Source: Deltaproteobacteria bacterium (lineage in GTDB: Bacteria > Desulfobacterota > BSN033 > UBA1163). Taken from it: a DNA stretch of 34,028 nucleotides. Within the stretch, counting starts at the first letter, position 1. Every line of letters begins with the position of its first letter. Shown here piece by piece: positions 1 through 34,028 of the stretch. The notes beneath the pieces were generated by a model. The model saw only the letters and a list, made by a program, of their open reading frames with translations. It ran no database searches and was not told the origin of the DNA. The stretch is from positions 1 through 34,028 of the forward strand of contig JAGXTA010000029.1 in the NCBI GenBank assembly GCA_018333535.1. The letters run 5' to 3'. The translations under genes and the position numbers were made by a program.

Positions 1-604
1 GGTAAAGTTCTTTATGGACTTTCCAATGCTCGATGTGATTGAGATAGTTCACGATCCTATCAAAAGGTATTCCATCGAGAGCTTCCAGTTGATCTTCAAT
101 GGTCTCCAGATACTGGATCTTTTTCCCAAGTTTCTGGGCGATGTGGAAAGCCTCCACATCCATGGAATGTTTCCAGTTTAAAAAGGCGGACCAGATGGTG
201 AAGAAAGCCATCCAGGGACGGACCCCACGCGTATGAAGTTCCCAAAAATCTGAAGTCGTCGGACGGATAAGGTCCAGATAAGAAACCGCCGTAGATAGAG
301 CGTGAGAACTCGACCGAGCGCCCAGTTGTTTGTTAATTTCTTTGATCGCTGCCGGATCGAGAGCCTTATAAACAGAAGGGATATTTTCTCCTTGCCGACC
401 ATACTGAATAACCCTGTCCATACTTTCCTTATCCAGTGGACCTTCAAAAAGGGCAATTTCTGCCCCCTGGATTAATTTTGTGAGGGCCTTCTCAAAACGG
501 TATGGAGTGAAGTGGGCTGTTCCCACAAGGAAGGAGGTCTGTCCCTCTTTTTCGATTTTCCAAACCGTCCTTAAGCGTTTTTCTTTCCACCAGAAGAGAT
601 TCAA
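1..604 (-). CDS. TraB/GumN-like family protein (partial, C-terminus outside window)
   Basis: An open frame runs on the minus strand from a TTG at 602-604 to the window edge, about 201 codons. The start is chosen because an in-frame TGA lies four codons upstream and an AGGAAG ribosome site sits just before the TTG, which overlaps the stop of the upstream gene (TTTGA). The N-terminus reads VWKIEKEGQTSFLVGTAHFT, the opening typical of TraB/GumN proteins, followed by an EGPLD segment. The family has conserved His and Glu residues and is proposed to be metalloprotease-like, but its biochemistry is poorly known. Translational coupling to the GNAT-like gene suggests a joint role. The family call rests on the N-terminal motif only. 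Confidence 0.6.
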   Translation of the reverse strand, partial: MNLFWWKEKRLRTVWKIEKEGQTSFLVGTAHFTPYRFEKALTKLIQGAEIALFEGPLDKESMDRVIQYGRQGENIPSVYKALDPAAIKEINKQLGARSSSHALSTAVSYLDLIRPTTSDFWELHTRGVRPWMAFFTIWSAFLNWKHSMDVEAFHIAQKLGKKIQYLETIEDQLEALDGIPFDRIVNYLNHIEHWKVHKELY

Positions 605-1452
605 AGTCTTCCTTCAATCTCCTTGATCAGAGAGAGGGTCCTCGTATAACCGGTGTAATATTCACAGAACTCATAGTTGAGGAATGGGATTCCTCCCCAC
701 TTCTCCTTAAATCTCCTTATCCCCTCATTCACACCCAAACCCAGATTGATGAGACTCTTTCCATGCTCACGGGTGAGTTTGATCATTTCGAGAAATAGAA
801 GGTCGGAGGCATGAGGCACATAGTTTCTTTTTGAATAACATCCAAGGACATAGGTGGCAAATTCTTTTGCGGCAAGCTCCACCACATAGAAAGCACAAAG
901 CCTCCCTTTCTTATCCCAGGCGTTGAGCACACATGAACTTTGGGAATGGGGCACATATTCGGGCATCGCCCGGTAAAGTTCCCTCACCCTGGGTCTTAAT
1001 TTTTCCCTTTTCAGGAGTTCTTCAATGAGGTCATCGTGTTCTTTCGAAAATGAGTGGCTCCTTTCGACGATTAATTCCTTAGAAGCCTTTTCAATCATTC
1101 GTTGAAGGGAGGGTTTGATCTTTGTTTGTTCGATGTCCAGTTTGTAATATTGGTCTACCTCCCTTTCGGTGCAGGAGTGCAAAAGTGAGGGTGGAATTTC
1201 TGGACCAATGAACCATAGGTACTCGGGTCGAAAGGTTTTTAAAACTTGTTTAATGATATTCTCACAATGGGTGAGTGAAAAACTTTCTTCAAGGGGATAT
1301 CCCAACAGGATGAGCCAGTTGTCTTTTACAAAACTGAGATAACCTTTGATGAGATAAGGCTCGCCCTTAGAAATGAGCACCATCAGGCTCACAATATGTT
1401 CCGGAACATACGCCCCTGCGAGAATGTATTCTTCGTCTTCAGCGGTAATCAT
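601..1452 (-). CDS. GNAT-superfamily acyltransferase-like protein
   Basis: 283 residues, starting at ATG 1452 behind an AGAGGAAG ribosome site. The C-terminal half has the look of a GNAT fold of the FemAB/DUF2156 kind. It has a segment in which the small-molecule product would be made (SSCVLNAWDKKGRLCAFYVV), a conserved helix after HASDLLFLEMIKLTREHG, and the ending LGLGVNEGIRRFKEKWGG, which in this superfamily closes the acyl-donor pocket. The N-terminal half (1-140) is less recognisable. The substrate cannot be told from sequence. The gene is coupled to the downstream TraB-like gene by a 4-base overlap and is divergent from larC. The superfamily assignment is fairly safe; the function is not known. 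Confidence 0.6.
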   Translation of the reverse strand: MITAEDEEYILAGAYVPEHIVSLMVLISKGEPYLIKGYLSFVKDNWLILLGYPLEESFSLTHCENIIKQVLKTFRPEYLWFIGPEIPPSLLHSCTEREVDQYYKLDIEQTKIKPSLQRMIEKASKELIVERSHSFSKEHDDLIEELLKREKLRPRVRELYRAMPEYVPHSQSSCVLNAWDKKGRLCAFYVVELAAKEFATYVLGCYSKRNYVPHASDLLFLEMIKLTREHGKSLINLGLGVNEGIRRFKEKWGGIPFLNYEFCEYYTGYTRTLSLIKEIEGRL

Positions 1453-1520
1453 TATCTTCCTCTTCTTATATTTCCATTTTATCTCAGTTTTGCTTAAAAT
1501 TCCAAAAGATTTTGAGAGGT

Positions 1521-1550
1521 TTAAGAAACTTAAGAAACAACTTAAGAAAC
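1521..1550. repeat. three direct copies of TTAAGAAAC
   Basis: TTAAGAAAC occurs at 1521-1529, 1530-1538 and 1542-1550, with start-to-start distances of 9 and 12 bases. The array lies in the short divergent intergenic region just upstream of the larC promoter. It could be a binding array for a regulator or simple slippage; nothing more can be said from sequence. Confidence 0.6.
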
Positions 1551-1554
1551 TTAC

Positions 1555-1583
1555 TTGATTTTATTCATATTCTTTTTGATAAT
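1555..1583 (+). promoter_or_regulatory. predicted sigma-70 promoter for larC
   Basis: TTGATT (1555-1560), a 17-base spacer and GATAAT (1578-1583). Initiation would fall near 1590, about 24 bases before the larC ATG. Confidence 0.5.
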
Positions 1584-1613
1584 AGATAAAAACCATAAAA
1601 GTTGAGGAAGATC

Positions 1614-2852
1614 ATGCGAATTGCTTATTTTGATTGTTTTTCAGGGGCGAGCGGGGATATGATCCTTGGCTCCATGATCGATGCGGGGCTGAGTCCGGGA
1701 GGGTTGAGAGGGGAGCTGAAAAAACTCCGGCTTCAAAATGTTTCTCTGAAGATTAAAAGAGTCTTGAGGGGAGGGATCTCTGCCACTCAGGTTGTTGTGG
1801 AGGGGAAGGATGAGAAGAGACACTCCAGGAGCTTGAAAGACATCTTACAGATCATCGACCGGAGCCATCTGGAATCCGAAGTGAAAGAGAAGAGCAGGGA
1901 GGTCTTTGAACAGATCGCTTCTGTCGAGGCGAAGATTCACCGGAGGCACATGGAGGAGATCCATTTCCATGAGATCGGGGGGCTGGATTCTGTTGTCGAT
2001 ATCGTCGGAGCAATCTGGGGTTTTCGTGAGATGGGGATCGAGAAACTTTATGTTTCAAGAGTTAATGTGGGCACGGGATTTGTCAGATGTGAACATGGCC
2101 TCCTTCCTGTTCCTGCGCCTGCCACCCTTGCTCTGATGAAAGGGAAACCCATCTACTCTTCGGGTGTGGAAAGGGAACTCCTCACTCCCACAGGCGCAGC
2201 ACTATTAACCTCATTGGGGTCCGAATTCGGCAAGATGCCCGTGATGGAGGTGGAAAGGATCGGTTACGGAGCCGGCAGGGATGACCTTCCCCATCCGAAC
2301 CTTCTCAGGCTGATCGTCGGAAAGGAAGAGGCGGTTGGCGGAAAAGAGAAGGTGATGGTTGTTGAAACGAACATTGACGATATGAACCCCCAGCTCTATG
2401 ACTATGTGATGGAGAAACTTTTGGGCATGGAGGTACAGGAGGTCTTTCTTACACCCATTTTAATGAAGAAGAACCGGCCGGCAACCTTGATCACTGTCAT
2501 CTGCTCCGCAGAGAAACTTTCTTCGGTCATCGATTTTCTGATCAGGGAGACGACCACGCTCGGTTTAAGATGGCGGGAGGAGGAGAGGGGTTGCGCAGAA
2601 AGAGAGATCATTTCTCTTCGAACGAGATATGGAAGGATTCATTTTAAATTAGCAAGATGGGATGGAAGAGTATCCAACCTCTCTCCGGAATATGAAGACT
2701 GTAAAAGATTAGCCCTTAAGAAAGGGATCTCCTTGAAAGAGGTCTTCGATGTGGCAAAAAAGGCAGGAACGATTTTTCTTGAAGGTCGGAAGAAAAATCA
2801 ATCCAGCAAAAGATCAAAAGATGGTGGGAACCAACTTCCATCTGTTCCTTGA
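1614..2852 (+). CDS. larC: LarC, nickel insertion for the nickel-pincer nucleotide cofactor
   Basis: 412 residues from ATG 1614. This ATG has a GAGGAAG ribosome site directly before it, which makes it better than the TTG at 1602. The N-terminus MRIAYFDCFSGASGDMILG and the segment HFHEIGGLDSVVDIVG are diagnostic of LarC. LarC is a CTP-dependent cyclometallase that inserts nickel into the pyridinium dithiocarboxylate mononucleotide made by LarB and LarE, giving the cofactor of lactate racemase and other LarA-type enzymes. In Lactobacillus larC is read through a programmed frameshift; here both halves are in one continuous frame. larE is found 8 kb downstream at 10446; larB and larA are not in the window. 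Confidence 0.92.
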   Translation: MRIAYFDCFSGASGDMILGSMIDAGLSPGGLRGELKKLRLQNVSLKIKRVLRGGISATQVVVEGKDEKRHSRSLKDILQIIDRSHLESEVKEKSREVFEQIASVEAKIHRRHMEEIHFHEIGGLDSVVDIVGAIWGFREMGIEKLYVSRVNVGTGFVRCEHGLLPVPAPATLALMKGKPIYSSGVERELLTPTGAALLTSLGSEFGKMPVMEVERIGYGAGRDDLPHPNLLRLIVGKEEAVGGKEKVMVVETNIDDMNPQLYDYVMEKLLGMEVQEVFLTPILMKKNRPATLITVICSAEKLSSVIDFLIRETTTLGLRWREEERGCAEREIISLRTRYGRIHFKLARWDGRVSNLSPEYEDCKRLALKKGISLKEVFDVAKKAGTIFLEGRKKNQSSKRSKDGGNQLPSVP

Positions 2853-2899
2853 AAACCTGATCCTCCATGATTATATTTAAATCGAAGGAGGGAGCTTCG

Positions 2900-3439
2900 A
2901 TGAAAAAATATTTAATTATTGTTTCGCTGGTGTTTCTCATTGGGCTTTCCTTTTCTGGGATGTTATGGGCACAGGCAAAGGGGAATCCCCCTGTGATTAC
3001 AGCCTCTTTCGCTGTGGAGAAAGGGTATTACGGATATATCTGGAAGATCTATATTGAAGCGGAAGATCCGGATGGGGATATGTCAAGAATTGCAGTTCAG
3101 GTCGACCAACTTGGTTATGGGTATTACCCGACCGATTGGACCATCCTCAAACCCCCGTATCGAGGGAAATTTAGGGGATACCTCCAATGGAATACCTTCA
3201 GCTCGCGAGCACCTTATCTCAGGGAATGGACGAATATTACCCTGAAGGTCTCCATTCTTGACAAGGCCGGAAATGAGAGCAATGAAGTTGTCTTTCCATT
3301 TGAATTTGTTTCCGGAGCACCACCCAAAGTCCGACTTCCTGCTCCTTTTAATCAAGAGGGGTTGCCGAGGTTGGGTTACATCCACATCGATCTCTTCGAT
3401 CCCACTCTGATGGGAGCGGATGCACAGCGAGATCATTAA
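2900..3439 (+). CDS. exported protein of unknown function
   Basis: 179 residues from ATG 2900, preceded by GGAGGGAG. An upstream in-frame ATG at 2867 has no ribosome site and would bury the signal peptide, so it is not used. Residues 1-25 form a classic signal peptide (MKKYLIIVSLVFLIGLSFSG followed by a cleavage site after AQA). The mature part contains WKIYIEAEDPDGDMSRI and LKVSILDKAGNESNEV. These look like an immunoglobulin-like beta sandwich of the cadherin/PKD sort found in secreted proteins. It sits 47 bases after larC and is followed by a terminator, so it may share the larC transcript. The role is unknown. Confidence 0.65.
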   Translation: MKKYLIIVSLVFLIGLSFSGMLWAQAKGNPPVITASFAVEKGYYGYIWKIYIEAEDPDGDMSRIAVQVDQLGYGYYPTDWTILKPPYRGKFRGYLQWNTFSSRAPYLREWTNITLKVSILDKAGNESNEVVFPFEFVSGAPPKVRLPAPFNQEGLPRLGYIHIDLFDPTLMGADAQRDH

Positions 3440-3484
3440 GCTCCCTCATCGAGCAGATCATCCGGAGATGCTTCAACTTCTTTG

Positions 3485-3510
3485 AGGCTCCAATTTCGGG
3501 GGCCTTTTTA
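3485..3510 (+). terminator. Rho-independent terminator
   Basis: AGGCTCC (3485-3491) pairs with GGGGCCT (3499-3505) across a 7-base loop, with one T-G pair, and is followed by a T-rich run. It ends the larC/exported-protein transcript. Confidence 0.75.
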
Positions 3511-3590
3511 TTTTCCCTTGCTTTTCTCACCACAGGGTGGTAAACATTTTCCATATCCACAAATAATACACATCATCAAGGAGGGGAGCT

Positions 3591-4055
3591 ATGAGACAGG
3601 CGATTTTTAAAAGAAGGGGCGTATATATTTTGTTTACACTTCTTCTCCTCAGTCTGGTTTATGCGGGGTGCCGATCAACCGTTAAGGAGAGAAGAGAGGA
3701 ACCGGTGAAAAAGGAGGCCGAGTCAGCGGGAAAATATTACCATTTTGATGATGTCCGCATTCCAAGGGAATTAAATTATCAGCAAAAAAAATCTTTTGTT
3801 TATGAGACCCCCCGCTTTAAAACTGGTATCCTGATCTTCACGAAATGGAGGATCGATGTGGAATCCCTCATCGATTTCTTCAACTACCAAATGGAGAAGG
3901 ATAACTGGAAACTGGTGAACAGTTTTAAGGGGAAGGAATCCATCCTCAATTTTTCAAAGCCTGACAAGACCTGTACGATCAAGATCACAGAGAAATGGCA
4001 TGGCACCACAGAGGTTGAGATCAGGGTCGGTCCTCTGGGAGAGAAGAAGATGTGA
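3591..4055 (+). CDS. small lipoprotein of unknown function
   Basis: 154 residues from ATG 3591 behind a strong AAGGAGGGG ribosome site. A basic start, a hydrophobic stretch (VYILFTLLLLSLVYAG) and Cys27 form a lipoprotein signal with a slightly unusual residue (Tyr) at -3. The mature domain starts HFDDVRIPRELNYQQKKSF, then FKTGILIFTKWRIDVESLID and FFNYQMEKDNWKLVNSFKG. This pattern recurs in deltaproteobacterial lipoproteins: a small alpha/beta domain in which a short helix follows a TKWRID-like strand. No enzymatic motif is visible. It lies 9 bases upstream of tilS and is probably co-transcribed with it. Confidence 0.65.
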   Translation: MRQAIFKRRGVYILFTLLLLSLVYAGCRSTVKERREEPVKKEAESAGKYYHFDDVRIPRELNYQQKKSFVYETPRFKTGILIFTKWRIDVESLIDFFNYQMEKDNWKLVNSFKGKESILNFSKPDKTCTIKITEKWHGTTEVEIRVGPLGEKKM

Positions 4056-4064
4056 GCATTTTCT

Positions 4065-5453
4065 ATGATGTTCGAGCAAGTCAGAAGGACCATTGATCAC
4101 TACCATCTGCTGGAGAAAGGTGACCGGGTGATCGTGGGTGTCTCGGCGGGAGTGGACTCAATGGTCCTCCTCCACTTATTGAACGCCTTCCGCAAGGAAT
4201 TTGACCTCTTTCTCATTGTCGCCCATATCCATCACAGCCTCCGGCCTGTTGAATCAGAAAAAGAAGCTGAACTCGTTCGAAAAGAGTCGGCTCGACTCGG
4301 TCTGCCCTTCGAATACGGACAGTTCAATGTGAGGGAGTTCCAGGAGTCAGGGGGCTTCTCCTTGCAAGATGCAGCCAGGAGGATTCGTTTTCAGTTCTTT
4401 CATGATCTTATTAAAAAATATGGCGGGGGCAAGATCGCCCTGGGCCACAATGCAGATGACCAGGTGGAGACCGTTCTTCTAAGATTGCTCAGGGGATCGG
4501 GATTGAAGGGCCTCAAAGGGATGCTTCCCATCAGGGAGAAGAGGGTGATCCGGCCTCTCCTCGAAGTCGGGAGAGGAGAAATCGAAACTTATGCTCAAGA
4601 AAATGGCATTCCCTACCTCCTCGATTCATCCAATCTTAAAAAGGACTATCTACGAAACCGGCTTCGACTCAACCTTATTCCTCTCATCGAACAGGAGTAT
4701 CAGCCCGGTTTTCGGCGGGCAATGATCAGGACATCGACCATCCTCAGGGAAGAGAATGATTTCATTGAAAAGGGGGCAGGCGAGGCTTATCAAGAGATTG
4801 CCCATGAAGAGGGGGGAGAAGTTGTTTTTAAATTCTCAGCGTATCAATCCCTCCATAAAGCCATCCAATGGAGGGTGATTCAAGAGATGTTGGGAAGGAT
4901 GGAGGGCGGGTCAAATATGGACGAGGGTGAATGGTCGGATGTGAATTTGATCTACAGGAGGCTCCAGCAACCCCCGGCAAGCCTTCTCCTGGAATTATCC
5001 CATGGTCTCTGTTTTGAGAAGCGATATGATAGGGTTTTGTTAAGGAGGGAGAGGCCAAGAACGATCCCTCCCTTTGAAGTGGAACTCCATGTACCCGGCC
5101 GGACTTATATCAGAGAGATCGAGAGGGAAGCAGTAGTGGAGGAGAGAGAGTGGGACGGGTCTGAGCCGATTTATGAGTCCAGAAACGTGGCATTTCTCGA
5201 TTATGAGTGCCTCTATCTTCCATTAAGGATGAGAAATTTCAGGCCCGGCGACCGGTTTCAGCCTCTGGGGACAGAAGGGACTCAGAAGTTGAAGGATTTT
5301 TTTATCAACCATAAGATCCCAAAGTTCGAAAGGCCAAGCATCCCTCTTCTCATCTCAGGTGAGATGATCGCCTGGATCGTCGGGTACAGAATCGATGAAA
5401 GGGTGAAGATCACCCCAAGCACCCGTAGGCTTTTAAGAGTGGAATTTTTCTAA
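4065..5453 (+). CDS. tilS: tRNA(Ile)-lysidine synthase TilS
   Basis: 462 residues; ATG at 4065 or the adjacent ATG at 4068. TilS adenylates C34 of the AUA-reading tRNA(Ile) and replaces it with lysidine. The N-terminal PP-loop ATPase reads VIVGVSAGVDSMVLL, so the usual SGGVDS motif is SAGVDS here. LGHNADDQVETVLLRLLRGS is the family signature, and the C-terminal TilS domain is present (NFRPGDRFQPLG, then LKDFFINHKIP). Length is normal for the long form. The gene is complete and cytoplasmic. It is the first of four PP-loop enzymes in the window. Confidence 0.93.
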   Translation: MMFEQVRRTIDHYHLLEKGDRVIVGVSAGVDSMVLLHLLNAFRKEFDLFLIVAHIHHSLRPVESEKEAELVRKESARLGLPFEYGQFNVREFQESGGFSLQDAARRIRFQFFHDLIKKYGGGKIALGHNADDQVETVLLRLLRGSGLKGLKGMLPIREKRVIRPLLEVGRGEIETYAQENGIPYLLDSSNLKKDYLRNRLRLNLIPLIEQEYQPGFRRAMIRTSTILREENDFIEKGAGEAYQEIAHEEGGEVVFKFSAYQSLHKAIQWRVIQEMLGRMEGGSNMDEGEWSDVNLIYRRLQQPPASLLLELSHGLCFEKRYDRVLLRRERPRTIPPFEVELHVPGRTYIREIEREAVVEEREWDGSEPIYESRNVAFLDYECLYLPLRMRNFRPGDRFQPLGTEGTQKLKDFFINHKIPKFERPSIPLLISGEMIAWIVGYRIDERVKITPSTRRLLRVEFF

Positions 5454-5509
5454 CGATAAATCCCATCCTTCCAATTCTTTCCTTGCAACGTTTCATCTAT
5501 TATCGTCCC

Positions 5510-5538
5510 TTGACAAGGTATTATCGCGTAGGTTAATT
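5510..5538 (+). promoter_or_regulatory. predicted promoter of the first Rrf2 gene
   Basis: TTGACA (5510-5515), a 17-base spacer and TTAATT (5533-5538). Initiation would be near 5545, inside the operator dyads described at 5529-5579. Confidence 0.55.
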
Positions 5539-5579
5539 AAAACTAATTCATATGGATAAAGTATGAATTTATAACCTAT
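5529..5579. promoter_or_regulatory. nested inverted repeats over promoter and start codon of Rrf2 gene 1 (probable autoregulatory operator)
   Basis: Two nested dyads are visible. The inner is AATTCATA (5545-5552) with TATGAATT (5562-5569), 8 perfect pairs across 9 bases. The outer is TAGGTTA (5529-5535) with TAACCTA (5572-5578). The motif GAATTTATAACCTAT (5565-5579) within it recurs upstream of the gene at 20543. It runs into the ATG at 5578 and leaves no ribosome-binding site. Rrf2 regulators commonly repress their own genes; that this is the operator is inference. Confidence 0.55.
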
Positions 5580-6021
5580 GAGAATATCAACTAAAATTAG
5601 GTATGGGGCGAGGGCAATGCTCGAGCTTGCTTTCCGTTACGGGGAGGGGCCGATTGATTTGAAAGAGATCGCAAAGAAGGAAGATATCTCTTTGAAATAT
5701 CTCGAACAGGTCATCATTCCGTTAAGAACATCCGGTCTTGTGAAATCGGTTCGTGGTTCAAAGGGAGGATATTCTTTGGCCAAACCGCCTTCCGAAATCT
5801 GTCTCAATGATGTCGTCGAAATCCTGGACGGAACAACCCAACTCATTGAATGCTTAAAAGATCCAAAAGGTTGCAAGAAAGCCCCTTTTTGTGTGACCCG
5901 GGATATCTGGCAGGAAGCTTCTGATGCGATTAATAAAATATTCCGTTCCGTAACCTTTGAAGAGATGGTCAATCGAAAAAAGGAGAAGGAGGGGAAAAAC
6001 CCCCCGATGTACCAGATATAG
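5578..6021 (+). CDS. Rrf2-family transcriptional regulator (CymR/IscR-like), sulfur block 1
   Basis: 147 residues from ATG 5578. The winged helix-turn-helix occupies residues 1-75 (MRISTKIRYGARAMLELA, then SLKYLEQVIIPLRTSGLV and GSKGGYSLAKPP). Cysteines at 92, 99 and 105 match the spacing of the [2Fe-2S]-binding cysteines of IscR (92, 98, 104) closely, with one extra residue. It could therefore sense Fe-S status, or act like CymR, which responds through cysteine synthase. It lies directly upstream of cysK and the homocysteine genes, which supports control of sulfur assimilation. No Shine-Dalgarno sequence precedes the start; the region there is filled by the operator-like repeats. Confidence 0.85.
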   Translation: MRISTKIRYGARAMLELAFRYGEGPIDLKEIAKKEDISLKYLEQVIIPLRTSGLVKSVRGSKGGYSLAKPPSEICLNDVVEILDGTTQLIECLKDPKGCKKAPFCVTRDIWQEASDAINKIFRSVTFEEMVNRKKEKEGKNPPMYQI

Positions 6022-6044
6022 ATTAAAATATTAATTCCGAAGCA

Positions 6045-6080
6045 CCTGCCTGCGCGTAGCCGCTTCGGCGAAGGCAGGCG
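6045..6080. repeat. GC-rich palindromic repeat (CCTGCC...GGCAGG family)
   Basis: CCTGCC (6045-6050) and GGCAGG (6073-6078) flank an inner hairpin, GCCG-CTT-CGGC. Relatives occur at 9220-9239 and 12359-12378, so this is a dispersed family. Confidence 0.65.
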
Positions 6081-6169
6081 AAATCCGAATTAAGATTTTA
6101 GAAATTTAGATATTAGATTCTTACACGTAAAGTCTTAGAATTTATCTCTAACACTGGTCAATGATTCCT

Positions 6170-6245
6170 GTCATTCCCGCGAAGGCGGGAATCCAGAGAA
6201 AACTCCACAAAGAAGATCCTGGATTCCTGCTTCTGCAGGAATGAC
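6170..6245. repeat. dispersed REP-like element, outer arms GTCATTCC...GGAATGAC
   Basis: The 76-base unit begins GTCATTCCCGCGAAGGCGGG and ends GGAATGAC. Each half holds its own small hairpin and each inner edge carries the ATCCAG/CTGGAT pair. Similar units lie at 22386-22467 and, as a half copy, at 33237-33263. The rest of 6022-6308 is AT-rich sequence rich in TTAGAATTT-like words, with no gene visible. Confidence 0.75.
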
Positions 6246-6308
6246 GAAAATTTGATGCCAAAATTTCAAATATTTTTGGTTAGGATTTAGAATTTTAGGA
6301 GACAAGAG

Positions 6309-7241
6309 ATGGTGAGAATAGCTCACTCGATTTCCGAACTGATTGGTCATACACCTTTGTTGAAACTGAAACGAATTACTGAAGGCTCTCAGGGAGAGGT
6401 GGTGGCAAAGCTGGAGTCGTTCAATCCATGCGGCAGCATCAAGGACCGTATCGGCGTGTCGATGATTGATGCAGCAGAGAGAGCCGGACTCATCCGAAAG
6501 GATACGATCATTTTAGAACCCACCAGTGGCAATACAGGGATCGCTCTTGCCTTTGTCTGCGCCTCCAAAGGCTATCCATTGGTTTTAACGATGCCTGATA
6601 CCATGTCAGAAGAAAGAATCCATCTTCTTAAAATTTTTGGAGCTGAGGTCATCCTGACCTCGGGGAATGAAGGAATGACCGGCGCTGTGAGAAAAGCAGA
6701 GGAGATGGCCCGGACAGATTCCCGATATTTTATCCCCCAACAGTTCAGGAATCCTGCCAACCCGGAGATCCATAAAAAGACCACTGCCTTAGAGATCTGG
6801 GAGGACACGGAAGGAAAGATTGATATTCTTGTCGCAGGCGTTGGAACCGGCGGGACCATCACAGGCATCTCAGAAGTCATTAAAAAGAAGAAACCGGAAT
6901 TGAGAACCATTGCTGTAGAGCCGGAAAGCTCTCCCGTGCTCTCCGGAGGAAAACCCGGACCTCACAAAATCCAGGGGATCGGGGCGGGTTTTATCCCGGA
7001 AGTGCTCCGGATGGATCTGGTTGATGAGGTCATCAGGGTATCGAATGAGAACGCAGTGCTATTTACAAAAAGATTGGCAAAGGAAGAGGGTTTGCTTGCC
7101 GGGATCTCATCCGGCGCCGCGGCCTGGGCGGCGATAGAGGTGGCGAAAAGGAAGGAAAACAGGGGAAAGATGATCGTTGTCATCCTTCCTGATACCGGCG
7201 AGCGGTATCTCAGCGCCGGTCTGTATAATGAGCTTAAATAA
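6309..7241 (+). CDS. cysK: cysteine synthase (O-acetylserine sulfhydrylase)
   Basis: 310 residues, the usual CysK length, from ATG 6309 behind AGGAGAC. PLP attaches at Lys45 in [11 protein letters not shown]; the substrate loop is TSGNTG (72-77); [10 protein letters not shown] holds the phosphate of PLP; GISSGAA comes near the end. It makes cysteine from O-acetylserine and sulfide. Like CysK elsewhere, it could also bind a regulator: in Bacillus, CysK partners CymR, an Rrf2 protein, and an Rrf2 gene lies directly upstream here. It probably opens the operon that continues with the homocysteine genes. A second, CysM-like paralogue lies at 25205. Confidence 0.93.
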
Positions 7242-7248
7242 GTTATTC

Positions 7249-7325
7249 GTTCGGAGTTCGTAGTTCGGAGTGAAACCCCAAAAGGCATCAATCTCCGAAC
7301 TCCGAACTGAATTACTCCGAACTGA
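7249..7325. repeat. TTCGGAGTTCG inverted-repeat element
   Basis: Two tandem copies of a GTTCGGAGT-like word face two reverse-complement copies (CTCCGAACTCCGAACT and a further ACTCCGAACT), forming a long hairpin. The same word returns at the 5' end of the larE region (10417-10460). Downstream to 7436 there is a CCCC-GTGA-GGGG hairpin and a run of AATGAAC-like words, then the AGGAGG ribosome site of the next gene. Confidence 0.6.
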
Positions 7326-7436
7326 CCGGAGGTAAGATATGTTATGGATCATGTGTCACCCCGTGAGGGGAACCTAAGAACAAAACAATGAACAATGAAC
7401 GATGAACGATAAACAACTGACAACAGGAGGTAAAAG

Positions 7437-8651
7437 ATGGCGAAGACCATTGAGGAGATAAATGAGAAGATCAGGAGAGGAAAGGCGGTTGTTCTGACGG
7501 CTGAGGAGATTATCGATTATGCCGCTGAAAAGGGAGTCAAGAAGACGGCCCAGGATGTGGATGTCGTGACCACAGGGACATTTGGTCCGATGTGTTCCTC
7601 AGGGGCCTATTTCAACGTGGGGCATTCGAAACCCAGAATTAAACTTGGAGGAGGAAAAACCTATCTCAACGATGTTCCGGTTTATACGGGCCTGGCTGCC
7701 GTTGATTTTTTCCTTGGAGCGACGGCCATGCCTGAAGATGACCCTCGAAACAAAATCTACCCCGGGAAGTTTTCTTACGGCGGAGCCCATATCATCGAAG
7801 AGTTGGTTGCAGGAAAGGATGTCCGGCTTACTGCGACGGCTTATGGAACGGACTGCTATCCGAGAAAATCGTTGGAAACCTACATCTCTCTAAAAGATAT
7901 GAATGAAGCCGTTCTATTCAATATGAGGAATGCCTATCAAAATTATAATGTCGCTGTGAACCTCTCAGACAGGATGATCTATACCTATATGGGAGTCATC
8001 CAGCCCAAACTGGGGAATGCCAATTACTGCAATGCAGGCCAGTTGAGCCCTCTTCTCAATGACCCGTATTACAAAACGATCGGCATCGGCACGCGGATCT
8101 TTCTGGGGGGAGGAGTTGGGTATGTCGTTGGAAGCGGAACACAGCATAACCCTGATGTGAAAAGGACGGAGAAAGGGGTTCCCAAGATGACCTCCGGGAC
8201 ACTTGCGGTCAAAGGGGACTTGAAGATGATGAGTTCGAAATGGCTTAAAGGAACTTCTTACACCGGATATGGGGTGACCCTCACCGTTGGGATTGGCGTT
8301 CCAATCCCCATCCTGAATGAGGAGATTCTCCAATATACGATGATTCGGGATGAAGAGATTTGGGCTCAGGTCATAGACTATAGCGATGCCTATCCCCAGT
8401 TCATCCCGGGAAGTTTGGGAGAGGTCAATTACAAACAACTGAAGAGCGGAAAGATAACCGTTCAAGACAGGGAAGTCCCCACCGCCGGGCTTTCCAGCTA
8501 TCTTAAGGCAGGAGAGATTGCCCGGATCCTGAAAGAATGGATCGAGACAGGAAAGTTCTTTTTAACCCAACCGGTTGAACTTCTCCCTTCGGTCGATTCA
8601 GGGATTGCCTTCAAGTCCTTAAAAGAGAGACCTATCAAAAAACGTCATTGA
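7437..8651 (+). CDS. DUF39 homocysteine biosynthesis protein (sulfide incorporation)
   Basis: 404 residues from ATG 7437 behind ACAGGAGGT. The sequence is typical of the DUF39 family (MA1821 of Methanosarcina). That family makes homocysteine from aspartate semialdehyde and sulfide without O-acyl-homoserine, working with a NIL-domain ferredoxin. GTFGPMCSSGAYFNVGH and YGTDCYPRKS contain conserved cysteines (Cys53, Cys140) that are candidates for carrying sulfur. GGGVGYVVGSGTQHNP and LTVGIGVPIPILNEE are conserved glycine-rich parts. The partner ferredoxin follows directly, as in other organisms. Cytoplasmic. Confidence 0.88.
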   Translation: MAKTIEEINEKIRRGKAVVLTAEEIIDYAAEKGVKKTAQDVDVVTTGTFGPMCSSGAYFNVGHSKPRIKLGGGKTYLNDVPVYTGLAAVDFFLGATAMPEDDPRNKIYPGKFSYGGAHIIEELVAGKDVRLTATAYGTDCYPRKSLETYISLKDMNEAVLFNMRNAYQNYNVAVNLSDRMIYTYMGVIQPKLGNANYCNAGQLSPLLNDPYYKTIGIGTRIFLGGGVGYVVGSGTQHNPDVKRTEKGVPKMTSGTLAVKGDLKMMSSKWLKGTSYTGYGVTLTVGIGVPIPILNEEILQYTMIRDEEIWAQVIDYSDAYPQFIPGSLGEVNYKQLKSGKITVQDREVPTAGLSSYLKAGEIARILKEWIETGKFFLTQPVELLPSVDSGIAFKSLKERPIKKRH

Positions 8652-8652
8652 A

Positions 8653-8745
8653 AATTGCAAATTGTAAATTGCAAATTGAAAATTTTCTCAGGAGCTCACA
8701 TTTTGAATTTTGCATTATTAAATTTACACTTTGCATTGTTTTTTT
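8653..8745. repeat. AT-rich palindromic repeat (AAATTGCAAATTG words)
   Basis: Tandem AAATTGCAAATTGTAAATTG words on the left face related TTTGAATTTTGCATT and TTTACACTTTGCATT words on the right. The intergenic gap can thus fold on itself. Similar word-runs (CAATTAGCAATTAGCAAT) fill 10362-10391. Confidence 0.5.
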
Positions 8746-8760
8746 AGAGAGGAGGTTGCC

Positions 8761-9168
8761 ATGCAGAAGAAACGCGTTGTTTTTAATTATCCATCCCACC
8801 TTGTGGATCAACCTGTGATCTCAAAATTGGTGAAGGATTATGATCTTACGGTCAATATTTTAAGGGCACGAATTACCCCCAAGGAAGAAGGAAGGCTCGT
8901 TCTTGAGATGGAGGGGAAAAGGGCGGCCCTTGAGGCCGGACTCAACTATATGAAAGAGATTGGAGTGGATGTCCAGTCTTTAGCCCAGGACGTAAAATGG
9001 TATGAGGATCGTTGCACCCATTGTACGGCTTGTATTTCCGTCTGTCACCCGCAGGCATTGGACGTCAATAGAAAAACGATGGAGGTCTCCTTCAACCGGG
9101 ACAAGTGCATTGCCTGCGAGCTCTGCATTCCGGTCTGCCCTTATCAGGCGATGGAGATTCTGTTTTAA
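8761..9168 (+). CDS. NIL-domain 2[4Fe-4S] ferredoxin, partner of the DUF39 homocysteine protein
   Basis: 135 residues from ATG 8761, behind GAGGAGGTT; a longer frame from 8731 has no ribosome site. Residues 1-77 are a NIL domain, the ACT-like sulfur-metabolism domain also found in MetN and in the carrier fusion at 21829. Residues 82-135 hold two [4Fe-4S] motifs: Cys 85, 88, 91, 95 and Cys 116, 119, 122, 126. In methanogens its homologue (MA1822) is needed with the DUF39 protein for homocysteine formation, presumably supplying electrons or sulfur. It is adjacent to its partner. Cytoplasmic. Confidence 0.9.
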   Translation: MQKKRVVFNYPSHLVDQPVISKLVKDYDLTVNILRARITPKEEGRLVLEMEGKRAALEAGLNYMKEIGVDVQSLAQDVKWYEDRCTHCTACISVCHPQALDVNRKTMEVSFNRDKCIACELCIPVCPYQAMEILF

Positions 9169-9183
9169 GGTGGTTGATGCATA

Positions 9184-9245
9184 ACCCCCCTTTACCCCCC
9201 TTTAGCAAAGGGGGGGATGCCTGCCTGCCGGCAGGCAGGGGGGGA
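9184..9245. repeat. C-rich hairpin plus perfect 20-base palindrome
   Basis: CCCCCCTTTAGCAAAGGGGGG (about 9195-9215) is followed by the perfect palindrome CCTGCCTGCCGGCAGGCAGG (9220-9239). The first belongs to the CCCCCTTT...AAAGGGGG family also at 12520-12600, 13631-13682 and 29818-29921; the second to the family at 6045 and 12359. Confidence 0.7.
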
Positions 9246-9278
9246 TTTGATTCCGGCAATACAAAGTGAGGAGTTTTT

Positions 9279-10361
9279 TTGAAAAAAAGGGTGGTGGTGG
9301 CGATGAGCGGCGGAGTCGATTCGAGCACTGCGGCCTGGCTTCTCAAGGAGAAGGGCTACGAAGTGATCGGAGCGACGATGTGCATCGGGACACCGGACAG
9401 AAGCGAAACAGGGGCGAACCGGTGTTGCGGTTTTTCGGATATAGAAGATGCGAGACGCGTTGCCCTTCAACTGGAAATCCCCTTTTATGTTTTTCAATTT
9501 AAAGAGGAGTTCGAGAAGGAGATCATCGACTATTTCTGTAAAGAATACAAGGAGGGAAGAACACCCAATCCCTGTATCCTCTGCAATGAAAAGTTGAAGT
9601 TCGGATCATTTTTAGAGAGGGCCATGGAATTGGGGGCGGATTATATAGCCACAGGCCATTATGCACGGCTCGAATTTGATGAGGAGAGCGGCCAGTATTT
9701 ATTAAAGAAAGGAATCGACCGGAAGAAAGACCAGTCCTATGTCTTATTCTCCCTCAGGCAGGATCAGCTCAAGCATACTCTTTTCCCGCTCGGAGAGCTT
9801 CAGAAGGAAGAAGTGAGAAAGATGGCATTTGAGACAGGCCTTCGCGTCCACGACAAACCTGAGAGTCAGGAGGTCTGTTTTATTTCCGAGACCTCTTATC
9901 ACTCTTTTTTGTCCGAGAGGCTAAAAGAGACGATCACAGCCGGTCCCATCCTTGACAGGGAGGGAAATGTCCTCGGAAGGCATAAGGGGATCCCTTTCTA
10001 CACAATCGGACAGAGAAGGGGGCTCCGTCTTGCAAAGGGAAGGCCTCTCTATGTGATCGGAATAGACAGGGAGAAGAATGCCATCCTTGTGGGAGAGGAG
10101 GGGGAAGTCTACGGAAATAGTTTTATTGCTCATTCCCTCAACTGGATTCGACCTCAGGATACGGCCTTCCCAATTTCTTGCAAGGTGAAGATACGGTACA
10201 ACCATCCGGGTGCAGAGGCCGTCCTCTCTTCTACGGGAGAGAATGCAGTGGAAGTGAATCTCAAGATTCCACAGAAGGCCATCACTCCCGGACAGGCCGC
10301 TGTGTTTTATGAAGGAGATACTGTCCTCGGAGGAGGGTGGATCAAGGAAGTGATCAATTAA
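9279..10361 (+). CDS. mnmA: tRNA-specific 2-thiouridylase MnmA
   Basis: 360 residues from TTG 9279, with GTGAGGAG 6 bases before it; no better ATG precedes the PP-loop. MnmA adenylates U34 of tRNAs for Lys, Glu and Gln and inserts sulfur to give 2-thiouridine. PP-loop SGGVDSS is at 10-16. The catalytic Cys102 (ILCNEKLKF) and Cys200 (ESQEVCFIS) correspond to Cys102 and Cys199 of the E. coli enzyme. The C-terminal barrel is complete (GPILDREGNVLGRHKG, YTIGQRRGL). It needs a persulfide donor, which fits this sulfur-rich neighbourhood. Confidence 0.94.
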   Translation: MKKRVVVAMSGGVDSSTAAWLLKEKGYEVIGATMCIGTPDRSETGANRCCGFSDIEDARRVALQLEIPFYVFQFKEEFEKEIIDYFCKEYKEGRTPNPCILCNEKLKFGSFLERAMELGADYIATGHYARLEFDEESGQYLLKKGIDRKKDQSYVLFSLRQDQLKHTLFPLGELQKEEVRKMAFETGLRVHDKPESQEVCFISETSYHSFLSERLKETITAGPILDREGNVLGRHKGIPFYTIGQRRGLRLAKGRPLYVIGIDREKNAILVGEEGEVYGNSFIAHSLNWIRPQDTAFPISCKVKIRYNHPGAEAVLSSTGENAVEVNLKIPQKAITPGQAAVFYEGDTVLGGGWIKEVIN

Positions 10362-10445
10362 CAATGAGCAATTGTCAATTAGCAATTAGCAATGGAAGAT
10401 AGAACAAAAGAGGTTCGGAGTTCGGCCTCTGGCTCGGAGAGAGTG

Positions 10446-11258
10446 ATGAGTTCGGAGTTAAAGAACAAAATTGAAAAACTAAAAGAAATCTTCCAATCCA
10501 TGGGGAAAGTGGTGGTGGCTTTTTCCGGAGGGGTGGATAGCACTTATCTCCTCAGAATGGCCAAGGATACGCTCGGGGTAGAAAATGTCCTTGCGGTGAC
10601 CGCACTCTCTCCTCTCTATCCCGAGAGGGAGTTGAGAGGAGCCAAGAAGATGGCTGAAGAGATGGGAGTGAAGCATCTCTTGATCGAGTCGAATGAGTTG
10701 GAAATCGAGGGGTTCTCAAAGAACCCGCCTGATCGTTGTTACTTCTGCAAAAGGGAGCTCTTCGGAGAGCTGAAAAAACTGGCTGACCGGGAGAGCGCCT
10801 CTCTTGTTGTGGAAGGCTCCACAATGGATGATGAGCAAGATTACAGGCCCGGCAAGAAAGCAGTCAGAGAACTTGGAATACGAAGCCCTCTTATTGAGGC
10901 ATCCTTCACAAAAGCCGATGTGAGGGAAGCTTCGAAGACGCTGGGGCTTCCGACCTGGAATAAGCCGTCGTTCGCCTGCCTTGCCTCTCGCTTTCCCTAC
11001 CGGGAGGAGATCACAGAAGACGGGTTGAGGATGGTCGATGAGGCAGAGGGGTTTTTGATCGGATTGGGGTTTAAACAGGTCCGGGTCCGTCACTATAAAG
11101 ACCTTGCGAGGATCGAGATCTATAAGGAAGAGATTGAAAGGTTCCTGGACGGCACAATCAGAGAGAAAGTGGTCGAACACCTGAAGAAGATCGGTTACCA
11201 GTACATCACCCTGGACCTTCAGGGATTCCGTTCGGGGTCAATGAATGAGGTTTTGTGA
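10446..11258 (+). CDS. larE: LarE, ATP-dependent sulfur insertase for the nickel-pincer cofactor
   Basis: 270 residues from ATG 10446, which follows a GGAGAG ribosome site. The frame opens at 10392, but the first 18 codons run through a TTCGGAGTTCG repeat. LarE is a PP-loop enzyme (SGGVDS 27-32) that adenylates the pyridinium dicarboxylate nucleotide and converts carboxylates to thiocarboxylates. Cys178 in FACLASRFPY is the counterpart of the sacrificial Cys176 of Lactobacillus LarE. Cys98 and Cys101 (DRCYFCK) are additional. Three such cysteines are the pattern of LarE forms that bind a [4Fe-4S] cluster and recycle sulfur; that is inference here. It overlaps the next gene by one base (TGATG). 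Confidence 0.92.
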   Translation: MSSELKNKIEKLKEIFQSMGKVVVAFSGGVDSTYLLRMAKDTLGVENVLAVTALSPLYPERELRGAKKMAEEMGVKHLLIESNELEIEGFSKNPPDRCYFCKRELFGELKKLADRESASLVVEGSTMDDEQDYRPGKKAVRELGIRSPLIEASFTKADVREASKTLGLPTWNKPSFACLASRFPYREEITEDGLRMVDEAEGFLIGLGFKQVRVRHYKDLARIEIYKEEIERFLDGTIREKVVEHLKKIGYQYITLDLQGFRSGSMNEVL

Positions 11259-12262
11259 TGAAGGCGATTGCCCTCCTCTCCGGAGGTCTTGACAGCACGC
11301 TTGCCGCCAGACTGGTTCTTGACCAGGGGATTGAGCTGGAGGCCCTCAATTTTATGACGGTCTTCTGCACCTGCACCAACCGGGGAGCGACCTGCCTGGC
11401 TTCTCAGAAGGCAGTGGAGACACTGGGCATTTCCCTTAAGGTCTTCAATGTCTCCGAAGAATATCTCAATGTCATAAGAAATCCGAAACACGGATACGGA
11501 AGCAACATGAATCCCTGCATCGATTGCCGGATCTTCATGCTGAAGAAGGCAAAGGCTTATATGGAGGAATCGGGCGCTGCATTTGTTGTGACGGGTGAGG
11601 TTCTGGGGCAGAGGCCCATGTCTCAGAGAAGGGATGCGATGCGATTGATCGAGAAGGAGGCTGGACTGGAGGGGTTAATTCTACGCCCCCTCTCAGCTCA
11701 ATTCCTTCCCATTACCCTTCCGGAGAAAGAAGGCTGGATTGATCGTGATAAACTGTTAAATATTCAGGGCCGATCAAGAAAACCGCAGATGAGATTGGCA
11801 GAGCAGTTCAATATCCGCGACTATCCCTGCCCTGCAGGAGGATGTCTTCTCACTGATCCGGGCTTTGCTTTAAGGTTGAAGGATCTGATGGCCCATAACC
11901 TTGATTTTTCATTGAACGATGTCCATCTTTTAAAAATAGGGAGACATTTTCGTCTTTCTCCGAAAGTCAAAGTGGTGGTCGGGAGGAATGAGGAGGATAA
12001 TCAGAAGATCGAAACTTTTTCTCAGGCAGGAGATGTCCTCTTGAAGACAGTCGGCTATCCCGGCCCTGTTTCTCTTCTGAGGGGAGAAGCCGATGGAACG
12101 GAGATGGAGAAAGCGGCCTCCATTACAGCCCGCTATAGCAAGGCGAAGGGAATGGAGAAGATGGAAGTTCACTACCAGGAGGTGGGGAGAGAGGAAGAGA
12201 AGTCGATATTTGTCTCTCCCCTTTCTGAAGCGGAGATTCAGAAAGAAAGAACCTCTGAATAA
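11258..12262 (+). CDS. ThiI-like PP-loop protein with NFACT-R/DUF814-like C-terminus
   Basis: 334 residues from ATG 11258, which overlaps the larE stop (TGATG). A GTG at 11255 is a less likely start. The N-terminal PP-loop reads LLSGGLDSTLAARLV. It carries cysteine groups FCTCTNRGATC and NPCIDC plus YPCPAGGCLLTDPGFALRLKD, the signature of a family often labelled ThiI-like or tRNA thiouridylase. The last 100 residues (KVVVGRNEEDNQKIETFSQ onward) resemble the RNA-binding NFACT-R domain. The role is probably tRNA sulfur transfer, 4-thiouridine or similar, but no family member is well characterised to my knowledge. The coupling to larE suggests a shared sulfur source. Confidence 0.75.
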   Translation: MKAIALLSGGLDSTLAARLVLDQGIELEALNFMTVFCTCTNRGATCLASQKAVETLGISLKVFNVSEEYLNVIRNPKHGYGSNMNPCIDCRIFMLKKAKAYMEESGAAFVVTGEVLGQRPMSQRRDAMRLIEKEAGLEGLILRPLSAQFLPITLPEKEGWIDRDKLLNIQGRSRKPQMRLAEQFNIRDYPCPAGGCLLTDPGFALRLKDLMAHNLDFSLNDVHLLKIGRHFRLSPKVKVVVGRNEEDNQKIETFSQAGDVLLKTVGYPGPVSLLRGEADGTEMEKAASITARYSKAKGMEKMEVHYQEVGREEEKSIFVSPLSEAEIQKERTSE

Positions 12263-12335
12263 ACCCAATGGTTGATAAAGATCCGTTCAAACTATTTGAA
12301 TGTCTTTATAAAGAGCCGGTTCATGTCCTTTGTGT

Positions 12336-12476
12336 GTTTAGGTTACGGTGACGAAGCCCCTGCCTACCGGCAGGCAGGCGTTTGGGTTAAGGGTAACGGT
12401 TACGTGTAAAGAATTAGGAGACGCTTAACGTAACCTTTTATCACCGATACGGGCCTCGTTACCCTTACCGTTAAAC
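12336..12476. repeat. 141-base imperfect palindromic repeat
   Basis: The left arm, GTTTAGGTTACGGTGACGAA (from 12336), and the right arm, ending TTACCCTTACCGTTAAAC (to 12476), are imperfect reverse complements. A related GGGTTAAGGGTAACGGTTACG is in the middle, and the near-palindrome CCTGCCTACCGGCAGGCAGG lies at 12359-12378. No coding potential is visible in 12263-12674, which is made up of this element, the MITE at 12487-12627 and short flanks. Confidence 0.6.
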
Positions 12477-12486
12477 TTTTATTTTT

Positions 12487-12627
12487 GTAACACTTTAGCT
12501 CTTTGAAAAGATGTATCTAATCCCCCTTCATCCCCCTTTGTCAAAAGGGGGAAATACTTCTCCTCCCTTTGGAAAAGGGAGGTGGGGAGGGATTTTATAA
12601 AAGTTTTTCAAAGCGCTAAATTGTTAC
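12487..12627. mobile_element. MITE-like element A (141 bp)
   Basis: Terminal inverted repeats of about 24 bases: left GTAACACTTTAGCTCTTTGA (continues AAAG) and right, read inward on the other strand, GTAACAATTTAGCGCTTTGA (continues AAAA); 21 of 24 match. The inside is made of CCCCCTTT...AAAGGGGG and CTCCCTTT...AAAGGGAG hairpins. No ORF. A second element with the same ends is at 16360-16573, on the far side of the four-gene operon. Confidence 0.7.
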
Positions 12628-12674
12628 TTATTTTTTAACTCAATGATACGGTTGGGGGGAGAAAGAGGGTCAAG

Positions 12675-13610
12675 ATGAATGAGATTTCAGGAATCCATAA
12701 CGATCGCCCATGTCCCAACTGCGGCGAAGGGAATGATCGGCAGAATGCGTATTGTGTCCGTTGCGGCCGGTCTCTGCAAAAAGGAAGAAGAAGGGGTAAG
12801 ACTTGGATTGTCCTATTCGTATTGATCGGACTTGCCCATATAGGTGTCGCAGGGTACTTCATCACCGGCGGCTTTAAATCGAAACTGGTGGGCAGGGTTA
12901 ACGGAGAGGAGATTACCCGGAAGGAGTTTTCAAACAGACTCGATCGGGCCAAGAAGCTCTATGAGTTCCGTTTCGGAAAGGATTTCTTCAAGGGGACGGC
13001 GGGGGAGGAGAACTTCATCCGATTGAAGGCCCAGCTTCTCGAGGAGGTCGTCATGGAGAAACTCCTTCTTCAGGAAGCAAAGAGCGGCGGCTATGCCAAC
13101 GTTCCCGAAAAGGAAATCGATGAACAGATAGAGGCGATCAAGAAGAACCACGGATTATCGGAGGCAGACTTCAAAAATAAACTGGGTGTCGGGCTCCTCG
13201 AGTTCAAGGAGGAGCTAAAAAAGGATTGGTTGATTTCGCAGTTCGTTGAGAAAGCCGTTCTGAAGGGGAGTCAGGACAACAGGGAACAGCTCTTTCAGGA
13301 ATGGCTTACGGCAGCCAAAAGCAGAGGCAAGGTCGAAACCTATGAAAAGTTCGACGCTCCTCCTCCGATTCAATCGGTCTGCTGCAAGGGAGGAGGATGC
13401 GCAGGAGGAGAGAAGGTAAGATCTCTTGATCCGAAGGTTGAAAAGGAGGCCAGGGCAAAGGCTCTGCAATATTATGAGGCCCAAAAAGGGAAGAATGGAG
13501 CAAGCGCCCGGGTGATCAATTTTGGGTGTCACATCCAGGTCGATATCATCGAGGAAGGAAAAGTTGTGCTCTCCCTCACTTTTGACCGGGGAGAGGTAAA
13601 GGAAATTTAA
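12675..13610 (+). CDS. zinc-ribbon, membrane-anchored SurA-N-like protein
   Basis: 311 residues from ATG 12675. A zinc ribbon at 13-30 (Cys 13, 16, 27, 30) is followed by one membrane span (about 43-64). The next part (LVGRVNGEEITRKEFSNRLD through residue ~200) looks like the N-terminal helical domain of SurA/PpiC chaperones, but no parvulin domain follows. Instead there is a Cys cluster, SVCCKGGGCAGG (Cys 236, 237, 242), and GCHIQVDIIEEGKVVLSLTF (Cys285, His286). The extracytoplasmic cysteines suggest metal or Fe-S binding. First gene of a four-gene cluster with a DUF2318 protein and an ABC exporter. The function is not known. Confidence 0.7.
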   Translation: MNEISGIHNDRPCPNCGEGNDRQNAYCVRCGRSLQKGRRRGKTWIVLFVLIGLAHIGVAGYFITGGFKSKLVGRVNGEEITRKEFSNRLDRAKKLYEFRFGKDFFKGTAGEENFIRLKAQLLEEVVMEKLLLQEAKSGGYANVPEKEIDEQIEAIKKNHGLSEADFKNKLGVGLLEFKEELKKDWLISQFVEKAVLKGSQDNREQLFQEWLTAAKSRGKVETYEKFDAPPPIQSVCCKGGGCAGGEKVRSLDPKVEKEARAKALQYYEAQKGKNGASARVINFGCHIQVDIIEEGKVVLSLTFDRGEVKEI

Positions 13611-13630
13611 TAGGTGAAGATTTAATTGAC

Positions 13631-13682
13631 AAAATCTCCCCCATCCCCTCTTTGCCAAAGAGGGGGGAAGAAGGAGGGTTTT
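13631..13682. repeat. CCCCTCTTTG...CAAAGAGGGG hairpin repeat
   Basis: AAAATCTCCCCCATCCCCTC and AAGGAGGGTTTT form the outer arms; CCCCTCTTTG-CC-AAAGAGGGG forms the inner hairpin. Same family as 9184, 12520 and 29818. Confidence 0.65.
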
Positions 13683-13741
13683 GCCTAAGAGGAGCGTGAA
13701 TAGAGAAATTTAAAGGGTCAATTTCAAAAAGGAGAATTGTT

Positions 13742-14398
13742 ATGAAAGCATGTCCAAAATGCCGGATAGAGAATGAGGAATCGAGCCGATTCTGCAAGAA
13801 GTGCGGGCTCGAACTTTCGGATTCTTCATTCCAGCATAAGAAGGAGAAGGTTTTGGGAGGGAAGAAGGGGAGACCTTCATGGTCGATTGTCCTTTTAATC
13901 GTCGTCGCCATTGCTCTCGGAGGGGTGGCCTACTGGCTCATCCAGGGAAACAGTAATGCTGATCCCAAGCTTTCCTCTCAGCCGAAGGTGACAGGGAAGG
14001 TTGATTATACCGGCCAGACCATCAGGATGGCCGATGTTCAGGCCAAGGTGGAGAATGGGAAGATCATCATTCCTGTCCATGTGGTAAAAGAGAATAAGTT
14101 CATTCGATTCGAATATGAGGGCAAGGGGCTTAAAATCCCTCTCTACGCCTATCTGACAATGGCGGGGAGGGTGGTGACCGGGATCAGCATGTGCGAACCA
14201 TGCAAATCCACACGTTTTCGTATTAAGGACCGGACACTGGTCTGCAACGCCTGTGATACAGAGTGGCATTTAGAGACGCATAAAGGGATGAAGGGCGGCT
14301 GCATGAATTACCCGCCGGAGATCATTCCGAACACGCTGGAAAAGGATTCGATTATCATCGATGAGAAGGTGGTTGTAAATTGGAAGCCGAGGGTTTAA
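13742..14398 (+). CDS. zinc-ribbon and DUF2318 membrane protein (FtrD-like Fe-S protein)
   Basis: 218 residues from ATG 13742 behind AAAGGAGAA. The zinc ribbon has Cys 4, 7, 18, 21; one membrane span (about 48-67) follows. The extracytoplasmic part is DUF2318. Key residues are MCEPCKSTRFR (Cys151, Cys154), LVCNACDTEWHLETH (Cys168, Cys171, His176, His180) and GGCMNYPPE (Cys187). DUF2318 proteins, including FtrD, accompany iron uptake and related transport systems and are annotated as Fe-S-containing. Here the partner is an ABC permease/ATPase pair, so a metal- or redox-linked transport role is likely. The cargo is unknown. Confidence 0.85.
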   Translation: MKACPKCRIENEESSRFCKKCGLELSDSSFQHKKEKVLGGKKGRPSWSIVLLIVVAIALGGVAYWLIQGNSNADPKLSSQPKVTGKVDYTGQTIRMADVQAKVENGKIIIPVHVVKENKFIRFEYEGKGLKIPLYAYLTMAGRVVTGISMCEPCKSTRFRIKDRTLVCNACDTEWHLETHKGMKGGCMNYPPEIIPNTLEKDSIIIDEKVVVNWKPRV

Positions 14399-14402
14399 CC
14401 GT

Positions 14403-15563
14403 ATGAAACTGAAAGATATCTCAATCAACAATCTGCGAAGGCGGAAGGGGAAGGTCTTTTTCCTGATTCTGGGGCTCACCATTGGCATTACGACGGTGAT
14501 CTCTCTGGTTTCCATTTCGCGGTTGATGAACGAGGATATTGCCAATAAACTGGACGAATTCGGAGCCAATATCCTCATCCTTCCCCGGTCGGATGACCTC
14601 TCCCTCTCCTATGGGGGAATGAGCATCGGAGGGGTGTCCCTGGATGCCCGCACACTGAGTGATTCCGATGTTCCGAAGATCCGCGAGATTGAGGTGCTGG
14701 AGAATATCAACAGTGTTTCGCCAAAATTTGTCGGAGTGGTGGAGATCGAAGGGAAGAAGATTCCTCTGATGGGCGTCCAGTTTCAGGAGGAGGGGCGGCT
14801 GAAGAAGTGGTGGAAGATCCATGGAGCCCTTCCTAAAAATAAGGATGAGGCGCTTCTCGGAAATGAGGTGGCTGTAAGACTCTTTAAGAGTGCGAACGAC
14901 CATTTAACGATTAACGGAAGGAAAGTCAGAATTTCAGGGATCCTTGAAGAGACAGGCTCTCAGGATGACTTTCTCATCTACGCCGACCTGAGTTTTGTCC
15001 AGGAAGCTCTGAATAAGCCAAAGGCGGTGAGCCTGATTGAAGTCTCCGCTTATTGCAACACCTGCCCGATCGAAGAGATCGTGGATCAGATTTCAAAGAA
15101 GCTGCCCCATGCCAAGGTGACAGCCATCAAACAGACACTTCAGACCAAAATGGAGGCGCTGGACCATTTCAAGAAGTTCTCCATCGGGATATCCGTCATC
15201 GTTCTTCTCATCGGAGCGCTGATCGTCTTTACCAATATGATGGCCTCGGTCAATGAACGGAAGAGGGAGATCGGGATTTTCCGGGCGATCGGATTTAGAA
15301 AGTCCCATATCATGAGGATCATCTTTTTGGAGGCGTTGATCGTGGGATTGATCGCAGGAGTAACAGGATATCTCCTCGGTCTTGGCATCTCCCATTTTAT
15401 CGGGCCGATGGTCCTTGGAATGAAGAGCGTGAGATGGGTGATCGACCCGTCTTTAGCCATCGGGGCAATCTTTCTTTCAACGCTGATCGGAGTTTTATCG
15501 AGCGTCTATCCGGCGCTTCATGCTTCGAAGATGGACCCCACAGAGGCATTGAGAGCGCTGTAA
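14403..15563 (+). CDS. FtsX/MacB-type ABC transporter permease
   Basis: 386 residues from ATG 14403, four bases after the previous stop. One membrane span at about 18-38 is followed by an extracytoplasmic domain (about 40-255) and three C-terminal spans (260-283, 308-332, 350-372) ending ALHASKMDPTEALRAL. That is the MacB/FtsX layout, which usually moves substrates from the outer face of the inner membrane or transmits force. A Cys pair, SAYCNTCPIEEI (Cys218, Cys221), lies in the outer domain. It pairs naturally with the cysteines of the DUF2318 protein and suggests metal or thiol chemistry. Its ATPase is the next gene. Confidence 0.88.
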   Translation: MKLKDISINNLRRRKGKVFFLILGLTIGITTVISLVSISRLMNEDIANKLDEFGANILILPRSDDLSLSYGGMSIGGVSLDARTLSDSDVPKIREIEVLENINSVSPKFVGVVEIEGKKIPLMGVQFQEEGRLKKWWKIHGALPKNKDEALLGNEVAVRLFKSANDHLTINGRKVRISGILEETGSQDDFLIYADLSFVQEALNKPKAVSLIEVSAYCNTCPIEEIVDQISKKLPHAKVTAIKQTLQTKMEALDHFKKFSIGISVIVLLIGALIVFTNMMASVNERKREIGIFRAIGFRKSHIMRIIFLEALIVGLIAGVTGYLLGLGISHFIGPMVLGMKSVRWVIDPSLAIGAIFLSTLIGVLSSVYPALHASKMDPTEALRAL

Positions 15564-15680
15564 AAGGATGGAGGCTGGAGGAGCGTCCCCTTCCAGGGAC
15601 TTGAGGCTGAAGGCAACAGAGATTCTGCCTCAAACCCACCTGCCGGGAAGCAGGGAAGGTGATCCTCAAACGGTTTTATA

Positions 15681-16352
15681 ATGAGCCTGATTGAGATTAA
15701 AAGTCTTTTCAAAACCTATGAGAGCGGAGAAGAGAAGGTATGCGCTCTGGTCGATGTGGGCCTTCGTATCAGGAGGGGAGAATTTATCTCTGTGATGGGC
15801 CCCTCCGGTTCGGGGAAATCGACCCTCCTCACCATTCTCGGCGGGCTCAACCATCCCACGGCCGGTGAAGTAGTTGTCGATGATATTTCAATCTATCAAC
15901 TTCCCCTGGAGAGGTTGGCCGATTTCAGAAGGGAGTATCTTGGGTTCATCTTTCAATCCTTCCAATTGATTCCTTACCTGACCGTGATTGAGAATGTGAT
16001 GCTTCCGCTCTCCATTACGGAGAGATCGAATCGTGAACAAGCCAGGATGGCCGGAGAGATATTAGAGAGAACCGGTTTGAAGGGGAAGGAGAGGAGGCTT
16101 CCGGATCAACTCTCCGGAGGAGAACAGGAGCGGGTAGCGATTGCGAGGGCTCTGGTCAATGCGCCGCCCATTCTTCTTGCGGATGAGCCGACCGGAAACC
16201 TTGACACCCGGACCGGAAAGGAGATCATGGAGTTGTTCAAATCCCTGAACGCCGAGGGTCAGACGATCATCATGGTAACCCATAACCCGGAAAATGCCGT
16301 TTTTTCTTCGAGGACGATCTCTCTTCGAGATGGCCGGGTGGATGGAAATTAA
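15681..16352 (+). CDS. ABC transporter ATP-binding protein (LolD/MacB type)
   Basis: 223 residues from ATG 15681. Walker A is GPSGSGKST (40-48), the Q-loop lies in [13 protein letters not shown], the signature is [15 protein letters not shown] (from 144), and Walker B is [13 protein letters not shown] (163-175). It is the ATPase for the permease at 14403. A 117-base gap with no clear ribosome site close to the ATG separates the two genes. The gap holds a modest GC-rich palindrome. Cytoplasmic face of the inner membrane. Confidence 0.9.
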
Positions 16353-16359
16353 GAGTTTA

Positions 16360-16573
16360 GTAGCAGTTTAGCGGTTTGAAACTGGTCAATGACTTTTATG
16401 TGGGAAAATAAGGGCATCAGGTGACCAGGATATCAGGGTGCAGAATACCAGGGTACCAGGATCTTAGATAAAAAATAACAGCTTTTTGGTTTGACCTGAT
16501 ATCCCAATATCCTGATACCCACTTCCTGATCACCTGATCTTCTAATAACCGCTTCAAAGGGCTAAAGTGTTAC
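16360..16573. mobile_element. MITE-like element B (214 bp)
   Basis: Left end GTAGCAGTTTAGCGGTTTGA and right end, read inward, GTAACACTTTAGCCCTTTGA; 18 of 23 end bases match and they agree with element A at 12487. The inside differs from element A: ATCAGGTGACCAGGATATCA and related words on the left mirror TCCTGATCACCTGAT-like words on the right, so the whole unit can fold into a hairpin. No ORF. Confidence 0.65.
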
Positions 16574-16578
16574 AGGAT

Positions 16579-17217
16579 TTAAAATACGTATTCGATCAAA
16601 CCTGAAATTCTCAACCTTTCCACATCTTCGGGACGATCCACATCCCATTGCTGAGGAAGTTCCCGCCAGTCCAATCTCGATTGGCGAAGCCGCTCCCTTG
16701 TCTCTTCTAAGACGGACCCCGTTCCCCAGGAAATTCCCTCAAAGAGCGCTGGTTCATATTGACGAAGGCCGATAAGAACATAACCTCCATCTTCAGCCGG
16801 AGCAATCACCACAGGGGCCTCCTGTTCTAATGCTTTTCCTGCCTCTTTTAAATCGTCTGAAGTGAGAGAAGGGCAATCCGTGCCGATTAGAAGAGCCATC
16901 GGAACTCTTTTCAATATTTCATTAAAGGCGTGTGCCATCCGTCTGCCAAGATCACCTTCTGTCTGTTGATGGAGCTCGATTCGAAACTTTTCAGCGCATC
17001 GAAGAAAGAAGGGGTGCTCTTTCGAGGGCGAACACCAGAGTTCAACAGAACCCGCTTTTGATCCAACGGCGATATTCAGTGTATGCAAAACAAGTTTTTG
17101 GTAAAGGGTTGTTGCGGATTCAACATCCATAGAGGAAAGCAAACGGGTCTTTACCTCTCCCGGGATGGGCGCCTTTGCAAAGACAATAATGCGACAATTC
17201 GTTAAATTCGATGTCAT
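16579..17217 (-). CDS. TIGR04282-type arsenosugar/rSAM-selenodomain glycosyltransferase-like protein
   Basis: 212 residues from ATG 17217. FAKAPIPGEVKTRLL at the start, GDLGRRMAHAFNEIL, LLIGTDCPSLTSDDL and APAEDGGYVLIGLR are typical of the DUF2064/CofC-like nucleotidyl- or glycosyltransferase family TIGR04282. The family is named for its co-occurrence with ArsS and with selenodomain radical SAM proteins. It is the last gene of the minus-strand cluster, five bases after the GT2 gene. Its substrate is not known from sequence. Confidence 0.85.
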   Translation of the reverse strand: MTSNLTNCRIIVFAKAPIPGEVKTRLLSSMDVESATTLYQKLVLHTLNIAVGSKAGSVELWCSPSKEHPFFLRCAEKFRIELHQQTEGDLGRRMAHAFNEILKRVPMALLIGTDCPSLTSDDLKEAGKALEQEAPVVIAPAEDGGYVLIGLRQYEPALFEGISWGTGSVLEETRERLRQSRLDWRELPQQWDVDRPEDVERLRISGLIEYVF

Positions 17218-17222
17218 TTGTG

Positions 17223-17912
17223 TTATTCGAGTGTTGGATAATAAAACTTTGCCAGTCGTTTCGGGTTAACTTTAAAAAAATAGGCAAGCCTCAGGAACCA
17301 CATGAGAAGGATGGTGCGGAGGAGTCCTTTCTCTTCCCAGCGGCGGCTGGAGGTAAGAACGGGTTGATACAGACAGAGGGGTCGGTCGTATTTCTTTAAA
17401 ATCTTGCACAAGGCGACATCTTCCATCAAATTGATCTCCGGGAAACCACCGATCGCCTCAAAGAGTTCTCGTTTGACAAAGATAGCCTGATCTCCCGTGG
17501 CGATGCGCGAAAGCCTGGACCGCCAGTTCATCAGGATCTCAATGATGCGGAGCAGGGGGTGTTTTCCTGAGAGTTTAACATCGAAACGGCCCCATCTGCT
17601 CCCCATACTCTTCATCCCTTCGATGATTAACCGGTCAGCCCTTGCGGGCAGGAAGGTGTCACCATGTAGAAAGAGAAGGATTTCATGGCTCGCCGATTTT
17701 GCTCCGTCATTCATCTGGCGGCTCCGGCCCCGTGACTTCTGAATGATCTTGTCCGCGTAAGGCTTTGAGAGAGTGATGGTATTGTCATGGCTTCCGCCAT
17801 CGACGACAATCACCTCATGGCCTGCCTCCCGAAGAGGCTGAAGGGCGATGAGAGTTTGCGCAATCGCCGATGCTTCATTCAAAACCGGAAGGATGATGGA
17901 TATCTTCGTCAT
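17223..17912 (-). CDS. TIGR04283-type glycosyltransferase (GT2) of the arsenosugar cluster
   Basis: 229 residues from ATG 17912. A GT2 fold: ISIILPVLNEASAIAQTL, the donor-binding VIVVDGGSHDNT, LFLHGDTFLPARAD (DxD-like acidic site) and GDQAIFVKRELFEAIGGFPE. It matches the TIGR04283 rSAM/selenodomain-associated transferase type. ArsS makes a ribose-carrying arsenical, so a sugar transferase fits the pathway; the acceptor is inference. It is transcribed after ArsS and lies 76 bases from it. Confidence 0.85.
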   Translation of the reverse strand: MTKISIILPVLNEASAIAQTLIALQPLREAGHEVIVVDGGSHDNTITLSKPYADKIIQKSRGRSRQMNDGAKSASHEILLFLHGDTFLPARADRLIIEGMKSMGSRWGRFDVKLSGKHPLLRIIEILMNWRSRLSRIATGDQAIFVKRELFEAIGGFPEINLMEDVALCKILKKYDRPLCLYQPVLTSSRRWEEKGLLRTILLMWFLRLAYFFKVNPKRLAKFYYPTLE

Positions 17913-17935
17913 TTAAATCAGTCGGATAATCATTC

Positions 17936-17989
17936 GTCTAATCGTTTTATAGTTGACTATATGACGATGTGACTATCAGACGATTAGAC
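17936..17989. repeat. inverted repeat GTCTAATCG / CGATTAGAC
   Basis: GTCTAATCG (17936-17944) and CGATTAGAC (17981-17989) are perfect reverse complements, with further GACTAT-type words between. The right arm overlaps the last codon region of arsS. Confidence 0.5.
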
Positions 17990-18939
17990 TATTGAGTCAT
18001 TGGACTACTTAAAACTCCTGTGCAACTGGATCCCTGGCCTGCGGTGCAGCCGTAACAGTGGTCCAGGAGCGGGATAGGGTTTCCCTTCAGATCAATCCCC
18101 TTCAATTCGGAGAGATGGACCCGCGACCTTCCTTCCAGCAGGAGGGGAAGGCCGAGCGCCTGATTGAAATCGCAATCATAGACATAACCCTGATAGTCCA
18201 CGCTGATAAGCCTCCGGCACATCACGGATTCGAGATTCCCGTCCTGATGTGCCCCCTGGAGAAGATTCATATACCTTAAACGCTCGCCCCTCGCCGTCAA
18301 TAGTGTTTCAAAACGATGGATGGGCATATTGGTGATGGTATAGAGATGGTTGAAGACAATGCCATACCGCTCTCCCAGTTCTCTCCTGTAATCCTCTTCC
18401 AAGAGGGTTTGGGGAGAAGGAAGAAAAGAACCCAGCGGATTATAGACCAAATTGAGGGGGAGTCCCGAATCTTTTTGGCCATAACCCAGCTGATTGAGCT
18501 TTCTTAAGGCACTGAGACTGGCCTCGAAAACGCCATTGCCCCGTTGATGGTCAACATTCTCTTTCAGGTAACAGGGCAGGGAGGCGATGATCTCCACCTT
18601 CTGATCGGCGAGAAATTCTTCCAATCCCTCCATTCCGGATTCCTCGAGGACGGTAAGATTACAGCGATCAATGACATGGATACCCATCGCACGGGCAGAA
18701 CGGATGAGGTGTCTGAAGTGAGGGTTCAATTCCGGAGCACCACCGGTTAGATCGAGCTGACGGAGATTCGATGAGGCAAGGAAAGCAATCACCTGATCGA
18801 TGGCGGCGCGATCCATCATCTCCATCCTTTCAGGACCGGCATTGACATGGCAGTGGATGCACCTCTGATTACACCGGTAGCCAAGGTTCGCCTGTAAAAT
18901 TTCAAGACAGGTTCGTCTGATCACTGGGAAACCGGTCAT
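17989..18939 (-). CDS. arsS: ArsS-type radical SAM protein (TIGR04167)
   Basis: 316 residues from ATG 18939 behind AAGGAGAT, one base after the TVP38 stop. The radical SAM [4Fe-4S] motif is CNQRCIHC (Cys 23, 27, 30). The C-terminal Cys-rich end HCYGCTAGQGSSC (Cys 295, 298, 306) is the signature of the ArsS/rSAM-Cys-rich family. ArsS joins a 5'-deoxyadenosyl group to dimethylarsenite to start arsenosugar synthesis. Family members exist in which one of these Cys is selenocysteine; here all are cysteine and the gene ends in TAG. The arsenite methyltransferase ArsM, needed for the pathway, is not in this window. Confidence 0.88.
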   Translation of the reverse strand: MTGFPVIRRTCLEILQANLGYRCNQRCIHCHVNAGPERMEMMDRAAIDQVIAFLASSNLRQLDLTGGAPELNPHFRHLIRSARAMGIHVIDRCNLTVLEESGMEGLEEFLADQKVEIIASLPCYLKENVDHQRGNGVFEASLSALRKLNQLGYGQKDSGLPLNLVYNPLGSFLPSPQTLLEEDYRRELGERYGIVFNHLYTITNMPIHRFETLLTARGERLRYMNLLQGAHQDGNLESVMCRRLISVDYQGYVYDCDFNQALGLPLLLEGRSRVHLSELKGIDLKGNPIPLLDHCYGCTAGQGSSCTGVLSSPMTQ

Positions 18940-18940
18940 C

Positions 18941-19666
18941 TCAAATCTCCTTCTCTTTTTTGATCGATCGAAACTTTTTCACAAAGATGGGAATGAGAGC
19001 AAAAATGCCAAGCAGGATCAGAGCGCTCAGGGTCTTAAATGAAAGGAGTTGATCGGGTGACTCAATCCGGCCGAGGGATTGGCCGAGATTGGTAAAGACG
19101 AAAGCGCCTGGGATAATGCCGATGGCTGTGGCCAGCACATAGGTCTGGGCTTTGATGGGGGTGAAAGCCGTGGCCAGATTGATCAACCAGAAGGGAAAGA
19201 GAGGAACGAGCCTTAGAAAGAGAAGGTAGTTGAAATCATTTTTGTGAAATTCTGACATCAGTTTCTTAGCCGTCGTCCCCATTCGCCGGGAGACAACCTC
19301 GGCAAATACATAGCGTGCGACAAGAAAGGCAAGGGTGGCGCCCAGGGTCGCTGAGAAGAGGATAATGGCTGTTCCAACCCACAAACCAAAAAGAAACCCT
19401 ATCGTAAGGGACAGGATAGTTGCAACAGGAAGGCTTAAGGCTGTTGAGGCCGTATAAACGGCCATGGCTCCAAAGAGGATTGACGAATAATGATTGAGGG
19501 TATAGGCCATCAACCTGTCTCGATTAGCCTTGAGTGTTGAGAAATTTAAGTGCTGGTCACCGCCTAAAAAGAAGAAGGCTGAAAACCCTCCGACAAAGAT
19601 CAGGAGAATGAGGATCTTCTTCCACGAGATGGAAGGCCTGGATTGGTCTTGGGGAACTCGAGACAT
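18941..19666 (-). CDS. TVP38/TMEM64-family (DedA-like) membrane protein
   Basis: 241 residues from ATG 19666. Hydrophobic spans lie at about 16-36, 58-80, 84-108, 145-170, 175-198 and 208-228. The core motif GFLFGLWVGTAIILFSATLGATLAFLVARY and LRLVPLFPFWLINLATAF are typical of the SNARE-associated/VTT domain. Such proteins are lipid scramblase- or transporter-like in other organisms and often travel with arsS and the two transferases. No Shine-Dalgarno sequence is visible before the ATG, and the promoter predicted at 19676-19704 would start transcription almost on it. First gene of the minus-strand operon. Confidence 0.85.
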   Translation of the reverse strand: MSRVPQDQSRPSISWKKILILLIFVGGFSAFFFLGGDQHLNFSTLKANRDRLMAYTLNHYSSILFGAMAVYTASTALSLPVATILSLTIGFLFGLWVGTAIILFSATLGATLAFLVARYVFAEVVSRRMGTTAKKLMSEFHKNDFNYLLFLRLVPLFPFWLINLATAFTPIKAQTYVLATAIGIIPGAFVFTNLGQSLGRIESPDQLLSFKTLSALILLGIFALIPIFVKKFRSIKKEKEI

Positions 19667-19675
19667 ATAATTGAA

Positions 19676-19704
19676 TATTAATTGGACATGGTTCCAAATT
19701 TCAA
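19676..19704 (-). promoter_or_regulatory. predicted promoter for the TVP38-arsS operon
   Basis: On the minus strand TTGAAA (19699-19704), a 17-base spacer, TTAATA (19676-19681). The predicted start point is about 3 bases from the ATG at 19666, hence a leaderless or near-leaderless message. Confidence 0.4.
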
Positions 19705-19799
19705 GTAATTTGTTATAGACACCAGCGCTCCTTCATTAGAAGTTTATTGGCTTGAATAATCAGGAAGGAAAATTATTTTTTATGTTTTTAAAAAATATC

Positions 19800-19828
19800 T
19801 TGACAAATATAATAAAGAAATATATATT
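19800..19828 (+). promoter_or_regulatory. predicted promoter of the second Rrf2 gene
   Basis: TTGACA (19800-19805), a 17-base spacer and TATATT (19823-19828). The downstream leader carries AGGTGAC before the ATG at 19855. Confidence 0.65.
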
Positions 19829-19854
19829 GAAAGTAACATTATTCAGGTGACAAT

Positions 19855-20319
19855 ATGAGGTTATCTACACAGAGTCGTTATGGAGTAAGGGCTATTTTTG
19901 ATATTGCTTATCATTCCGAGGGGTTAGACACGCAGGTTAAAGACATTTCAAGACGGGAAGGAATCTCTCCGAGGTATATAGAACAGATATTTCAGAAGTT
20001 AAAAAAGGGAGGAATCATTGGCAGCAAGAGAGGTCCATCAGGGGGATACTTTTTAAGCAAGAAGCCCGAGGAAATCACTGTGGGAGAAATTGTTCGGATT
20101 ACCGAAGGGGGCATCAACCCCGTACTCTGCGTTAGCCCAGAGGATTCAAGCAAGCCCTGCGAGAAGTCAGGAGAGTGTGTTACGCAGATCGTTTGGAATG
20201 AAGCAGGAACCAGGCTCAAGGAATATTTTGATTCAATAACGATCAGGGATCTCTGCAAGATGGCCAAAGAGATGGGATTAAAGAAAGAGTTAGATAAAAG
20301 ATTTATGTACTACATCTGA
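19855..20319 (+). CDS. Rrf2-family transcriptional regulator, sulfur block 2
   Basis: 154 residues from ATG 19855. Winged helix-turn-helix at 1-75 (MRLSTQSRYGVRAIFDIA, SPRYIEQIFQKLKKGGIIGS, GPSGGYFLSKKP). Cysteines 92, 102 and 108 could hold an Fe-S cluster, but the spacing (9 and 5 between) differs from IscR and from the first Rrf2 protein (6 and 5). It stands directly ahead of the threonine-synthase-like/sulfur-carrier operon, which it probably controls. It is a paralogue, not a copy, of the gene at 5578. Confidence 0.85.
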   Translation: MRLSTQSRYGVRAIFDIAYHSEGLDTQVKDISRREGISPRYIEQIFQKLKKGGIIGSKRGPSGGYFLSKKPEEITVGEIVRITEGGINPVLCVSPEDSSKPCEKSGECVTQIVWNEAGTRLKEYFDSITIRDLCKMAKEMGLKKELDKRFMYYI

Positions 20320-20338
20320 AAATTTTTTAATTTTAATC

Positions 20339-20367
20339 TTGACAGAATTTATAAACTATAGTATTAT
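20339..20367 (+). promoter_or_regulatory. predicted promoter P1 with embedded operator-like motif
   Basis: TTGACA (20339-20344), a 17-base spacer and TATTAT (20362-20367). The spacer contains GAATTTATAAACTAT (20345-20359), which differs from the site over the first Rrf2 gene (5565-5579) by one base. A protein bound there would cover the promoter. Confidence 0.65.
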
Positions 20368-20388
20368 TCTATGCGAAAAGAGGAAAAA

Positions 20389-20436
20389 ATGGAAATTATT
20401 TTGTTTTATCAGATAGTTAATAATATGATAATGTAA
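20389..20436 (+). CDS. possible 15-residue leader peptide
   Basis: ATG 20389 follows AGAGG at about 8 bases and encodes MEIILFYQIVNNMIM, ending in TAA at 20434-20436, where the next hairpin begins. It lies 15 bases after the likely start of transcription from P1. It contains neither cysteine nor threonine but has three methionines and five isoleucine/leucine codons. It might be an attenuation leader or merely chance; there is no homologue I recognise. Confidence 0.35.
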   Translation: MEIILFYQIVNNMIM

Positions 20437-20476
20437 AGGGGGATAAGGACGGGTTTGCCTGATTCCCCTTATTTTT
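20436..20476 (+). terminator. terminator/attenuator hairpin upstream of the thrC-like gene
   Basis: AAGGGGGAT (20436-20444) pairs with ATTCCCCTT (20462-20470), including one G-T pair. An inner AGG/CCT and a T run at 20472-20476 complete the hairpin. It abuts the stop of the leader ORF and would end transcripts from P1 after about 100 bases unless antitermination occurs. Confidence 0.65.
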
Positions 20477-20486
20477 AAAAATATAC

Positions 20487-20515
20487 TTGATAAAATTAAT
20501 AAGCTATAAATTAAA
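20487..20515 (+). promoter_or_regulatory. weaker promoter-like site P2 with second operator-like motif
   Basis: TTGATA (20487-20492) and ATTAAA (20510-20515) are 17 bases apart. The spacer holds AAATTAATAAGCTAT (20493-20507), matching the consensus RAATTWATAANCTAT. It sits past the terminator, so it could express the operon independently of P1. Confidence 0.45.
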
Positions 20516-20542
20516 TTTAATACGAAAATAAAAGGTGAGAAT

Positions 20543-21811
20543 ATGAGTTATATAAAAGGTTTAAAATGCAGGGAATGCAGAAGGGAGTATTCGATCAAGC
20601 CGGTTCATGTTTGTGAATTCTGCTTTGGTCCCTTAGAAGTTGTTTATGATTATGAAGAGATCAAAAAGAGTGTGACACGTGCGAAGATTGAGGGAAGGCC
20701 AAAGACGATGTGGCGGTATAGAGATCTTCTGCCTTTGGATTCTGATCCCGCCGTAGGAAGAAATGTCGGATTTACTCCGCTCATAAAAGCAGAGAGGCTG
20801 GCGGAAGTCCTGGGTGTGAAGGAGCTCTACCTGAAGAATGATGCAGTCAATCATCCGACTCTCTCGTTTAAGGACAGGGTCGTCTCTGTTGCGGTTTCAA
20901 AAGCCAAAGAGTTTGGATTCGAGGTTGTCGCCTGCGCTTCGACAGGAAATCTTGCCAACTCAGTGGCTGCCCTGGCTGCTGAGGGAGGTCTGGATAGCTT
21001 CATCTTTATCCCTCATGATCTGGAAAAGGGGAAGATCCTGGGGACATTGATCTACGGGACGAACCTGATCGGAATCACAGGAAGCTATGATGAGGTCAAC
21101 CGGCTCTGCAGTGAGATTGCCGAGAATTATAGATGGGCCTTTGTCAACATCAACCTCCGTCCTTTTTATGCGGAGGGGTCGAAGACCTTCGGATATGAGA
21201 TTGCAGAACAGATGGGGTGGAGGACGCCCCGGCATGTGATTGTCCCGATGGCCGGAGGGTCGCTCATCACAAAGATCTGGAAAGGGTTCAAAGAGCTGGA
21301 ACTGATCGGCCTGCTTGATGGAGTCGATAGTAAAATCTATGGGGCTCAGGCATCAGGATCGAATCCCATCGTGGCTGCTTTTAAAGAAGGGATCGACTGG
21401 ATTAAGCCCCAGCGGCCTAAAACCATTGCCAAATCTCTGGCCATTGGGAACCCCGCGGATGGTTTCTATGCGCTGAAAACAATCCGGGAGTCCGGAGGGG
21501 CGGCCGAAGATGTGTCGGATGAGGAGATTGTGGAAGCCATGAAACTCCTGGCCCGGACAGAAGGAATCTTCACGGAGACAGCCGGCGGAGTGACGGTCGG
21601 AGTGACGAAGAAATTGATCGATCAAGGAATCATTCCAAGAGATGAATCCATTCTCATCTCAATCACAGGCAATGGCCTGAAAACCCAGGAAGCGATTCAG
21701 GATAGGGTTGGCCGGCCCCTGATTATTGAGGCGAAGTTCTCGGAGTTTGAGAAAACCGTAACTCCGAATCAGAGGAAGTATCGAGAATCAATCGTTCAGG
21801 CAACGCTTTAA
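20543..21811 (+). CDS. thrC: threonine synthase-like PLP enzyme with zinc ribbon
   Basis: 422 residues from ATG 20543 behind AAAGGTGAG. The N-terminal zinc ribbon has Cys 9, 12, 24, 27. PLP Lys110 is in HPTLSFKDRV, followed by ACASTGNLANSVAALAAEGG and VPMAGGSLITKIWKGF. The closest family is threonine synthase (O-phosphohomoserine to threonine). Its place as first gene of a sulfur-carrier operon raises the option that it accepts a sulfur nucleophile instead of water, giving homocysteine, but no residue shows this. The gene symbol reflects sequence family, not a proven reaction. Confidence 0.85.
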   Translation: MSYIKGLKCRECRREYSIKPVHVCEFCFGPLEVVYDYEEIKKSVTRAKIEGRPKTMWRYRDLLPLDSDPAVGRNVGFTPLIKAERLAEVLGVKELYLKNDAVNHPTLSFKDRVVSVAVSKAKEFGFEVVACASTGNLANSVAALAAEGGLDSFIFIPHDLEKGKILGTLIYGTNLIGITGSYDEVNRLCSEIAENYRWAFVNINLRPFYAEGSKTFGYEIAEQMGWRTPRHVIVPMAGGSLITKIWKGFKELELIGLLDGVDSKIYGAQASGSNPIVAAFKEGIDWIKPQRPKTIAKSLAIGNPADGFYALKTIRESGGAAEDVSDEEIVEAMKLLARTEGIFTETAGGVTVGVTKKLIDQGIIPRDESILISITGNGLKTQEAIQDRVGRPLIIEAKFSEFEKTVTPNQRKYRESIVQATL

Positions 21812-21828
21812 GATAGGAGGATGAAAAG

Positions 21829-22344
21829 ATGGACATTCGAGTCAGAATACCGACGCCGCTGAAAAAGCTGGCCGGGGAACAGGATATTGTCTTAGCAAAT
21901 GGGAATACAGTTGGAGAGGTGATCCAGTGGCTCACTGAAACCTATCCAGGGCTTAAGGAAAGGCTCAGGGATGAGAAGGGAGAGGTGAGGCGCTTCATCA
22001 ATATCTATGTGAACGATGAAGATATCCGGTTTGTCCGGAACCTCGAAACTCCTGTAAAAGACGGGGATCAGATCTCAATCATTCCAGCCATTGCCGGAGG
22101 CTCATCCAAGAAAAGAAGGGTGACCCTGACCTTTCCTCAGGAAAGGATTCAGGAACCGGTGATCTATAATATCGGCCACCAGTTTAAGATTGTCACCAAC
22201 ATTCGAAGCGCCAATGTCACGGAGAATGTCGGCTGGGTGACACTTGAGATTGACGGAGAGGAGGGGGAATATTTGAAGGCCCTCGACTATTTGAAGAAAA
22301 TCGGAGTAAAAGCAGAACCGGTGGAGAAGGACGTGATTGTGTAG
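21829..22344 (+). CDS. sulfur carrier (MoaD/ThiS fold) fused to a NIL domain
   Basis: 171 residues from ATG 21829 behind ATAGGAGGA. Residues 1-91 form a ubiquitin-like MoaD/ThiS domain (VRIPTPLKKLAG, FINIYVNDEDIRF, VKDGDQISIIPAIAGG). Gly90-Gly91 are where a free-standing carrier would end and be thiocarboxylated. Here the chain continues, SSKKRR, into a NIL domain (97-171), as in the ferredoxin at 8761. A carrier with internal Gly-Gly needs proteolysis to be active; a JAMM protease is encoded at 24754. Cytoplasmic. Confidence 0.85.
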   Translation: MDIRVRIPTPLKKLAGEQDIVLANGNTVGEVIQWLTETYPGLKERLRDEKGEVRRFINIYVNDEDIRFVRNLETPVKDGDQISIIPAIAGGSSKKRRVTLTFPQERIQEPVIYNIGHQFKIVTNIRSANVTENVGWVTLEIDGEEGEYLKALDYLKKIGVKAEPVEKDVIV

Positions 22345-22385
22345 AGGTAGAATTGATCATTGTCTGCCTATAAACTTTTTTTGCC

Positions 22386-22467
22386 GTCATGCCGGATTTG
22401 ATCCGGCATCCAGCCCCGCCTTTGGCAGGATTGAAAAGACTGGATTCTGGGTCAAGCCCGGAATGAC
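22386..22467. repeat. REP-like element of the GTCAT...GAATGAC family
   Basis: Starts GTCATGCCGGATTTGATCCG and ends CCCGGAATGAC with an internal CTGGATTCTGGG. Same architecture as 6170-6245: two hairpin halves with inner ATCCAG/CTGGAT edges. Confidence 0.7.
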
Positions 22468-22514
22468 AAACCGAATAGGGCTTATGTCAATATGAATAAT
22501 CAAGGGGGAACGAG

Positions 22515-23738
22515 ATGGGTGCAAAGGTGAAACAGTTATTCTGGAAAGTGGCTGGGCCGCTCCTCCGAAGAGCTTTAAAAGAGAAACATAAGGACGTCTC
22601 TGAATTATCCATTCAGGAGGTTAACCAACTTCTTAAAAGGGGAGAGAGCATAGTCCTCCTCGATGTCCGTGAGAAGGAGGAATTGGCCCTGGGATACCTC
22701 AAAGGATCTCTGTTTGTTCCTCGGGCCAGCCTGCCGGAGAAAGCAGAGACCCTGCTTCCAGATAAAGAGGCTTCTATTGTCGTTTACTGTGCGGCAGGGG
22801 TGCGGTCCATCCTCGCAGCCAAGACTTTGCGGGAAATGGGCTACAAACAGGTTGCCTCCATGAGAGAAGGGATTGAGGGGTGGAAAAAGGCGGGATATGA
22901 AGTCTCCAGCCAAACAGGGCTGACCTCCGAACAGCTCACCCGGTACAGCCGCCATATCCTCCTGCAGGAAGTTGGGGCAGAAGGGCAGGCCCAACTCCTG
23001 AAAGCAAAAGTCCTTCTGGTAGGCGCAGGCGGCCTGGGCTGTCCGATAGGTCTCTATCTGGCAGCCGCAGGGGTTGGAACATTAGGTATTATCGATGATG
23101 ACCGTGTGGATCTGACCAATCTCCAGCGGCAAATCCTGCACCGGACTTCTGATGTGGGAAGGCCAAAGGTCGAATCGGCAAAAGAAGCCATCGCAAGGAT
23201 CAATCCGGACGTAAAGGTGGTTACCTACCAGGAGCGCCTCACCTCGGAAAATGCGATTAAGATATTTGAAGATTATGACATCATTGTGGACGGGTCGGAT
23301 AACTTCCCGACGAAGTACCTGGTCAACGATGCGGCCTTCTTTACGGGAAAACCCTTTGTTTTTGGCGGAGTGTTTCAGTTTGAAGGGCAGGCGAGCGTCT
23401 TTGCCCCAAAAGAGGGAGGCCCCTGTTTACGGTGCCTCTTTCCCGAGCCTCCTCCACCCGGGCTTGTCCCCAGCTGAGACGAGGCAGGTGTCCTGGGAGT
23501 TGTGCCCGGGCAAGTTGGTTTGATTCAGGCTACAGAGGCGATCAAGCTTATTTTGAAAATTGGGAAACCTTTGATCGGCCAGTTCTTTATCTATAACGCG
23601 CTCGACGTGGAATTCAAACTCTTTCCGGTCAAGAAGAATCCGTCATGTCCCCTCTGCAATGGGGAGCCAAAGATTAAGGAGCTGGCGGATTATCATGAGG
23701 CGTGCGGTCTGGAGACAAGAAGTCAAGCAACGATTTAG
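22515..23738 (+). CDS. selenoprotein: N-terminal rhodanese fused to MoeB/ThiF-type E1-like enzyme (in-frame UGA 23475-23477)
   Basis: 407 residues if UGA is read as selenocysteine at residue 321. Start ATG 22515 follows GGGGGAACGAG. Residues 27-130 form a rhodanese with Cys92 (VVYCAAGVRS). From 137 the protein is MoeB/ThiF: ATP loop GAGGLG (170-175), NLQRQILH, DNFPTKYLVND, zinc Cys304/307 (CLRC). The frame continues after the UGA as DEAGVLGVVPGQVGLIQATE and reaches the second zinc pair CPLC. The family reads PSC-AEAGVLG at this place; the UGA replaces exactly that conserved Cys (Cys187 of E. coli MoeB, Cys184 of ThiF). It should adenylate the carrier and pass sulfur to it. Confidence 0.85.
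23489..23512 (+). promoter_or_regulatory. candidate SECIS element of the MoeB selenoprotein
   Basis: CCTGGG (23492-23497) pairs with CCCGGG (23505-23510) around the loop AGTTGTG. TG (23489-23490) and CA (23511-23512) lengthen the stem, with T23491 bulged. The stem core begins 14 bases and the loop 20 bases after the UGA, in the normal bacterial range. Confidence 0.55.
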
Positions 23739-23767
23739 ATGGGGGGGGAGAAAGGAAAAGAAGGAAG

Positions 23768-24745
23768 ATGGAACGAGTCAAGCATCATTTAAAAAGATTA
23801 GTGGGAGGTTTAACTTTACTCCTCGTCACAGTTTTTATTCTTCTCATGTCAAGCCAAATTACGATGGCGATTCCAAACGGAGGATATACGCGACCCGAAC
23901 TTCTGATTCAGCCTGAAGACCTTAAGGTATTGATCGACAAGAAAGACACCGATATCCGGATCATCGATGTCCGGGAAAAGATCAAATATCTTGCCGGTCA
24001 TATTCCGGGAGCCGTGAATATCTGGAGACCCGATATCGTGGATAAGGACCATCCCACCCCAGGGATGGTGGCTCCTCAGGCCCAGGTCGAAGAGCTGATG
24101 GGAAGACTTGGAATCAGCCATCGAAATACGCTCATCATCTATTCCGACGGCGCTGATGGCGCCAGGCTCTGGTGGATATTAGCTTACTATGGTTTTCCCA
24201 TCCGGCAGTTGAAGCTTCTTGACGGCAGTCTTGATGGCTGGAAGGCAAAGGGTTACCCGACCGAGATGATTTCACCTCAGATCAGTCAGACTCAATTCAA
24301 GCTTCCGGGAAAGACGAAATCGATGGAACCTCTGCTCTGCACTTTGCCGGAAGTCAGGGGTGCCTTGAAAGAACCCAAGAAGGTCGTTCTCGATGTCCGG
24401 GCAAGCAAAGAGTATCTTGGAGAGGAGACCCTTGCGGGTGCGGTCAAACCGGGACGCATTCCCGGAGTGAAGTGGATTGAGTGGAGGGAAGTTCTAATAA
24501 AGGAGGGACCCAATAAGGGATACTGGAAATCCGCCGAGGAGATAAGGAAACTCTTTGCTGATTTAGGGGTGACTCCGGATAAGGAAATCTATATCTACTG
24601 ACAGTCCGGGGTGCGCTCGACTCACAGTTTGGTGAGTCTCTATCTGATCGGTTTTCCACTCGAGAAGTTGAGAAATTATGATGGTTCCTGGATCGAATGG
24701 AGTCGGAGTACAGAGGCCATTGAAACAGGGCCACCGAAGAATTAG
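23768..24745 (+). CDS. selenoprotein: exported two-domain rhodanese (in-frame UGA 24599-24601)
   Basis: 325 residues from ATG 23768 with selenocysteine at 278. The start is preferred over 23702 because it gives a proper signal sequence (residues 1-35, LVGGLTLLLVTVFILLMSSQ) and follows AAGGAAG. Domain 1 (45-165) carries YSDGADGAR where an active rhodanese has Cys, so it is the structural half. Domain 2 (190-320) should have the active-site loop YCQSGVRSTH; the DNA encodes Y-UGA-QSGVRSTH. The frame then continues normally (LVSLYLIGFPLEKLRNYDGS) to TAG at 24743. It probably works in the periplasm or membrane as a sulfurtransferase. Confidence 0.85.
24619..24638 (+). promoter_or_regulatory. candidate SECIS element of the rhodanese selenoprotein
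   Basis: GACTCAC (24619-24625) and GTGAGTC (24632-24638) form seven perfect pairs around AGTTTG. The stem begins 17 bases after the UGA. The loop opens AGTT, as in the MoeB hairpin. Confidence 0.6.
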
Positions 24746-24753
24746 AGCAGAAG

Positions 24754-25149
24754 ATGATAAAAATCCCAAAATCGATCTATCGCACCATCATTGAACATGC
24801 CCGGAGAGAGGCGCCCCTGGAATGTTGCGGCATTCTTGGAGGAAGAGAAGGAGCTGTTGAGAAGGCTTTTGATCTCTCCAATACGGAAAGGAGTCAGGTT
24901 CGATATTCGATGTCGCCCCAGGAGCAGTTGAAGGCTTTTGAGGAGATGGACAGGGAATCGCTGGAGATGGTGGCCATCTACCATTCCCATACGCATACGA
25001 TCTCGTTTCCATCAGAGACCGATGTAAAGCTGGCCTTTTATCCTGAGGTGGCATCGGTCATCATCTCTCTGAAAGAGGAGACGCCGGTTGTAAAGGCCTT
25101 TCGGATCAAGGAGGATGCGATCTATTCCGAAGAGATCGAGGTAATCTAA
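24754..25149 (+). CDS. JAMM/MPN+ metalloprotease (Mec-like)
   Basis: 131 residues from ATG 24754, eight bases after the rhodanese stop. The zinc-protease motif is complete: Glu23 (PLECCGIL), His77 and His79 (YHSHTH), Ser87 and Asp90 (SETD), spaced HxH-x7-SxxD. Mec of actinobacteria cleaves cysteine from its adduct with the carrier CysO; HcyD and QbsD have related roles. Its neighbours here are a carrier and a CysM-like enzyme, the same set as CysO-CysM-Mec. It may also cut the carrier-NIL fusion after Gly-Gly. Cytoplasmic. Confidence 0.9.
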   Translation: MIKIPKSIYRTIIEHARREAPLECCGILGGREGAVEKAFDLSNTERSQVRYSMSPQEQLKAFEEMDRESLEMVAIYHSHTHTISFPSETDVKLAFYPEVASVIISLKEETPVVKAFRIKEDAIYSEEIEVI

Positions 25150-25163
25150 CCCCCCTCACCCCT

Positions 25164-25185
25164 CCCTCTCCCCCGGGGGAGAGGG
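25164..25185. repeat. perfect 22-base palindrome upstream of cysM-like gene
   Basis: CCCTCTCCCCC followed by GGGGGAGAGGG (11 + 11 pairs). Looser outer arms extend on both sides. The tail of the right side, AAGGGGA, serves as the ribosome site of the next gene. Confidence 0.75.
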
Positions 25186-25204
25186 TAAAGGTAAGGGGAC
25201 ATAA

Positions 25205-26227
25205 TTGGAAATGCCTATGGAAGCCATTCAAATAAGAGATGAAATTGAATCACGAAGGGAGTTGAGAAAGGAGAAACCTCTCTCTTTGCTCACTTCGATC
25301 GGCAATACGCCCCTGATTCAGATTCGGCAGTTGACAAATCACATCGGAGGGGTTCAGATCTTTGCCAAGGCAGAGTGGCTCAATCCCGGTGGCTCTGTAA
25401 AGGACCGCGCAGGTCGAAAGATCATCGAAGATGGGGAAAAATCTGGTCAACTCACAAAGGAGAAGATCATTCTCGATTCCACATCGGGCAACACAGGAAT
25501 TGCTTATGCAATGATCGGTGCCATCAAGGGATACAGGGTGGAACTGGTCGTGCCGGCCAATATCAGCGAGGAAAGAAAGAAAGCCCTGGAGGCCTATGGG
25601 GTAAAACTGATCTACACGGACCCGGTCCTGGGGTCAGATGGCGCACTTGTCGAAGCAAAGAGGATTTATGAGGCCAATCCGTGCCTCTATTTTAAGGCGG
25701 ATCAATATAATAATCCCGCAAACTGGAAGGCTCACTATGAGACCACAGGAATTGAGATTCTTCAACAGACCGGATGGAAAGTGACCCACTTTGTTGCAGG
25801 CGTGGGGACAGGTGGAACGTTGATCGGAACAGGCAGAAGATTGAGAGAGTTTAATCCTGACATTAAACTATTTGGTGTTCAGCCGGACAGCGGCTTTCAT
25901 GGAATAGAGGGGTTGAAGCATATCGAAACCGCCATCCGGCCGGGCATTTATGATGAAACCATCTTGAATGGTACGTTTTTTGTGAAGACAGAAGACGCCT
26001 TTGGAATGGCGAACCGTCTTACCAGGGAAGAAGGGCTATGGGTAGGTCCTTCTTCGGGCGCTGCTTTCTGGGCATCCTTAAAGTTGGCAGAGTCGGTGTC
26101 CCAAGGCGTGATTGTAACAATATTTCCGGATGGAGGAGCACGATATCCTGAGTATTGTATTGATTGCGAGAAACAGAAGAAACGGCTCTCAGTTGAACAT
26201 CTACCGCTAAGACCTTCACCCCCCTAA
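25205..26227 (+). CDS. cysM: CysM-like cysteine synthase
   Basis: 340 residues from TTG 25205; an ATG two codons on is also possible. PLP Lys66 in NPGGSVKDRAG, TSGNTG (93-98), GVGTGGTLIG and GPSSGAA are all intact. The form fits the CysM/OPS-sulfhydrylase side of the family, and the neighbouring carrier and JAMM protease match the CysO route. The gene is distinct from cysK (6309). The C-terminus adds EYCIDCEKQKKRL, with two further cysteines, and its last codons overlap the structured RNA element at 26183. I infer that it accepts carrier-thiocarboxylate sulfur. Confidence 0.85.
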   Translation: MEMPMEAIQIRDEIESRRELRKEKPLSLLTSIGNTPLIQIRQLTNHIGGVQIFAKAEWLNPGGSVKDRAGRKIIEDGEKSGQLTKEKIILDSTSGNTGIAYAMIGAIKGYRVELVVPANISEERKKALEAYGVKLIYTDPVLGSDGALVEAKRIYEANPCLYFKADQYNNPANWKAHYETTGIEILQQTGWKVTHFVAGVGTGGTLIGTGRRLREFNPDIKLFGVQPDSGFHGIEGLKHIETAIRPGIYDETILNGTFFVKTEDAFGMANRLTREEGLWVGPSSGAAFWASLKLAESVSQGVIVTIFPDGGARYPEYCIDCEKQKKRLSVEHLPLRPSPP

Positions 26228-26260
26228 AGGTTTAGCCGTTTGACTGAGAGCTGTTTTTTT
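26183..26260 (+). terminator. terminator with conserved internal hairpin (RNA element copy 1)
   Basis: The outer stem, CGGCTCTCAGT (26183-26193) with ACTGAGAGCTG (26243-26253), is followed by seven T. The inside holds CCTTCACCCCCCTAAAGG then TTTAGC (26213-26236), pairing back to CGCTAA. The internal part is nearly identical to 26737-26760. Confidence 0.7.
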
Positions 26261-26280
26261 AAAAACTGAGGAGAAGGGTA

Positions 26281-26553
26281 GTGAGAATCATTGGAGCATT
26301 GATCATCATCGCCGTCCTTTTTTCCTATTTACCCATGGATGCGATGGGAAATTGTTCGGAAGAAGATCATTCCACAAATATGAGAATGGATTGTGGATAT
26401 ACATTCCACTGTCCGGTCATTTATAACCCAGCCTTACCGCAACTATCGGTTCTTTCCATCAATGGCTGGTTGAGATGGATGCCGACCGTAGGGAAGGTTG
26501 AGGAATTGCCCCGAAGGATCTTTCATCCCCCCAAAACATTTTTAAAAACATGA
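26281..26553 (+). CDS. small exported Cys/His protein upstream of the efflux genes
   Basis: 90 residues from GTG 26281 behind GAGGAGAAGGG. Signal peptide MRIIGALIIIAVLFSYLPMD. The mature protein has NCSEEDHSTNMRMDCG and FHCP (three Cys, two His, two Met), then a neutral stretch and the ending RIFHPPK. Similar little proteins ending in FHPP are often found before heavy-metal RND operons. It may bind copper in the periplasm; no experimentally known family comes to mind. It lies between the two RNA elements. Confidence 0.6.
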   Translation: MRIIGALIIIAVLFSYLPMDAMGNCSEEDHSTNMRMDCGYTFHCPVIYNPALPQLSVLSINGWLRWMPTVGKVEELPRRIFHPPKTFLKT

Positions 26554-26580
26554 TTGAAAGGGATGAAGGAGCTTGGCATA

Positions 26581-26658
26581 ATGATTGCTTATAAAATATA
26601 TAAAGAATTAGGCATTTAAAATAAATTTCTCGACAATCGGAGAGAAAAAAGCAATCAT
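26581..26658. repeat. inverted repeat ATGATTGCTT / AAGCAATCAT
   Basis: Ten perfect pairs between 26581-26590 and 26649-26658, with an inner TTTCTC / GAGAAA. It lies in the 380-base gap 26554-26933, which holds no gene. The gap contains this dyad, the RNA element at 26686-26780 and an AT-rich tail up to cusC. Confidence 0.55.
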
Positions 26659-26685
26659 ATTCTTATAAGTTAAAGTAATCAATGG

Positions 26686-26780
26686 AAAAAGCTCTTGGCC
26701 GTGGGCCTAATGAGAGTTAGGTCCAACTTGCTTAAGCCTTCACCCCCCGAAAGGTTTAGCTATATGGCCAGGAGCTTTTT
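26686..26780 (+). ncRNA. structured RNA element with terminator stem (copy 2)
   Basis: P1: AAAAAGCTCTTGGCC (26686-26700) with GGCCAGGAGCTTTTT (26766-26780), 15 pairs. P2: GGGCCTAA / TTAGGTCC around TGAGAG (26703-26724). P3: GCTTAAGCCTT with AAGGTTTAGC around CACCCCCCGA (26730-26760). A three-way junction ending in T. P3 shares its sequence with copy 1; P1 differs in sequence but not in pairing. Confidence 0.6.
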
Positions 26781-26933
26781 GTTTATAAATTGAACAGAAA
26801 GGGTCGCAAAGAATACATCAACGTAACTACTTAGAATTTAAATATTTTTTAAATTATTTTCTTTTAGTTTCATCAAACATAGTGTAAAATAGATAAAATT
26901 TTCCATTCCAAACAGAAAGAAGGTGAAGAGATA

Positions 26934-28220
26934 GTGAGAAAGCCGATAAAATTCTTTAGATTAACTCTCTTTTTCTCCCTCATTTTCCTCTTCTTCTCCT
27001 CCCCAGGTCAGGGGGAGAATAAGCAACTGAAGCTGGATGTGTTGATTGAAGAGGCCCTTCAGAATAATCCCGAGATCCTGGCTTCAAAAAAGAGGTGGGA
27101 AGTCTTTAAGGAAAAGATTCCCCAAGCCCGCGCTCTTCCGGATCCGATGTTTGGTTTTGGGATCGTAAGCCTACCCACCAATTTCAGCTTCAGGGAAGAA
27201 GACATGACGATGAAGGAGCTCTCCATCTCCCAGATGTTTCCCTTTTACGGAAAGAGAAGACTGATGGGAGAAATGGCAGAAAAAGAGGCGGAAGCTGTTT
27301 TTAAAGATATCCAGGAAAGGACGAATAGGATTATCAAAGAGGTGAAAGCGACTTATTTTGAGCTTTCTTACAATTATCGGTCTACGGAAATTACGCAAAG
27401 AAACAAGGAGATTCTGGAGAGCTTTGTAAAGATTGCTGAGACCCAGTACGCCCTTGGGATGGGGATACAGCAGGATGTGCTGAAAGCCCATGTCGAGGTT
27501 TCCAAGATGGTCGATGACCTGATTATGCTGGGCCAGAAGAAGAGAGCCTTGGAAGGAAAGCTAAGTGCCCTGCTCAATCGGTCTCCGGAAGTTTCTGTGG
27601 GAGAGCCCGCAGAAGTAATTTTTAAAAAACTCCCGTACGCCATCGATGAACTTCAGAAGATGGCTGTCGAGATCAACCCCACCTTGCAGGGGATGAAGAA
27701 GATGATCGAAGCAAAAGAAAAAGCCTATGAACTGGCCAAAAAAGAATATTTCCCTGACCTTAATTTCAAATTCGCTTATGGTCAGAGGGATAATAGCCGC
27801 GGCCCGGAAGCGATGAAACGGAGAGATATGCTTACAGGAATGATGGAGATCAATATCCCCATCTTCTATAAGTCGAAACAAGAACGAAAAGTTGCAGAGA
27901 CGAAAGCCGACATCCAGGTCATCGAAGCCCAGTACCGGGCGATGAAGAATGAGATCCTCTTCATGATCACGGACATGGGGTCGATGATTCAGAGAGTGGA
28001 GAGGCAGTTGGAGCTTTATAAAACAGGGATCATCCCGCAGGCCAGTCTTCAGATCAATTCGGCGATGAGCGCATACCGGGTGGGTAAGGCTGATTTTATG
28101 ACCCTGCTCGATAGCCGGATGACACTCTACCGGTATGAGTTAGAGTATCATCAGGCTCTCACCGAATATGAAAAGAATGTGGCCAGCATGGAAGCGGTCG
28201 TCGGAAGACGTTTTGAATAA
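26934..28220 (+). CDS. cusC: outer-membrane efflux protein, CusC/CzcC (TolC) family
   Basis: 428 residues from GTG 26934 behind AAGGTGAAGAG. Signal peptide at 1-28. Two TolC-type repeats: first LKLDVLIEEALQNNPEILAS, with a coiled region to about 215; second AIDELQKMAVEINPTLQG onward. QMFPFYGKRRLMGEMAEKEA and DVLKAHVEVSKM are typical of metal-resistance OMFs. It forms the outer-membrane channel for the CusB/CusA pair that follows. First gene of the operon. The metal is inferred from CusA. Confidence 0.88.
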   Translation: MRKPIKFFRLTLFFSLIFLFFSSPGQGENKQLKLDVLIEEALQNNPEILASKKRWEVFKEKIPQARALPDPMFGFGIVSLPTNFSFREEDMTMKELSISQMFPFYGKRRLMGEMAEKEAEAVFKDIQERTNRIIKEVKATYFELSYNYRSTEITQRNKEILESFVKIAETQYALGMGIQQDVLKAHVEVSKMVDDLIMLGQKKRALEGKLSALLNRSPEVSVGEPAEVIFKKLPYAIDELQKMAVEINPTLQGMKKMIEAKEKAYELAKKEYFPDLNFKFAYGQRDNSRGPEAMKRRDMLTGMMEINIPIFYKSKQERKVAETKADIQVIEAQYRAMKNEILFMITDMGSMIQRVERQLELYKTGIIPQASLQINSAMSAYRVGKADFMTLLDSRMTLYRYELEYHQALTEYEKNVASMEAVVGRRFE

Positions 28221-28259
28221 TTTCCTTATTCGTTCTTCGGGAGATTGTGTTGCAAGTCT

Positions 28260-28380
28260 GTTCATCCTTCGAGAGCCTCAGGATGAACGGTAAGTGGCAG
28301 GGCTCACCATGAGCGGACTACGGCTCGTAAAAAATAAATTGCTTAGCCGTTCGCCCTGAGCGTGTCGAAGGGTGAACGGC
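28260..28380. repeat. paired palindromes (GTTCATCC...GGATGAAC and CCGTTCGCCC...GGGTGAACGG)
   Basis: Two hairpins, 28260-28288 and 28347-28379, in the gap between cusC and cusB. The CCTTCGAGAGCCTCAGGATG type of sequence is widespread in bacterial genomes as an intergenic repeat. Confidence 0.7.
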
Positions 28381-28429
28381 TCATTATGACACAACCTCTT
28401 GATAAAAGAGGTGGATTCAGGAGGAAAAA

Positions 28430-29662
28430 ATGAAGAGATTGTTATGGCTGATCTTCTTTTTGGTCCTACCCTGGTTGATGGCAGGCTGTGGAAAAGAGAC
28501 GACCACTCATTCCGCAAGCGGATCCGCCTCGGGCGGAAAGGAACATCAACCAGAGGTCAAACAGGAAGCGAAGAAAGCGGATGACTTAGACATCAAAGGA
28601 CTGACCATGGAATCGATCCAGAAGGAAGGAAAGATGCAGGAGGTGGCTCCCGGAGCCGTCCAGATATCTCCGGAACGGCAGCAGTTGATCGGAGTAAAGA
28701 TCGGAAAGGTTGAGATGAGGCCGCTTGAGAAGATCATCCGGACTGTGGGAAGGGTGGATTATGATGAGAGGAAGGTTCACATGGTCTCACCCAAAATCGG
28801 AGGCTGGATCGAAGACCTCTATGTTGACTACATAGGGCGGTTCGTAAGGCAGGGAGAACCCCTTCTCACGATCTATAGCCCGGAACTGGTCTCCACGCAG
28901 GAAGAGTACCTCATCGCACTGCGGGCAAGGAAAGATCTGATGAAGAGTCCATTCACAGAAGTAGCCGCAAGCGGGAACTCCCTTGCGGAATCTGCCAGGC
29001 GTCGTCTCAAACTCTGGGATATCAGCGACGATCAGATCAAAGCCCTGGAGGAGAGCGGACAGGCGAAGAAGACGCTCACCCTCTATTCTCCTTTTAGCGG
29101 ATTCGTCCTCGAAAAGATGGCCTTTAAAGGGATGAGTTTGATGCCCGGCGTGGCCCTCTTCAAATTGGCGGACCTCTCAACCGTATGGCTCTATGCGGAT
29201 ATCTATGAATATGAACTTCCCTTTATCAGAGTAGGACAGCAGGCGGCGATCCAGCTTTCCTATCTTCAGGGAGAGACGTTTACCGGAAAGGCGATCTATA
29301 TCTATCCCTCTCTGGATCCCAATACCCGGACGGCAAAGGTGAGGTTTGAGTTTCCCAATCCTGATGGGAAGCTGAAGCCGGAGATGTATGGCAATGTGGA
29401 GATTAAGGTGCACTTAGGTCAGAGGCTGGTGGTGGTTGAAGGGGCGATCATCGATACGGGACTTCGACAGATGGCCATTGTGGATAAGGGCAATGGCTAT
29501 TTTGAACCGAGAGAGGTGAAGGTCGGCGCCAAGGTCGATCATTATTACGAGATCTTAAAAGGCCTGAAGGCCGGGGAGCGCGTCGTGACAAGTGCCAACT
29601 TCCTCATCGACTCTGAGTCGAGGTTCAAAGAAGCTGTTGGAGCCCCGGGACATGCCCATTGA
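28430..29662 (+). CDS. cusB: periplasmic adaptor protein, CusB-like lipoprotein
   Basis: 410 residues from ATG 28430 behind AGGAGG. Lipoprotein signal with Cys20 (WLMAGC). After a low-complexity linker (22-60) come VQISPERQQLIGVKIGKVE, the barrel and lipoyl halves (GRVDYDERKVHMVSPKIGG, RFVRQGEPLLTIYSPELVS and LYSPFSGFVLEKMAFKGMSL), and a conserved end KAGERVVTSANFLIDSESRF. It bridges CusC and CusA, and in CusB it also hands over Cu(I)/Ag(I). Complete length. Confidence 0.9.
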   Translation: MKRLLWLIFFLVLPWLMAGCGKETTTHSASGSASGGKEHQPEVKQEAKKADDLDIKGLTMESIQKEGKMQEVAPGAVQISPERQQLIGVKIGKVEMRPLEKIIRTVGRVDYDERKVHMVSPKIGGWIEDLYVDYIGRFVRQGEPLLTIYSPELVSTQEEYLIALRARKDLMKSPFTEVAASGNSLAESARRRLKLWDISDDQIKALEESGQAKKTLTLYSPFSGFVLEKMAFKGMSLMPGVALFKLADLSTVWLYADIYEYELPFIRVGQQAAIQLSYLQGETFTGKAIYIYPSLDPNTRTAKVRFEFPNPDGKLKPEMYGNVEIKVHLGQRLVVVEGAIIDTGLRQMAIVDKGNGYFEPREVKVGAKVDHYYEILKGLKAGERVVTSANFLIDSESRFKEAVGAPGHAH

Positions 29663-29786
29663 AAAGAAGAGAGGGACGACGGGCGATGGACGAAAGACGA
29701 AGGACGAGAGATAAATTACAGATTGCGGAATTGCGGAATGAGAAAAGCAGAAGACAGAAGGCAGTCGAGCGAAGAAGTTATAAAGG

Positions 29787-29947
29787 GTCTCAAAATTGAA
29801 TTGACATAGTCATTAGAAAATCTCCCCTCGCCCCTCTTTACCAAAGAGGGGTATTATTCCTCCCTTTGGTAATCTTTTTCCTGTTAAAGACAGGCAAAGG
29901 GAGGTTAGGAGGGATTTTATAAATGAATGTCTTCTTTATTTTGAGAC
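29787..29947. mobile_element. MITE-like element C (161 bp)
   Basis: Ends GTCTCAAAAT (29787-29796) and ATTTTGAGAC (29938-29947) are perfect inverted repeats. After a 6-base gap both sides continue GACAT. The inside is of the CCCCTCTTT...AAAGAGGGG and CCTCCCTTTG...CAAAGGGAGG type, and the right hairpin carries an extra 25 bases in its loop. In the 306-base gap 29663-29968 the rest is purine-rich GACGAAAGACGAAGGACGAG words; no gene. The right end lies 21 bases before cusA. Confidence 0.65.
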
Positions 29948-29968
29948 TGTTAATAAGAGGAGCAAAAA

Positions 29969-32900
29969 ATGATCGAGAAGATTATCGAGATCTGTGCGAA
30001 GAACCGGTTTTTTGTTTTCACTGTGGTCCTCCTGGTCATGTTGGGAGGGGTCTATTCAATTAAGCATATCCCCCTCGATGCCGTGCCTGACATCTCCGAT
30101 GTCCAGGTGATCATCTATACACCGTGGGAGGGAAGAAGTCCGGATCTTGTGGAGGATCAGGTGACCTATCCCATTGTCTCGGCCCTCATCTCAGCACCCA
30201 AAGTGAGGACGGTGAGGGGATTTTCCGATTTTGGATTCTCCTATGTCTATGCGGTCTTCGAAGATGGAACGGATATCTACTGGGCAAGGTCCAGGGTTCT
30301 GGAATATATGCAGCAGATCACCGGAAGGCTTCCGGCAGGAGCAAATCCTGTGCTTGGACCGGATGCGTCAGGAGTGGGTTGGGTCTATACCTATGCCCTT
30401 GTGGATGAGAGCGGCAAGCATGATCTTGCCTATCTGCGCACCCTTCAGGACTGGTATCTGCGTTACTCCCTGGCCAGCGTGGAAGGAGTGGCAGAGGTGG
30501 CCAGTGTGGGAGGTTTTGTCAAACAGTACCAGATCAATATCGACCCGAACCGGATGTCGGCCTATGGCATCTCTCTCAGGAAGGTAATGGAGCGTGTCCG
30601 GATGTCGAATGCGGATGTGGAGGGAAGGCTTCTCGAATTTGGGGGCAGAGAGTATATGGTGCGGGGACGGGGATACATCAAGTCCGTCGAGGATATCCAG
30701 AAGATTGTGGTGGGCGGCCGCCAGGGAACCCCGATCCTTCTCCGGGACATCGCTCAGATCAGCCTCGGTCCAGAGATCCGCAGGGGAATTGTGGAGTTGG
30801 ATGGGAAGGGCGAGGTCGTTGGCGGGATCGTCGTGATGCGATTCGGTGAAAATGCCCTTCATGTGATCGAGAAGGTCAAGGCAAAAATCGAAGAGATTAA
30901 ACCAGGACTTCCGGAGGGCGTGCAGATTGTTCCAACCTACGACCGCTCCGAACTGATACAACTCTCCATTGAAAATCTTCAGAAGACACTTCTCACGGAG
31001 ATCATTGTCGTAAGCCTGGTCATCATCGTTTTTCTCCTCCATTTTCGTTCTGCCCTCGTCCCTATCTTTGCCCTGCCCATTGCGGTCATCGCCTCCTTCA
31101 TTCCGATGTATTTTTTAAAGCTGACATCGAACATCATGTCGCTCGGAGGCATTGCCCTCTCCATCGGAGTTCTCGTGGATGCCTCGATCGTCATGGTGGA
31201 GAACGGGTATCGCCACCTCTCCGAAGGCACGGAGGAGGATCGGAAGAATAGCGGGGCCACCATTGTCCGGGCCTGCCAGCAGGTGGGACGGGGCATCTTC
31301 TTCTCACTGATCATCATCATCATCTCCTTTGTCCCGGTGTTCATGCTTGAGGCTCAGGAAGGAAGGCTCTTCCGTCCCCTTGCCTTTACAAAGACCTTTG
31401 CCATGGCGGCCTCTTCGATTCTCGCCATCACTCTTGTTCCTGTATTGATGACGATCTTCTTAAAAGGCAAACGCCTCAAACCCGAGGCTGTGAACCCGAT
31501 CTCAAGGTTCTTCCGATGGTTCTATGAACCTGTCATCCACTTTGTTTTGAGATTTAAGAAGACAGCGCTCTTCGTCAACTTCCTCATCATTCCCTTGAGC
31601 GTCTTTCTGTTATTAAAGATCGGAAGCGAGTTTATGCCCCCCCTTTACGAGGGGACGATCTTCTATATGCCTGTTACCAGTCCGGGGATTTCAGTGACCG
31701 AGGCCGGAAGGATTCTTGCGGTTCAGGATAAGATCCTTAAGAGCTTTCCGGAAGTCCATACCGTCTTTGGAAAGGCGGGCCGGGCAGAGACATCCACGGA
31801 CCCTGCGCCCTTCAGCATGATGGAGACAACAGTCCACCTGAAACCGAGAGAGGAGTGGCGAAAGAAAAGGAAGGATTATTCTTTTCTCCCTCAATGGATG
31901 CAGCCTGCGGCGGAAAAGATCTTCGGAACCCATCGAACCATGACTTATGAAGAGCTCGTGGAAGAGATGGACAAAAAGATGCAATTTCCGGGGTTCCAGA
32001 ATGCCTGGACCATGCCCATCCGGGCCAGGATCGATATGCTGACGACAGGGATCCGGACGCCGGTCGGAATCAAAGTCTCGGGTCCGGATTTGAAGACGAT
32101 CGAAGAAACAGGAATCCATATCGAAGTCATCCTTAAAGAAGTGGCCGGCACAAGGAGCGTCTATGCCGAGAGGGTGGCAGGAGGCTATTTTACCGATATT
32201 AAGATCAACCGGGATGCGATCGCCCGGTATGGCCTGACCGTCGGCGAAGTGCAGGAGGTCATTCAGACAGCCCTGGGAGGAATGAATATTACCTGGACCG
32301 TCGAGGGGAGAGAGAGATATCCAGTGAATATCCGTTACCCGCGGGAACTCCGGGATGATATTGAGAGGATAAAAAGGATATTGGTTCCGGTGAGAGGAGG
32401 AAGCGCTTCAGGGACGCAATCGATGGGCGGCTCTTCAGCCCCTCTTCTCCATGTTCCCCTGGCCCAATTGGCAGAGATCAGCCACACCACAGGCCCTGCC
32501 ATGATCCGGGATGAGGATGCCATGCTGACCGGTTATGTCTATGTGGATGTGACCGGAAGGGACATCGGTGGATATGTGGAAGAGGCGAAGAGGGTGATCC
32601 GGGAGAAATTGAAGCTTCCTACGGGATACTCTCTCTCCTGGAGCGGCCAGTATGAGTTTCAGGTCAGAGCGAAGGAGAGATTAAAAATCCTGATGCCCAT
32701 CGTCTTCTTCATCATCTTCATTCTCCTCTATATGACATTCCATTCGATTGCAGAGTCAATCATCCTGATGGTTGCCGTCCTCTATGCGATGACCGGAGGC
32801 GTCATCCTCCAGTACCTCCTCGGATATAATTTCAGTGTGGCGGTCTGGGTGGGCTACATTGCTCTCTACGGGATAGCGGTGGAAACCGGTATAGTGATGA

Positions 32901-33226
32901 TCATCTACCTTCACGAGGCTTTGAACAAACGTCTTGAGAAAGGAGAGATCACACAGCAGGACATCCACGAGGCCACGGTGGAGGGTTCGGTCCTCCGGCT
33001 CCGTCCGAAGTTGATGACTGTCGGGACAACGCTGATCGGTCTGGTTCCCATCATGTGGTCTTCGGGCGTGGGTGCGGATGTGATGAAGCCCATTGCGGCT
33101 CCCATCATCGGAGGCCTTCTGACCTCGACCATCCATGTATTGATCATCACACCGATCATCTTTGCCATGGTCAAGGAGAGGGCTTTGAAGAAAGGGAAGT
33201 TAAAATCAGCGGAGATGAAGATTTAA
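29969..33226 (+). CDS. cusA: CusA-type RND metal efflux pump
   Basis: 1085 residues from ATG 29969 behind AAGAGGAGC. An HME-RND transporter with twelve expected spans. PLDAVPDISDVQVIIYTPW is the family opening and GIALSIGVLVDASIVMVENG carries the proton-relay Asp. The three methionines that bind Cu(I)/Ag(I) in E. coli CusA are present: YMPVTSPG (Met573), FSMMETTVHL (Met623) and RIDMLTTGI (Met672). That makes copper/silver far more likely than zinc or cobalt. It exports ions through CusB and CusC. Inner membrane. Confidence 0.92.
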   Translation: MIEKIIEICAKNRFFVFTVVLLVMLGGVYSIKHIPLDAVPDISDVQVIIYTPWEGRSPDLVEDQVTYPIVSALISAPKVRTVRGFSDFGFSYVYAVFEDGTDIYWARSRVLEYMQQITGRLPAGANPVLGPDASGVGWVYTYALVDESGKHDLAYLRTLQDWYLRYSLASVEGVAEVASVGGFVKQYQINIDPNRMSAYGISLRKVMERVRMSNADVEGRLLEFGGREYMVRGRGYIKSVEDIQKIVVGGRQGTPILLRDIAQISLGPEIRRGIVELDGKGEVVGGIVVMRFGENALHVIEKVKAKIEEIKPGLPEGVQIVPTYDRSELIQLSIENLQKTLLTEIIVVSLVIIVFLLHFRSALVPIFALPIAVIASFIPMYFLKLTSNIMSLGGIALSIGVLVDASIVMVENGYRHLSEGTEEDRKNSGATIVRACQQVGRGIFFSLIIIIISFVPVFMLEAQEGRLFRPLAFTKTFAMAASSILAITLVPVLMTIFLKGKRLKPEAVNPISRFFRWFYEPVIHFVLRFKKTALFVNFLIIPLSVFLLLKIGSEFMPPLYEGTIFYMPVTSPGISVTEAGRILAVQDKILKSFPEVHTVFGKAGRAETSTDPAPFSMMETTVHLKPREEWRKKRKDYSFLPQWMQPAAEKIFGTHRTMTYEELVEEMDKKMQFPGFQNAWTMPIRARIDMLTTGIRTPVGIKVSGPDLKTIEETGIHIEVILKEVAGTRSVYAERVAGGYFTDIKINRDAIARYGLTVGEVQEVIQTALGGMNITWTVEGRERYPVNIRYPRELRDDIERIKRILVPVRGGSASGTQSMGGSSAPLLHVPLAQLAEISHTTGPAMIRDEDAMLTGYVYVDVTGRDIGGYVEEAKRVIREKLKLPTGYSLSWSGQYEFQVRAKERLKILMPIVFFIIFILLYMTFHSIAESIILMVAVLYAMTGGVILQYLLGYNFSVAVWVGYIALYGIAVETGIVMIIYLHEALNKRLEKGEITQQDIHEATVEGSVLRLRPKLMTVGTTLIGLVPIMWSSGVGADVMKPIAAPIIGGLLTSTIHVLIITPIIFAMVKERALKKGKLKSAEMKI

Positions 33227-33236
33227 GTGCCGGAGT

Positions 33237-33263
33237 GTCATTCCCGCGCAGGCGGGAATCCAG
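33237..33263. repeat. half copy of the GTCATTCC REP-like element
   Basis: GTCATTCCCGCGCAGGCGGG then AATCCAG; the second half found at 6170 and 22386 is absent. Confidence 0.7.
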
Positions 33264-33356
33264 GTTCCTAATTGTGGGAAAAAAGTAGAACTATTAAAAC
33301 CGAATTCTTGCTTTTATTAAAGGGAGGGCTTTCGAAAATAGGGCGAGGAGACAAAA

Positions 33357-33764
33357 ATGAAATATCAAACCATTTACTTGTTAGCGGGATTCATTCTGTT
33401 GGCCACAACTTTTTGGGCCTTTGGCCACGAGAAAACAGGTTGGATGGCTCCGGAAGAAGCAAAAAAGATGAAGAATCCTATCAACATCACAAAGGCCTCT
33501 ATCCAAAAAGGGAAGAAAATCTACGAAAAGAAGTGTGCCCTTTGTCACGGTGACAAGGGAGATGGAAAGGGTCCCGCAGGAGCGGGATTAAACCCGAAAC
33601 CCACCAATTTTAAAGAGTCTCATGGAGAAAAGATGACCGACGGAGAGCACTTCTGGAAGATCTCAAAAGGAAAAGGCCCCATGCCTTCTTATGAAAAAGA
33701 TTTAACCGCCGACGAGAGATGGAATGTGATCAATTACCTCAATACGTTCGTGAAACACAAATAA
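33357..33764 (+). CDS. small c-type cytochrome, exported
   Basis: 135 residues from ATG 33357 behind GCGAGGAGA. Signal peptide at about 1-22. One haem site CALCH (Cys60, Cys63, His64) and an axial Met109 in GKGPMPSY. The rest (GDKGDGKGPAGAGLNPKPTN, LTADERWNVINYLNTF) is the usual monohaem class I cytochrome c. It lies after cusA and may be part of the same transcript, perhaps for periplasmic electron transfer linked to metal stress. Confidence 0.9.
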   Translation: MKYQTIYLLAGFILLATTFWAFGHEKTGWMAPEEAKKMKNPINITKASIQKGKKIYEKKCALCHGDKGDGKGPAGAGLNPKPTNFKESHGEKMTDGEHFWKISKGKGPMPSYEKDLTADERWNVINYLNTFVKHK

Positions 33765-33772
33765 CCCCTATT

Positions 33773-33811
33773 GCCCTCCCCCTTGAGAGACTGTGTCACA
33801 ATGGGGAGGGC
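33773..33811 (+). terminator. strong hairpin after the cytochrome gene
   Basis: GCCCTCCCC (33773-33781) pairs perfectly with GGGGAGGGC (33803-33811); AACCC and GGGTT add an outer arm. There is no clear T run, so it may be a terminator of weak form or a repeat. Confidence 0.5.
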
Positions 33812-34028
33812 ATGAGGGTTGATTAAGTCAAACTTGATCTAATCACGATATAAAACGTTCTTTGAAAACTGAATAGAGATAGACGGTCGTAGCAGCCCCA
33901 CTGACAAAGCTTTTTCTCTTCTTTTTCACCCAACACGGCTGCATGTTCGGGATATTATCCCAAGACGGGGGCTCTAAGAGTCATCAGTTTTTCGATTAAC
34001 CCCGATACGCCAAGAATCGTGATCATCC
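33812..34028. other. unassigned sequence at the window end
   Basis: Contains TTCTTTGAAAACTGAATAGA (near 33858), which looks like the leader upstream of rRNA operons. It is followed by a T- and C-rich stretch and a GGGATATTATCCC hairpin (near 33948-33960). Short frames occur on both strands (e.g. minus-strand DDHDSWRIGVNRKTDDS), none convincing. It could be the leader of an rRNA operon or the end of a mobile element lying outside. Confidence 0.3.

Follow-up and report, generated by a model that had tools for sequence, protein, structure and literature searches.

The 171-amino acid protein encoded by the forward-strand open reading frame (ORF) at 21829–22344 (coding part 21829–22341) of the 34,028-nucleotide stretch of DNA analyzed here (the window) is probably the pro-form of a CysO-type sulfur carrier, predicted from sequence comparisons to be cut behind Gly91 by the JAMM metalloprotease of the same operon. 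The Gly-Gly of the carrier is present and invariant, but it lies inside the chain, followed by a NIL domain, and would become terminal only upon cleavage. Cleavage of ThiS/MoaD fusions by JAB proteases was proposed by Iyer et al. in 2006 (PMC1779556), a paper that does not mention NIL, and a search of open-licence papers pairing NIL with 'sulfur carrier protein' or with MoaD, these word pairs only, found none. The concept of JAB-cut carrier fusions is known, while the NIL and threonine synthase (ThrC)-like partners described below are not described in the searched literature. These proteins offer a clean natural experiment on the idea that ubiquitin-like carriers are matured from fusions by JAMM/JAB proteases, a form of maturation thought to precede eukaryotic ubiquitin processing.

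Architecture of the carrier–NIL protein

The original prediction of a sulfur carrier with an internal Gly-Gly fused to a NIL domain is borne out by the reading of the ORF (SIIPAIAGG, ending at residues 90–91, then SSKKRRVTLTF) and by Pfam matches to both halves. The N-terminal half matches ThiS (PF02597; residues 5–91, E 1.9e-19, above the gathering score), and among the 80 residues C-terminal of Gly91 is a match to NIL (PF09383; residues 96–163, E 3.5e-15, 56.1 bits versus a gathering score of 24). An assembly or frameshift artefact was ruled out, as the uninterrupted fusion recurs in the same genus, in the same family and in other phyla.

The nearest solved proteins to the carrier are CysO from M. 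tuberculosis (3dwg; 3.9e-22, 49% identity) and Amycolatopsis CysO (4n6e), the chains of which stop at the two glycines corresponding to Gly90-Gly91 in the alignment. The third-best solved relative is a two-domain MoaD-related protein from Thermus thermophilus (1v8c), in which the AGG is also internal and is followed by a second small domain. The predicted structure of the fusion has a mean pLDDT of 85 and contains two well folded domains. The carrier domain of the model resembles CysO (versus 3dwg, Z 16.5; versus 4n6e, Z 16.6, rmsd 1.4, 89 residues aligned), consistent with the ThiS-family β-grasp fold indicated by PF02597, and the second domain has an ACT-like fold that matches the NIL/C2 domain of MetN (3tuz, Z 12.7), in agreement with its NIL family match. 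The glycine pair sits in the loop joining the last carrier strand (81–86) to the first NIL strand (95–103).

The basic SSKKRR stretch was at first taken for an exposed cleavage linker, which proved to be wrong. Because free-standing NIL proteins start with the same basic residues (M-KKRVYLTF, M-KKRVYLTY, M-KKRVKLTF, M-AKTSKRVWLTF and similar), the KKRR of the fusion represents the NIL N-terminus and first strand, and these N-termini, the alignment of the fusions and the position of β1 in the model together rule out a basic protease signal. The true linker is about two to three residues long here, about Ser92-Ser93(-Lys94), and the residues that follow GG vary freely among the fusions (SSK, ASK, API, ADT, AIE, VEENDPKNIT, AAS, GDT, AQK).

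The suggestion that NIL is a common adaptor in sulfur metabolism fared less evenly. A NIL domain is indeed present in the ferredoxin encoded at 8731/8761–9168 (1.6e-16), and the NIL domain of the fusion is homologous to it (30% identity), making a shared role plausible. However, carrier-linked NIL domains nearly always have N-I-R (or D/S-I-R) in place of the name-giving N-I-L that the ferredoxin retains, and on these sequence grounds they are a subfamily of their own. The NIL-ferredoxin/HcyA homocysteine system and MetN further differ from the fusion in having no carrier. In MetN, the Asn of N-I-L sits at the methionine site; an anionic ligand for carrier-linked NIL is a guess. Within the window, HcyBio (DUF39; 7437–8648) and the NIL-ferredoxin (8731–9168) correspond to the known aspartate-semialdehyde route to homocysteine, and a CysK-like synthase is encoded at 6309–7241.

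Split and fused relatives

Relatives of the fusion (P0001) were sought in 297 genomes from the phylum of the window and in a public species collection (80 loci kept), using locus-finding peptides that excluded GG. Six-frame classification was applied to 112 loci, and the C-terminus of every carrier was read. All aligned carriers (approximately 114) share the motif A-[IVLM]-A-G-G, including every fusion to NIL (20 distinct fusions), E1 or CysM, a degree of conservation that, judged from the alignment, is more than chance. The free-standing carrier and NIL relatives that the original prediction proposed to look for were found as separate genes in many phyla, and no homologue without Gly-Gly at the junction was found among the aligned relatives.

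The relatives form a series in which the carrier (a) ends exactly in GG, (b) ends in GG plus a short tail, mostly of 1–20 residues, (c) is adjacent to a NIL gene, the start of which is often overlapped by the carrier stop, (d) is separated from the NIL gene by one or more genes, (e) is fused to NIL, or (f) is N-terminal to E1 or CysM in one protein. The usual arrangement, found in many phyla, is a carrier gene ending in GG or in GG plus a short tail with a separate NIL gene as its neighbor. In the Nitrospirota, the phylum of the metagenome-assembled genome G306, matches were obtained in 231 of 245 genomes, most of which have two, and the 30 loci read there show the same junction classes plus one more fusion (L124). 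A tree of carrier and NIL (69 rows, linker omitted) requires at least four changes between the fused and split states, and cannot separate gain from loss of the fusion. In this tree, the fused pair L046/L047 is nested in a well supported and otherwise split Nitrospirota group, and the fused L040 groups with 11 split rows.

Several other features of these loci were observed. Further fusions with an internal AGG place the carrier before E1 (L080, L083, L084, L105, L109, L111) or before CysM (L071). In split loci with no more than 15 nt between the carrier Gly-Gly and the NIL start (such as L019, L022 and L072), the glycine codons are GGA-GGN in 18 of 27 cases, versus 27 of 108 elsewhere (p 8e-5, uncorrected for kinship), and the Gly-Gly codons may double there as the Shine-Dalgarno sequence of the NIL gene.

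The putative sulfur-transfer operon and predicted processing of the carrier

The carrier, a rhodanese-containing E1, CysM and JAMM, i.e., the gene set of the CysO–Mec+ system, are all present in the window (Table 1) and are conserved in relatives. The CysO/MoeZR/CysM/Mec+ pathway of M. tuberculosis (3dwg, 3dwm) is an experimental model for such systems (PMC3227635). In contrast to that pathway, where CysO stops at Gly-Gly and has no NIL, the carrier here is fused to NIL and accompanied by a ThrC-like enzyme. In addition, the rhodanese domain precedes MoeB in the E1 chain, and selenocysteine probably takes the place of the E1 cysteine. The TGA codon replaces the conserved Cys codon in 14 of 14 E1 loci of the family of the window, whereas 42 other loci have Cys. 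Because this TGA is common to all family members and the genome encodes SelB (368 bits) and tRNA-Sec (76.5 bits), the E1 reads as a probable selenoprotein, as does the double rhodanese, and the explanation of the 'split' E1 gene as a pseudogene or sequencing error was rejected. Selenoproteins of the MoeB and rhodanese types have been described (PMC1088965). An Rfam search of the window gave no match above gathering scores.

Table 1. Features of the carrier–NIL operon in the window
Feature	Position	Strand	Evidence
Rrf2/IscR/CymR-type regulator, upstream of cluster	19855..20319	+	TIGR00738, 123 bits; conserved upstream in L033–L039 except truncated L036
Threonine-synthase-like PLP enzyme with N-terminal CxxC...CxxC (zinc-ribbon-like)	20543..21811	+	PF00291; TIGR00260, 298 bits; tree; active-site differences
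CysO-like ThiS/MoaD β-grasp carrier domain, residues 1–91, ending AIAGG	21829..22101	+	PF02597; NCBIfam SAMP1; M. tuberculosis CysO 3dwg; model versus 4n6e
Gly90-Gly91 codons (GGA GGC), putative cleavage and thiocarboxylate site	22096..22101	+	Present without exception in aligned carriers, both fused and unfused
Variable short linker, Ser92-Ser93-Lys94	22102..22110	+	Alignment; model (loop between strands 81–86 and 95–103)
NIL domain, residues 95–171, β1 opening with basic KRR	22111..22341	+	PF09383; MetN 3tuz; free-standing homologues start MKKRVYLTF
Rhodanese-MoeB type E1 activating enzyme; in-frame TGA (23475–23477) at conserved Cys (PSUDEAGVLG)	22515..23738	+	PF00581 and PF00899; read-through
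Double rhodanese; in-frame TGA (24599–24601) at catalytic Cys (YUQSGVRS)	23768..24745	+	PF00581; translation; relatives; start codon chosen by the analysts
JAMM/Prok-JAB metalloprotease	24754..25149	+	PF14464, 2.5e-25, 89 bits; motif; Pyrococcus JAMM1 5lda, 2e-13
CysM-type cysteine synthase	25205..26227	+	TIGR01138, 347 bits (equivalog cut-off 394); E. coli CysM 2bht, 1.5e-62; M. tuberculosis CysM 3dwg, 9e-54

The JAMM gene named in the original prediction is genuine, and the catalytic and metal-binding residues of its product are intact (E23 and H77-S-H79-x7-S87-x2-D90; HSHTHTISFPSETD at 77–90). Of the fused loci with sufficient flanking sequence, most have JAMM in the operon. Across the 297-genome sample, Prok-JAB (JAMM) is encoded by 33 of the 37 genomes that have a CysO-like carrier (counted at ≥90 bits) versus 42 of the 260 that have none (Fisher p 9e-19, uncorrected for kinship, such that shared ancestry overstates the independence of the genomes). 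Among genomes with fused carriers, no JAMM match was found in G124 (79% complete), G096 (86% complete) and G302 (where the contig ends just behind E1); G061, of the same genus as the G124/G096 case, does have a match. JAMM was also not found in G140 (99% complete, carrier–E1 fusion) and G043 (GGLSL tail), two genomes in which incompleteness or a contig break does not account for its absence. JAMM also occurs alongside carriers with no residues beyond GG (G128, G147) and must therefore have a further task, as Mec+ has.

A mechanism can be proposed from this gene set. First, JAMM would hydrolyze the bond behind Gly91, giving the carrier (residues 1–91) with a free carboxylate and a separate NIL protein (residues 92–171). 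Next, the E1 would adenylate Gly91, and its rhodanese persulfide would convert Gly91 to the thiocarboxylate. Sulfur transfer by a PLP enzyme would come next: the ThrC-like enzyme and/or CysM, both encoded in the operon, would insert the sulfur into an activated substrate of the serine or homoserine type to give a carrier–amino acid adduct. Finally, JAMM would strip the amino acid off the carrier, as Mec+ does for CysO-Cys, and thereby regenerate it. The NIL domain, whose ACT-like fold is of a type that binds amino acids, may function as a separate subunit or as a ligand sensor of the sulfur-insertion machinery. Fusion would set the carrier and NIL at a 1:1 ratio; most relatives encode NIL in a gene of its own, often overlapping.

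Processing of this kind, one of the two possibilities raised in the original prediction, fits the evolutionary record in that the internal Gly-Gly never drifts, split relatives exist, the operon has an intact JAMM gene and no homologue was found to lack GG at the junction. For carriers with a capped Gly-Gly, a protease such as QbsD is typically required (PMC6006322). Similar to QbsE/QbsD and PtmS2/PtmS1, in which a protease of the JAMM family must remove the residues behind Gly-Gly before activation, the protein described here combines a blocked Gly-Gly with a JAMM gene, a likeness in architecture and gene content. In contrast, the caps in those systems are 1–2 residues long and serve secondary metabolism, whereas an 80-residue folded domain would be removed here. 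Three points count against a pro-protein cut by JAMM: the presence of JAMM is not specific to the fusion, some genomes with fused or tailed carriers lack a JAMM match, and, by analogy, MoaX is an internal-GG fusion the cleavage of which is only presumed.

The first two of these points would also be accommodated if another peptidase cut behind Gly91 and JAMM acted only in amino-acid release in the manner of Mec+, since JAMM is found with carriers that require no trimming and a small number of genomes whose carrier is fused or tailed lack a match to it. The QbsD precedent for capped carriers and the sharing of an operon by JAMM and most fused carriers nonetheless make a second peptidase unlikely. 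Slightly less probable still is a fusion that works uncut, the other possibility originally raised, in which the carrier domain would only dock NIL to the E1 or PLP enzymes and no thiocarboxylate would form. Both domains of the predicted model are well folded and the carrier and NIL genes are functionally linked anyway, but the Gly-Gly is conserved despite being free to drift and the operon holds the full thiocarboxylate machinery (E1-rhodanese, CysM, JAMM). Adenylation by E1 requires a C-terminal carboxylate on a free glycine, as established for MoaD/MoeB. Because of this requirement, and because a search of the genome itself found no second CysO-like carrier (the next match has 30% identity), the uncut fusion could not serve as a sulfur carrier. 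The need for a free C-terminal glycine has likewise been stated for MoaX (PMC3227635), the MoaD–MoaE fusion of M. tuberculosis, which resembles the carrier–NIL protein in its internal Gly-Gly, its second domain fused behind and its presumed cleavage, but differs in having MoaE as partner and in serving molybdopterin synthesis.

A role of the carrier mainly as a SAMP/Urm1-like protein modifier, with JAMM as its desampylase and NIL as a targeting tail, is improbable to the same degree as the uncut fusion. The carrier does score above the cut-off of the NCBIfam SAMP1 model (67.3 versus 60 bits), and JAMM matches the haloarchaeal desampylase model, if below its cut-off (84.5 versus 130). Yet the closest solved relatives of the carrier are CysO proteins, and sulfur amino-acid metabolism runs throughout the neighborhood. 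Lastly, an internal start codon that would supply free NIL with no need for cleavage (codon 98 of the fused gene is a GTG here and in most same-genus relatives) is very improbable and was rejected as a general route, since the junctions of seven fused loci (L008, L013, L014, L040, L046, L047, L124) have no start codon and Gly91 of the carrier would be left unfreed.

The threonine-synthase-like partner

In most carrier–NIL loci, the ThrC-like gene lies directly upstream. The linked enzyme is one of at least two ThrC homologues in 19 of 20 genomes checked, and a canonical ThrC is encoded elsewhere in the genome of the window; the linked enzyme was consequently rejected as the only threonine synthase of the cell. 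Linked proteins (taken at ≥400 bits) and unlinked proteins fall on two sides of one branch with a support of 100, in a quick tree with some long branches. Motifs that are fixed in 13 unlinked ThrC proteins of the same genomes (GNTSAS, NPYRIEGQKT, GNAGN, NPASW, PASAAS, GHGLK) are replaced in the carrier-linked enzymes by equally fixed counterparts (GNLANS, INLRPFYAEGSKT, MAGGS, NPADG, TAGGVT, GNGLK), such that the linked enzymes lack the ThrC motifs. The changed motifs surround the PLP site, and the N-terminal CxxC pair is present in addition. The carrier-linked enzymes form a family separate from true ThrC, and their score as threonine synthase is probably misleading. Cysteate synthase, which uses O-phosphoserine, is already known as a paralogue of ThrC and lends credibility to the idea of a sulfur-inserting one.

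The cassette of ThrC-like enzyme, CysO-like carrier and NIL is seemingly widespread and undescribed, being found in most sampled Nitrospirota genomes and in many other phyla. It is conceivable, although somewhat short of an even prospect, that it constitutes an undescribed and widespread route to sulfur amino acids, with the fusion as one of its visible states, in which the ThrC-derived PLP enzyme takes sulfur from the carrier thiocarboxylate, perhaps with O-phosphohomoserine or O-phosphoserine as the acceptor, NIL binds the substrate or product, and the same JAMM releases NIL and later frees the product. Because the PLP enzyme of the cassette scores as threonine synthase, the sulfur amino-acid metabolism of many genomes may have been misinterpreted.

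Two variations in the neighborhood of the cassette were also observed. In two Methylomirabilota loci (L081, L093), two NIL genes in tandem precede the ThrC-like gene and the carrier. In four other loci (L010, L023, L053, L055), the ORF of approximately 1 kb upstream of the carrier, considered as a NIL-ferredoxin-like candidate, does not encode a NIL protein but a small sulfite-reductase-like protein (NIR_SIR plus 4Fe-4S).

Follow-up and report, generated by a model that had tools for sequence, protein, structure and literature searches.

The gene at positions 23768 to 24745 of the window, the whole 34,028-nucleotide stretch of deltaproteobacterial DNA analysed here, encodes a two-domain rhodanese in which an in-frame UGA occupies the codon of the active-loop nucleophile, and the sequence evidence indicates that this UGA is almost certainly decoded as selenocysteine (Sec) by SelA, SelB, SelC and SelD via a downstream SECIS hairpin. 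The adjacent gene, a rhodanese-MoeB fusion, is predicted to encode a second selenoprotein; Sec forms of both families have already been predicted, and the occurrence of the two side by side in a conserved sulfur-assimilation operon seems not to have been reported before. The operon and the elements of the two genes comprise:

19855 to 20319, + strand: Rrf2-family regulator (IscR/CymR-like)
20543 to 21811, + strand: threonine-synthase-like PLP enzyme (ThrC-like)
21829 to 22344, + strand: ThiS/MoaD-type sulfur carrier with an internal ...AIAGG, fused to a NIL domain
22515 to 23738, + strand: rhodanese-MoeB/ThiF (E1-like) fusion, predicted second selenoprotein, whose own rhodanese domain keeps Cys92
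23475 to 23477, + strand: in-frame UGA of the fusion, predicted Sec321, on the position of the crossover-loop Cys in the E1 domain (Cys202 in Uba4), by orthologue alignment
23492 to 23510, + strand: SECIS-like hairpin of the fusion gene, CCTGGG-AGTTGTG-CCCGGG, loop 20 nt past the UGA
23768 to 24745, + strand: predicted Sec-containing two-domain rhodanese (COG2897/SseA type), by Pfam, profile alignment and fold match
23768 to 23869, + strand: probable signal peptide of the rhodanese, MERVKHHLKRL..LLLVTVFILLMSSQITMA/IPNGG, the cleavage site (slash) placed by eye
24599 to 24601, + strand: in-frame UGA of the rhodanese, predicted Sec278, active-loop nucleophile, by translation and orthologue alignment
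24619 to 24638, + strand: SECIS-like hairpin of the rhodanese gene, GACTCAC-AGTTTG-GTGAGTC, loop beginning 24 nt past the UGA
24754 to 25149, + strand: JAMM (Prok-JAB, desampylase-like) protease
25205 to 26227, + strand: cysteine synthase B (CysM)-like PLP enzyme

Translation of the rhodanese gene with TGA read as Sec yields a 325-residue product, from ATG to TAG, with a single UGA at residue 278 in the context ...DKEIYIY-U-QSGVRSTH..., followed by 39 residues and the TAG at 24743-24745, which confirms the Tyr-UGA-QSGVRSTH reading and the 39 in-frame residues claimed in an earlier note on this DNA. A Pfam search finds PF00581 twice in the product, and a full-length alignment of a profile built from the gene and its relatives places residue 278 on the catalytic Cys of solved two-domain rhodaneses, e.g. 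1uar, in agreement with the active-loop position assigned in that note. The equivalent loop of the first domain reads YSDGADG, with Asp and without Cys, as expected of the inactive half that had likewise been proposed; on this alignment residue 278 is therefore the only active-loop nucleophile of the enzyme. The product displays the two features of two-domain rhodaneses, namely (i) an inactive first domain and (ii) a six-residue active loop in the second, and an AlphaFold2 model with Cys at 278 (mean pLDDT 79, pTM 0.77) matches 1uar (E 5e-19, TM 0.72/0.84), and also bovine rhodanese and E. coli SseA. It scores below the curated cut-offs for 3-mercaptopyruvate sulfurtransferase (PRK11493, NF008557; 106.7 bits against 250) and for the rhodanese_LYCAU (seleno)protein (NF041203; 29.2 bits against 115), the motif here being UxxG (U-Q-S-G) whereas that of NF041203 is CxU. 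The N-terminus comprises a positively charged start, a hydrophobic stretch and TMA/IP, with A-I/V-P-x-GGY conserved across orthologues and residues 2-29 forming a helix in the AlphaFold2 model; the rhodanese is probably exported via a cleavable signal peptide.

Homologue alignment, suggested in the earlier note as a check, displays UGA or Cys at codon 278. Eight rhodanese orthologues occur in the order (68-100% identical, the window's own gene counted), six with UGA and two, L028 and L031, with TGT; more distant homologues, their active-site residues taken from tblastn alignments, carry Cys, encoded by TGC in L066 and L076. The fusion gene also contains a single UGA by translation, at 23475-23477, and this codon is UGA in 11/11 rhodanese-MoeB orthologues of the family. 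In both sets the UGA is held at the exact codon despite dS > 1, and dN/dS amounts to 0.085 downstream of the UGA versus 0.108 upstream in the rhodanese, and to 0.128 downstream versus 0.081 upstream in MoeB. Retention at the exact codon at such divergence, together with purifying selection downstream, is not a matter of chance and upholds the earlier argument that two adjacent UGAs at Cys codons are no coincidence of pseudogenes. UGA-interrupted reading frames in draft genomes are often errors, and the source genome, G000, is metagenome-assembled (4.39 Mb, 192 contigs, 97.2% complete, 3.3% contamination). Nevertheless, a pseudogene pair or an assembly or sequencing error, with the UGAs as lesions or miscalled TGC/TGT, is so improbable as to be negligible, given that the rhodanese UGA recurs at the same codon in six separate species-level assemblies and the MoeB UGA in eleven, with no other breaks, and that dN/dS near 0.1 past the UGA speaks against lesions. 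In another family, the homologues L072-L075 (50-56% identity) carry Ser or Gly where the catalytic residue should be, and Cys191 is missing from them too; for these two reasons they look like dead enzymes that have been kept.

The protein tree places the TGT gene L028 as sister to a UGA gene, nested in the UGA clade with support of 99/98, and L028 retains a weakened hairpin (-7.2 kcal/mol); on both grounds it is most simply read as a Sec-to-Cys change leaving a relic SECIS, a kind of change of which there are few in bacteria (PMC1794560). The other TGT gene, L031, is placed beside L030 with weak support (77/73), and the MoeB tree requires two Sec/Cys changes by parsimony. Sec and Cys versions of one rhodanese thus occur naturally within the genus, one of them with an apparently decaying SECIS, making the question of why cells pay for selenium in sulfur transfer directly testable.

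The Sec machinery, the other check named in the earlier note, is present in the same assembly, comprising a tRNA-Sec (76.5 bits, anticodon tca) and profile matches for SelA (627 bits), SelB (368 bits) and SelD (391 bits), the SelD gene itself containing an in-frame UGA as well as a strong hairpin. Among the genomes of the order, SelA is found in 17/17 and SelB in 16/17, the one lacking SelB being 88% complete. UGA is the ordinary stop of 8/29 other genes in the window, and the code is therefore not altered wholesale. This bears on the alternative that UGA is simply read through, or is read as Trp, Gly or Cys under a suppressor or an altered code: genomes using NCBI codes 4 and 25 likewise show in-frame UGA in conserved genes, but besides its use as a stop here, UGA falls only at Cys positions in the rhodanese and MoeB genes, where relatives have Cys, and the Sec machinery is there along with a SECIS-like hairpin, so that such decoding is very improbable. 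On the sequence evidence, pseudogenes, sequencing error and another amino acid at the UGA are effectively excluded.

The bacterial SECIS model comprises a loop of 3-9 nt, a stem of 4-16 bp, a spacing of 16-37 nt and an MFE <= -7.5, with a G at loop position 1 or 2 that is often succeeded by G or U (PMC13188914). An Rfam scan gave no match to an RNA family anywhere in the window, and the hairpins were therefore judged by this published structural model and by synonymous shuffles. The rhodanese hairpin, GACUCAC-AGUUUG-GUGAGUC, begins 17 nt past the UGA and agrees with the model throughout, displaying a 6-nt loop starting A-G-U, a 7-bp stem, a spacing of 24 nt and an energy of -9.4 kcal/mol alone (-12.4 for 48 nt). 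Synonymous recoding with local codon usage (1000 trials per gene) equalled the observed hairpin in 0 to 2/1000 trials for each UGA orthologue, and the same analysis found no such hairpin in the TGT orthologue L031. In addition, within the first 14 codons after the rhodanese UGA, the fraction of same-residue pairs with identical codons is 0.838 among UGA genes versus 0.588 gene-wide, and 0.388 between UGA and TGT genes versus 0.454 gene-wide. The MoeB hairpin, CCUGGG-AGUUGUG-CCCGGG, also fits the bacterial model and is not significant alone, 103 to 178/1000 synonymous shuffles being as good; nowhere in the gene are codons more frozen than around the MoeB UGA (top window of 393), and this is better evidence for MoeB than the hairpin. 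Ranked by MFE alone among each gene's codon windows, the 45 nt past the UGA came out mildly low (0.08 to 0.31 for UGA genes), and this ranking was set aside as evidence.

The UGA of the fusion aligns with Cys202 of Uba4, the crossover-loop Cys that forms a thioester with Urm1 (PMC7527816), and with Lys in the C202K chain of Uba4 (6yuc). The fusion shares with the Uba4/MOCS3-Urm1 relay (PMC7527816, PMC5372717) a rhodanese and an E1 domain on one chain as well as the crossover-loop Cys position, but differs in that the rhodanese domain comes first, the order being reversed, and Sec would replace the crossover Cys. A UGA at this codon is also found in rhodanese-MoeB genes from five genomes of another family, plus L083, the remaining homologues checked having Cys at the crossover position. 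The L083 fusion (G050:C67) contains two in-frame UGAs, one for the Cys of the rhodanese domain and one for the crossover Cys of the E1 domain, making it a candidate double selenoprotein with both relay residues as Sec. The Sec-MoeB genes of the other family adjoin MetX- and MetW-like genes (L080, L089, named from translations) or CysK (L091), and the context in L080 and L089 suggests methionine/homocysteine synthesis.

The gene order is Rrf2, ThrC-like, ThiS-NIL, MoeB-U, rhodanese, JAMM and CysM, and around the rhodanese it is identical at 8/8 orthologues, as far as contigs extend: (i) the whole Rrf2-to-CysM set is present in the window, L061, L063, L064 and L065; (ii) the ThrC-to-CysM stretch is complete in G008 (L029, L048) and G011 (L031, L049); and (iii) L062 runs from ThrC to JAMM, where the contig ends. 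Because the sister genera g3 and g4 have the Sec-MoeB operon without the rhodanese, L053 running from MoeB to JAMM to CysM, the rhodanese probably joined a pre-existing operon as an add-on rather than as a required partner. Since the carrier domain ends in AIAGG ahead of the NIL domain, the JAMM protease may need to cut the ThiS-NIL carrier, releasing its Gly-Gly end before use. A clustered sulfur carrier, E1, JAMM protease and PLP synthase are shared with the CysO-CysM-Mec+ cysteine synthesis of Mycobacterium and the thiocarboxylate-dependent methionine synthesis of Wolinella; the operon described here, unlike these, displays a NIL-fused carrier, an extra ThrC-like enzyme, a probably exported Sec rhodanese and a predicted Sec E1.

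The rhodanese is rather likely to supply sulfane sulfur to the carrier pathway of the operon for cysteine or homocysteine, and the explanation as a whole, Sec decoding together with sulfur supply, is held with good confidence as a compromise between its two parts. Beyond the cytoplasmic membrane, the exported enzyme would draw sulfane sulfur from thiosulfate or polysulfide and hold it on Sec278 as a selenenyl sulfide (E-Se-S-), in keeping with rhodanese chemistry, in which a persulfide forms on the loop Cys (PMC5372717). The sulfur thus mobilised would be taken up into the cytoplasmic carrier system, where the Sec-containing rhodanese-MoeB fusion would load the ThiS-like carrier as a thiocarboxylate, to be used for making cysteine or homocysteine by the JAMM protease together with CysM, the ThrC-like enzyme or both. 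As the E1 and the carrier are expected in the cytoplasm and the rhodanese is probably exported, direct sulfur transfer between them would require a membrane step; we infer the export, the substrate, the membrane crossing of the sulfur and the identity of the amino acid produced. A precedent is E. coli PspE, a periplasmic rhodanese, which converts thiosulfate to cellular sulfane sulfur (PMC10215317) but is a single-domain enzyme with a Cys active site and without a sulfur-carrier operon.

The main rival to sulfur supply arises from a second conserved residue. The claim that the UGA replaces the only catalytic residue holds for the active-loop nucleophile, but with Cys191 (codon 24338-24340) kept in 8/8 orthologues with a Sec/Cys active site, U278 is not the sole redox-capable residue of the protein, and Cys191 is a possible resolving residue. 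The rhodanese could be a true selenoprotein of oxidoreductase type, in which Sec278 and Cys191 pair as a selenenyl sulfide and act on persulfides, selenite or peroxides. The absence of Cys191 from the four homologues with Ser or Gly at the active site is consistent with such a pair, as is the view that most predicted selenoproteins are redox proteins (PMC9312934). Distant homologues with an active-site Cys, L066 and L076, however, have no Cys191, the operon belongs to sulfur assimilation rather than redox defence, and the match to the ExtH selenite/tellurite rhodanese (NF040901), which would favour this role, is weak at 81.6 bits and stays below the curated cut-off of 200, so that a redox role is unlikely. 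Returning to sulfur supply, we tentatively entertain a dedicated selenium-dependent sulfur relay, in which the exported rhodanese and the carrier-loading E1 would both use Sec as the sulfur-carrying or resolving nucleophile in one cysteine/homocysteine operon, with Sec/Cys exchange at the rhodanese among species of one genus.

A Sec COG2897 rhodanese (3 sequences) and a Sec MoeB (11) were predicted from the Sargasso Sea in 2005 (PMC1088965), reported again in 2008 (PMC2398784), and included in the 2022 (PMC9312934) and 2026 (PMC13188914) catalogues, the latter naming a 'rhodanese-like form 4, UxxG' (PMC13188914). The rhodanese described here shares with the catalogued COG2897 (SseA) form the two-domain family, the UxxG Sec motif and a downstream bacterial SECIS, the catalogued form being a metagenome listing without operon context, likened to MCY3690685.1 by description only. 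It differs in occurring in deltaproteobacterial (Thermodesulfobacteriota) genomes, in its signal-peptide-like start and in its sulfur-carrier operon beside a Sec-MoeB. Similarly, the fusion shares with the Sec MoeB (COG0476) of the Sargasso Sea and GOS sets (PMC1088965, PMC2398784), to which it is likened by family, an E1-like adenylyltransferase with UGA for a Cys, but displays an N-terminal rhodanese domain and is paired with the ThiS-NIL carrier, JAMM and CysM. The MoeB-rhodanese pair is absent from the selenoprotein-operon section of the 2026 catalogue (PMC13188914), and no report of a Sec-MoeB/Sec-rhodanese operon was found in the open-access literature, an earlier report elsewhere being possible. 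The operon places two selenoprotein families, hitherto recorded almost solely as entries in predicted-gene lists, in a genomic setting and links both to sulfur-carrier (thiocarboxylate) chemistry, a pathway hidden when annotation takes UGA as a stop and truncates both genes.

Elsewhere in the window, positions 5578-12262 comprise a second sulfur cluster with Rrf2, CysK-like, HcyBio (homocysteine synthesis), NIL-ferredoxin, MnmA, PP-loop and ThiI-like genes. In addition, positions 17989-18939 on the - strand encode an ArsS-type radical SAM protein (TIGR04167) in the Cys form, without UGA, from a family in which Sec members are known.

Follow-up and report, generated by a model that had tools for sequence, protein, structure and literature searches.

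A lineage-restricted structured RNA family repeated before the Cys/His and efflux genes of a heavy-metal locus in Syntrophaceae-like bacteria

Heavy-metal efflux systems of the class considered here are usually described as being under protein-sensor control. In Rhodobacter, the CcsR/cuckoo RNAs, for which a 3'-UTR origin is possible, expose a C-rich, anti-Shine-Dalgarno-like loop on a terminator-proximal hairpin, and for C-rich-loop small RNAs of alphaproteobacteria pairing of the loop with G-rich ribosome-binding sites has been proposed. The element described here differs from the CcsR/cuckoo RNAs in its loop sequence and in being fixed in cis before the same genes. With the metal-ion riboswitches NiCo (czcD) and yybP-ykoY (Mn2+) it shares a structured junction that precedes metal transport genes and is linked to termination, but it matches them neither in sequence nor in Rfam and its architecture is different. 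In the pyr operon of Bacillus subtilis, a conserved hairpin recurs at three attenuation sites ahead of successive genes, where termination is under the control of a protein; PyrR recognizes the terminal loop, the upper stem and a purine bulge of this hairpin (PMC7430163). Like these attenuators, the present element places a repeated, terminator-linked hairpin with conserved loop, upper stem and purine bulge before successive genes of an operon. Unlike the pyr sites, which have a separate antiterminator and anti-antiterminator, it carries its inner hairpin nested in the terminator helix, and this hairpin is a candidate binder only. We thus regard the pyr attenuators as comparable and as the closest analogue, a likeness that would not imply membership.

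Two copies of one fold at the cus locus

The window, which is the whole analysed stretch of 34,028 nucleotides, carries MoaD/ThiS-like, ThiF-rhodanese, rhodanese, JAB-domain and cysteine-synthase-like genes, followed by element copy 1, a gene for a 90-aa Cys/His protein, element copy 2 and cusC-, cusB- and cusA-like genes. The features that are relevant here are as follows.

25205-26227, + strand: cysteine-synthase-like gene, stop codon (26225-26227) within P3 (loop/stem) of copy 1
26180-26262, + strand: element copy 1 (A), P1 26180-26198/26238-26256, T tract about 26254-26260
26206-26216/26227-26236, + strand: P3 of copy 1, loop CACCCCCCTA at 26217-26226
26281-26553, + strand: small Cys/His protein gene (90 aa), start 29 nt past the P1 core of copy 1
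26574-26589, + strand: putative sigma-54-like promoter, TGGCAT-N5-TTGCT, about 164 nt before P3 of copy 2
26686-26786, + strand: element copy 2 (B), P1 26686-26702/26764-26780, P2 26703-26711/26716-26724, T tract 26776-26780
26730-26740/26751-26760, + strand: P3 of copy 2, loop CACCCCCCGA at 26741-26750
26793-26819, + strand: conserved block AACAGAAAGGGTCGCAAAGAATACATC, at a nearly constant distance after copy 2 across genera
26934-28220, + strand: cusC-like outer membrane efflux gene (Pfam OEP, E 2.8e-44), heading the pump operon downstream of copy 2
28430-29662, + strand: cusB-like adaptor gene
29969-33226, + strand: CusA/CzcA-family RND pump gene (TIGR00914, 1116.7 bits against a cut-off of 701.45)

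The preliminary description had reported two copies of a motif, CCTTCACCCCCC followed by T or G, AAAGG and TTTAGC, at 26213-26236 and 26737-26760. Both were found at these positions and they are the sole matches in the 4.39 Mb genome, in which the reversed pattern, used as control, gave none. Each of these 24-base motifs forms the hairpin P3, which sits inside a larger fold. The folding energy is -33.1 kcal/mol for copy 1 (z = -8.06) and -47.3 kcal/mol for copy 2 (z = -5.69), and for neither copy did any of 200 shuffles reach an equal value. In the covariance model searches copy 1 was matched at 26181-26258 (E 7.7e-15) and copy 2, which was itself a training member of model R1, at 26687-26782 (E 3.4e-29). 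Copy 2 carries the additional hairpin P2 (26703-26724), which creates a three-way junction. The outer stems do end in a T run as had been described, but the lengths of 11 and 15 pairs assigned to them need correction, since the fold gives about 19 pairs for copy 1 and 17 for copy 2. Similarly, the stems keep the same pairing through compensatory changes, but their sequences are not unrelated and a GCUCU core is common to both. It also proved correct that the copies bracket the small Cys/His gene ahead of the pump, and the pump was assigned to the CusA/CzcA family. Its TM4 motif (SIGVLVDASIVMVEN) suggests specificity for Cu/Ag rather than for divalent metals.

The C-run, which had been highlighted as a loop feature, is indeed the P3 loop, but in copy 1 it is also coding (CCT TCA CCC CCC TAA). 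Copy 1 directly abuts the cysteine-synthase-like gene in five genomes of the window's genus, and thus the C-run became the C terminus of the encoded protein (Pro-Ser-Pro-Pro-stop); the same C terminus was found at loci L015, L016, L017 and L018. In G010 and G011, two further genes lie between the cysteine-synthase-like gene and the element, and we infer that a deletion joined the two in the window's genus. A leader peptide read through the C-run (PSPP*) was considered and rejected as a general mechanism, since this frame is coding in copy 1 only; in copy 2 of G012, G013 and G015 it is stopped a few codons upstream, and no conserved start was found.

For the 90-aa Cys/His protein, searches of Pfam and NCBIfam gave no match. 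It has an apparent signal sequence and the motifs DCGYTFHCP and FHPPK, and homologs are present at the same place in five relatives.

Covariation and distribution of the RNA family

The fold of the family consists of the closing helix P1 with a U tract behind it, the optional hairpin P2 and the conserved hairpin P3, which comprises a C-rich loop, a CCUU stem and a purine bulge. G010 alone departs from the P3 loop sequence CACCCCCC of the other 14 copies and has CGCCCCCC. In an alignment of 14 copies that was fitted to the structure, and therefore leans towards it, 96.9% of the cells were paired and 10 pairs had double-sided changes; shuffles gave 5.7 ± 1.4 (4 of 500 were as high) and slid controls at most 2. 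The covariation score of this alignment (0.253) exceeded all 500 shuffles and every slid control. A hand-anchored count on all 15 copies agreed with these data (97.3% paired, 9 pairs with double changes). P1 bears most of the covariation (7 of its 12 pairs). In contrast to P1, the sequence of which drifts, P3 is almost invariant, with a single A-U to U-A swap at the last pair of P3a. P1 has the anatomy of an intrinsic terminator, with a U-rich tract behind a stable hairpin in nearly all copies (the tract is absent in copy 1 of G009), and the apical part is unusually large. P1 is also nearly palindromic with A and T runs, and reverse-strand model matches were seen.

Fifteen clear copies were found in 11 of the 17 genomes of the window's GTDB-level family, 13 of them in addition to the two in the window, whereas the preliminary description had set a lack of further copies as refutation; these relatives are mostly or all MAGs and represent few independent lineages (four genera). 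Nine copies (B) lie before cusC, five (A) where the cysteine-synthase-like gene ends, and one in front of the Cys/His gene of G011. The two copies within one genome are probably related by duplication. A 16th copy (locus L112, G016:C154) is interrupted by an N run that begins after AAAGCTCTTGGCCAAGGG, so that P1 can be read in its 5' part only. The sequence past this gap pairs poorly with P1.

When 99 genomes (the window's own and relatives) were searched with a pattern allowing up to 3 mismatches, matches were obtained in nine genomes, and the reversed control gave a single match. The match in G008:C2 (3 mismatches) lacked the element context and was rejected. Covariance model R1 added copies in three more contigs (G008:C19, G010 and G011), and a second model (R2), built from 14 copies, returned the same set. 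Neither model detected the element outside the window's family among the 395 genomes of the phylum that were sampled, nor in the six remaining genomes of the class. A degenerate pattern, run against 84,980 species genomes, matched 12 loci. Nine of these belong to this RNA family and come from MAGs with the titles Syntrophaceae, Deltaproteobacteria or uncultured bacterium. The remaining three are chance matches in unrelated records that lack the fold, and the fold is likewise lacking in a viral contig that the pattern matched. Exact matches to GCTAAARCCTTYACC in G005, G006, G007 and G010 do not have an element-like fold either and look like chance occurrences in coding sequence.

In Rfam 15 no family matched at the gathering threshold, and with E up to 10 only chance-level matches were obtained; this is in line with the preliminary description, in which the family had not been recognized. 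Its proposal of a conserved RNA shape within terminator-like helices, rather than a plain repeat, is borne out by the fold, the covariation and the further copies. Taken together, the element is a previously undescribed, lineage-restricted structured-RNA family of known kind.

One weak model match was recorded at locus L045 (4828-4900, minus strand; G012:C86:19827-19899; E 8e-5) near a ClC-channel-like gene. It has the same P1/P3 layout (GGCTCTCGG...CCGAGAGCC, GCTAAAA...TTTTAGC) without the C-run and may be a decayed relative or else a terminator with a chance likeness.

Position before the genes and proposed attenuation

The element, with its conserved and covarying fold, stands in a fixed position before the same genes. 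It precedes cusC in all ten orthologs with upstream sequence (nine intact copies and the partial one of G016), while G004 and G005:C44, for which upstream sequence is absent, are outside this count. For the more distant cusC homologs in G003, G012:C117 and G018 there was no covariance model match. As is typical of a cis-acting leader, three of the four genera have the element ahead of cusC and the fourth (G011) has it ahead of the Cys/His gene. The genes upstream of it vary between the genera (Cys/His gene, thioredoxin-like gene, Rrf2 gene and others), which ties the element to the gene that follows it. The next start codon lies 29 nt away for copy 1 of the window and 28 nt away for copy 1 of G005; in G011, G016 and G010 the distances are about 30, about 45 and 52 nt. 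Such short gaps offer a separate promoter hardly any space or none, so that transcription either passes through the element or starts within it. Most B copies lie 135-244 nt before cusC, a distance that includes the conserved block. This block may be a promoter, an operator or a leader element; as a separate promoter before cusC in most B copies, it could count against attenuation. All clear copies are at one locus (cus), and therefore the gene association gives just one clue to a ligand.

The single locus, the fixed position before genes and the short gaps make an intra-operonic, cis-acting transcription attenuator that is regulated via P3 the best explanation, although we would put our confidence in it no higher than evenly balanced. 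The genes form an operon-like string (cysteine-synthase genes, A, Cys/His gene, B, cusCBA). P1 and the U tract would act as an intrinsic terminator, which RNA polymerase would meet just ahead of each metal-related gene, and readthrough would be regulated. P3 would be the recognition site for a protein or a small ligand, the binding of which would alter the frequency of termination. The copies thereby probably set how much transcription reaches the Cys/His gene and the heavy-metal efflux pump operon. The regulated terminator envisaged in the preliminary description is thus the leading reading, with terminator-like P1 helices before the genes, but the antiterminator that might go with it was not found in copy 2 of the window. 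There, no partner competing with P1 was evident (-28.9 kcal/mol for P1 against at most -17.2 kcal/mol for competitors, a comparison that rests on this copy, with L019 and the copy-1 rows left out), and mutually exclusive terminator and antiterminator folds were not seen. Since no segment able to compete with P1 is evident, a switch would need an outside factor. The promoter-like site ahead of copy 2 and the near-invariance of P3 speak for attenuation, whereas the Cys/His gene of G008, which has no copy ahead of it, and the missing U tract of copy 1 in G009 speak against it.

The element represents a structured-RNA family of uncultured Syntrophaceae-like bacteria that has good covariation support and a link to heavy-metal efflux. 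Should it respond to metal or thiol status, it would add RNA-level control to this class of systems. It is small and has two natural copies, which makes it easily tested.

Alternative readings

P1 might simply be an unregulated terminator that partitions the gene string into fixed expression ratios, with P3 being kept for RNA stability or because of recent descent. The terminator anatomy at gene boundaries is consistent with this idea, P1 could work in both directions because it is nearly palindromic with A and T runs, and a copy is dispensable, as G008 has kept the Cys/His gene with no element copy ahead of it. However, such a terminator would not require that, in four genera, the loop and the inner hairpin stay invariant as the main stem drifts, and we consider this explanation rather unlikely. 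A small RNA is possible because copy 2 is flanked by a promoter-like site and a terminator and the loop is similar to the anti-Shine-Dalgarno sequence (CACCUCC). A transcript delimited by this promoter and terminator would be about 190 nt long, and copy 1 would be a 3'-UTR-derived RNA. The sigma-54-like site (GG-N10-GC) was found 161-183 nt before P3 of copy 2 in the window, G002, G005, G008 and G012, but not in G013 or G015, and in the window a sigma-70-like match (TTGAAA-N17-CATAAT) overlaps it. An invariant loop on covarying stems would also suit a small RNA, the C-rich loop of which might pair with G-rich ribosome-binding sites on the mRNAs it targets. Sites of complementary sequence (GGGGGGTGAA) outnumber the reversed control to a moderate degree (about 118 non-self sites against 75 in 10 genomes), but this excess is small and was counted irrespective of position at start codons. 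A trans-acting RNA would not need the cus locus, yet all clear copies are there, and the very short gaps to the next gene suit a leader better. A small RNA thus appears unlikely, and the same low probability applies to this mode of action. Pairing of the loop with the ribosome-binding site of cusC or of the Cys/His gene, or with the downstream GGGTC block, was inspected by eye and found to lack support, since it amounts to at most 4 bp and is broken in G005 and G012.

Metal sensing by the RNA itself, which the preliminary description had also envisaged, would be a special case of attenuation, with direct binding of Cu(I)/Ag(I) or another metal ion by P3 and the junction. The element does precede a CusA/CzcA-family pump and a Cys/His-rich small protein, but with P1 as terminator a metal that stabilizes the fold would shut down efflux, the opposite of what a detoxification operon needs. 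Moreover, no expression platform is visible beyond P1, a single type of locus is involved, and in the literature searched no paper used the phrase 'copper riboswitch' or a similar one. We consider a metal riboswitch very improbable. We are equally sceptical of a ligand-binding RNA, with its aptamer within the closing helix of the terminator, that would sense Cu(I)/Ag(I), or a thiol falling under metal stress, and gate readthrough into the Cys/His gene and cusCBA. Attenuation via P3 by a protein or small ligand is retained as the preferred reading.

A separate observation concerns the rhodanese-like gene upstream (23702-24601). Here, an in-frame TGA is followed by QSGVRST... (window 24599-24745) at a position where Cys is expected (YCQSGVRS). 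The reading frame is cut at the same point in G006, G009 and G010 and runs through in G002 and G005, and this TGA likely reflects a selenocysteine/cysteine exchange.
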